Position numbers and translations under genes: made by a program
In this document: one piece after another, positions 1-39,671 of the stretch
Numbering within the stretch: the stretch's first letter is position 1
Layout of the letters: every line of letters starts with the position of its first letter
Notes under the pieces: generated by a model
What the model was told of the DNA's origin: nothing
Seen by the model: only the letters and a program-made list of their open reading frames with translations
Databases searched by the model: none
NCBI GenBank assembly: GCA_017958305.1
Contig: JAGDCW010000006.1
Span: 1 to 39,671, forward strand
DNA length: 39,671 bases
Origin: Bacteroidales bacterium
GTDB taxonomy: Bacteria; Bacteroidota; Bacteroidia; Bacteroidales; UBA1402
Direction: 5' to 3'

Positions 1-930
1 CAGATTGTTGATTTTTCTCAGTTTGGCGGGCGATATGTCGAATTCATCGGCCAGATTGTTGTAGTTGTCGCCATATTGCGCCACGATGTAGGGCACGCTG
101 CCGCGATAGAGGATGGTATGGTTGAGAATGGCGGTGATACGTTCCGTCTCTCCTTCCTGAGTGGCAGCCAGGTAGCTGTAGTCCTTGGCTTTTTGGGCCA
201 CTTCCTTGCGCTTGAGCGGAGCGGGTTTGTCGATGCTGCGCCTTGGGCGGGTGGAACGAGCCCTCGATTTGCGTTCTTGGGCCGGGGTGGCCGGCGCGGA
301 GGTTGTTTCGGCGCCCTGGCCCGAGGCATAGTCGTTAACCACATAGACCTCGTCCTGCAACTCTACATTCTGAAGGTTTTCCCATTCTTCGATCAGTTTC
401 CTGGCTTTTTTATGGTTGCCGGCTGCGCGGTCGTAATAGTGCAGATCGTAGTCCTCGATGATCTTGATGAGTTTCTGGGCATATTGTTTGTCGGTGGCAT
501 AACCGGCCTGCTTCAGACCGAAGGCCCAGGCTTTGTAGTCCTTCACATCCAGTTCGAACAGGAAATCGTAGCGCGGGCGGGTGACCAGGAACAGGGAATG
601 GTCGGTATAGGAATCCAGAACGGTCTTGTATTTGCGGAAACAGCTCATCTCTCCGTCGTCCCAGCTGGAATAACTCGGGCCTTCCCAGTTGTTGTGGCAT
701 TTGATGCCGAAGTGGTTGTTGCTGTTGCGCGCCAGTTCGCTGTTGCCGGCATTGGATTCCAACAGTCCCTGGGCCAGGGTGATACTGGAGGGGATGCCGT
801 ATTTGACCTGCTGGATCATGGCATCGGCGGCATATTGGTGGATATAGTCCTCGTAGGGTTTCAGCCGGATGCCTGCTTGACAAAGGATGGTACCGAGCAA
901 CAATAGCTGAAGAAGAAGGATTTTTTTCAT
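1..930 (-). CDS. Glucosaminidase (GH73-like) with C-terminal LysM, partial at 3' end
   Basis: Reads from the ATG at 930 leftward off the window edge; 310 codons are present and the frame is still open at base 1. Residues 1-19 form a hydrophobic signal peptide (MKKILLLQLLLLGTILC). A glucosaminidase domain follows (about 25-170) with the family signature around SITLAQGLLESNAGNSELA; Glu58 is the likely catalytic acid, followed by NNHFGIKC. A basic Ser/Arg/Lys linker (about 210-255) leads to the start of a LysM peptidoglycan-binding domain near the edge (VAQYGDNYNNLADEFDIS). By family it is an exported hydrolase cutting N-acetylglucosaminyl bonds in peptidoglycan. It is divergent from cdd, with a minus-strand -7 box inside the cdd 5' end. 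The C-terminus is not visible, so the number of LysM units is unknown. Confidence 0.88.
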   Translation of the reverse strand, partial: MKKILLLQLLLLGTILCQAGIRLKPYEDYIHQYAADAMIQQVKYGIPSSITLAQGLLESNAGNSELARNSNNHFGIKCHNNWEGPSYSSWDDGEMSCFRKYKTVLDSYTDHSLFLVTRPRYDFLFELDVKDYKAWAFGLKQAGYATDKQYAQKLIKIIEDYDLHYYDRAAGNHKKARKLIEEWENLQNVELQDEVYVVNDYASGQGAETTSAPATPAQERKSRARSTRPRRSIDKPAPLKRKEVAQKAKDYSYLAATQEGETERITAILNHTILYRGSVPYIVAQYGDNYNNLADEFDISPAKLRKINNL

Positions 931-938
931 GAAAGTAT

Positions 939-946
939 TATTTTTG
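939..946 (+). promoter_or_regulatory. Putative -7 box for cdd
   Basis: TATTTTTG fits the Bacteroidota -7 consensus TAnnTTTG and lies 21 bases before the ATG at 968. No convincing -33 TTTG box is seen 19-21 bases upstream. It supports 968 over the ATG at 929 as the cdd start, because 929 lies upstream of this box. Confidence 0.4.
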
Positions 947-967
947 CCCACTCAAAAACCTGTTGCT

Positions 968-1456
968 ATGAGAGAGGTGGAATTTGCTGCAAAGATAGCA
1001 TATTGTTCGATAGAAGAATTGTCTGCAGCCCAAAAACAGTTGGTTGAAAAGGCAAAAAATGCCTGTGACCGGGCCTATGCCCCCTATTCGGGTTTTGCCG
1101 TGGGGGCGGCCGTGGAACTTGACAATGGTGAAGTCGTTTTGGGTGCCAATCAGGAGAATGTGGCTTACCCCTCAGGTCTCTGTGCCGAGCGGGTGGCCTT
1201 GTTTGCGGCTGCCGCCCGGTATCCCCAGGCCGCTCCGTTACGCCTGGCCGTGGCCGCCAAAAAAACGGTCGCCTCCCCCGGCGGCCAGCCCGCCTTCACA
1301 CCCCGTCCCGTCACCCCCTGCGGTGCCTGTCGGCAGGTGTTTTCCGAGGTGGAGCGACGTTATGGCCGCTCCATGGAGATTTTGCTCTACGGCACGCAGG
1401 AGACGGCAGTCATCGCCAATGGCGAACAACTGCTGCCTTTGTCTTTCAGCATGTAA
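968..1456 (+). CDS. cdd: Cytidine deaminase
   Basis: Converts cytidine/deoxycytidine to uridine/deoxyuridine in pyrimidine salvage; cytosolic Zn enzyme, normally a homotetramer in this size class. From the ATG at 968 it is 162 residues. Zinc and catalytic residues are visible: Cys72-Ala-Glu74 (the CAE form of the motif, with Glu74 as proton shuttle) and Pro117-Cys118-Gly-Ala-Cys121. The substrate-side motif is YSGFAVGAAV (about 40-49) and NQENVAYPSG precedes the CAE site. An in-frame ATG at 929 would add 13 residues, but it overlaps the start of the divergent glucosaminidase gene and precedes the -7 box, so 968 is preferred. It converges on the DUF4270 gene with only 12 bases between stop codons. 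Confidence 0.95.
   Translation: MREVEFAAKIAYCSIEELSAAQKQLVEKAKNACDRAYAPYSGFAVGAAVELDNGEVVLGANQENVAYPSGLCAERVALFAAAARYPQAAPLRLAVAAKKTVASPGGQPAFTPRPVTPCGACRQVFSEVERRYGRSMEILLYGTQETAVIANGEQLLPLSFSM
990..997 (-). promoter_or_regulatory. Putative -7 box for the glucosaminidase gene
   Basis: On the minus strand this reads TATCTTTG, an exact match to TAnnTTTG. It lies 59 bases upstream of the glucosaminidase ATG at 930 and inside the first codons of cdd, so the leaders of the two divergent genes would overlap. No clear -33 box was found. Confidence 0.4.
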
Positions 1457-1468
1457 CAAGGTTTATCC

Positions 1469-2848
1469 CTACTGCACCATCGAGGGTTTGACACTGTGCA
1501 CCATCTCCAGCCTCATCGGCTGGCGGGGATGGGCGGCGCTGCGTATCTTTACGGCCGAGGGCTTGTAGTCGGGCAGGAAATAGAGCGAAGTCTTGTCGGT
1601 GTTTTGGATCAGTGTGACGGGCACCAGCAGCATGTTGGCGTAGGGACAGAAGTCCGCGTCCGTCTCCAATTCTCCGTCGGCGTGGCGGATCAGTTTCTGC
1701 ACATAGGTGCTCAGGTCGAAGACAAAGCAGGAGTCGGTGCTGCTGTAGTCGGCCGAAAAAGAGTACAGGTCGTCGTTCAGGCTGTAGTCGGCAAAGAAGG
1801 AATGGATGTCCTCCTCCCTGAGCAGCAACAGCTTGGTGGGAGGAGTCATGCCCCATTGGCTGTCGTCCAGTTCTGTGGCGGAGACTTTCAGACGGGCGTA
1901 GTTGATGTTCTTGCGGCTCAGTCGGCTGCAGATGTCGTTGACGGGCAGCGATACTTTGGTGAACATGCCGGCCGGCGCGAAGAGATAGTTGAGACTGTCG
2001 TCATCGTTCACGGGCAGGTAGGATGTCAGGTCGGGGTGGGTGTAGCGGTTGATTTGCTTGACTTCGCCCGTCACGGGGAAATAGGTGGCCGAAGTGGTGT
2101 CGACCATGACGCCCGAGGCGTTCTTCATGCGGTAGTCGTAGCAGAACTCCAACTCGATGTGGCTCACATAGACCATGGCCCCGTTGCCGTAGGTGGTGGA
2201 GACATACAGTCCTTTGAAATACTCGATGAAATGGCGTACATCGCTGAAGGCATCGGGATAGTTGTCCTGGTCTTGGCTGTCCAGGTAGAACTGTTGGCCA
2301 AAGAGGCTGTCGAGGGGCACCCTGACACAGTAGTCATACTGGGAGGTCCAACGGTTGTCGGCGCTGCCCGGAGTGTACGTGACGCTGCCCAGTTTGTGTT
2401 GCTTGTCGCAATAGTCGTCGATGTTGACATTGGTGTAATAGGCGCGGTCCAGGTCGAGCGGTTCGGTGAGCTGCCAGACGGTGGCTTCGAACAGGGAGGC
2501 CTTGTCGCCGTAGTATTCATCGAAATAAAGGTACAGGAAGACCGAGTCGATGTTGTTGTCGGGGATCTCCGGGAAGGAGAACTCGGGCGGACAATACAGC
2601 TGGGCCATGAAATCGGCCCGGGTGGTGCCGAAGCGGGCGTCGGTGTACTCGCCCAGCACGGCGACAGTGTTTTTCTGCAGGATGGAATCCACCAGCACCG
2701 TCTGCGAAGACAGGCGGAAGGTGGCGGTATCGGTCTGGACAACATCTATTCCCGGTTGGATGCTCTGGCCGATGCTGTCTCCGTCAGCGCAGGCGAAACA
2801 GCCCAGCATGAGGAGAGCCAGGACGACAAGATGGAAGGAATGCCTCAT
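1469..2848 (-). CDS. DUF4270 family lipoprotein
   Basis: 459 residues. The N-terminus is a lipoprotein signal with two possible lipid-anchored cysteines, Cys17 (MLGC) and Cys20 (CFAC). The body resembles the Bacteroidota DUF4270 family: an early GEYTDARFGTTRADFMAQLY segment, a region of alternating beta strands beginning DSVFLYLYFDEYYGD, and a C-terminal part ending in a conserved-looking PRQPMRLEMVHSVKPSM stretch. Function is not established; probably periplasmic or outer-membrane associated. Its ATG overlaps the stop of the upstream starch-synthase-like gene in a TAATG arrangement (shared base 2848), so the two are very likely translationally coupled. I see no terminator after its stop, which faces cdd. 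Confidence 0.85.
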   Translation of the reverse strand: MRHSFHLVVLALLMLGCFACADGDSIGQSIQPGIDVVQTDTATFRLSSQTVLVDSILQKNTVAVLGEYTDARFGTTRADFMAQLYCPPEFSFPEIPDNNIDSVFLYLYFDEYYGDKASLFEATVWQLTEPLDLDRAYYTNVNIDDYCDKQHKLGSVTYTPGSADNRWTSQYDYCVRVPLDSLFGQQFYLDSQDQDNYPDAFSDVRHFIEYFKGLYVSTTYGNGAMVYVSHIELEFCYDYRMKNASGVMVDTTSATYFPVTGEVKQINRYTHPDLTSYLPVNDDDSLNYLFAPAGMFTKVSLPVNDICSRLSRKNINYARLKVSATELDDSQWGMTPPTKLLLLREEDIHSFFADYSLNDDLYSFSADYSSTDSCFVFDLSTYVQKLIRHADGELETDADFCPYANMLLVPVTLIQNTDKTSLYFLPDYKPSAVKIRSAAHPRQPMRLEMVHSVKPSMVQ

Positions 2849-3660
2849 TATTTCTGTTCTGACAGCGTGTTGTAAAAATCGTAGTAGTTCTGGTATCCGT
2901 TCTCTTCGCTGCCGACGATGCAGGGTTTTTCACTCTTCTGGACAAAAGACAGCAGGTTTTTGTTGACTTGGTCGGAGGCGAGGATGATGCCATCGGAGTA
3001 CTGGACGGCCAGTTTCATCATGGACAGGTAGCCCGGGTTCTTGCCCAGGATGGAGAAATCGGCGGGCTGCAACTCGTCGATGAGCACCTTGTTGCCCAGG
3101 TTCTGTTTGAATTTCTGTTTGAAGTCGTCGTGATAGAGCGAAAAGACGATCTTGGCGTTTTTGAAATAGGGGTCGTCGGCAAAAGCCTTTTTCAGATAGA
3201 GAGGGACAAAAGCCGACATCCAGCCGTGACAATGGATGACATCGGGCACCCAGCGCAGTTTGCGCACCGTCTCGATGACGCCGCGGGCATAGAAGATGCT
3301 GCGTTCGGCGTTGTCGGCAAACTCGTTGCCCTCGCTGTCGGTCACGGTGAAACGGCGGTGGAAGAAGTCGTCGTTGTCGATGAAATAGACCTGCATGCGG
3401 GCCGACTGTATGCTGGCCACCTTGATGATGAGCGGATGGTCGTTGTCGTCGATGATGATGTTCATGCCCGACAGGCGGATGACTTCGTGAAGTTGGTTGC
3501 GCCGTTCGTTGATGCAACCGAATTTGGGCATGAATGTCCGGATCTCGCATCCTTTCTCCTGAATGGCCTGCGGCATGTTGCGGCAGAGATTGGATATCTC
3601 ATTTTCAGGCAGGTAGGGTGTAATCTCCTGACAAATGTACAAGACTTTTTCTGCGCTCAT
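2848..3660 (-). CDS. Starch/glycogen synthase-like protein, N-terminal half only (GT5-like)
   Basis: 270 residues, about half the length of a normal GT5 glycogen synthase. It matches the N-terminal Rossmann half: VLYICQEITPYL at the start, then FFHRRF, ADNAERSIFYARGVIETV, and WVPDVIHCHGWMSAFVPLYL (typical of the GT5 N-domain), ending just after a SDGIILAS segment. The nucleotide-sugar-binding KxGGL motif expected near residues 15-25 is replaced by PYLPENEISNLC, and the whole C-terminal domain is absent. Catalysis therefore looks unlikely; a binding or regulatory role is inference. It is the first gene of a pair with the DUF4270 lipoprotein and has a good minus-strand promoter at 3695-3727. 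Annotating it as an active GlgA would be misleading. Confidence 0.85.
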   Translation of the reverse strand: MSAEKVLYICQEITPYLPENEISNLCRNMPQAIQEKGCEIRTFMPKFGCINERRNQLHEVIRLSGMNIIIDDNDHPLIIKVASIQSARMQVYFIDNDDFFHRRFTVTDSEGNEFADNAERSIFYARGVIETVRKLRWVPDVIHCHGWMSAFVPLYLKKAFADDPYFKNAKIVFSLYHDDFKQKFKQNLGNKVLIDELQPADFSILGKNPGYLSMMKLAVQYSDGIILASDQVNKNLLSFVQKSEKPCIVGSEENGYQNYYDFYNTLSEQK

Positions 3661-3694
3661 AACTGTCTGTTTTCTGTGGTTTTCTCTCTCCGTG

Positions 3695-3727
3695 CAAAGA
3701 TAATAAAAATATACAGACCATATGCAA
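3695..3727 (-). promoter_or_regulatory. Promoter for the synthase-like/DUF4270 pair
   Basis: Minus-strand -7 box TATCTTTG at 3695-3702 and a -33-like TTGC at 3724-3727, separated by 21 bases. This matches the Bacteroidota TTTG-N19-21-TAnnTTTG pattern. The ATG lies about 35 bases downstream. Confidence 0.55.
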
Positions 3728-3842
3728 GTTGTCGGGGGATTATTTTTTTAAGTGACAAGAAATTAGTTTTTTTGCAGCCCGAAAACCGGACCTCCGAGAT
3801 GGAGGCCGGAAGATAGGATATGTCGATAAAAAACAGGATGTT

Positions 3843-4694
3843 ATGGAAATCGTAAAAACCAAGTCTGAATTAAAGGGAATCGTGGATGACTGCCGCCGCC
3901 GTCGCCAGAGTATCGGCCTGGTCCCCACCATGGGGGCGCTGCATGCGGGTCATATTTCCCTGGTGAGCCGCTGTGTGGCGGAAAACGATATTTGTGTGGT
4001 GAGCGTTTTTGTCAATCCGACCCAGTTCAACGACAAGAGCGACCTGGCCGCCTATCCGCGCACCCCGGAAAAGGATGCCGACATGCTCGAAAAGGCAGGT
4101 TGCAGCTATGTGTTCATGCCCGAGGTGGAGGAGATGTATCCCGAGCCCGATACCCGAGAGTTCCATTTCGGTGCCCTGGAGCAGGTGATGGAAGGACCAT
4201 ACCGCCCCGGCCATTTCAACGGAGTGGCCCAGATTGTGAGCAAACTGTTCTATGCCGTGGAACCCGACCGCGCTTATTTCGGCGAGAAGGATTTCCAGCA
4301 GATCGCCATCATCCGTTCCATGGTGGCCCAGTTGCAACTGCCGCTCGAAATCGTCTCCTGCCCCATTGTCAGGGAACCGGACGGCCTTGCCATGAGCAGC
4401 CGCAACCAGCGGCTCAATAGCGAGGAGCGAAAAAAAGCCGTATTAATATCCAGATATTTGTCCGAAAGCCGTACTTTTGCAGCCGAAAACAATCTGGCAG
4501 CGACCAAAGCCTTTGTTGAACAGAAAATCGGCAGCGAGCCGCTCTTCCGTCTCGACTATTACGAAATCGTTGACGGACGGACGCTTCAGCCGCTGGAAGG
4601 CTGGGACGACAGCGACTACGTGGTCGGGTGCATCGCAGTGTACTGCGGTCCTGTCAGGCTGATAGACAACATTATCTACAAGTCATGCAAATAG
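3843..4694 (+). CDS. panC: Pantothenate synthetase
   Basis: Catalyses ATP-dependent condensation of pantoate with beta-alanine to pantothenate, on the route to coenzyme A. The 283 residues match the family's usual length. The nucleotide-binding HxGH motif is at His34-Ala-Gly-His37 within [10 protein letters not shown]. Further family signatures are [44 protein letters not shown] and the KMSKS-equivalent MSSRN. It forms an operon with panD, overlapping it by 10 bases, so the enzyme and the source of its beta-alanine are co-expressed. The upstream 182-base gap has a T-rich stretch ending in TTTG at 3767-3774, only a weak -7 candidate. Confidence 0.97.
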
Positions 4695-5035
4695 AGATTC
4701 TCAAATCGAAGATCCACTGTGTCCATGTGACGGAGGCCAACCTGAACTATGTCGGCAGCATCACCATCGACCAGGACTTGATGGATGCCGTCAACATCCT
4801 CCCCTACGAAAAGGTGCAGGTGGTGAACAAGAACAACGGGGAACGCATAGAAACCTATGCCATTCCCGGAAGGCGGGGTTCGGGTGTCGTTTGCCTGAAC
4901 GGTGCAGCCGCCCGCAAAGCCCTGCCCGGCGACATCGTCATCATCATCTCTTACGCCATGATGGATTTTGAGGAGGCCCGCAACTTCTCTCCCGCCGTGG
5001 TTTTCCCCGACACTGCCACCAACCATTTGAAATAG
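4685..5035 (+). CDS. panD: Aspartate 1-decarboxylase proenzyme
   Basis: Decarboxylates L-aspartate to beta-alanine, the second substrate of PanC. Made as an inactive proenzyme that self-cleaves to give a pyruvoyl cofactor. From the ATG at 4685 it is 116 residues, and Gly24-Ser25 within [11 protein letters not shown] sits exactly where the family cleaves. Conserved [22 protein letters not shown] and [10 protein letters not shown] are visible. A longer in-frame start at 4628 was rejected because it lies deep in panC and would displace the cleavage site. The start overlaps the end of panC (4685-4694), implying translational coupling. Confidence 0.97.
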
Positions 5036-5047
5036 TCCCCTTCCCCC

Positions 5048-6784
5048 ATGAGTCGAAGGAGCCTAGTCGGATTGATATCGGCCTTGATGCTGTCCCTGAC
5101 GGCTGTCAAGGCCGATAATGCTGTCTATACGCCGGCCGGCTCCCTGTGGCGGGTGACCGACAGCGTCTGTGCCGCCGATTTCCAACTGCCCATGAAGATC
5201 GAACCGTTGTTGAGTGCCAACTTCGGGGAGTTGAGACACAATCACTTTCATTCCGGACTGGACATCAAGACCCAGGGCACGGTGGGCAAGCATGTCTATG
5301 CGGTGGCCGATGGCTGGGTGTCGCGTGTGGCGGTGACCCGCTACGGATACGGCAAGGCTGTCTATATCGACCATCCAAACGGCTATACCTCGGTCTATGG
5401 CCATCTCGACGCTTTCGCTCCCCGGCTGGATTCCGTGGTGCGGGCAGCCCAATATGGGAGCCGTTCCTATTTCCAGAACCTGTATTTCGAAAAAGGCGAG
5501 ATCCCTGTGCTCCGGGGAGAGCGCATCGCCCTGAGCGGCAACACCGGCGGCTCGGGCGGGCCGCACCTGCATTTCGAGATACGCGAGACACAGAGCGAGG
5601 AACCGATGGATCCGCTGCTGTGGCTGTCCGACCGCTTCGTGGATCGGGAAAAGCCCAGAGCGCAGGCGTTGGCCGTGTATGCGAAAAAAGGGGAAGGCGC
5701 CTTGTCCAACGGGCAGGAGAAAGCCGTTGTGCCGTTGAATACGGCGGAGGCTCCTGCCTTGCCGGCTGTCTGGGGCAAGGTCGGGTTGGGACTGAAGGCC
5801 TACGACTACATGACGGGCACCACCAATGTCTATGGCATTTGCCACCTGCGGCTTTTTGTCGATGAAAAGGAGGTTTTTTCTCAACAGTTCAACCGCTTTT
5901 CGTTTGACGAGTCGCGCTATGTGAACGCCCTCGCCGACTATGGCGAGTGGGCGACGCGTTCCTCCTGGATCATGAGGTCTTTCCGTCTTCCCTTCAACGG
6001 GCTGGATGTCTATCCCGTCATGCTGGACGACGGCTATGTGACCATCGACGAGCAGCGTCCCTACCCGTGCCGCTACGAACTGACCGACCGCAGTGGCAAC
6101 CAAACGGTCGTGTCGTTTGTCCTGCATGGCCGGAAAATGGAGATTCCGCCGGTGGATTCGACACTTTTGTGTTTCTATCCGCAGTACGACAACGAATATG
6201 TGGGGACGGATGTGAGGCTGCTCATCCCTCGCGGCTCACTCTACGAACCCCTGTTTTTCCGCTATGACCAGCGCCCTTCCCCCTATGTCTCCGACTATTA
6301 CGACCTGCACGACTTGTCGGTGCCGGTCCATTCTCCGCTGGCATTGGAAATCTCCCTGCGGCGCGACCCTCTCTCCGACAAGAGCCGCTATTATCTTTCG
6401 CATCTCGACAGCAAGGGCCGTTGGGAGTTTGTCCCGGCTGTTTACAGCGAAGGGAGGATGCAGGCCGATATCCGCGAGTTGGGCACTTACACGGTGATGA
6501 TCGACAGTGTTCCGCCGAAAATAATCCTGCCCGGTATTGACAATGTGCTGAAAAATGCCTTAATTCGCATCGGTATCCGGGATGACGAAACCGATATCGG
6601 TGGATACGAGTGCCTTATCGATGGAGTTTGGGCCCTTTTCGAGGACGACTACAAGAACACCTCCATCTTCTATCGTCCCGACGGCCGGGCCTTGCAGCGC
6701 AACGGACAAACGCACACACTCTCTGTCAAGGTGTGGGATGCCTGCGGCAACGTCCGGCAAAAGGAGTGGCAATTTACTTATTAA
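5048..6784 (+). CDS. M23 family metallopeptidase (LytM-type)
   Basis: 578 residues with a signal peptide (about 1-22, ending AVKA). The N-terminal half carries a LytM/M23 peptidase domain: His68-Ser-Gly-Leu-Asp72 gives the first two zinc ligands and His173-Leu-His175 (PHLHFE) the catalytic and third ligand residues. YGHLD (117-121) and GNTGGSGGPH are family signatures. The remaining 400 residues are beta-rich and lack recognisable motifs; long C-terminal extensions are common in Bacteroidota M23 proteins. By family it is a periplasmic or surface peptidoglycan endopeptidase, or a regulator of one. It starts 12 bases after panD and ends 12 bases before the phosphohexose mutase, so all four genes could be one transcript. 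Confidence 0.9.
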   Translation: MSRRSLVGLISALMLSLTAVKADNAVYTPAGSLWRVTDSVCAADFQLPMKIEPLLSANFGELRHNHFHSGLDIKTQGTVGKHVYAVADGWVSRVAVTRYGYGKAVYIDHPNGYTSVYGHLDAFAPRLDSVVRAAQYGSRSYFQNLYFEKGEIPVLRGERIALSGNTGGSGGPHLHFEIRETQSEEPMDPLLWLSDRFVDREKPRAQALAVYAKKGEGALSNGQEKAVVPLNTAEAPALPAVWGKVGLGLKAYDYMTGTTNVYGICHLRLFVDEKEVFSQQFNRFSFDESRYVNALADYGEWATRSSWIMRSFRLPFNGLDVYPVMLDDGYVTIDEQRPYPCRYELTDRSGNQTVVSFVLHGRKMEIPPVDSTLLCFYPQYDNEYVGTDVRLLIPRGSLYEPLFFRYDQRPSPYVSDYYDLHDLSVPVHSPLALEISLRRDPLSDKSRYYLSHLDSKGRWEFVPAVYSEGRMQADIRELGTYTVMIDSVPPKIILPGIDNVLKNALIRIGIRDDETDIGGYECLIDGVWALFEDDYKNTSIFYRPDGRALQRNGQTHTLSVKVWDACGNVRQKEWQFTY

Positions 6785-6796
6785 AAAGATACGAAT

Positions 6797-8545
6797 ATGG
6801 AGAACAAAGAATTGATTCAGCAGGTCACAGCCAAGGCAAAAGTGTGGCTGGGCGCGGCCTACGACGCCGCAACGCGCGCCGATGTGCAGCGCATGCTCGA
6901 CAGTGAGGACAAGACGGAACTCATCGAGAGTTTCTACAAGGATCTGGAATTCGGTACGGGCGGTCTGCGCGGCATCATGGGTTCGGGCACCAACCGCATG
7001 AACCGTTACACGGTGGGCGCCGCCACCCAGGGCCTGGCCAATTACCTGAAGAAGAGTTTTGCCTCGCTGGGAGAGATCAAGGTGGCCATCGGGCACGACT
7101 GCCGCAACAACAGCCGCCTGTTTGCCGAGATCTCGGCCGACATCTTCTCGGCCAACGGCATCCATGTCTATCTGTTCGAAAGCCTGCGTCCCACGCCTGA
7201 GATGTCTTTCGCCATCCGTCATCTGGGTTGCCAGAGCGGTATCATCCTGACGGCCTCGCACAATCCCAAGGAATACAACGGCTACAAGGCCTATTGGGAC
7301 GACGGCGGCCAGGTGGTGGCTCCCCACGACCGGAACATCATCGCCGAGGTCAACGCCATCAAGCGGGTGGAAGACATCAAGTTCAAAGGCGACAAGTCGC
7401 TCATCACCATCATCGGTGAGGAGGTGGACAAGGTTTATATCGATAAAATCAAGCAAATCTCGCTTTCGCCCGAGGCCATCGCCCGCCACAAGGACCTCAA
7501 GATTGTCTATACGCCCATCCACGGCACCGGCATCAAGGTGATCCCGCGCTGTCTGCAGACCCTGGGCTTCAGCAATGTCATCTCTGTGCCCGAGCAGAAC
7601 GTCATCAGCGGCGATTTCCCCACCGTCGTCTCACCCAACCCCGAGGAGCCGGCCGCCATGTCGATGGCCATCGCCAAGGCCAAGGAAGTGGATGCCGACA
7701 TCGTCATGGCCTCCGATCCGGATGCCGACCGCCTGGGTATCGCCGTCAAGAACGACAAGAACGAGTGGATCCTGGTCTCTGGCAACCAGAACGCCTTGCT
7801 CATCACCAACTATCTTTTGCGTCGCTGGAAAGAGCTGGGCAAACTCAACGGCAACCAGTACATGGTCAAGACCATCGTCACCACCGAACTGCTCAAGGAC
7901 ATTGCCGACCATTACGGCGTGGAGATTTACGATGTCTATACCGGTTTCAAATGGATAGCCTCGGTCATGCTGCAGCAGGAGGGCAAGAAGGAATTCATCT
8001 GCGGCGGTGAGGAAAGCTACGGTTTCCTGGTCGAAGATTTCGTCCGCGACAAGGACGCTGTCTCGGCGGCCGCCATGATCGCCGAAGTGCTGGCCGATGC
8101 CCGGGACAAGGGCAAGACCCTCTACGAGCAGTTGCTCGACATTTACCTGGAGTTCGGCTATTCCAAGGAAAAAGGTATTTCCATCGTTCGCAAGGGCAAG
8201 AGCGGTGCCGAAGAAATCCAGGCCATGATGGACAACTACCGCGCCCATCCTGTCAAGGAACTGGCCGGTTCGCCCGTGGTGCTCATCAAGGATTTCAAGA
8301 CATTGAAAGCCTGCAAGCCTCAGACGGGCGAAGTCTGGGACCTGTCCATGCCCGAACCTTCCAACGTGCTGCAGTACTTCACGGCCGACAAGACCAAAGT
8401 GTCGGTACGTCCTTCGGGCACCGAGCCCAAGATCAAGTTCTACATGGAGGTCCGCACCGACATGAAGAGCCGTGCCGACTACGACAAGGCCGGTGCTGCC
8501 GCCGATGCCAAGATCGAAGCCATCAAGCAGTCGCTGGGCATCTGA
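6797..8545 (+). CDS. Phosphoglucomutase/phosphomannomutase family protein
   Basis: 582 residues, typical for the long phospho-sugar mutase (PgcA-like) branch. It interconverts hexose 6-phosphate and hexose 1-phosphate through an active-site phosphoserine. Ser154 is the phosphorylated residue in TASHNP (152-157), followed by EYNGYKAYWDDGGQ. The metal-binding DPDADRLG loop, the sugar-binding GGEESYG loop and the C-terminal phosphate-binding RPSGTEPKIKFY are all intact. N-terminal FGTGGLRGIMG is also characteristic. The sequence cannot tell glucose from mannose specificity. A glycogen operon starts 1.2 kb downstream, so supplying glucose 1-phosphate is plausible (inference). The gene ends at a strong terminator. 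Confidence 0.95.
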   Translation: MENKELIQQVTAKAKVWLGAAYDAATRADVQRMLDSEDKTELIESFYKDLEFGTGGLRGIMGSGTNRMNRYTVGAATQGLANYLKKSFASLGEIKVAIGHDCRNNSRLFAEISADIFSANGIHVYLFESLRPTPEMSFAIRHLGCQSGIILTASHNPKEYNGYKAYWDDGGQVVAPHDRNIIAEVNAIKRVEDIKFKGDKSLITIIGEEVDKVYIDKIKQISLSPEAIARHKDLKIVYTPIHGTGIKVIPRCLQTLGFSNVISVPEQNVISGDFPTVVSPNPEEPAAMSMAIAKAKEVDADIVMASDPDADRLGIAVKNDKNEWILVSGNQNALLITNYLLRRWKELGKLNGNQYMVKTIVTTELLKDIADHYGVEIYDVYTGFKWIASVMLQQEGKKEFICGGEESYGFLVEDFVRDKDAVSAAAMIAEVLADARDKGKTLYEQLLDIYLEFGYSKEKGISIVRKGKSGAEEIQAMMDNYRAHPVKELAGSPVVLIKDFKTLKACKPQTGEVWDLSMPEPSNVLQYFTADKTKVSVRPSGTEPKIKFYMEVRTDMKSRADYDKAGAAADAKIEAIKQSLGI

Positions 8546-8573
8546 CCGGCGGCTTGTGACTGGAGATAAAAGC

Positions 8574-8617
8574 CGTGCCCCGGAGTCTGGACCAGACTTC
8601 CGGGGCACGCTGTTTTT
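8574..8617 (+). terminator. Rho-independent terminator after the phosphohexose mutase
   Basis: A GC-rich hairpin: arms CGTGCCCCGG and CCGGGGCACG (8574-8583 and 8600-8609), extended inside by GTCTG/CAGAC, followed by TTTTT at 8612-8616. It lies between convergent genes. The opposite strand has only a weak T run (CTTTTATC), so it may act partly in both directions. Confidence 0.88.
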
Positions 8618-8635
8618 ACGATGGAAACGGGCCGA

Positions 8636-9601
8636 TCAGTCTTTCTTGTTGAGATAGGCGACGATGGCCTTCCAGTACTTGCCCAGCAAGATGATGCCCA
8701 ATCCGAGGATGATACCCAGCAGGCCGAATTTGACCATTTCGGACTTGAGGGAACGCATTTGGCCCTCATAGACAATGGGGGTGGTGGCGCTGATGGGGCC
8801 GTAGGACAAATTTTTCAGACGGATTTCATGAGCGTTGATGTTGTTCATCAAGGTCGATTTTTCGCGGGTGAGCGACTGTATGCGGCTCTCGCTGGCATAG
8901 GACTGCTCGTTGTTGGGCTCGTTCTTCTTGACAATGGTGGGGATGAGCCGGTTGTCCTGGTAGGCGACACTCTGGAGCGAGTCGATCCGGTGCAGCTCAT
9001 CGTTGAGCACCTGTATCCAGCGGATTTCGTTGTCCATGTTGATCTTCCAGGGATCGTAAAGCACAAAGGAGGCGTTCAGCTTGTCGAGCAAAGCCTGGCG
9101 TACTATGGGTACCACGCTGTCGTGACGGGAGATCACCTCGACATAGAACTGGGTGATGGACCAGGTATAAACCAGCGAGTCGGTGCGGAAGCGCTCTTTG
9201 TAGTCGATGATGTCGATGGTGGAGTTGCGGTCGATGTCCACAACGTAGTAGGGTTCGATGCTGACGACTTGGGCGGCGACAGCCGGATCGATGTTGAGGA
9301 ACTTGGCCAGGTCCCGGCCGCAGTGCTTGCCGGCTTCCCTTACCTGCTCGACAGCGTAGTAGGGCTGTTTGCAGAAGGAGTTGAGACCGAAGCCCGAACG
9401 GTGGGGGTTGTATTGGCGGACCGACCAGAAGCCCCAAGCCAGTCCGGCGAGCAGGCACACAAGCATGATCCATTTTTTCTGGTAAAACATTCTCAGGCAC
9501 CAGCCCAGAATGCCGATCCCCCACATGAAGGCCTTCTTGATGGATTGCCAGCAAAGTGACAGGACATCCACCAGGTTGAGTTCTTTTTTCTTGTCTTCCA
9601 T
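8636..9601 (-). CDS. Wzz/chain-length-determinant-like membrane protein
   Basis: 321 residues from the ATG at 9601 (MEDKKKELNLVDVLS). One hydrophobic helix lies at about 44-61 (WIMLVCLLAGLAWGFW) and another near the C-terminus (GLLGIILGLGIILLG, about 295-312), with a periplasmic domain of about 230 residues containing helical stretches between them. This two-TM hairpin plan is that of Wzz/GumC-type chain-length proteins; the N-terminal DVLSLCWQSIKKAFMW resembles their cytoplasmic lead-in. No polysaccharide genes are adjacent, so the assignment rests on topology alone. An in-frame upstream ATG (9652) was rejected because the promoter at 9621-9653 lies between the two starts. Confidence 0.6.
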   Translation of the reverse strand: MEDKKKELNLVDVLSLCWQSIKKAFMWGIGILGWCLRMFYQKKWIMLVCLLAGLAWGFWSVRQYNPHRSGFGLNSFCKQPYYAVEQVREAGKHCGRDLAKFLNIDPAVAAQVVSIEPYYVVDIDRNSTIDIIDYKERFRTDSLVYTWSITQFYVEVISRHDSVVPIVRQALLDKLNASFVLYDPWKINMDNEIRWIQVLNDELHRIDSLQSVAYQDNRLIPTIVKKNEPNNEQSYASESRIQSLTREKSTLMNNINAHEIRLKNLSYGPISATTPIVYEGQMRSLKSEMVKFGLLGIILGLGIILLGKYWKAIVAYLNKKD

Positions 9602-9620
9602 AATTCTCGGTTTGCGGGAA

Positions 9621-9653
9621 CAAATATAGTGCAAGTCCGACCTAAACACCAAA
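9621..9653 (-). promoter_or_regulatory. Promoter for the Wzz-like gene
   Basis: Minus-strand -7 box TATATTTG (9621-9628) and -33 box TTTGG (9649-9653), separated by 20 bases: a near-ideal Bacteroidota promoter. It ends 20 bases upstream of the ATG at 9601. Confidence 0.7.
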
Positions 9654-9673
9654 AAAAATTATATGTCATTATT

Positions 9674-9703
9674 TTTGAAATTGGATAAATAATCGTACTT
9701 TCG
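9674..9703 (+). promoter_or_regulatory. Promoter for the glycogen operon
   Basis: TTTG at 9674-9677 and TACTTTCG at 9696-9703, 18 bases apart, ahead of the ATG at 9729. The -7 box differs from TAnnTTTG by one base (C for T). The same octamer occurs on both strands ahead of the M3 peptidase and MarC genes, suggesting a usable variant here. Confidence 0.5.
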
Positions 9704-9728
9704 TCATCACATATATAACAAGCTGCGT

Positions 9729-11687
9729 ATGAGTTATCTGAAATTTGACAAGGCTTTGATGGTGAATTTGCAGCAATCCCTGACCAAGGAAATGCTGCAA
9801 GCCAACAAATCGGGCGCCTACAGCTATTCCACCATTGTGGATTGCAACACCCGTAAGTACAACGGTTTGCTGGTGGTGCCCCTGTCGGGCTTCGGCGGCC
9901 GCAACCATGTGCTGATGTCCTCCCTGGACGCCACGGTCATCCAGCACGGCGCCGAATTCAACCTGGGTCTGCACAAGTATCCCGGCGACCATTACAGCCC
10001 CAAGGGACACAAATACATCCGCCAGTTTGAGTGCGACGACATCCCCACCACGATCTACCGCGTGGGCGGTGTCATCCTGGCCCGTGAGAAGCTCTTCATG
10101 TCGTTCGAGAACAGGATATTGATCCGCTACACCTTGTTGGAGGCCCATTCCCCCACGAGACTGCGTTTCAAACCCTTCCTGGCTTTCCGCGACACCAACG
10201 CCCTTTGCCACGAGAATTCCCAGATAGACAAGTCGTACGAGGAGGTGCCCAACGGCATCAAGATGCGCCTGTATCCGGGCTACCCCGAGCTTTACATGCA
10301 GTTCTCTTCGAAGAACGCCTTCGACTACACCCCCGACTGGTACCGCAACATCGAATACATGAAGGAACAGGAGCGCGGCTATGAATACCAGGAAGACCTC
10401 TTTGTCCCCGGCACCTTCGAGATGCCCATCAAGAAGGGACAGAGCATTGTCTTTGCCGCCGGTCTGTCGCCCATGTCTCCTGCCAGCATGAAGAAAACCT
10501 TCGATGCGGAGAAAGCCATGCGCAAGCCCCGTACCAGTTTCACCAACTGCCTGAAATCGGCCGCCTATCAGTTCTACAACAAACAGAAGGACGGACAGCG
10601 CTACCTTTTGGCCGGCTATCCCTGGTTTGAGTGCCGCGCCCGCGACATGTTCGTCGCCCTGCCCGGATGTACGCTTTCGGCCGAGGATCCCGGTCTGTTC
10701 ACCGCCATCATGGAAACAGCCGAAAAGGGGGTCCGCAATTTCATGGAAGGCCGTCCGCTCGATTGCGACATCACCGAGATCGACGCGCCTGATGTGCTGC
10801 TGTGGATGATCTGGGCCATCCAGCAATACGGCAAGGAGCAGGGTCGCGACGCGGCTGTCGGGAAATACGGTTCCCTGGTGCTCGATGCCATGGACTATAT
10901 CATCAACCAGCGCCATCCCAACCTCTTTGTCCACGACAACGGCCTGGTCCACACTTTCGGCAAGGACAAGCCTGTTTCGTGGATGAACTCGACCATGTAT
11001 GGCAAGCCCCTGGTACCGCGCAGCGGCTACCTGGTCGAATTCAACGCCCTTTGGTACAATGCCCTGCGCTATGCCGCCGATGTGGCCCGCGACCGCAACG
11101 AGAGTTTCGTGGCCGACAATCTCGAAAGCCTGGCCGCCAAGGCCGGCGCCTCCTTTGTCAATGTGTTCAGGAACGGCTACGGCTACCTCTACGACTATGT
11201 CGATGGAGACTATGTCGATTGGAGTGTCCGTCCCAACCAGATTTTCGCCGCCTCGCTCGACTATTCCCCCTTGGACAAGATGCAGAAGAAGCAGGTGCTG
11301 GACATCGTCACCAAGGAACTGCTCACCCCCAAGGGCCTGCGTACGCTCAGCCCCAAGAGTATGGGCTACAATCCCATTTTCGAGGGCCCCGAAAACCGCC
11401 GCACCTGGGCCTACCACCAGGGCACAGCCTGGCCTTGGCTGATGGGACCCTATTTGGAAGCCTATCTGAAGATCTACCGCATCAGCGGGTTGAATTTTGC
11501 CGAGCGCTGTCTCTATGAATTCGAAGACGATTTGACCGACCGTGGCGTGACCTCCATCTCGGAGCTCTTCGACGGCAATCCCCCCTACCGGGGCCGTGGC
11601 GGTATCGCCTTTGCCATGAGCGTGGCCGAAGTATTGAGGATCAAGCAGATGGTTAAGAAATTATCCGAAAACACCGTACAAATATAA
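9729..11687 (+). CDS. Glycogen debranching enzyme (amylo-alpha-1,6-glucosidase family)
   Basis: 652 residues. The N-terminal domain (about 20-280) begins LTKEMLQANKSGAYSYSTI and has NTRKYNGLLVVP, as in bacterial GDE_N domains. The C-terminal (alpha/alpha)6 barrel starts near LLAGYPWFECRARDMFVALPG and includes WMNSTMYGKPLVPRSGYLVE, WSVRPNQIFAASL and RRTWAYHQGTAWPWLMGPY. By family it hydrolyses alpha-1,6 branch points of glycogen in the cytosol. It is first in a three-gene operon, 7 bases before the GT4 synthase gene, with a promoter at 9674-9703. The GDE_C active-site region appears intact but I cannot verify each catalytic residue without an alignment. Confidence 0.92.
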   Translation: MSYLKFDKALMVNLQQSLTKEMLQANKSGAYSYSTIVDCNTRKYNGLLVVPLSGFGGRNHVLMSSLDATVIQHGAEFNLGLHKYPGDHYSPKGHKYIRQFECDDIPTTIYRVGGVILAREKLFMSFENRILIRYTLLEAHSPTRLRFKPFLAFRDTNALCHENSQIDKSYEEVPNGIKMRLYPGYPELYMQFSSKNAFDYTPDWYRNIEYMKEQERGYEYQEDLFVPGTFEMPIKKGQSIVFAAGLSPMSPASMKKTFDAEKAMRKPRTSFTNCLKSAAYQFYNKQKDGQRYLLAGYPWFECRARDMFVALPGCTLSAEDPGLFTAIMETAEKGVRNFMEGRPLDCDITEIDAPDVLLWMIWAIQQYGKEQGRDAAVGKYGSLVLDAMDYIINQRHPNLFVHDNGLVHTFGKDKPVSWMNSTMYGKPLVPRSGYLVEFNALWYNALRYAADVARDRNESFVADNLESLAAKAGASFVNVFRNGYGYLYDYVDGDYVDWSVRPNQIFAASLDYSPLDKMQKKQVLDIVTKELLTPKGLRTLSPKSMGYNPIFEGPENRRTWAYHQGTAWPWLMGPYLEAYLKIYRISGLNFAERCLYEFEDDLTDRGVTSISELFDGNPPYRGRGGIAFAMSVAEVLRIKQMVKKLSENTVQI

Positions 11688-11694
11688 GCAAGCG

Positions 11695-12957
11695 ATGAGA
11701 GCATTGATGTTTGGGTGGGAGTTTCCCCCGCATATCCTGGGCGGTTTGGGCACCGCCAGTTTCGGGTTGACCAGAGGCATGGCCTTGCAGCCCGACATGG
11801 ACATCACTTTTGTCATCCCCAAGCCTCATGGTGACGAGGACCAGAGTTTCTTGAAAATCATCGGTGCCTGCAACACCCCGGTGGTGTGGCGCGACATCGA
11901 CTGGGACACGCTCGACAAGCGTTTCGGCTCATATATGTCGCCCCAGCAGTACTACGACCTGCGCTCGCATATCTATGCCGACTTCAGGTATCTCTACACC
12001 AACGACCTGGGCTGCATCGAATTTTCGGGCCGCTATCCCGACAACCTGCTGGAAGAAATCAACAACTATTCCATCTGTGCCGGGGTCATCGCCCGCACCG
12101 AAGAGTTCGACATCATCCACTCTCACGACTGGCTCACCTATCCGGCCGGCATCCATGCCAAGAACGTGACGGGCAAGCCCCTGGTGATCCATGTCCACGC
12201 CACCGATTTCGACCGCAGCCGCGGCAATGTCAACCCCGATGTCTATCGCATCGAGAAAGACGGTATGGACAATGCCGACCACATCATCTGTGTGAGCAAC
12301 CTCACGCGCAACACGGTCATCAACAACTATCATCAGGACCCCGCCAAAGTCAGCACGGTCCACAATGCCGTCGAACCGGTGAGCCGAGAGATAGAGGAAA
12401 TCGAGCCCATCCGGCATACGCAGCAGAAGATCGTGACCTTCCTGGGCCGCATCACCATGCAGAAGGGCCCCGAATACTTCGTGGAGGCTGCCTACCGGGT
12501 GCTGCAGAAGACCGACAAGGTGCGTTTCGTCATGGCCGGCAGCGGCGACATGATGGACGCCATGATCCGGCTGGCCGCCAAGCGAGGCATCGCCGACAAA
12601 TTCCACTTCCCCGGTTTCCAGAAGGGCAAGCAGGTCTATACCATGCTCAAATCGAGCGATGTGTATATCATGCCTTCGGTGTCGGAACCTTTCGGCATCT
12701 CGCCGCTCGAAGCCATGCAGGTGGGCGTTCCTTCCATCATTTCCAAACAGTCGGGCTGCGCCGAGATCCTGGACAATGTCATCAAGACCGACTACTGGGA
12801 CATCGAGGCCATCGCCGACGCCATCTATTCCATCGTCACCTATCCTGCCATGTACAAATATCTGCGTGAACAGGGCAAGGCCGAGGTCGATGAAATCAAG
12901 TGGGAATATGCCGGCCAGAAGGTCAGGAAAATCTACGATCAGGTATTAGGACGATAA
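11695..12957 (+). CDS. GT4-family glycogen synthase-like glycosyltransferase
   Basis: 420 residues with a GT-B fold. The N-terminus has the glycine-rich acceptor loop WEFPPHILGGLGTASFGL (8-25); FDIIHSHDWLTYPAGI and LVIHVHATDFDRSRG follow. The C-domain has VTFLGRITMQKGPEYFVEAA and the GT4 E-x7-E pair Glu331 and Glu339 (SEPFGISPLEAM). The family adds nucleotide-activated glucose to alpha-glucan; donor type (ADP- or UDP-glucose) cannot be read from the sequence. It lies between a debranching enzyme and a GH57 protein, an arrangement seen widely in Bacteroidota glycogen loci. It looks like the functional synthase of the window, unlike the half-length protein at 2848-3660. Confidence 0.92.
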   Translation: MRALMFGWEFPPHILGGLGTASFGLTRGMALQPDMDITFVIPKPHGDEDQSFLKIIGACNTPVVWRDIDWDTLDKRFGSYMSPQQYYDLRSHIYADFRYLYTNDLGCIEFSGRYPDNLLEEINNYSICAGVIARTEEFDIIHSHDWLTYPAGIHAKNVTGKPLVIHVHATDFDRSRGNVNPDVYRIEKDGMDNADHIICVSNLTRNTVINNYHQDPAKVSTVHNAVEPVSREIEEIEPIRHTQQKIVTFLGRITMQKGPEYFVEAAYRVLQKTDKVRFVMAGSGDMMDAMIRLAAKRGIADKFHFPGFQKGKQVYTMLKSSDVYIMPSVSEPFGISPLEAMQVGVPSIISKQSGCAEILDNVIKTDYWDIEAIADAIYSIVTYPAMYKYLREQGKAEVDEIKWEYAGQKVRKIYDQVLGR

Positions 12958-12976
12958 TAATCAAACAGCATACATT

Positions 12977-14371
12977 ATGAAGACGATTTGTTTTTACTTC
13001 CAGATTCATCAGCCCTTCCGTCTGAAAAGATACCGCTTTTTCGACATCGGAGAGGATCATTACTATTATGATGATTTCACCAACGAGCAGATCATGCAGC
13101 GGGTGGCCGCCAACTCCTTCCTGCCCGCCAACCAGTTGCTGCTGGAACTGATCAAGGCCCATGGCGGCAAGCTGCGGGTGGCCTTCTCTATTTCGGGCGT
13201 GGCGCTCGACCAGTTGGAACAGTATGCCCCCGAAGTCATCGAGAGTTTCCAGGCCCTGGCCAAGACCGGTTGTGTCGAATTCCTGGCCGAGACCTATGCC
13301 CATTCGCTCTCCTCGGTCATGGACGAAGACGAGTTCCGTCTGCAAGTCAAACAGCAGCAGAAGCACATTGAACGTCTGTTCGGCGTCAAGCCCAAGGCTT
13401 TCCGCAATACGGAGCTGATTTATTCCGATGAAATCGGTGATATCATCTATTCGCTGGGCTTCAAGACGGTGATCACCGACGGAGCCAAGGCCGTGCTGGG
13501 CTGGAAGAGCCCCAACTTTGTCTATCAGAGTGCCACCAACCCCAATCTGAAGGTCCTGCTCAAGAACAACAAACTGAGCGACGATGTGGCCTTCCGCTTC
13601 TCCAACTACGACTGGAGCGAATATCCCCTCACGGCCGACAAATTCATCGACTGGATTGCCCGTACTCCCGACAGCGAGCAAGTGATCAACCTGTTCATGA
13701 ACTACGAGACTTTCGGCAACTTGCAGCCTCGCGAAAGCGGTATTTTCGAGTTCCTGCGTGCTCTGCCCGCCTTCGCCCTGAAGCAGGGCATCGAGTTCTT
13801 GACACCTTCCGAGGTGGCGCTGAAACTGAAGGCCGTCGGCCCCATCAGCGTGCCCAATCCCATCTCCTGGGCCGATGAAGAAAACGACCTGAGTTCGTGG
13901 ATGGGCAACGATCTGCAGCGTGAAGCCCTGGGCAAGCTCTACAGCGTGTCCGAGCGTGTGCGCCTGTGCAAGGACCATCGCCTGCGGCAGGATTGGAACT
14001 ACCTGCAGACCAGCGACCATTTCTTCTACATGAGCACCAAGCAGTTTACCGACGGCGGCCTGTACAAGTATTTCAGTCCGTACGACTCGCCCTTCGATGC
14101 CTTCACCAACTATATGAATGTGTTGAGCGATTTCATGGAGCGTGTCGAGGCCCAGTATCCTTCGTCGGTCGATAACGAGGAACTCAACTCGCTGCTCACC
14201 ACCATCGAGAATCAGGAGAAGACCATCGCTTCCCTGGAGAAGGAGGTCCGCCAGCTCAGACGTTCGGGCGCCAAGACGGCCAAGGCTGCCAAGGAGGCCA
14301 AGGCTGCCAAGCCTGCCAAGGCAGTCAAAGAGGCCAAGCCTGCCAGGAAGGCGGCCGCCAAGAAGAAGTAA
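12977..14371 (+). CDS. GH57 alpha-amylase-like protein, probable acid/base substitution, Lys/Ala tail
   Basis: 464 residues. GH57 region 1 is present as His11-Gln-Pro13. The nucleophile region keeps Glu146 (FRNTELIYSDE). Region 4, usually D-x-E-x-F-G with Asp as acid/base, reads Asn242-Tyr-Glu244-Thr-Phe-Gly here, so the proton donor appears lost. Family GH57 includes amylases, branching enzymes and 4-alpha-glucanotransferases, and Bacteroidota homologues with incomplete catalytic machinery are known. After the catalytic and helical domains comes a coiled coil (about 400-428) and a low-complexity Lys/Ala tail at 432-464. It is the last gene of the glycogen operon, so an alpha-glucan-binding or remodelling role is likely, but hydrolase activity is doubtful. 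Confidence 0.87.
   Translation: MKTICFYFQIHQPFRLKRYRFFDIGEDHYYYDDFTNEQIMQRVAANSFLPANQLLLELIKAHGGKLRVAFSISGVALDQLEQYAPEVIESFQALAKTGCVEFLAETYAHSLSSVMDEDEFRLQVKQQQKHIERLFGVKPKAFRNTELIYSDEIGDIIYSLGFKTVITDGAKAVLGWKSPNFVYQSATNPNLKVLLKNNKLSDDVAFRFSNYDWSEYPLTADKFIDWIARTPDSEQVINLFMNYETFGNLQPRESGIFEFLRALPAFALKQGIEFLTPSEVALKLKAVGPISVPNPISWADEENDLSSWMGNDLQREALGKLYSVSERVRLCKDHRLRQDWNYLQTSDHFFYMSTKQFTDGGLYKYFSPYDSPFDAFTNYMNVLSDFMERVEAQYPSSVDNEELNSLLTTIENQEKTIASLEKEVRQLRRSGAKTAKAAKEAKAAKPAKAVKEAKPARKAAAKKK
14270..14368 (+). repeat. Low-complexity Lys/Ala-coding tail of the GH57 gene
   Basis: Short direct repeats of GCCAAG and GCTGCCAAG variants encode residues 432-464, dominated by AAK, EAK and PAK triplets. 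The residue pattern resembles the basic tails of histone H1-like proteins. Confidence 0.85.
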
Positions 14372-14389
14372 TCGTTGGAAATACCCCGT

Positions 14390-14932
14390 TCAAAGTACCC
14401 GTTGCACCGGAATATCCCAAGGTTCAACGGGTATTTTTTCCACTTTTTGGAAGGGGAAGCAGATCCCTATCGTCGGGCAGGAAAGCCGGGGCAGCAGGCG
14501 GTCGTAATAGCCTTTGCCCCGCCCCAGGCGATGGCCGTCCTTGTCGAAGGCCATGCCGGGAATCAATGCCAGGTCGATGGCCTGGTAGTCGGAAAAACAT
14601 TCGGTGTCGGCTGTGGGCTCGAGGATGTTCCATTGGTTGGGACTCATGGCAGTCTGCGGCCGGTAGGGTTTGAGTAGCAGGTCGTCGCCATCGACCACGG
14701 GCAGCAGCAAGGTCTTTTGTCCGGCCCAGCGCTGCAAGAGTTCGCGGGTGGAGACTTCGTCGCTCAGGGCATGGTAGAGCAGGACGGTGCGCGCCTCCTG
14801 CCACTCGGGCAGTTGTTCGACCTGCCGGCAAAGCTGCTGCGACAAGCTGGCTTTTTCCGCTTCAGACACCTGTTGCTTGCGTTGGCGAATCTCCCGGCGC
14901 AGGGCCTTTTTCTCCTCACTGCAACGGGTCAT
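14390..14932 (-). CDS. 5-formyltetrahydrofolate cyclo-ligase
   Basis: 180 residues, normal for the MTHFS/YgfA family. It converts 5-formyl-THF to 5,10-methenyl-THF using ATP. N-terminal KKALRREIRQRKQQ, the central LLLPVV, and the C-terminal signature LALIPGMAFDKDGHRLGRGKGYYDR (given here by its key blocks PGMAFD and GRGKGYYDR) are diagnostic. The ATG overlaps the stop of the upstream S41 protease gene by 4 bases (14929-14932), so translation is probably coupled. Its last codons contain the terminator of the convergent glycogen operon. Confidence 0.95.
   Translation of the reverse strand: MTRCSEEKKALRREIRQRKQQVSEAEKASLSQQLCRQVEQLPEWQEARTVLLYHALSDEVSTRELLQRWAGQKTLLLPVVDGDDLLLKPYRPQTAMSPNQWNILEPTADTECFSDYQAIDLALIPGMAFDKDGHRLGRGKGYYDRLLPRLSCPTIGICFPFQKVEKIPVEPWDIPVQRVL
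14396..14440 (+). terminator. Terminator of the glycogen operon, inside the 3' end of the next gene
   Basis: Arms TACCCGTTG (14396-14404) and CAACGGGTA (14425-14433) form a 9-bp stem, followed by TTTTTT at 14434-14439. It serves the plus-strand operon but overlaps the last codons of the convergent cyclo-ligase gene, whose final residues Gln-Arg-Val are encoded by one arm. Confidence 0.75.
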
Positions 14933-16563
14933 GGCCGGCCTACTTCTGTGCCCAGGTCTTTGATCAGTTCAACAGCCTTGAGCAGGGTTTGGTCCTTCTC
15001 CTGGGCAATCTCCCAGAACTGGTCGTCACCCAGAATGTTCCGGGCGATGTACGCGTATATCTGGATCAGCAGGTCTTCTTTGTCGGTCTCGATGTCCTTG
15101 GGCCGGCCTTTTACCCCCTTGCTCTGGGCATAAGCCACGAAGTCGGCGGCAATGGGCTGACGGTCAAGCTGGCGACGCAACTCGTCTGACGTTTTGCACT
15201 GGCTCAGCGTGCTGCGATGGCGATCGGCATAGTTGGCGGCATAGAGATAGACCAGGTTGCGGTTGATGACGGTGGCAAACCAAGGGGTGACAGCGGTCGT
15301 GTCGATGGGCACGAAATAGTCGGGGATGATGCCGCCTCCGCCATAGACGATGCGCCCGCTCCGGGTTTCGAATCGGAGGCTGTCGTTGACCTGTATGCTG
15401 TCCAGGCTGCCGAATTCACCTCTTTCGTAGCGGTTCGACAAGTCTTTTTCGTAGTCGTCGAAATGGCCTTTGGTATAGGGCTTCTGGATGTTTCTTCCGG
15501 AGGGGATGTAGTAGTGGGCCACCGTCAGGCGCACGGCCGAGCCGTCTTTGAAGGGGATCTGCTGCTGCACCAGACCCTTGCCGTAGGTGCGGCGGCCGAC
15601 GATATAGGCGCGGTCGTTGTCCTGCAGGGCACCGGCCACAATTTCACTGGCCGAGGCCGACCATTCGTCCGTGAGGACCACTACGGGCATCTGCTGGAAA
15701 GAACCCTTGCCATCGGAGCGGCTCTCCTCTCGGGGATAGGATTTGCCTTCCACGTAGAGCATCAGCCGGTTTTTGGGCAGCAGTTCGTTGAGGATGCCCA
15801 GGGCGGCACCCATCAATCCGCCGGGGTTGCTGCGCAGGTCGATGATGAGGCGGTCGCAGCCTTCCTGCGTCCTCTTGTGGTTGACGATGTTCAAAAACTC
15901 GTTGTAGGTGGTGCGTGAGAAGTTGCCAATCTTGATGTAGGCGATGTTGTCGCCTATCTTATAGCTGGCATCGACACTGTTCACCGGAATGTCGTCGCGC
16001 GTGAGCACATAGTCCAGGATGTCCTGTGTGCCTTGCCGCTTGACCCCCACTTTGATCTTGGTGTTTTTCTTGCCGCGCAGGGTCTTCATCACCAAATCGT
16101 TGTTGATGCCCTTGCCCACAAAGGCGCTGTCCTCGACCGTCACGATGCAGTCGCCCGCCTTCATGCCGGCTTTCTCGGCCGGACCGCCGTTGACCACGGC
16201 TATGACGCGGATGGTGTCCTCGCGGATGTTGAACTGTATGCCTACACCGCTGAATGAACCCTCGATCTCCTCGTTGGTCTTTTCCATTTCTTTGGCCGGG
16301 ATGTAGGACGAATGGGGGTCCAACTCGGACAGCACCTGGGGGATCAGGTGCTCGATAATGGCCTTTTCATCGACATCTTCGACATATTTGGACGATACCA
16401 GGTTGAGCAGGGCATCCAGCTTGTTCAGCGTCAGGTAGCTTTTCACGGGCGTGTGTCCCCACTGGGCCATCCGAAAGGCCGTCCGATAGACCATTCTTCC
16501 GGTCATGGCGACCAGCAGGACGCAGCAAATGATGATGATGGTATTACGTGTCGTCGGTTTCAT
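14929..16563 (-). CDS. S41 family C-terminal processing peptidase
   Basis: 544 residues from the ATG at 16563. One N-terminal TM helix or uncleaved signal (about 8-24, TIIIICCVLLVAMTG) places the enzyme in the periplasm. A PDZ domain (about 95-180) has GVGIQFNIREDTI, GGPAEKAGMKAGD and VGKGINND. The protease domain has DLRSNPGGLMGAAL and the nucleophile region SASASE (302-307); Lys329 in TYGKG completes the Ser/Lys dyad. The family degrades or trims proteins at C-termini. A frame-compatible start at 16731 was rejected because it lies in the dCMP deaminase gene. It is followed with 4-base overlap by the cyclo-ligase gene and preceded by the dCMP deaminase gene at a 10-base gap. Confidence 0.94.
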   Translation of the reverse strand: MKPTTRNTIIIICCVLLVAMTGRMVYRTAFRMAQWGHTPVKSYLTLNKLDALLNLVSSKYVEDVDEKAIIEHLIPQVLSELDPHSSYIPAKEMEKTNEEIEGSFSGVGIQFNIREDTIRVIAVVNGGPAEKAGMKAGDCIVTVEDSAFVGKGINNDLVMKTLRGKKNTKIKVGVKRQGTQDILDYVLTRDDIPVNSVDASYKIGDNIAYIKIGNFSRTTYNEFLNIVNHKRTQEGCDRLIIDLRSNPGGLMGAALGILNELLPKNRLMLYVEGKSYPREESRSDGKGSFQQMPVVVLTDEWSASASEIVAGALQDNDRAYIVGRRTYGKGLVQQQIPFKDGSAVRLTVAHYYIPSGRNIQKPYTKGHFDDYEKDLSNRYERGEFGSLDSIQVNDSLRFETRSGRIVYGGGGIIPDYFVPIDTTAVTPWFATVINRNLVYLYAANYADRHRSTLSQCKTSDELRRQLDRQPIAADFVAYAQSKGVKGRPKDIETDKEDLLIQIYAYIARNILGDDQFWEIAQEKDQTLLKAVELIKDLGTEVGRP

Positions 16564-16573
16564 AGGGAGAAGA

Positions 16574-16999
16574 TTAAAGCGCGTTTTTGTCACAGAATAC
16601 CACTTCGATGCCGGCCCGTTCGAGCAGACGGATGCCGTCGTCGGTGTGATAGGTCTCGCCGAAGACCACCCGCCGGATGCCGGCCTGGATGATGAGCTTG
16701 GCGCATTCGATGCAGGGCGAGGCGGTGACATAGATGGTGGCCCCGTCGCTGCTGTTGTGCGAACGGGCTATTTTGGTGATGGCATTGGCTTCGGCGTGCA
16801 GCACATAGGGTTTGGTCTTGTAGTTTTCGTCCTCACAGATGTTTTCAAAACCCGAGGGCGTGCCGTTGTAGCCGTCCGAGATGATGCGGTGGTCCTTGAC
16901 CATGAGGGCGCCCACCTGGCGCCGCTGGCAGTAGGAATTTTCTGCCCAGATCAGGGCCATGCGCATATAGCGTTGATCCAAAGAGGTCTGTTTGTCCAT
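16574..16999 (-). CDS. dCMP deaminase family protein
   Basis: 141 residues from the ATG at 16999 (MDKQTSLDQRYMRMALIWAE). Zinc-dependent deaminase: His68-Ala-Glu70 with Asn72 and Pro95-Cys96-Ile-Glu-Cys99 are the metal and catalytic residues. The GYNGTPSGFEN loop and the extra Cys55 fit the dCMP deaminase/ComEB branch, which makes dUMP for thymidylate synthesis. A much longer in-frame start was rejected because it would lie within the M3 peptidase gene. It starts one base after the M3 peptidase stop, so they share a transcript. Confidence 0.93.
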   Translation of the reverse strand: MDKQTSLDQRYMRMALIWAENSYCQRRQVGALMVKDHRIISDGYNGTPSGFENICEDENYKTKPYVLHAEANAITKIARSHNSSDGATIYVTASPCIECAKLIIQAGIRRVVFGETYHTDDGIRLLERAGIEVVFCDKNAL

Positions 17000-17000
17000 A

Positions 17001-19094
17001 TTATTTGATTCCGTTATGTCTGAGCATGGCATCGATGGTGGCCGGCTGGCCGCGATAGGCTTCGTAAAGTTCGGTGGCGGGCCGGGTGTTGCCCTTCGAC
17101 AGGATGTTGTCCCTGAAGGATGCGGCCCGTTCCCGGTCGAAAACAGCATGCTCGGTATAGTGGTCGTAGGCATCGAAGGCCAGGATTTCCGACCATTTGT
17201 AGCAATAGTAGCCGGCTGCATAGCCGCCACTGAACAAGTGCGTGAAGGTGGGGCTCATGCAGCACGATGTGGGCATGGGCAGCAGATCGACCGATTTCCA
17301 GGCCTCGCGTTCGAAGGCGGCCACATCGCCCTCGAGCGGCTCGTGGATGGTGTGGTAGGCCATGTCCAGATAGCCGAACGACAGTTGGCGGCAGCAGTCG
17401 CGGCCCACGTTGAAATTGCCCGCATCCTTGACTTTCCCGATCAATTCCATGGGAATGGGCTCGCCCGTCTGGTAGTGGATGGCGACACTGTCGAGGAATT
17501 CTTTTTCGTAGGCCCAGTTTTCCATGATCTGCGAAGGCATCTCGACAAAGTCGCGATCGACATTGGTGCCGGCCAGCGAGGCATAGGTCACGTTGGAAAG
17601 CATGCCGTGCAGTCCGTGCCCGAACTCGTGCAGGAAGGTGGTCACTTCGTCGAAGGTGAGCAGCGAAGGTTTGTCGGCCGTGGGCAGGGTGAAGTTCATC
17701 GACAGCGTGACGAAGGGATACTCGCGCTGGCCGTGGACATTGCTCTGCGCCTTGATGTCGTTCATCCAGGCGCCCGAGCGCTTGCTTTCGCGCGGGAAGA
17801 AGTCTGTATAGATCACCGCCATGAACTGGCCGTTTTCATCGAACACTTCGTAGGCGTCCACGTCTTTGTTCCAAACCTGGATGTCGGGGTTTTTCACAAA
17901 GGTGATGCCATAGAGCCGGGTAGCCAGCCCGAAGACCCCTTTCTTGACATGTTCCAGTTCGAAATAGGGCTTGAGCATCTCATCGTTGAGATCGAACAAT
18001 TCGGTCTTCAGTTTGTTTGAATAATAGGTCCAGTCCCAAGGTTCCAGTTTGAAGGGAGCGCTCTCGGTCTTGTCGATGAACGCCTGTATGGCCTGGTGTT
18101 CTTTTTCTGCCACCGGCCGGTAGGCGGCCCGCAACTGGTCGAGCATCTGATAGACATTTTCGACCTTGGCGGCCATTTTGCGTCTCAGTGCGTAGGAGGC
18201 ATAGTCGGGATAGCCCATCAACTGGCCGATTTCCATGCGGGTGTTGACAATATCCTTGATGACCTGCATGTTGTCGAACTGCCCGCCGACGGCCCGCTGG
18301 TAGTAGGCCATGTAGAACTGTTCCCTGACATCGCGGCGGTCGGCATATTTCATGATGGCGCCGTAGCTCGGAGCCGTCAGGTCGAACAACCAGCCTTCCT
18401 TTCCCTGTTTGCGGGCCTTTTCGGCGGCGATGGCCAATTCGTCCTCGGGCAGGCCGGAAAGTTCTTCCTTGTCGGTGAAAAACCGGCTGAAGGCGTGGGT
18501 GGCTTTCAGACTGTTCTGGCCGAAGGCCATGGTCAGGTTGTCGAGCCGGGTGCTGAGGCTGCGGTATTTCTCGCGGTCGGCTCCTTGCAGTGTGGCGCCT
18601 CTTTCGAGAAAGTCTTCGTAGGTCTCTTCGGTCAGGCGCAACTGCTCGCCCTCCAGGCCCAGGTCGTGACGCTTTTCATAGACCTGACGGATGCGTTCGA
18701 ACAGTTCTTGGTTCAATGTCAGGTTGTTGAAGTGCTCCGACAGCATCAGGGTTATTTTTTCCTCGGCGGCCATCAGTTCGTCGTCCATTTCGTTGTTGGT
18801 CAGCGTGCCGAAAACGGCATCGATGCGGCTGATGAGTTTGCCCGACAGTTCCAGGGCTTCGATGGTGTTGGCAAAATCGGGGGCCTCGCTCCGGGAGACG
18901 ATGGCCTGGATCTCCTGGTCGTGCAGCCGGATGGCCTCCTGATAGGCGGGAACGAGATGGCAGATTTTGACTTGGGCAAAAGGCGGGGTGTCGCGCCAGG
19001 TCTGATAATTCTCCAACAGAGGGTTCTTTTCTGAGCAGGCAGTCAGTCCTGCAACAAGGATGGACATGAGTAAAACAGGTTTGAATATCTTCAT
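17001..19094 (-). CDS. M3 family zinc oligopeptidase, probable lipoprotein
   Basis: 697 residues from the ATG at 19094. The N-terminus MKIFKPVLLMSILVAGLTAC ends in a lipobox (LTAC) with Cys20, so the enzyme is probably lipid-anchored in the envelope. The catalytic metal site is His489-Glu490-Phe-Gly-His493 with Glu518 as third ligand, the spacing expected for M3 peptidases. Overall similarity (SRLDNLTMAFGQN, MGYPDYASYALRRKMA, FPRESKRSGAW, GYAAGYYCYKWSE) places it with oligopeptidase A or dipeptidyl carboxypeptidase (Dcp). It probably cleaves short peptides outside the cytoplasm. It leads the operon M3 peptidase, dCMP deaminase, S41 protease, cyclo-ligase. Confidence 0.94.
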   Translation of the reverse strand: MKIFKPVLLMSILVAGLTACSEKNPLLENYQTWRDTPPFAQVKICHLVPAYQEAIRLHDQEIQAIVSRSEAPDFANTIEALELSGKLISRIDAVFGTLTNNEMDDELMAAEEKITLMLSEHFNNLTLNQELFERIRQVYEKRHDLGLEGEQLRLTEETYEDFLERGATLQGADREKYRSLSTRLDNLTMAFGQNSLKATHAFSRFFTDKEELSGLPEDELAIAAEKARKQGKEGWLFDLTAPSYGAIMKYADRRDVREQFYMAYYQRAVGGQFDNMQVIKDIVNTRMEIGQLMGYPDYASYALRRKMAAKVENVYQMLDQLRAAYRPVAEKEHQAIQAFIDKTESAPFKLEPWDWTYYSNKLKTELFDLNDEMLKPYFELEHVKKGVFGLATRLYGITFVKNPDIQVWNKDVDAYEVFDENGQFMAVIYTDFFPRESKRSGAWMNDIKAQSNVHGQREYPFVTLSMNFTLPTADKPSLLTFDEVTTFLHEFGHGLHGMLSNVTYASLAGTNVDRDFVEMPSQIMENWAYEKEFLDSVAIHYQTGEPIPMELIGKVKDAGNFNVGRDCCRQLSFGYLDMAYHTIHEPLEGDVAAFEREAWKSVDLLPMPTSCCMSPTFTHLFSGGYAAGYYCYKWSEILAFDAYDHYTEHAVFDRERAASFRDNILSKGNTRPATELYEAYRGQPATIDAMLRHNGIK

Positions 19095-19120
19095 CGTGAA
19101 TAGGTGGAAAAATTTTTCAT

Positions 19121-19161
19121 GCGAAAGTAGCACAACTTTTTCAATAAGTGATTACTTTCGC
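19121..19161. promoter_or_regulatory. Divergent promoter region with 9-bp inverted repeat
   Basis: GCGAAAGTA (19121-19129) and TACTTTCGC (19153-19161) are perfect inverted copies. Each contains a -7-like TACTTTCG reading outward: leftward toward the M3 peptidase gene (ATG 19094) and rightward toward the MarC gene (ATG 19196). No good -33 TTTG boxes are found for either, so they may be promoter boxes, a regulator site, or both. Confidence 0.45.
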
Positions 19162-19195
19162 GCAAAAATTGGAACCCTGACTAAGAAAAGACATT

Positions 19196-19777
19196 ATGGC
19201 CATCAGTGTTAAAGAAATCGTCGGAGCCTTCGTGGTCCTGTTCGCTATCCTCGATATCATCGGATCCATCCCTATCATCGTTGATTTGCAGCGTCGAACC
19301 GGTGTCATCCCCGCTTTGAAGGTGACGCTGATCTCACTGGTGCTGCTGGCCGGTTTCTATTTTGCCGGCGACGGAGTCCTGGCGCTGTTCGGCGTCAACA
19401 TCCAGTCGTTCGCCGTGGCCGGTTCCATCGTGATTTTCGCCATCGGTTTCGAAATGATTTTCGACATCCACATCTTCAAATTCGACGAAAGCCCCAAGGG
19501 CATGTCCACCATTGTGCCGCTGGTCTTTCCCCTGATCGTGGGCGCCGGATCGTTCACCACCCTGCTGGCTTTGAAAGCCGAGTATCAGACAATCAACATC
19601 ATGATTGCCCTGGTGCTGAACATGGTCTTCATTTTTGTCGTGCTCAAATCGATCGGATTCATCGAAAGGATTTTGGGCAAGGGAGGCATCTATATCATCC
19701 GCAAATTCTTCGGTATCATCCTGCTGGCCATCGCCGTCAAACTGTTTGCCACCAATATCGGCTCGCTGGTGGGCTAG
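19196..19777 (+). CDS. MarC family integral membrane protein
   Basis: 193 residues and about six hydrophobic helices: near 8-27, 41-62, 70-88, 105-124, 133-150 and 168-188. The start AFVVLFAILDIIGSIPIIVDL and the internal FPLIVGAGSFTTLLAL are MarC/YhgN-family signatures. The family sits in the inner membrane; no transport substrate has been established, and an early link to multidrug resistance was not upheld. It is a single gene with its own leader. A 14-bp palindrome downstream (19791-19804) lacks a terminal T run. No paired gene gives functional context. Confidence 0.92.
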   Translation: MAISVKEIVGAFVVLFAILDIIGSIPIIVDLQRRTGVIPALKVTLISLVLLAGFYFAGDGVLALFGVNIQSFAVAGSIVIFAIGFEMIFDIHIFKFDESPKGMSTIVPLVFPLIVGAGSFTTLLALKAEYQTINIMIALVLNMVFIFVVLKSIGFIERILGKGGIYIIRKFFGIILLAIAVKLFATNIGSLVG

Positions 19778-19802
19778 GCTTTTCCCTCCAAGGGGTTTTC
19801 CC

Positions 19803-20093
19803 CTACCTCAGTACAATGTCGTGTACCGTCTGGGCACCGACCGCCTGGTTGAGTTTTTCAACGAGCGACTGACGTATGAGCATCAGTTCGTTGCGGACGA
19901 TGGCCGAACGTACATGCAGGTGCAGCACCCCGTTTTTGATATACAGGTTTTCGGTCTGGGCCGCCAGACTCTTGCCCACCACTTCGGGCCATAGCTTGAT
20001 GAGCCGGACTTCGTTGAGCCGGGCATCCAGGTGCTGGGTTTTCAGGACTTGCTGCAGCACCTCGGCCAGGGTTTGGGAATTGCGGCGCTTCAT
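19803..20093 (-). CDS. DUF721 (DciA-like) protein
   Basis: 96 residues from the ATG at 20093, MKRRNSQTLAEVLQQVLK. It fits the small DUF721 family: TLAEVL helix, LWPEVVGKSLAAQTENLYIKNG, then LHLHVRSAIVRNELMLIRQ and a KLNQAVG segment. DUF721 includes DciA, which helps load the replicative helicase in bacteria lacking DnaC; some members are hypothetical. The ATG overlaps the recF stop by 4 bases (20090-20093), tying it to DNA replication and repair. A longer frame beginning inside recF was rejected. Confidence 0.88.
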   Translation of the reverse strand: MKRRNSQTLAEVLQQVLKTQHLDARLNEVRLIKLWPEVVGKSLAAQTENLYIKNGVLHLHVRSAIVRNELMLIRQSLVEKLNQAVGAQTVHDIVLR

Positions 20094-21199
20094 GCGGTCT
20101 GGTAGGGGCGGATGTCGCCGTTTTCGATTTGGAACACTTTGTAGGGCCGCCCCGATTGCTGGAGGATGCGCGACAGGTGTTCGTAATGGGTGTCGGTGAT
20201 GAAAATCTGCCCGAAGGAGTCCTGCGATACCAGCGAAACAATGTTTTCCACCCTTTGCCGGTCGAGTTTGTCGAAAATGTCGTCGAGCAGCAGGATGGGC
20301 GCGTGCGTGCCCTTCTCCTTGAGAAATTCCGCCTGGGCCAGTTTCATGGCGATCAGGCAGGTCTTGCACTGCCCCTGCGAGGCCACCTGTTTCACGGGCC
20401 AGCTGTCCATGGTGATGTCCAGGTCGTCCTTGTGGATGCCCTTGGTGCTGAATCCCAGCAGGCGGTCCTTGGCCCGGGAGGCTTGGAGCTGAGGCTCCAG
20501 GGGACCTTGGCTCAGGTGGGAGGTATAACTGAGCCCCACCTCTTCCTGCTGCTGGGAAATCTCCCGGTACTGCCGGTTGAAAAGGGGGATGAATTGCTCG
20601 ATGAACTGCTGCCTTTTGCGGAAAATCTCCTCTCCGTGGAAGGCCATCTGGCTTTCGTACAGTTCGTAGAGGGCGTCTTCGTAGTGGTGCTCTTCGTCTT
20701 TGAGCATGGCGTTGCGCTGTTGCAGGAATGACATGTAACTTACCAGCGCCCGCATATACTGCGGATCGTACTGCGAGATGGCCATGTCGATGAAGCGCCG
20801 CCGCTCTTCACTGCCTTCTCGAATCAGTCGCTCGTCGCCTGGCGAGATCATCACCAGCGGCAACTGGCCGATGTGCTCCGACAGCCGGTCGTAGGCCTTC
20901 TTGTCGTGTTTGAACACTTTTCTCTGCCGGCGCTTGATGCCGCAATAGTATTCGTGTTTGCCGCCATCTTCCTCCTCATATAGGCCCTGCAGCATCAGGA
21001 AATCGGCCTCGTGGGCGATGACCTGCGAATCGAGCACATTGGTGTGGCTCTTGCAGAACGACAGGAAATACACGGCATCCAGCACATTGGTCTTGCCTTG
21101 CCCGTTCTGCCCGAAAAAGCAGTTCAGATAGGGCGAAAAATCCACGTGAGCCTCTTTGATGTTCTTGAAGTTGAGAATGTCGAGCGACTGTAGATGCAT
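20090..21199 (-). CDS. recF: DNA replication and repair protein RecF
   Basis: 369 residues from the ATG at 21199 (MHLQSLDILNFKNIKEA). An SMC/ABC-type ATPase that helps load RecA at gapped DNA. Walker A is Gly30-Gln-Asn-Gly-Gln-Gly-Lys36-Thr37; the signature region is ASQGQCKTCLIAMKLAQAEF and Walker B is ILLLDDIFDKLD. The FLSFCKSHTN and SPGDERLIREGSEERRRFID blocks are standard for RecF. An in-frame start at 21379 was rejected because the promoter at 21207-21237 lies downstream of it. Coupled to DUF721 by a 4-base overlap. Confidence 0.97.
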   Translation of the reverse strand: MHLQSLDILNFKNIKEAHVDFSPYLNCFFGQNGQGKTNVLDAVYFLSFCKSHTNVLDSQVIAHEADFLMLQGLYEEEDGGKHEYYCGIKRRQRKVFKHDKKAYDRLSEHIGQLPLVMISPGDERLIREGSEERRRFIDMAISQYDPQYMRALVSYMSFLQQRNAMLKDEEHHYEDALYELYESQMAFHGEEIFRKRQQFIEQFIPLFNRQYREISQQQEEVGLSYTSHLSQGPLEPQLQASRAKDRLLGFSTKGIHKDDLDITMDSWPVKQVASQGQCKTCLIAMKLAQAEFLKEKGTHAPILLLDDIFDKLDRQRVENIVSLVSQDSFGQIFITDTHYEHLSRILQQSGRPYKVFQIENGDIRPYQTA

Positions 21200-21206
21200 A
21201 GTGACG

Positions 21207-21237
21207 CAAAAATAAGGATTTATGTCTGTTATCCCAA
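21207..21237 (-). promoter_or_regulatory. Promoter for recF-DUF721
   Basis: Minus-strand -7 box TATTTTTG (21207-21214) and -33 box TTGG (21234-21237) with a 19-base spacer, 8 bases upstream of the recF ATG. The leader must be very short. Confidence 0.65.
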
Positions 21238-21258
21238 GGCGTACTCTGGCTTTTTTGT

Positions 21259-21768
21259 CTAAAGCAACCACTCTCCCATAAAGAGGACTATCAGCGTATT
21301 GGTTACACTGACAACCATTGGAAGAAAGTCTTTTTTCTCGATTCCATAAATTAGTGACAAAACCACTGATGATGGACAAAAAAGCAGTAAATCAAGTCCA
21401 AATGGCCATGGGTGAATGTTATCATACAGCCAGTCTCCCAACAGTTTTGGCCCATATGGTCTAATATCATAGAGCAACGAAGCCCTTATTTCCGGTTCCA
21501 TAAACAGCACAGACAGAACTATGGAGACAATGCAGGCGATACACATAAATAAGAAAAACACTGTTTTTTCTTTTGACCTTACAAGGTAATACACCCAAAA
21601 AAAGATTGCCATGGCATAGAATGTGAGAATATCCCATGGATAGATTCCATGCATAAAACGCAGGTTGATAACAGGTAACAAATGAGCTACAACTTTGATA
21701 ATGATTTCGATGGAGACAATCAGCATCAAGCATTGCGAAACCTTTTTAAAATATGAGCACTTTTCCAT
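21259..21768 (-). CDS. Hypothetical AT-rich integral membrane protein
   Basis: 169 residues from the ATG at 21768 (MEKCSYFKKVSQCLMLIVS). I do not recognise the family. Hydrophobic helices lie at about 12-34, 44-61, 67-89, 121-140 and 149-167, giving roughly five TM segments. A PYGPKLLGDWLYDNIHPWPFG loop lies between helices 3 and 4 (about 100-120). The DNA is clearly richer in A/T than its neighbours and uses A/T-ending codons (ATA, AAA, TTA) that are rare in the rest of the window, which suggests recent acquisition or an orphan gene. It sits between recF and the hairpin-rich spacer at 21860-22031 and would be transcribed toward recF. The alternative start at 21918 lies in that spacer and is rejected. 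Confidence 0.65.
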   Translation of the reverse strand: MEKCSYFKKVSQCLMLIVSIEIIIKVVAHLLPVINLRFMHGIYPWDILTFYAMAIFFWVYYLVRSKEKTVFFLFMCIACIVSIVLSVLFMEPEIRASLLYDIRPYGPKLLGDWLYDNIHPWPFGLDLLLFCPSSVVLSLIYGIEKKDFLPMVVSVTNTLIVLFMGEWLL

Positions 21769-21859
21769 ATCAGTTTGAATTAAATGGTGACTGGGTAAAT
21801 TAATAACGGAATGATTTTTTTTTATTGTGTTTTGGATTAAAATACATGGCTCAGTTTGT

Positions 21860-22031
21860 GCTATCTTTCGCGCCACTCGCTGCGCTTCGCGGCGCAGGAG
21901 ATAGCTGCGCCTCGCCAATGCAAACTTGGACAGTTTGCATTACGGTCTTTCCGTTCTGCGCCCTTGCCAAAGCGAGCTTTGGGCGGACGCAGGCCGCAAA
22001 GCCCTGCAATCGCAAATTTAATTTGCGATTG
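21860..22031. repeat. Cluster of four hairpins in the spacer upstream of the TPR gene
   Basis: Four inverted repeats in 172 bases. (1) GCTATCT/AGATAGC at 21860-21866 and 21899-21905, with inner arms GCGCC/GGCGC at 21870-21874 and 21891-21895. (2) AATGCAAACT/AGTTTGCATT at 21917-21926 and 21932-21941. (3) CCAAAGC/GCTTTGG at 21967-21973 and 21976-21982. (4) CAATCGCAAAT/ATTTGCGATTG at 22007-22017 and 22021-22031. All arms listed are perfect. None is followed by a T run, so these are not ordinary terminators. The spacer between the genes at 21768 and 22106 (337 bases) holds this cluster, an AT-rich leader (21769-21850) and the promoters at 22022-22080; no convincing gene. Confidence 0.85.
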
Positions 22032-22080
22032 GACTCGGCTTGCTGTATCTTTGCAATACAAACAAAAATCATTACTTTTG
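22022..22080 (+). promoter_or_regulatory. Two overlapping tandem promoters for TPR-ribH
   Basis: P1: TTTG 22022-22025, 20-base spacer, TATCTTTG 22046-22053. P2: TTTG 22050-22053, 19-base spacer, TACTTTTG 22073-22080. Both -7 boxes match TAnnTTTG exactly, and the last four bases of the P1 -7 box are the P2 -33 box. The ATG follows at 22106. The P1 -33 box lies inside the right arm of hairpin 4. Confidence 0.65.
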
Positions 22081-22105
22081 TGCGCGAAAATAAAAGACTA
22101 TTGAT

Positions 22106-22807
22106 ATGGCAAATAAGAAAGTCGTCTCCAAGGCGGAGAACAAGAACGAAGAGTTGGAAAAGAATGTCGGTGAGGCACTTTCCCGTTCGGAACAGTTTAT
22201 CGAGAAAAACCAGAACACGCTGCTCATCGCTTTGGTGGCCGTGTTGGTGATTGTCGCAGGCATCGTCCTGTATAATAACAAGGTGGTGGGTCCCCGCAAC
22301 CTGGCTGCCGCCGAGCAGCTCTTCCGCGGTGAAAGCTATTTCGCCGCCGATTCCTTCGACCTGGCACTGAACGGCGACGGCGTGGATTTCGTCGGCTTCG
22401 AGCAGTTTGTCAGCGATTTCAAGCACACCAAGTCGGCCAATCTGGCCAAGGCTTACATCGGCCTGTGCTACAAGAACCAGGGCGATTTCGAGACGGCCGC
22501 AAGCTATCTGAAGCAGGTCAAGGCCAAGGACATCATGGTGTCTCCGGCCCTGGTCGGTGCCGTGGGCGACTGCTATGTCGAACTGGGCGAGACGGCCAAG
22601 GCTGTCTCCTATTTCGAGAAGGCCGGCAAGGTCCACAACAACCTTTTGGCTCCGATTTACCTGATGAAGGCCGGTCTGGCCTACGAATCGCTGGGCAACT
22701 ATGCCGCTGCGCTGAAGGTCTATCAGACCATCAAGGAGGAATATCCTCTGACCCAGGAAGGATCCGAAGTGGACAAATACATCGAGCGCGCCAAACTTTT
22801 AAAATAA
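22106..22807 (+). CDS. Membrane-anchored tetratricopeptide repeat protein
   Basis: 233 residues. A charged N-terminus (KAENKNEELEKNVGEALSRS) precedes one TM helix at about 38-56 (NTLLIALVAVLVIVAGIVLY). The rest is helical with TPR-like units: AKAYIGLCYKNQGDFETAASYL, ALVGAVGDCYVELGETAKAVSYF (by its blocks GDCYVELGE and AVSYFEKAG) and LMKAGLAYESLGNYAAAL. The single TM plus TPR plan resembles YfgM/AncA-type proteins of the inner membrane, which assist translocated proteins, but this is resemblance only. It lies 6 bases upstream of ribH and shares its tandem promoters. Confidence 0.82.
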   Translation: MANKKVVSKAENKNEELEKNVGEALSRSEQFIEKNQNTLLIALVAVLVIVAGIVLYNNKVVGPRNLAAAEQLFRGESYFAADSFDLALNGDGVDFVGFEQFVSDFKHTKSANLAKAYIGLCYKNQGDFETAASYLKQVKAKDIMVSPALVGAVGDCYVELGETAKAVSYFEKAGKVHNNLLAPIYLMKAGLAYESLGNYAAALKVYQTIKEEYPLTQEGSEVDKYIERAKLLK

Positions 22808-22813
22808 TCCGGG

Positions 22814-23305
22814 ATGGCCACCAAGAACCTCTCGGAGTTTGACAGCTCTTCCCTGCACGATGTCGCGGCCTTGCGCTTCGACATCGTTGTTTCCAAATGG
22901 AACGAGCCCGTGACCGACAAACTGTTGGAAGGGGCGGTCGATTGCCTGACTTCCCAGGGAGTCCCCCAAGACCATATACGCGTGTTCCCCGTTCCGGGCA
23001 GTTTTGAACTGGTCTATGGCGCAGCCCGGCTCATGGGGCAGCCCGCCGCCCAGCGGGCCGATGCCATCATCGCCCTGGGTTGCGTGGTGCGTGGCGGCAC
23101 GCCGCACTTCGACTATGTCTGCCAGGGGGTGACACGGGGCCTTTCCGAGCTGAATGCCCGGGGCACCGTACCTGTCATTTTCGGCCTGCTCACCACCGAC
23201 GACATGCAGCAGTCGCTCGACCGTGCCGGTGGCATTTATGGAAACAAGGGAGTGGAGGCAGCCTATACTGCCATGGAAATGGCCCAGCTGAGCCGGCGCA
23301 TTTAG
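22814..23305 (+). CDS. ribH: 6,7-dimethyl-8-ribityllumazine synthase
   Basis: 163 residues, normal for the family. Condenses 5-amino-6-ribitylamino-uracil with 3,4-dihydroxybutanone 4-phosphate in riboflavin synthesis; forms pentamers or icosahedral shells. VVSKWNE replaces the more usual Phe-Asn with Trp29-Asn30; VPGSFELVYGA (60-70), GCVVRGGTPHFDYV with the catalytic His98, and FGLLTTDDMQQSLDRAGG are intact. It converges on dnaX, the two stop codons overlapping at 23302-23305. No other riboflavin genes are in the window. Confidence 0.96.
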   Translation: MATKNLSEFDSSSLHDVAALRFDIVVSKWNEPVTDKLLEGAVDCLTSQGVPQDHIRVFPVPGSFELVYGAARLMGQPAAQRADAIIALGCVVRGGTPHFDYVCQGVTRGLSELNARGTVPVIFGLLTTDDMQQSLDRAGGIYGNKGVEAAYTAMEMAQLSRRI

Positions 23306-25092
23306 TCCATTTCCAGACCAAGCTGGTTTTTCAGCGAGGCAAAGGAGGGGTTTTTCTCCAACATAGCACTGAGTTGGTCCTGAGGAGTCAGGGCCTTCTT
23401 TTTTTCGTCCCCGACGCTCACACGCACCTGCAGGCTGGCGTGGCTGTTGTGCAACTGTTGGCGGAGGTAGTGCTCGATTTGGGGCTTGATTTCGAGCATG
23501 CGCTTTTCCATGTTGGGGTGGAAAACGACAAACTCAAAATCGGTATCGGTGGTTTTTTCGGGCGGATTGGCGATCATGGCCGAACTGATTTGGGGATCGT
23601 CCTTGATCGTGTTGGCAAAGTCAATCCAGGCTTGGGTCAGCTGCGGCGTGTCGAAGGGCTGGTTCTCCTCGGGCGCGGCGACTTCCTGTTTGACGGGGGC
23701 GGGAGCGGCCTGTTGGGCCGGCCGGTTGAAGGACAGGGCCGTAGGACGTCTTGCAGCGGTGGATGCCGGCCGATGGGGTGCGGGCTGTGCTGAGTCCGGT
23801 GCGGCGGGTTGGGATGCGGGAGCGGATGGGGCCGGCGCGGGGGCGGATGAAGCCGGCGCAGGGGCAGGTGCCGAAGTTTGGACCGGACTGCCGGCTGAAG
23901 CCTCGGCCACCGGTTTGGCCGTCGGTGCCTTGGCAGGAGCCGGAGCGGCCGCAACAGGGCTGAGAGGGGCGGCTTTCCCCTTGCCGCCGTCGGGATCGGG
24001 CTCTCCCAACTGGCAGAGCCGGATGAGGCAGAGCTCGACCAACAGCCGTTTGTTTTTGCTCTGGTTGTATTGCAGGGAGCATTCGTTGGTCAGTTTGAGC
24101 GCTTCGACCAGCAGCTGGAAACTGCAGGCCTCGGCTTGCTGCCGGTATTTTGCCTGGATGCTGTCGCTCACTTCGAGCAGCGGCAGGGTGCGTGGATCCT
24201 TGCATACCAGCAGGTCGCGCAGATGGGCGCTGAGGCCGGTTGTGAAATACTGCCCTTCGAACCCCAGTCCGAGCACCTGGTCGAACAGCAGCAGGGCCTG
24301 GGCGGTCTCGTGCCGGAGCACGGCGTCGATGAGTTTGAAATAATAGTCGTAGTCGAGGATGTTCAGGTTTTCAATGACTCCCTTGTAGGTGATTTTCCCT
24401 TCGCCGAAACTGGCCACCTGGTCGAAGACCGACAGGGCGTCGCGCATACCGCCGTCGGCCTTCATGGCGATGATGTTGAGCGCTTCCGGCTCGTAGGCGA
24501 TGTTTTCCGACTGGGCGACAAATTGCAGGTATTCCTGGATGTCACCCACACTGATGCGGTGGAAATCGTAGATCTGGCAACGCGACAGGATGGTGGGAAT
24601 GATTTTGTGCTTCTCGGTGGTGGCCAGGATAAAGACGGCGTATGAAGGCGGCTCTTCCAGCGTCTTGAGGAAGGCGTTGAAGGCGCCTTGTGAGAGCATG
24701 TGCACCTCGTCGATGATATAGACCTTGTACTTGCCCAGCACCGGCGGGATCCTCACCTGCTCGGTGAGGGCGCGGATGTCATCGACCGAGTTGTTGGAGG
24801 CGGCGTCGAGTTCCAGGATGTTGTACGACCGCTGCTCGTTGAACGAACGGCAAGACTCGCATTCGTTGCAGGCTTCGCCATTCTCCTTGGGATGCAGGCA
24901 GTTGATGGTCTTGGCAAAGATGCGGGCGCAGGTGGTCTTGCCCACCCCTCTGGGGCCGCAGAACAGGTAGGCGTGGGCCAACTGGTTGTTCTTGACGGCA
25001 TGCTGCAGGGTCGTGGTCAGCGCCCTCTGGCCAACCACCGACTGAAAGGTGTCGGGACGGTATTTTCTGGCTGAGACAAGATAATTTTCCAT
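23302..25092 (-). CDS. dnaX: DNA polymerase III subunit gamma/tau
   Basis: 596 residues. Clamp-loader ATPase. AAA+ core: Walker A Gly46-Pro-Arg-Gly-Val-Gly-Lys52-Thr53, zinc cysteines Cys65, Cys75, Cys78 and Cys81, Walker B/DEVH at 128-131 and arginine finger Arg171 (SRCQ). Domain III ends near 360. A long Ala/Pro/Ser linker at about 365-478 separates it from a tau-like C-terminal domain (482-596, LTQAWIDFANTIKDD). An A7 run at 23399-23405 (minus strand, near codon 563) is not where a gamma-producing frameshift would be expected. The start at 25092 matches the family N-terminus (YLVSARKYRPDTF); a minus-strand TATCTTCG -7-like box lies at 25111-25118. Confidence 0.97.
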   Translation of the reverse strand: MENYLVSARKYRPDTFQSVVGQRALTTTLQHAVKNNQLAHAYLFCGPRGVGKTTCARIFAKTINCLHPKENGEACNECESCRSFNEQRSYNILELDAASNNSVDDIRALTEQVRIPPVLGKYKVYIIDEVHMLSQGAFNAFLKTLEEPPSYAVFILATTEKHKIIPTILSRCQIYDFHRISVGDIQEYLQFVAQSENIAYEPEALNIIAMKADGGMRDALSVFDQVASFGEGKITYKGVIENLNILDYDYYFKLIDAVLRHETAQALLLFDQVLGLGFEGQYFTTGLSAHLRDLLVCKDPRTLPLLEVSDSIQAKYRQQAEACSFQLLVEALKLTNECSLQYNQSKNKRLLVELCLIRLCQLGEPDPDGGKGKAAPLSPVAAAPAPAKAPTAKPVAEASAGSPVQTSAPAPAPASSAPAPAPSAPASQPAAPDSAQPAPHRPASTAARRPTALSFNRPAQQAAPAPVKQEVAAPEENQPFDTPQLTQAWIDFANTIKDDPQISSAMIANPPEKTTDTDFEFVVFHPNMEKRMLEIKPQIEHYLRQQLHNSHASLQVRVSVGDEKKKALTPQDQLSAMLEKNPSFASLKNQLGLEMD

Positions 25093-25226
25093 GAGTGGTC
25101 AATTTGTCTGCGAAGATAACAATTCCGGGGTGATTTCCATCGGTTTTTGAAAAATAATCTTTTACTTTGCAGCATAAGCCACAAGAGGAGGCACACACCC
25201 TCTTTGGTTGGCCGAAGTCTTTTCAA

Positions 25227-25535
25227 ATGAACAAGTTAAAAGAACTGTATGCCCGCGTCAAGCCATACTTGCCCAACAAGTATGTCGCGGTCATTGTGCT
25301 GTTTGCCATCCTGATGCTGTTCTTCGACAAGAACAACCTGCTCCGCCGTCGCCACTACGAGCGTCAGGCCCGGGAACTCCGCCGTGAGATCAAGGCCTAC
25401 GAGAAGGAACGCGATGAAGCCATAGAGCAACTGGAAGACCTGCGCATCGGCACCCAGGAAATCGAAAAGATTGCCCGCGAACAGTACCTCATGAAGAAAG
25501 ACAACGAGGAGATCTTTATCCTGGAAGAGGATTGA
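25227..25535 (+). CDS. FtsB/DivIC-like septum formation protein
   Basis: 102 residues from the ATG at 25227 (MNKLKELYARVKPYLPNKYV). One TM helix (about 20-33, VAVIVLFAILMLFF) and a coiled coil (about 37-75, LLRRRHYERQARELRREIKA region) followed by IEKIAREQYLMKKDNEEIF, the FtsB/DivIC ending. By family it joins FtsL and FtsQ in the division complex as a periplasmic bitopic protein. The in-frame ATG at 25167 was rejected because a better-matched N-terminus begins at 25227. Its stop overlaps the next ATG by one base (TGATG). It may use a TACTTTG-like box at 25163-25169, but no -33 fits at the usual spacing. Confidence 0.82.
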   Translation: MNKLKELYARVKPYLPNKYVAVIVLFAILMLFFDKNNLLRRRHYERQARELRREIKAYEKERDEAIEQLEDLRIGTQEIEKIAREQYLMKKDNEEIFILEED

Positions 25536-25876
25536 TGAAAACACAGCAAAAATACGATGTTCTGCTCTATGCCGGTTATCTTTTGATGATCGTCTCCGTG
25601 GTGCTGGTCATGGAAAATGCCGACTGGGGCAAATACCTGTTTTGCGCAGGCGGTGCCGCCTACCTGTTCTACCGGGCACGTTTCGCCTACCGCGGCGAGG
25701 ATTTCCGCCTGCGCCGGCTCAACCGGATGTATGCCTTCGGCGGCATCCTGGTTGTTGCGACCGGTTATCTGATGTTCATCTCCAACAACGCCTGGCTGGT
25801 GCTGATGTTGCTGCTGGCCTTGATGGAGATCTATGTCAGTTTCCGGGCCGATTATTACCAAAAACACCAGCAGTAG
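25535..25876 (+). CDS. Small hypothetical membrane protein
   Basis: 113 residues from the ATG at 25535. Four hydrophobic segments: about 9-27 (LLYAGYLLMIVSVVLVM), 32-46, 67-82 and 86-102, with basic loops such as RARFAYRGEDFRLRRLNR. I do not recognise a named family. Its ATG shares a base with the FtsB-like stop and its stop is followed at once by trmN6, so it is cotranscribed between a division protein and a tRNA-modification enzyme. A TTG codon just upstream (25532) is not needed as start. Confidence 0.75.
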   Translation: MKTQQKYDVLLYAGYLLMIVSVVLVMENADWGKYLFCAGGAAYLFYRARFAYRGEDFRLRRLNRMYAFGGILVVATGYLMFISNNAWLVLMLLLALMEIYVSFRADYYQKHQQ

Positions 25877-26629
25877 ATGTCTTCCCCTTCGTTCCGATTC
25901 AGACGTTTTGAAATCTTCCACGACAAGTGCGCGATGAAGGTGGGCATGGACGGAGTGACTTTGGGTGCCTGGGCCGTATCGCCCGAGGTGGCCAATGTCA
26001 TGGAGCGCCGCATACTGGACATCGGTACCGGTAGCGGCGTGGTGGCCCTGATGCTGGCCCAGAAATACCCCGAGGCCTTGATCGACGCGGTCGAAAAGGA
26101 CATTCCGGCCGCTTTCCAGGCTGTGCAAAATGTGGCCGCCAGCCCCTGGCCCGAAACGGTTCAGGTGTGTCAGGGCAGTTTTCCGGAAATCATGTCCCGT
26201 CTGCCGCTCAAGACCGAAGGCGAATACCACCTGATCGTTTGCAACCCCCCTTTCTTCAAGCAGGACCTCAAACCCATCAACCAGGCCCGCAGCCTGGCCC
26301 GTCACGCCGACGACCTGGATTTTGCCACCTTGGTGCGCGGAGTGGCGCCCTTGTTGCATCCCACGGGGCTGTTTTCGGTGATCCTGCCCTTCGAAGCCGG
26401 CGAGATATTCGAAGAGTATTGCTACGAATACCATCTGTATCTGCAGCGCTCCTGCCGGCTGGTGTCTGTGGCGGGCAAGCCTCCCAAACGCATCCTGATG
26501 ACTTTCGGCCGGGAGCGCCTGGAGGTTGTGCAGCGCGAAGAACTCACCGTGGCCGGTGAGCAGGGTGCCTACACCGACCAGTACCGCCGCCTGACCGAAG
26601 GTTACTACCTTCCCGAGGCTTTCAGGTAG
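25877..26629 (+). CDS. trmN6: tRNA1(Val) (adenine(37)-N6)-methyltransferase
   Basis: 250 residues. Class I SAM methyltransferase. The SAM-binding motif is RILDIGTGSGVVALMLAQ, followed by acidic IDAVEKD; the catalytic NPPFF (in LIVCNPPFFKQDLKP) is the N6-adenine signature of TrmN6/YfiC. The N-terminal FRFRRFEIFHDKCAMKVGMDGVTLG (blocks FEIFHDKCAMKVG and DGVTLGAW) is also typical. It starts directly after the upstream stop codon. The 3' end is followed by a bidirectional terminator shared with the convergent repeat-protein gene. Confidence 0.88.
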   Translation: MSSPSFRFRRFEIFHDKCAMKVGMDGVTLGAWAVSPEVANVMERRILDIGTGSGVVALMLAQKYPEALIDAVEKDIPAAFQAVQNVAASPWPETVQVCQGSFPEIMSRLPLKTEGEYHLIVCNPPFFKQDLKPINQARSLARHADDLDFATLVRGVAPLLHPTGLFSVILPFEAGEIFEEYCYEYHLYLQRSCRLVSVAGKPPKRILMTFGRERLEVVQREELTVAGEQGAYTDQYRRLTEGYYLPEAFR

Positions 26630-26696
26630 GCACATCCGCTCCCGACAGGTTTTCGAAGACTCCCGCACAGGGGGTCGCCATGATTGGCCGGACAAA

Positions 26697-26726
26697 AAAA
26701 AGAGGACGAAATTTCGTCCTCTTTTT
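26697..26726. terminator. Bidirectional terminator, perfect 30-bp palindrome
   Basis: Two 15-base arms with no spacer, A-rich on the left (26697-26701) and T-rich on the right (26722-26726), around GAGGACG/CGTCCTC. It terminates both the plus-strand trmN6 operon and the minus-strand repeat-protein gene. Confidence 0.92.
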
Positions 26727-26745
26727 CGTATAGGTGGCGGCAGGA

Positions 26746-29700
26746 TTATCTGACGCTGACTTTCAAGGTTTCACCATCGACGGTGACCAGATAGATACCG
26801 GCGGGAACGTTGATGTCGATCCGTCCACGGGCGGTGGCTACCTGCTGGCCGGAGAGCGAGTGGATGCGGATGGCGGTCTGCTCGTTTTCACCTTCGACCT
26901 TAATCTGGCCTTCACCGGCCATAACTTTCCAAGTGGCCGTCTTGACAGCTTCGATACCCGTGGTGGGGCTGTAGGTATAGACCGTCTTCAGGATGTGGTC
27001 AATGCTCCAGGCGTTGTTCCTGTATTTCTCCATGATATCCAGTTCGTAGCTGGTAAGACTGGTATTGGGCATAAAATGCTCTTCGAGGGTGACACGGGTG
27101 TCCAGTTTCCAGTCTTTGGCAGTGGCGTCCCAGACCCAATTGGTCGTGACATCGCGGAACATCTCGGCCGTAGAAGTCGTCTGCTGCGAATATTTCGACG
27201 TTCCATACCAATCGGCAGCAGCCTTGTCCCATTCATATTCAGTGGTCATGATGCGCTTGCCGTCTGCATCATATTCGAATACTTCCTTATAGTCGCCGAT
27301 CCAGCACCAGGCGGCTTCGTCCCATATATAGGAGGCCCGCATGGAGGTGGTGTAGCTGGTGTTGTCGGCATAGGCGTATTCCTTCTTGTCGGAACCGCGC
27401 CAATTCTTGTGGTCGCTGTCCCAATTATACTGTTCCGAGTAGACTACACGGTCGTAGTCGTCGTAGAGGTAGCTGCCTTTGCGGTCGCCCACCCAGTCGC
27501 CATCCTGCCAGTCGTAATAGTAGGCATAGTAAATGGTGTTGCCGAAGCGGTCGCGGTGGACTTCCGATTTGCGTGTGCCCTTCCAGCTCCAGTTGTCGTA
27601 GTCCCACTGATAGTATTCGTAATAATCCAGGGTGTCGTTGCTTTCGCTATACGACCTGGAATAACCTCTCCAGTCGGATTTCGAGCTGTCCCAACTATAA
27701 AAGGTATAGCCCAATTGACCTCCTTCGGAGTCATAGACATACTCATATCTGCTGGAACCCCTCCAGTTGTTCTGGCTGTAGTCCCAGTAATAGCTGGCCT
27801 GGTAAATGGTGTTGTCGTATTCGTCGAAACGATACTCGTCTTTGGAGTAACCTCTCCAGCCGGGGATGCTGCTGTCCCAGGTGTAGGAGGCATCCATGGT
27901 CAAGCGGCCTTTTTCATCGTAAGATGATTCCTCCTTTTCATAGCCTACCCAGCTGCGGGAGCTTTCGTCCCAATTGTAACTGGTCTGTGCACTGATGTTG
28001 GTGGTCGGGTCGAAAACGGTTTCATTCTTGTAGTTGCCGACCCAGGTGGAATCCCAGTCACTCCAACTGTAGTTCTCATCCAGCAACAGATTGCCATAGG
28101 CATCCGTTACGTAGATTTTTTTGGAAGAGGCAACCCAGCCTTCGTCCATGTAATCCGGAGAGGAAACGGTCAGGGTCACGGTGTCGGCCTTGTAGGTATA
28201 GTCGCCTCTTTCATAGTCTCTCCATTCGGCCGGAATCATCTCGGCGATGTAGGAACTGTTCAGGTAGCTGACAAACTTGCCGCCTTCCATGGTGACCACG
28301 TGCCGGGAGATGGGAATCCACTCGTGACTGTCCTCGCTCCACATATACTGGTAGTTGTCTTTGTCCAGACCGCTTTCGGTATAGGTGTATTCATACTTAT
28401 AGGTAGGCGTCCAGTCATTGGAGGTTTCTCCCCAGACGTAGATGGTATAGCTGGTTTTCTTCTTTTGATCGTTGAAGGTATAGGCTTCGCGGCTCATTCC
28501 CTTCCACGACCGGGTCTCATAGTTCCATGAGTAGGAAGCATATTCTGTCAATATGCCCTGTTCGTCATAGGCCCATGCCTGGCGGTTGCCCATCCACCAT
28601 GTGTCATATTCCGTGTTCCATTCGTTGTAGGATATGGTTTCAGTGACATCACCGTTCTGGTTTCTGGTGGTATAGGTGGCGTAGTTGCCTTTCCAGGTGG
28701 TCTGTCCATCGGCGTAGCGACCGTTGAAAGTTTCATAACAAATCGTTTCACCTTCTTCGTCGTAAACCTGGTGAGTCTTGGCGTAGGGGTACCATACGTT
28801 CCGCTCGCCGTCCCATTCGTAGGCAATGGTTAGCGTATCGCGGCCTTGGGCATCGCAAAGGGTTTCACTCTTGTAATAGCCTCTCCAGGCATCATCACCC
28901 CAACTGTAGGAGGCATTCATGATCTGATGGCCGTTTTCATCGTAGTCGTATTCGTTTTTGCTCTGGCCGATCAGTTTGTTGTCGTACTGGTTGTAGGCAT
29001 ATTCCTCCGACAGCGTGCACTGCTTCCAATAACCTTCTTCGTCCTTGAAGTATTTGTACTGGCAGATGGTCTTTCCTGTCAGGAGATCGTTTTCATAGAC
29101 CAACATCAGGGTGTCACTGCCATAGGCATCGAACATGTTGATGCGTTTGCTGGTTTCCTTCCAGGCGTTGTCGGCGGCAACCCACTGATAGTAGGCTTGC
29201 AGGGAAGTTTGCCAATCCTGTGAGTATTCCCCGCCGTAGAAGGAAGTGGAGTCGGTGACAAGGGTGTATTCATATTCGGACTTGTCGGTCGGAACCCACT
29301 GGCCGTTCTGATACGTATAGTTGATGTATGTTTTGGTGCGGCCCGATTCCTCGTCGGTGAAATGTTCTTCCTTCCGGCCGGAATAAGGCTGCTGGTCGGC
29401 CAGTTCGGCTGCGGTGCGGGGCTCCTGGTAATTCATGATCCAATAGCCGATGTACATCGTGTCGCCTTGATAAACATCGCCGTGACGCTGGCTCAGATAC
29501 AGGGCTTGCAGATTTTCGCTGTAATACCAGGTCTGGGATTCCAGGTTGCGATAGTCTTTATAAATAAAGACGCTCTGGTCGGAAAAGATCCACTTCTGGA
29601 GCGATCTGTCGTAATACCAGTTTCTGCGATAGTTGGTGGTGAGACCTTCGGCATCGGGACCGACTTCCTTGTAGTCACTCTTGTAGTTGGGATACCAGGT

Positions 29701-30708
29701 GGTGTCGCTGTAATAGTAGCGTTCGGTGCAGTAGAATCCTTCGCTGTCTGTGCCGGTGATGGCTTTGCTGGAATAAACCCATCCCAGGCTGTCGCCCTCC
29801 CAATAAGAGGAGATCGAGGTGGTCATGCCGTCGGCGGCATATTCATAGGTGGTACGGCTGTTGGGATCCAACTTGAAGTAAGCGGTGTGGGTCACCGTGT
29901 CTTCATAGTGGTTTCTCTGATAATGGATGGTGCTAGTGGCCCGGCCTTGGCCGTCAAACTCCGATTCGGTCTTGCTTTCGATGATTTGGGCACCGAGGGT
30001 GTCGACGTGCATTTCCAGGGAGGTGACCAGGTTGCCGTCTTGATAGATGTATCTCGATACGTTCACCTCCACCCACTGCATGGTCTTGCTATCCAGGTAG
30101 GCGACAGTCCTTTCGTTGTTACTGCCATCATAAAGATCGGTCATGCGAACCAAAGCGTTGGCGGGAATAATCCGGGGATCCACTCCGAGGTAATTCTCCA
30201 CGTTGGTGATGTTGGTCTCCCGTTTGATGACGTTGCCTTCACTGTCGTAGGTAAAGGTTTGCGTGCCGATTTTGGCCAGTTCGTCCATGCTTTTGCCATA
30301 GAAGGCCTCGACCTTGTCGAGCCGCCACTCTTTGCTGCCCATGTACGGACCTTTCTTGAGGGACTGCTCTACCGGCTGCTGCTGCGGAGCGGCCACCGGA
30401 ACGTTTGCCACCTGCGGGGCCTCCAGTTTCATATGCCGGATGCGGGCTTCGATGTTTTGCTGCTCAGCGTCGATGCGCAGCTTGGAATCTCTGATTTCGG
30501 CTTCGCTACGGGCTATGTCCCTTTTGATCTCGGCGGCCCGGTCGTTGCGAATCTTCTCTTGCTCATCTATGGCAGCCTTGGCCTTTTTCAGAGCCACAAT
30601 ACCCTGAGCTTCCTCGGGAGCCGCCATCGTGCGGATGTTCTCAGCGGCAAGGGCCGTAAGAGCCGTGCCCAGGAACAATACTGTTGCAATAAGCGTAAAT
30701 CTTTTCAT
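26746..30708 (-). CDS. Large Trp/Tyr-rich repeat protein with T9SS-like C-terminal sorting domain
   Basis: 1320 residues, the largest gene in the window, in a one-gene unit. Signal peptide at 1-21 (MKRFTLIATVLFLGTALTALA). Charged helical, probable coiled coil, at about 35-98. From about 150 come YDxxG-type strands, and from about 300 to 1210 a long imperfect repeat of about 31 residues. The clean copies start at 911, 942, 973 and 1004, and a unit reads roughly YxWDxxxxxWxGxxKxExxYDxxGR plus six or seven residues. The last 50 residues (IRIHSLSGQQVA ... PAGIYLVTVDGETLKVSVR) resemble a type IX secretion C-terminal domain. By inference it is an extracellular beta-rich protein, possibly related to YD/RHS-like repeats. 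I do not recognise a named family and find no catalytic motif. Confidence 0.85.
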   Translation of the reverse strand: MKRFTLIATVLFLGTALTALAAENIRTMAAPEEAQGIVALKKAKAAIDEQEKIRNDRAAEIKRDIARSEAEIRDSKLRIDAEQQNIEARIRHMKLEAPQVANVPVAAPQQQPVEQSLKKGPYMGSKEWRLDKVEAFYGKSMDELAKIGTQTFTYDSEGNVIKRETNITNVENYLGVDPRIIPANALVRMTDLYDGSNNERTVAYLDSKTMQWVEVNVSRYIYQDGNLVTSLEMHVDTLGAQIIESKTESEFDGQGRATSTIHYQRNHYEDTVTHTAYFKLDPNSRTTYEYAADGMTTSISSYWEGDSLGWVYSSKAITGTDSEGFYCTERYYYSDTTWYPNYKSDYKEVGPDAEGLTTNYRRNWYYDRSLQKWIFSDQSVFIYKDYRNLESQTWYYSENLQALYLSQRHGDVYQGDTMYIGYWIMNYQEPRTAAELADQQPYSGRKEEHFTDEESGRTKTYINYTYQNGQWVPTDKSEYEYTLVTDSTSFYGGEYSQDWQTSLQAYYQWVAADNAWKETSKRINMFDAYGSDTLMLVYENDLLTGKTICQYKYFKDEEGYWKQCTLSEEYAYNQYDNKLIGQSKNEYDYDENGHQIMNASYSWGDDAWRGYYKSETLCDAQGRDTLTIAYEWDGERNVWYPYAKTHQVYDEEGETICYETFNGRYADGQTTWKGNYATYTTRNQNGDVTETISYNEWNTEYDTWWMGNRQAWAYDEQGILTEYASYSWNYETRSWKGMSREAYTFNDQKKKTSYTIYVWGETSNDWTPTYKYEYTYTESGLDKDNYQYMWSEDSHEWIPISRHVVTMEGGKFVSYLNSSYIAEMIPAEWRDYERGDYTYKADTVTLTVSSPDYMDEGWVASSKKIYVTDAYGNLLLDENYSWSDWDSTWVGNYKNETVFDPTTNISAQTSYNWDESSRSWVGYEKEESSYDEKGRLTMDASYTWDSSIPGWRGYSKDEYRFDEYDNTIYQASYYWDYSQNNWRGSSRYEYVYDSEGGQLGYTFYSWDSSKSDWRGYSRSYSESNDTLDYYEYYQWDYDNWSWKGTRKSEVHRDRFGNTIYYAYYYDWQDGDWVGDRKGSYLYDDYDRVVYSEQYNWDSDHKNWRGSDKKEYAYADNTSYTTSMRASYIWDEAAWCWIGDYKEVFEYDADGKRIMTTEYEWDKAAADWYGTSKYSQQTTSTAEMFRDVTTNWVWDATAKDWKLDTRVTLEEHFMPNTSLTSYELDIMEKYRNNAWSIDHILKTVYTYSPTTGIEAVKTATWKVMAGEGQIKVEGENEQTAIRIHSLSGQQVATARGRIDINVPAGIYLVTVDGETLKVSVR
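27079..29811 (-). repeat. Degenerate 31-residue (93-bp) coding repeats
   Basis: Units keyed on a Tyr-x-Trp-Asp pair, a second Trp-x-Gly about 7 residues later, and a Tyr-Asp-x-x-Gly pair. Exact 93-bp spacing holds between residues 911, 942, 973 and 1004; neighbours have small insertions or deletions. Degenerate copies extend up to about residue 300. At DNA level, CCTCTCCAG and near matches recur at the W-x-G position on the plus strand. Confidence 0.82.
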
Positions 30709-31008
30709 ACTGAAAGTTGAAAATAAAGATTAAACATTTGCCGCTCTGCCAGTTCCGTGGATGAATCAGGTTCGGTTGCGGCCAAGTGGCAGACGGACAT
30801 TTAACCGACAAAGAAACACATTTTTTTTATTATACGATGCAATTCCGCCCAAAAATTATCATTAATTAATCGTTTGAGTTTCAGTGTCTGCACGAAAAAT
30901 CGCTTCTCTTGGGCTTTCCGTGGAAAAAGAGGGTTTGAACCAGAGGGCGGACTCTTGTACGGCTGTCGAAAAAGCATTACCTTCGCGGCTTGAAACAAGC
31001 TCATTGCC
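30709..31008. other. Intergenic spacer between the repeat-protein gene and ileS
   Basis: A 300-base AT-rich divergent spacer. It holds the ileS promoter at 30955-30985 (separate entry). For the minus-strand repeat gene, TATTTTCA (30718-30725) is only a weak -7 candidate with no -33 box. No gene, tRNA or clear hairpin was seen. Confidence 0.6.
30955..30985 (+). promoter_or_regulatory. Promoter for ileS
   Basis: TTG at 30955-30957 and -7-like TACCTTCG at 30978-30985, 20 bases apart, ending 23 bases before the ileS ATG. The -7 box differs from TAnnTTTG by one base. Confidence 0.5.
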
Positions 31009-34000
31009 ATGTCAGAAAAATTTGCTGAATATTCCCGGTTCGATCTCTCCGCCATCAACAAGGAGATGCTCCGTGACTGGGATGCGAAAGATGTCTTCCG
31101 AAAGAGTACGGAATTGCGTGAGGGCCAGCCTTCCTTTGTCTTCTACGAAGGTCCCCCCTCGGCCAACGGCATGCCGGGTATCCATCACATGATAGCCCGC
31201 TCCATCAAGGACATCTTCTGCCGCTACAAAACCATGAAGGGATACCTGGTGAACCGCAAGGCCGGCTGGGACACGCACGGACTGCCTGTCGAACTGGGCG
31301 TGGAAAAGAGCCTGGGCATCACCAAGGAGGATATCGGCCGCAAGATTTCGGTCGAAGACTACAATGCCGCCTGCCGTCGCGATGTGATGAAGTTCACGCG
31401 CGAATGGGAGGACCTGACCCGCAAAATGGGATACTGGGTCGATATGAAAGACCCCTACATCACCTATGACAACCGCTATATCGAGACCCTGTGGTGGCTG
31501 CTCAAGCAGTTGTACGACAAGGGCCTCCTTTACAAGGGATACACCATCCAGCCTTATTCGCCCGCTGCCGGCACCGGTCTGAGCACGCACGAGCTGAACC
31601 AGCCCGGCTGCTACCGCGATGTGAAGGACACCACCGTCACGGCTTTGTTCCGCATGACGGATCCCCGTCCGGAGATGACCGGCTGGGGCACGCCCTGCTT
31701 CGTGGCCTGGACCACGACTCCCTGGACCCTGCCTTCGAACACGGCGCTTTGCGTCGGTCCGGAGATCGACTATGTCGCTGTCCAGACTTACAATCCCTAC
31801 ACGGCCGACAAGGTCACCCTGGTCATGGCCGAAAGCTGCGTGGCCTCCTATTTCAAGGCGGAAGGGGCCACGGCCGATATGGAAGCCTTCCAGCCAGGCG
31901 ACAAGGTGGTGCCCTACCGGCTGCTGCCGCAGCGCTACAAAGGCTCGTCCCTGGTTGGCATGAAATATGTCCAGCTGATGCCCTGGGTCAAGCCGCTGGA
32001 GAAACTCGACGGCAATGCGCCCGCCTATGTGAAGGCCGCCGCCGAGTCTCATCCCGACACGGTGTTTGCCGTCGGCAAGGACACCTATGTGGAGATGTCG
32101 GCCGAGGCCTTCCGGGTGATTCCCGGCGACTATGTCACCACAGAGGAAGGGACGGGCATCGTGCATATCGCCCCCACTTTCGGTGCCGACGATGCCAAGG
32201 TGGGCAAGGCCTCGGGTGTGCCTTCGCTGTTCATGGTCAACCTTTTGGGCGAGACCCGTCCGATGGTCGATCTGACGGGCAAATACTACCTGCTGGCCGA
32301 TTGTGCGCCTGAATTTACGGCCCGTTGTGTGGACGAGGCCGCCTACCGCGTCCACGAGGGAGAATATGTCAAGAATGCCTACGCTCCCGAGTTCAACCCC
32401 GGCGGCAAGTACGACGAAACCGCCGCTGCCAAGGCCGAAGACCTGAACATCCGCATCTGCATGGAAATGAAGCAGGCCGGTCAGGCCCTGCGCATCGAGA
32501 AACATGTCCACAATTATCCGCATTGCTGGCGTACCGACAAGCCGGTGCTCTATTATCCGCTCGATTCGTGGTTCATCCGCTCGACGGCCTGCCGCGACCG
32601 CATGATCGAACTGAACCGCACCATCAACTGGAAGCCGGAATCCACCGGCAGCGGCCGTTTCGGCAAATGGCTCGAGAACCTGAACGACTGGAACCTGAGC
32701 CGTTCGCGCTACTGGGGCACTCCGCTGCCCGTCTGGCGCAACCGCGACACCCGCGAGGAAATCTGCATCGGCAGTGTCGAGGAACTCTACCAGGAAATCG
32801 AGAAGTCGGTGGCTGCCGGCCTGATGAAGGAGAATCCTTACAAGAAGCTCGGCTTCGTGCCCGGCCTGATGGACAAGGCCAACTACGACAAGATAGACCT
32901 GCACCGCCCCTATGTCGACGACATCGTGCTGGTGTCGGCCTCTGGACAGCCCATGCATCGCGAATCCGACCTGATCGATGTCTGGTTCGACTCGGGGGCC
33001 ATGCCTTATGCCCAGATCCATTATCCTTTCGAAAACAAGGAGGCTTTCGACAAACGGCAGATCTACCCGGCCGATTTCATTGCCGAAGGCGTGGACCAGA
33101 CCCGTGGCTGGTTCTTCACCCTGCACGCTCTGGCCACGATGGTTTTCGACTCGGTGGCCTACAAGAATGTGGTGTCCAACGGCTTGGTGCTCGACAAGAA
33201 CGGCAACAAGATGTCCAAGCGTCTGGGCAATGCCATCGATCCTTTCGGCGCCATCGAGCAGTACGGCTCCGACCCCTTGCGCTGGTACATGATCACCAAC
33301 GCTTCGCCCTGGGACAACTTGCGCTTCGACACCGAAGGGGTGGAGGAAGTCCGTCGCAAATTCTTCGGCACGCTCTACAACACCTATTCGTTCTTCGCCC
33401 TGTATGCCAATGTGGACGGCTTCACCGGCCGTGAGGAGGAGATTCCGGTGGCCGAGCGCCCCGAGATCGACCGTTGGATCATCTCCCTGCTGCACACCTT
33501 GATCCGTCAGACCGACCAGAGTTATGCCGATTATGAGGCCACCCGCTCGGGACGCGCCATTGCCGAGTTTGTCGGCGAGAACCTGAGCAACTGGTATGTC
33601 CGCCTCAACCGCAAGCGTTTCTGGGGTGGCGAAATGACCCGCGACAAGCTGGCTGCCTACCAGACGCTCTACACCTGCCTCGACACGGTGGCCCGCCTCA
33701 TGGCGCCCATCGCCCCTTTCTATGCCGACCGGCTTTTCCTCGACCTGAATGCCGTCACCGGCCGCGACCAAAGCGAATCGGTCCACCTGGCCGCCTATCC
33801 CGTGTTCGACGAACAATTGATCGACGAAGACCTGAACACCCGCATGCAGCTGGCCCAGCAGATTTCGTCGATGGTGTTGTCGCTGCGCAAGAAGGTCAAC
33901 ATCAAGGTGCGCCAGCCCCTGGCGGCCATCATCATCCCCGAAGCCGATCCCGCCCGGAAGGCGGCCATCGAGGCTGTCCGCGACCTGATCCTCTCCGAGG

Positions 34001-34569
34001 TCAACGTCAAGGAGTTGCGCTTCGTGGACAACGCCGCCGGTGTGCTGATCAAGCGTATCAAGCCTGATTTCAAAAAGTTAGGCCCAAAATGCGGCAAACA
34101 GATGAAATCTGTGGCGGAAATGTTGAAGAATCTGGAGCAAGATACTATCTTTGCTTTCGAGAAGACTGGTTGCCTCGACCTGTCGGTGGACGGGCAGAGC
34201 ATCCGCGTCGAAGCCTCCGATGTGGAATTCCTTTCGGAAGACATTCCCGGCTGGCTGGTGGCCAACGACGGCCGCCTGACCGTGGCCCTGGAAGTGGAGA
34301 TTTCCGAGGAGTTACGCGAAGAAGGCCTGGCGCGCGAACTGGTGAACCGGATCCAGAACCTGCGCAAGTCGCAGGGATTCGAAATCACCGACCGCATCCG
34401 CATCCAATTGACTCACCATGAAGCGACCGACACGGCCGTGATGCACTGGCGGCAATACATTGCCTCCCAGACCTTGGCCGAATCGGTGACACTGGAGGAC
34501 AGCCTCCCCGACGGCACCTCCCTCGACATGGAAGAGGCCGCCCTCATGGTAAAAGTGACGAAAGTCTGA
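31009..34569 (+). CDS. ileS: Isoleucyl-tRNA synthetase
   Basis: 1186 residues, of the long, eukaryote-like class usual in Bacteroidota. Class I synthetase: the HIGH-type motif is Pro56-Gly-Ile-His59-His60 within PSANGMPGIHH, and KMSKR is at 734-738 (NGNKMSKRLGN). Editing-domain blocks (WTTTPWTLPSNTAL, GTGIVHIAPTFGADD) and the anticodon-binding region (LSNWYVRLNRKRFWGG) are present, followed by a C-terminal extension (ELREEGLARELVNRIQNLRK). It attaches isoleucine to tRNA-Ile and edits valine. It heads a cluster with the DksA-like gene, lspA and a DUF4296 lipoprotein, 27 bases before the first. Confidence 0.98.
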   Translation: MSEKFAEYSRFDLSAINKEMLRDWDAKDVFRKSTELREGQPSFVFYEGPPSANGMPGIHHMIARSIKDIFCRYKTMKGYLVNRKAGWDTHGLPVELGVEKSLGITKEDIGRKISVEDYNAACRRDVMKFTREWEDLTRKMGYWVDMKDPYITYDNRYIETLWWLLKQLYDKGLLYKGYTIQPYSPAAGTGLSTHELNQPGCYRDVKDTTVTALFRMTDPRPEMTGWGTPCFVAWTTTPWTLPSNTALCVGPEIDYVAVQTYNPYTADKVTLVMAESCVASYFKAEGATADMEAFQPGDKVVPYRLLPQRYKGSSLVGMKYVQLMPWVKPLEKLDGNAPAYVKAAAESHPDTVFAVGKDTYVEMSAEAFRVIPGDYVTTEEGTGIVHIAPTFGADDAKVGKASGVPSLFMVNLLGETRPMVDLTGKYYLLADCAPEFTARCVDEAAYRVHEGEYVKNAYAPEFNPGGKYDETAAAKAEDLNIRICMEMKQAGQALRIEKHVHNYPHCWRTDKPVLYYPLDSWFIRSTACRDRMIELNRTINWKPESTGSGRFGKWLENLNDWNLSRSRYWGTPLPVWRNRDTREEICIGSVEELYQEIEKSVAAGLMKENPYKKLGFVPGLMDKANYDKIDLHRPYVDDIVLVSASGQPMHRESDLIDVWFDSGAMPYAQIHYPFENKEAFDKRQIYPADFIAEGVDQTRGWFFTLHALATMVFDSVAYKNVVSNGLVLDKNGNKMSKRLGNAIDPFGAIEQYGSDPLRWYMITNASPWDNLRFDTEGVEEVRRKFFGTLYNTYSFFALYANVDGFTGREEEIPVAERPEIDRWIISLLHTLIRQTDQSYADYEATRSGRAIAEFVGENLSNWYVRLNRKRFWGGEMTRDKLAAYQTLYTCLDTVARLMAPIAPFYADRLFLDLNAVTGRDQSESVHLAAYPVFDEQLIDEDLNTRMQLAQQISSMVLSLRKKVNIKVRQPLAAIIIPEADPARKAAIEAVRDLILSEVNVKELRFVDNAAGVLIKRIKPDFKKLGPKCGKQMKSVAEMLKNLEQDTIFAFEKTGCLDLSVDGQSIRVEASDVEFLSEDIPGWLVANDGRLTVALEVEISEELREEGLARELVNRIQNLRKSQGFEITDRIRIQLTHHEATDTAVMHWRQYIASQTLAESVTLEDSLPDGTSLDMEEAALMVKVTKV

Positions 34570-34596
34570 TGTGATAACCATCTAAAATGAATAGCT

Positions 34597-34959
34597 ATGG
34601 CAGAAATTATCCGTTATTCAGATGCTGAACTCGAGGAGTTCAGGGTATTGATCGAAGAAAAACTGGCCAAGGCCCGCGAAGAGTACGACCAGCTCAAGAA
34701 GAGCCTGGAAGGCAATGATGTGGCAGACACCGCCCCTACGTTCAAGGCTTTTGAAGATGGCGCCAATTTCCTGCAGAAAGAGGAGGTCTCCCGGCTGGCC
34801 CAGCGTCAGTTGACTTTCATCCAGCATTTGGAGGCCGCCCTGTTGCGTATCGACAACAAGACCTACGGCATTTGCCGCGAAACCGGCAAACTGATCCCCA
34901 AGGAACGTCTGCGTGCCGTGCCTCATGCCACGCTGAGTATCGAAGCAAAAGGAAAGTGA
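34597..34959 (+). CDS. TraR/DksA family protein lacking the zinc site
   Basis: 120 residues with a helical N-terminus (about 1-85) and the family's C-terminal fold: YGICRETGKLIPKERLRAVPHATL in its blocks YGICRETGKLIP (90-101) and RLRAVPHAT (104-112). Of the four zinc cysteines expected, only Cys93 remains; Thr96, Ser114 and Ala117 occupy the others. Such non-zinc members are common in Bacteroidota. DksA-type proteins bind RNA polymerase through the secondary channel and act with ppGpp; that role here is inference. It lies between ileS and lspA, one base upstream of lspA. Confidence 0.88.
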   Translation: MAEIIRYSDAELEEFRVLIEEKLAKAREEYDQLKKSLEGNDVADTAPTFKAFEDGANFLQKEEVSRLAQRQLTFIQHLEAALLRIDNKTYGICRETGKLIPKERLRAVPHATLSIEAKGK

Positions 34960-34960
34960 T

Positions 34961-35611
34961 ATGCCCAAACTTTCCAGGACTTGGAAAGCCGTACTGATCA
35001 TCGTCCTGCTGGTGCTGATCGATCAGACGGTGAAAATCATCGTCAAGACTCATCTTCAGCTGCATGAGAGCATTCGTGTGGCCGATTGGTTCTATATCTA
35101 TTTCACCGAAAACAACGGCATGGCATTCGGTTGGGAGTTCTTCGACAAGATTTTCCTGACCTTGTTCCGCATTGTCGCTTCCGGGCTGCTCATCTGGTAT
35201 TTGCTGCGCCTCACCCGTCGCCCGGAGGCCAAAATGGGATATATTGTCTGCATCGCCCTGATCACGGCCGGCGCCTTGGGCAACATTTTCGATTGTCTCT
35301 TCTACGGCCTTGTTTTCGACCACAGTGTCGGCCAGGTGGCCACGCTCTTTCCCGAGGGCGGAGGCTATGCCCCGCTTTTCTACGGACGGGTGGTCGATAT
35401 GCTGTACTTCCCGCTCATCGAAACGGTTTGGCCCGACTGGGTGCCTGTTTGGGGCGGGCAGGAGTTTGTCTTCTTCCGGCCGGTCTTCAACGTGGCCGAC
35501 TCCTGTATCACCGTAGGTGTTTTTGTCCTGCTCATTTTCTACCATAGATCGCTGGCTTCCGACCTGGATCGGAAAAGCGCATCTTCCTCGTCCGATGGAA
35601 AGAAAGCATAG
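34961..35611 (+). CDS. lspA: Lipoprotein signal peptidase II
   Basis: 216 residues, four TM helices (about 10-28, 63-83, 92-112 and 183-200). Aspartic peptidase that cuts signal peptides before the lipidated cysteine in the inner membrane. Catalytic Asp111 (GALGNIFD) and Asp180 (VFNVADS) are present, with ENNGMAFG upstream. The segment between them (about 116-170) is longer than in E. coli, a Bacteroidota trait. The last 17 bases overlap the start of the DUF4296 lipoprotein gene, itself a predicted substrate. Confidence 0.95.
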   Translation: MPKLSRTWKAVLIIVLLVLIDQTVKIIVKTHLQLHESIRVADWFYIYFTENNGMAFGWEFFDKIFLTLFRIVASGLLIWYLLRLTRRPEAKMGYIVCIALITAGALGNIFDCLFYGLVFDHSVGQVATLFPEGGGYAPLFYGRVVDMLYFPLIETVWPDWVPVWGGQEFVFFRPVFNVADSCITVGVFVLLIFYHRSLASDLDRKSASSSSDGKKA

Positions 35612-36374
35612 CTCCGGGTGGTGGCTGACGGGCCTGCTGGTAGTTTGCTGCCTGTTGATGGGCGGCTGTCGTGAAAAGCAGGAGGGCAGGGTGATTTCCA
35701 AAAAACGCCTGGTCGAGGTCCTCACGGACGTCTATCTGACCGACGCCATGCTCAACCAAATGGACCACAACACGCGCAACCGCTGGAGCCGGGGCATGAG
35801 CCGGGAGTATTTCCAGGACATCGCCTATCGGCACATCTTGGAAAAGCATCATGTTTCGGAAGAGGATTTCTATGCTTCCATCGCCTATTACTCCCGCCAC
35901 AACAGGGTGATGTCCAAGATGTGCACGCAGGTCATCAACAATCTCAATGCTTTGCAGGCCGAAATAGACCGGCGCGAAGAACTGGCGCGTCTGGCCGACG
36001 AGCAGCGGCGTTTCGAACTGAAATGGCGGACGGTCGATATCCAGGAGCGCGATGTGGCTCCCTGGGCCGACTGGCTGCTTATCCCCCGGCCTTTGGAGAA
36101 AAAGGACACGGCCCTGTACCTGTCGGCCGACTCGGGGCACATTGCCGTTTACAACATGGAAGACCCCTACTGGTCGGGTGTGATGCAGGCCCTGGAAAAA
36201 GTCAGGGAAGTGAACGAACTGGATATTTTCCAGGTTGATTCGGCCTATCTGGTGCGGCGGGCCGCCCAGCGCCGGACCGATGACCCTGCCCCTGCCTCTG
36301 TCGAGAACCGGCTACAGCGCCGACCGGCCATTACGGCGGAGGAATTCCGAACAGACGATGGCGGTGGCCACTGA
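35595..36374 (+). CDS. DUF4296 family lipoprotein
   Basis: 259 residues from the ATG at 35595. Signal peptide with lipobox LMGGC and Cys25. The DUF4296 domain (about 30-130) has the VLTDVYLTDAMLNQ, SREYFQDIAYRHILEKHHVS and EEDFYASIAYYSRH blocks; the remainder is charged and helical. Function unknown. It begins inside the end of lspA. Its last 63 bases (36312-36374) also encode the end of the convergent SpoU methyltransferase. An in-frame start at 35517 was rejected because it would precede the lipobox by 51 residues. Confidence 0.85.
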   Translation: MERKHSSGWWLTGLLVVCCLLMGGCREKQEGRVISKKRLVEVLTDVYLTDAMLNQMDHNTRNRWSRGMSREYFQDIAYRHILEKHHVSEEDFYASIAYYSRHNRVMSKMCTQVINNLNALQAEIDRREELARLADEQRRFELKWRTVDIQERDVAPWADWLLIPRPLEKKDTALYLSADSGHIAVYNMEDPYWSGVMQALEKVREVNELDIFQVDSAYLVRRAAQRRTDDPAPASVENRLQRRPAITAEEFRTDDGGGH

Positions 36375-37073
36375 CACATTGAGCGATTCCGGTCCTTTCC
36401 GCCCGGCCGGGAAATTGGGGATGAACAATTTGCGGCTGACTTTTGCCGCCAGACGGGGAGATATTCCTTTGCCTTCGTTGCCCATCAGGATGATGCCTTT
36501 GTCGGGCAACCCGGCCTGGTAGATGTCCTCGCCTTCGAGGAAGGTCCCGAAAACGGGCAGGCCGCTTTTTTCAAACACTTCTTCCAAATCGACGTAATGT
36601 ACCTGGACCCGTCCGATGGCCCCCATGGTGGATTGGATGGCTTTGGGCTGGAAGGCGTCGGCTGTCCCCGGGGAGCACAGGACGTGCTCAATGCCGAACC
36701 AGTCGGCCGTGCGCAAAATGGTGCCCAGGTTGCCGGGGTCCTGCACATTGTCGAGCGCCAGGCTCAGCGATTGCGACAAGCGGTCCATGTCGAGCGGGTA
36801 GTCGGGCTGGTGAAACACCGCCAGCACTCCTTGCGGGCTGGCCTGGGTGCATGCTTTCCGGAGTTCGTCGTAGCTCACCTCCACGATTTCCTCGGCCCGG
36901 ACACCGGGATGGGCCTCCAGCCACTCGGGAGTGGCCGCCAGGAAGCGGCACGGCAACAAAGGCAGCAATTCTTCGGCCAGTTTGTTGCCTTCGGCTGTAA
37001 AAAGCCGGTATTCGGACCGGAATTTTTTCAATTCCAGCGAATGGATCCATTTGATTTTGGCTTTGCTCAGCAT
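36312..37073 (-). CDS. SpoU/TrmH family RNA 2'-O-methyltransferase
   Basis: 253 residues from the ATG at 37073 (MLSKAKIKWIHSLELKKFR). The N-terminal substrate-binding domain spans about 1-95. The SPOUT domain has motif 1 LDNVQDPGNLGTILRTADWFG, motif 2 ILMGNEGKGIS and motif 3 PESLNVSVATAIV, which together build the knotted SAM site. By family it methylates a ribose 2'-OH in rRNA or tRNA; the target cannot be told. It shares a divergent promoter region with tamL and overlaps DUF4296 by 63 bases. The extra 13 in-frame codons upstream (to 37112) are less like the family start. Confidence 0.93.
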   Translation of the reverse strand: MLSKAKIKWIHSLELKKFRSEYRLFTAEGNKLAEELLPLLPCRFLAATPEWLEAHPGVRAEEIVEVSYDELRKACTQASPQGVLAVFHQPDYPLDMDRLSQSLSLALDNVQDPGNLGTILRTADWFGIEHVLCSPGTADAFQPKAIQSTMGAIGRVQVHYVDLEEVFEKSGLPVFGTFLEGEDIYQAGLPDKGIILMGNEGKGISPRLAAKVSRKLFIPNFPAGRKGPESLNVSVATAIVCSEFLRRNGRSAL

Positions 37074-37112
37074 GACCTGATCTTTTGCTTGATGAAAAAT
37101 CGCCTCGGGCAC

Positions 37113-37142
37113 TTTGAATGATGAACAAAAGTAGTATATTTG
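37113..37142 (+). promoter_or_regulatory. Promoter for tamL
   Basis: TTTG 37113-37116, 18-base spacer, TATATTTG 37135-37142. It makes the in-frame TTG at 37140 impossible as a start and points to the GTG at 37164. Confidence 0.65.
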
Positions 37143-37156
37143 CCTGTAAATACCAA
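37126..37156 (-). promoter_or_regulatory. Promoter for the SpoU methyltransferase gene
   Basis: Minus strand: TTGG 37153-37156, 19-base spacer, TACTTTTG 37126-37133 (exact TAnnTTTG). Its -7 box sits one base from the opposite-strand -7 box of tamL. The ATG at 37073 is about 50 bases downstream. Confidence 0.65.
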
Positions 37157-37163
37157 CTCCAGC

Positions 37164-39470
37164 GTGAAACGTGTAATCCTCTTGTTGACAGGGTTGATGG
37201 TATTGTATTCATGCAATACCCTGAAATATGTACCTGAAAACGAGAGACTGCTCAATCGGACCGCCGTGGAAGTAAAAGACAATACTGTCTCCAAGAAGGA
37301 GTTGAAGAACCGCATCCGTCAGCAGCCCAACAACCGTCTGTGGGGGGTCCTGGGACTCGACCTGGCAGTCTATAACCTGTCGGGCCAGGATACTTCCAAA
37401 TGGATCAACCGTGCTTTGCGCAACATGGGCCAGCCGCCTGTGCTGTTCGATTCTTTGGCCGTCGGGCAGTCGGTCTATTCCATGGAGCGCTGGCTTTTCA
37501 GCAAAGGCTATTTCGATGCCGAAGTCGATAGCCAGGTGCGCACCCGCAAACGCCGCGTCAAGGTCACTTACCAAGTCGATCCCGGTCAACTCTACCGTAT
37601 CCGCAACTACGACTTCGAGCCGGCCGATTCGACGGCCTTGTTCGAGTCGATGGTTTCCCGTTCGATGACCGAGACGGAAATTTTCCCGGGAGATGCTTTC
37701 GACAGCGACCGGCTCGACCAGGAGCGCGGCCGCCTGGCTTCTTTGGCCCGCAACCAAGGTTATTATGCCGTCGGCAAAGAGCATTTTTCGTTCGATGTGG
37801 ACAGTTCACTGCAGTCGCACCAGGTGGATATCGACTTGCAAATCGAACCGTATATGCGCATCAGCCCTTCCGGTGTGAGCCAGGAGGAGCATCGTCCCTA
37901 CGAGATAGGCCGAGTCTGCTTCCTGCTGGATGTGCCCACGGGCGCTTATTCCCGCAGCGCCGGTGCTTTCCTGGTGGCCGATTACGACACTTTGCGAGTG
38001 GACAACTACTATTTTGTCTATCGCGACAAACCGCTGCTTCGGCCGGGCACCTTGCTGCAAAACTGCTTCATCACCCCGGGCGCTCTCTACCGGGCCGACG
38101 ACGTGGACCGCACCTATGCCCGCCTGAACAGGATGTCGTGCCTGCGCTATGTCAACATCCGTTTCCAGGAAATGCCCGACAAGGACGAACAAACCGGTTT
38201 GCTCGACTGTTACATCGTGCTGACCCCGGCCGAGGAGAACATCTTCACGGCCGATCTGGAAGGCACCAACACGGCCGGCGACCTGGGCGTGGCCTGCAAA
38301 TTGTCCTACACGCAGCAAAACCTGCTGGGAGGCGGTGAGGTTTATAATATCGGTTTGCGGGGCGCCTATGAGGCCCTTTCGGGCTACTATTCCAACGACT
38401 ACTTTGAGTATGGCGGTGAAATGTCGCTTTCGCTGCCTAATTTCCGTTTGCCGCTCCTGTCGAGCAACCTGCGCAAGGAAATCGACGCTTCGACCAATTT
38501 CTCACTGAGCTACGACAACTTGTCGCGCCCCGAATTCCTGCGCACCACAGCTTCCGCTTCGGTCAATTACACCTGGCAGAACCGGCAGACACGCCACACG
38601 CTCACTCCGATCGACTTTGCCTATGTCTATATGCCCCGGGTGGAGTCGGCCTTCAAGGCGACCTACCTCAAGGAAGGTTCTTATCTGAAGTACAGCTACG
38701 AAGACCAGTTCATCCTGGAGATGGCCTACGGTTTCCTGTATTCCAGCCTGCCGCAGGGCCTGAGCTTGAGCGGCCATCGCTTCTACACGGTCCGTGTCAA
38801 TGTCGAGGAGGCGGGCAACTTGCTCAACCCTCTGGCCCACAGTCTGGGCAATCCCAATGAAAACGGTCAATACACCATCGGCAACATCCCTTTTTCACAG
38901 TTTGTGAAGGGGGAAATCGAGTACACGCACCACATCCCGCTCAGCCCGACCAACCACATCGCCCTGCGGGCTGGCTTGGGGCTGGCCTTTCCCTATGGCA
39001 ATTCCAAGATCCTGCCTTTCGAAAAACGGTTCTATTCGGGCGGTGCCAACTCGGTGCGCGGCTGGTCGGTGAGGACGCTGGGCCCGGGCCGTTACAAGAC
39101 TGCGCTGCAGACCATCGACTTCATGAACCAGTCGGGCGACATGAAGCTCGACCTCAACTTCGAGTTCCGCCAAAAATGGTTCTGGGTGCTGGAGGGAGCC
39201 TACTTCATCGACGCGGGCAACATCTGGACCTTGCATGCCTACGACAACCAGCCGGGCGGGCAGTTCAAGATGGACAGTTTCCTGAACGAGATCGCCTTGG
39301 CGGCCGGCCTGGGAGTGCGACTGGACTTCAAGTTTGTGTTGTTCCGTGTGGACTTGGGCATGAAGGTCTATGACCCGGCCGGACTCGATGCCGACGAACG
39401 CTGGCGCATCCGGCACATCGACAGTACCGACGATTTTGCATTCCATATTGCTATTGGCTATCCTTTCTAA
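37164..39470 (+). CDS. tamL: TamL-type BamA/TamA (Omp85) outer-membrane lipoprotein
   Basis: 768 residues from a GTG at 37164 (MKRVILLLTGLMVLYSC...). The lipobox LYSC gives Cys17, followed by NTLKYVPENERLL, the usual beginning of Bacteroidota TamL proteins. POTRA-like domains occupy about 25-360 (e.g. WLFSKGYFDAEVDSQV, PGQLYRIRNYDFE). The C-terminal half is a 16-strand-type Omp85 barrel with the family motif RFYSGGANSVRGWSVRTLGPG and an aromatic C-terminus (IAIGYPF). TamA-like proteins assist assembly of outer-membrane proteins, usually with TamB. No tamB gene lies within the window. The GTG start is decided by the promoter and by the lipobox. Confidence 0.87.
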   Translation: MKRVILLLTGLMVLYSCNTLKYVPENERLLNRTAVEVKDNTVSKKELKNRIRQQPNNRLWGVLGLDLAVYNLSGQDTSKWINRALRNMGQPPVLFDSLAVGQSVYSMERWLFSKGYFDAEVDSQVRTRKRRVKVTYQVDPGQLYRIRNYDFEPADSTALFESMVSRSMTETEIFPGDAFDSDRLDQERGRLASLARNQGYYAVGKEHFSFDVDSSLQSHQVDIDLQIEPYMRISPSGVSQEEHRPYEIGRVCFLLDVPTGAYSRSAGAFLVADYDTLRVDNYYFVYRDKPLLRPGTLLQNCFITPGALYRADDVDRTYARLNRMSCLRYVNIRFQEMPDKDEQTGLLDCYIVLTPAEENIFTADLEGTNTAGDLGVACKLSYTQQNLLGGGEVYNIGLRGAYEALSGYYSNDYFEYGGEMSLSLPNFRLPLLSSNLRKEIDASTNFSLSYDNLSRPEFLRTTASASVNYTWQNRQTRHTLTPIDFAYVYMPRVESAFKATYLKEGSYLKYSYEDQFILEMAYGFLYSSLPQGLSLSGHRFYTVRVNVEEAGNLLNPLAHSLGNPNENGQYTIGNIPFSQFVKGEIEYTHHIPLSPTNHIALRAGLGLAFPYGNSKILPFEKRFYSGGANSVRGWSVRTLGPGRYKTALQTIDFMNQSGDMKLDLNFEFRQKWFWVLEGAYFIDAGNIWTLHAYDNQPGGQFKMDSFLNEIALAAGLGVRLDFKFVLFRVDLGMKVYDPAGLDADERWRIRHIDSTDDFAFHIAIGYPF

Positions 39471-39488
39471 TCTCTAAATTAATAAGTT

Positions 39489-39671
39489 ATGAAAAAAAGT
39501 ATTTTGATGCTCGCAGCCGCAACGCTGCTCCTGGTTCCGGGAATGAAGGCTCAGACCAATCTGCAGACTTTCTATGATTTCGGTCCCAACCGTAGTCACT
39601 TCACCACTACGCTGGAAGGTTTCTACAATGACAACTGGGGTAACACCTTCTTCTTCATCGACTACGATTTC
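39489..39671 (+). CDS. DUF5020 family protein, 5' part only
   Basis: 61 codons before the window edge. Signal peptide MKKSILMLAAATLLLVPGMKA, then QTNLQTFYDFGPNRSHFTTT and NTFFFIDYDF, matching the N-terminus of DUF5020, a Tsx-like nucleoside-channel-type outer-membrane family of Bacteroidota. Starts 18 bases after tamL and may share its transcript. Length and function beyond the edge are unknown. Confidence 0.75.
   Translation, partial: MKKSILMLAAATLLLVPGMKAQTNLQTFYDFGPNRSHFTTTLEGFYNDNWGNTFFFIDYDF

Follow-up and report, generated by a model that had tools for sequence, protein, structure and literature searches.

Locus and protein architecture

The window, a stretch of 39,671 nucleotides from a Bacteroidales bacterium (assembly GCA_017958305.1, contig JAGDCW010000006.1), carries on its minus strand an open frame of 1320 codons that encodes a 1320-aa repeat protein (Table 1). 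The source is a gut bacterium, probably of the rumen. The repeat gene is flanked by ileS and by a methyltransferase gene, here called trmN6, both on the opposite strand, and the neighbours that we examined are mostly housekeeping genes, none of them informative on function. Among six species of the genus, the gene is present at this site in three, namely the species of the window (G000), G003 and G004, and it is cleanly absent from G001, G002 and G005, in which trmN6 and ileS are directly adjacent. A contig scan for orthologs returned only one, 98% identical, on a G004 contig from a goat reticulum MAG. Compared with G004, about 60 extra bases are inserted in the intergenic segment between the repeat gene and ileS (30709-30800). 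Phage origin was rejected, as tblastn found no match among 50,697 phage records.

The protein opens with a signal peptide, MKRFTLIATVLFLGTALTALAA, recognised by eye, and a hydrophobic leader is also present in the G003 ortholog and in nearly all relatives. The stretch that follows is rich in charge (D/E/K/R = 47%), as a preliminary description of this DNA had stated, and helix-like; the coiled coil that it considered probable was rejected, because the heptad pattern at residues 40-98 is no better than in shuffled sequences (p = 0.54). The same description placed about 900 residues in repeats. The repeats are real, but they extend over some 1080 residues (roughly 120-1205), of which the first 480 are irregular. 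Its reading of a 1320-residue frame with a signal peptide and no enzyme motif agrees with the open frame, the clear leader and profile searches that match no enzyme family. The gene is real, and the observation of it was correctly described.

Table 1. Coordinates of the repeat gene, its parts and its neighbours in the window
Feature	Position	Strand	Basis
Whole gene, 1320-aa T9SS-type DUF3836-repeat protein	26746..30708	-	ORF and profile matches
Sec signal peptide, residues 1-21 (MKRFTLIATVLFLGTALTALA)	30646..30708	-	Sequence; hydrophobic leader in relatives
Charged, helix-like spacer, residues 22-118	30355..30645	-	Sequence; heptad test
Irregular DUF3836-like repeats, residues 119-600	28909..30354	-	Unit HMM
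More regular 31-residue DUF3836-type repeats, residues 601-1205	27094..28908	-	Autocorrelation, unit HMM, PDB profile match, AlphaFold2
C-terminal sorting-type domain, residues 1246-1320 (DUF6383 match 1251-1318)	26749..26973	-	Profile match
Low-divergence tract common to G004, codons 1-1236 (98.7% DNA identity; putative recent inter-species exchange)	27001..30708	-	
Methyltransferase (MTS domain; called trmN6 here), adjoins ileS in species without the repeat gene	25877..26629	+	
ileS, isoleucyl-tRNA synthetase, oriented divergently from the repeat gene	31009..34569	+	

The 31-residue repeat

The period of 31 residues given in the preliminary description lies far beyond shuffled controls. The autocorrelation of Trp over residues 141-1190 is best at 31 (0.34), followed by 7 (0.28) and then by 62, and the mean BLOSUM62 self-score at a shift of 31 (-0.05) exceeds the highest value, -0.54, that composition-preserving shuffles reached (100 shuffles, all shifts from 5 to 139). 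An HMM of the unit, seeded with seven regular units and then refined by iteration across relatives, detects 22-23 units in the protein (domain E ≤ 0.1) and no significant unit in 380 shuffled homologs (best E 0.73). Neighbouring units in the protein and its relatives are spaced by 31 residues in 88 of 133 pairs. The consensus of the unit is Y-x-W-D-x5-W-x-G-x2-K-x-E-Y-x-Y-D-x-x-G-N-L-T, and that of the HMM is YSWDSSTNSWVGSSKYEYTYDANGNLT plus about four residues. In the G003 ortholog, which is 36% identical, Trp and Gly are preferentially kept (81% and 68%, respectively), whereas Val, Ile, Arg and Asn are kept at 19% or less. Judged by strand alternation rather than from coordinates, Y1, W3, W10, Y18 and Y20 of the unit would lie on one face, with K/R15 (86%) and E17 (56%) on the opposite face. 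In one relative, L011 (G024:C12), the tandem units are nearly perfect, with QEWNDSTLIWVNEYKDSSSYDVNNN repeated, which suggests recent duplication of units.

Assignment to DUF3836

The preliminary description took the repeat for an undescribed family, and this view was ruled out by matches to DUF3836 (PF12930) in Pfam, among the relatives and in the PDB. Membership by profile score is marginal for the 1320-aa protein alone, in which one stretch reaches 25.3 bits in the genome search (cut-off 25) and the whole protein 20.6 bits in hmmscan, under the cut-off. It is firm when relatives are included: 17 of the 18 aligned proteins (the 1320-aa protein and 17 relatives from its order) match DUF3836, with a best E of 2e-14. 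A profile of paired units searched against all PDB sequences returned, at E ≤ 0.01, only 4r03 (4e-7), 3msw (9.5e-6) and 4r8o (1.6e-3); Foldseek titles label 4r03 and 4r8o as DUF3836 and 3msw as of unknown function. Since the unit profile finds DUF3836 structures and the relatives match DUF3836, both Trp positions are a feature of that family, which already has solved structures. The word "undescribed" therefore falls, and "unknown function" stands: DUF3836 is functionally uncharacterised. We found no paper naming DUF3836 in the literature searched and none on BF3112, a query on the tryptophan-rich repeat returned no paper, and no function is known for DUF3836.

The solved members (4r03, 4r8o and, by sequence, 3msw) share the 31-residue unit, both Trp positions with their W-x6-W spacing and the Y-D turn, with sequence and fold searches in agreement. 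They are small, however, with about 100-145 residues in crystals and about 3 units, a size that is typical of the family but not strictly defining. At 22-23 units in 1320 aa, together with a T9SS-type tail, the present protein is therefore a long tandem variant of DUF3836. It shares this length with the G003 ortholog, likewise of about 1320 residues and 22-23 units, whereas other relatives carry 3-13 units in about 150-590 residues. Closest in layout are proteins of other Bacteroidales (e.g. L005, L007, L008, L009, L012 and L017) that combine a signal peptide, tandem 31-residue units and a C-terminal Por_Secre_tail sorting domain. These have 7-13 units in about 450-550 aa and end in a YPNP-type tail, whereas the 1320-aa protein is over twice that length, includes a charged spacer and ends in a tail of the DUF6383 type. 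A genome profile search found no DUF3836 gene other than this one in its own genome. The repeat family is thus already known, though of uncharacterised function, and the protein is a long T9SS-tailed variant of it with signs of allelic exchange. In G005, L065 (2060-3685 of C20) combines a DUF3836/YD-like unit with leucine-rich repeats, BspA-like when read by eye, and is cut by the contig end.

C-terminal domain and type IX secretion

The T9SS-like C-terminus of the preliminary description is borne out by a match to DUF6383 (PF19910) at residues 1251-1318 (E 1.2e-7, 32.2 bits, cut-off 23.7), with no notable difference from that family, although the standard tail models remain under their cut-offs (TIGR04183, 18.2 of 23 bits; PF18962, 14.6 of 27 bits). 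A P. gingivalis study (PMC9722745) refers to DUF6383 as a putative T9SS targeting domain. In the C-terminal 75 residues, the motifs G-x-x-V, GxYxVxV and terminal K-V are retained and YPNP is missing. Further tail-bearing proteins were found in this genome, and the tail resembles theirs. Por_Secre_tail occurs in 13 of the 18 aligned proteins. The layout fits T9SS cargo, with a signal peptide seen by eye and a tail at the extreme C-terminus. The genome also encodes the machinery, with SprA (2675 bits), GldM (504 bits) and the PorU sortase (1147 bits) all over cut-off. Because the tail carries these motifs and the DUF6383 match, that domain is tied to T9SS in the cited study, and SprA, GldM and PorU are present, export of the protein by type IX secretion is likely.

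Fold of the repeats

AlphaFold2 models residues 850-1205 (356 residues, 11 units), from an alignment of window and L021 rows only, as a beta meander in which each unit supplies two of the about 24 strands (pLDDT 83, pTM 0.59), in line with the beta-rich repeat proposed earlier. A model of the whole repeat region had a pLDDT of 29.7 and was discarded.

The YD/RHS-like look noted in the preliminary description is also reflected in this model, as Foldseek places Rhs cores first by E-value (about 1e-9), with 4r03, 3msw and 4r8o also matched. The repeats might accordingly curl into a closed, hollow cocoon of the Rhs/YD type, lined by the aromatic face and used to store or transport something. Both repeat types form two strands in each unit and have the Tyr-Asp-x-x-Gly turn, six of the 18 aligned proteins touch Pfam RHS_repeat (best 1.2e-7), and the TIGR01643 YD repeat is found in 2 relatives. 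However, superposition on the Rhs cores gives low TM-scores (about 0.12-0.26) and an rmsd near 30 A, so that the similarity is local only, and unit numbers in relatives go down to 3-13, probably too few for known shells. The 1320-aa protein itself differs from Rhs/YD repeats in its two extra Trp positions and its 31-residue unit. It has no RHS_repeat (PF05593) match at E ≤ 10, no DPxGL core motif was seen in the translation, and nothing follows the C-terminal domain, which is of the sorting type rather than a variable toxin end. On these grounds we rejected membership in Rhs, and we regard a closed shell as improbable.

Divergence between species

To the G003 ortholog the repeat gene is distant, but to that of G004 it is very close. 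Between G000 and G004, DNA identity of 98-100% starts at about the start codon and stops before the C-terminal domain, whose codons are 90% identical; the 3' breakpoint falls between codons 1096 and 1237. Synonymous codon differences number 21 in codons 1-1236 versus 14 in the last 84. For the same pair of species, dS is 0.28-0.44 in the neighbouring genes and 0.04 in the repeat gene, about ten-fold lower, and dN/dS of the repeat gene is about 0.3. We rejected a uniformly fast-evolving gene, because a constant high rate is incompatible with this low G000/G004 divergence alongside the 36% identity between G000 and G003, whereas both can be explained if the exposed part of the gene recently passed between the lineages of G000 and G004. 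The pattern thus suggests such an exchange; an error of MAG assembly or binning could also produce it, since the genomes are drafts of many contigs.

Taken further, the trmN6-ileS interval might be a site of surface-protein exchange, at which T9SS-tailed repeat proteins are gained and lost, and where recombination between species replaces the exposed part, from the signal peptide to the last repeat, but leaves the sorting tail in place as a fixed anchor. We put this forward tentatively, as less likely than not.

Proposed role

We consider it likely that the protein is a secreted, probably surface-anchored beta-ribbon with a role in binding. The signal peptide would direct passage through Sec, the DUF6383-type domain would hand the protein over to the type IX secretion system, and PorU may then remove the tail and attach the protein to the surface. 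Each of the roughly 23 DUF3836-type units would contribute two antiparallel strands, Y-x-W-D and then W-x-G-x2-K-x-E-Y-x-Y-D, connected through polar turns and D-x-x-G turns. Stacked together, the units would form a single long meander, with Trp and Tyr making one face aromatic and Lys and Glu making the other polar. Such a ribbon probably binds something, most plausibly a glycan or neighbouring cells, and it is perhaps under antigenic diversification. The role could be adhesion to plant fibre or to host or neighbour glycans, or that of a variable surface antigen.

Narrower forms of this explanation can be weighed against the same data. The protein may be a carbohydrate-binding fibre anchor, whose aromatic face serves as a repeated sugar platform for plant polysaccharide. 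The aromatics at unit positions 1, 3, 10, 18 and 20, on one face by strand alternation, are consistent with this, as is the nearly identical ortholog in the goat reticulum MAG, and a rumen Bacteroidetes is reported to link cellulases to T9SS (PMC5831590). Yet the aromatics may merely pack the fold, the protein matches no CBM family, and no carbohydrate enzyme occurs among the examined neighbours, so that we would not favour this form as it stands. A comparable, and equally guarded, degree of belief goes to a variable surface antigen, or a target of phage or predators, in which diversity itself is the point and which is exchanged between species. It would account for the presence of the gene in only half of the species, for its low identity to the G003 ortholog, and for the low synonymous divergence from G004 that ends before the C-terminal domain. 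Against it, dN/dS between G000 and G004 is not above 1, and the genomes are few and open to assembly or binning error.

For the broader reading, a binding ribbon at the surface, the long tandem arrays on T9SS-tailed proteins make the cell surface the probable location of the family, and DUF3836 gains a testable role in binding through its aromatic face. Presence or absence together with swapping would place DUF3836 arrays among the variable surface proteins of rumen Bacteroidales.

Low divergence is also seen outside the repeat gene. Compared with L060 of G003, ileS has a dS of 0.31 and its neighbours 0.63-1.03, so that ileS itself looks exchanged between lineages. Positions 21200-22000 of the window are 98.5-99.5% identical to L064 of G004 amid a background of 83-93%, and this segment is perhaps an exchanged tract or a constrained non-coding element.
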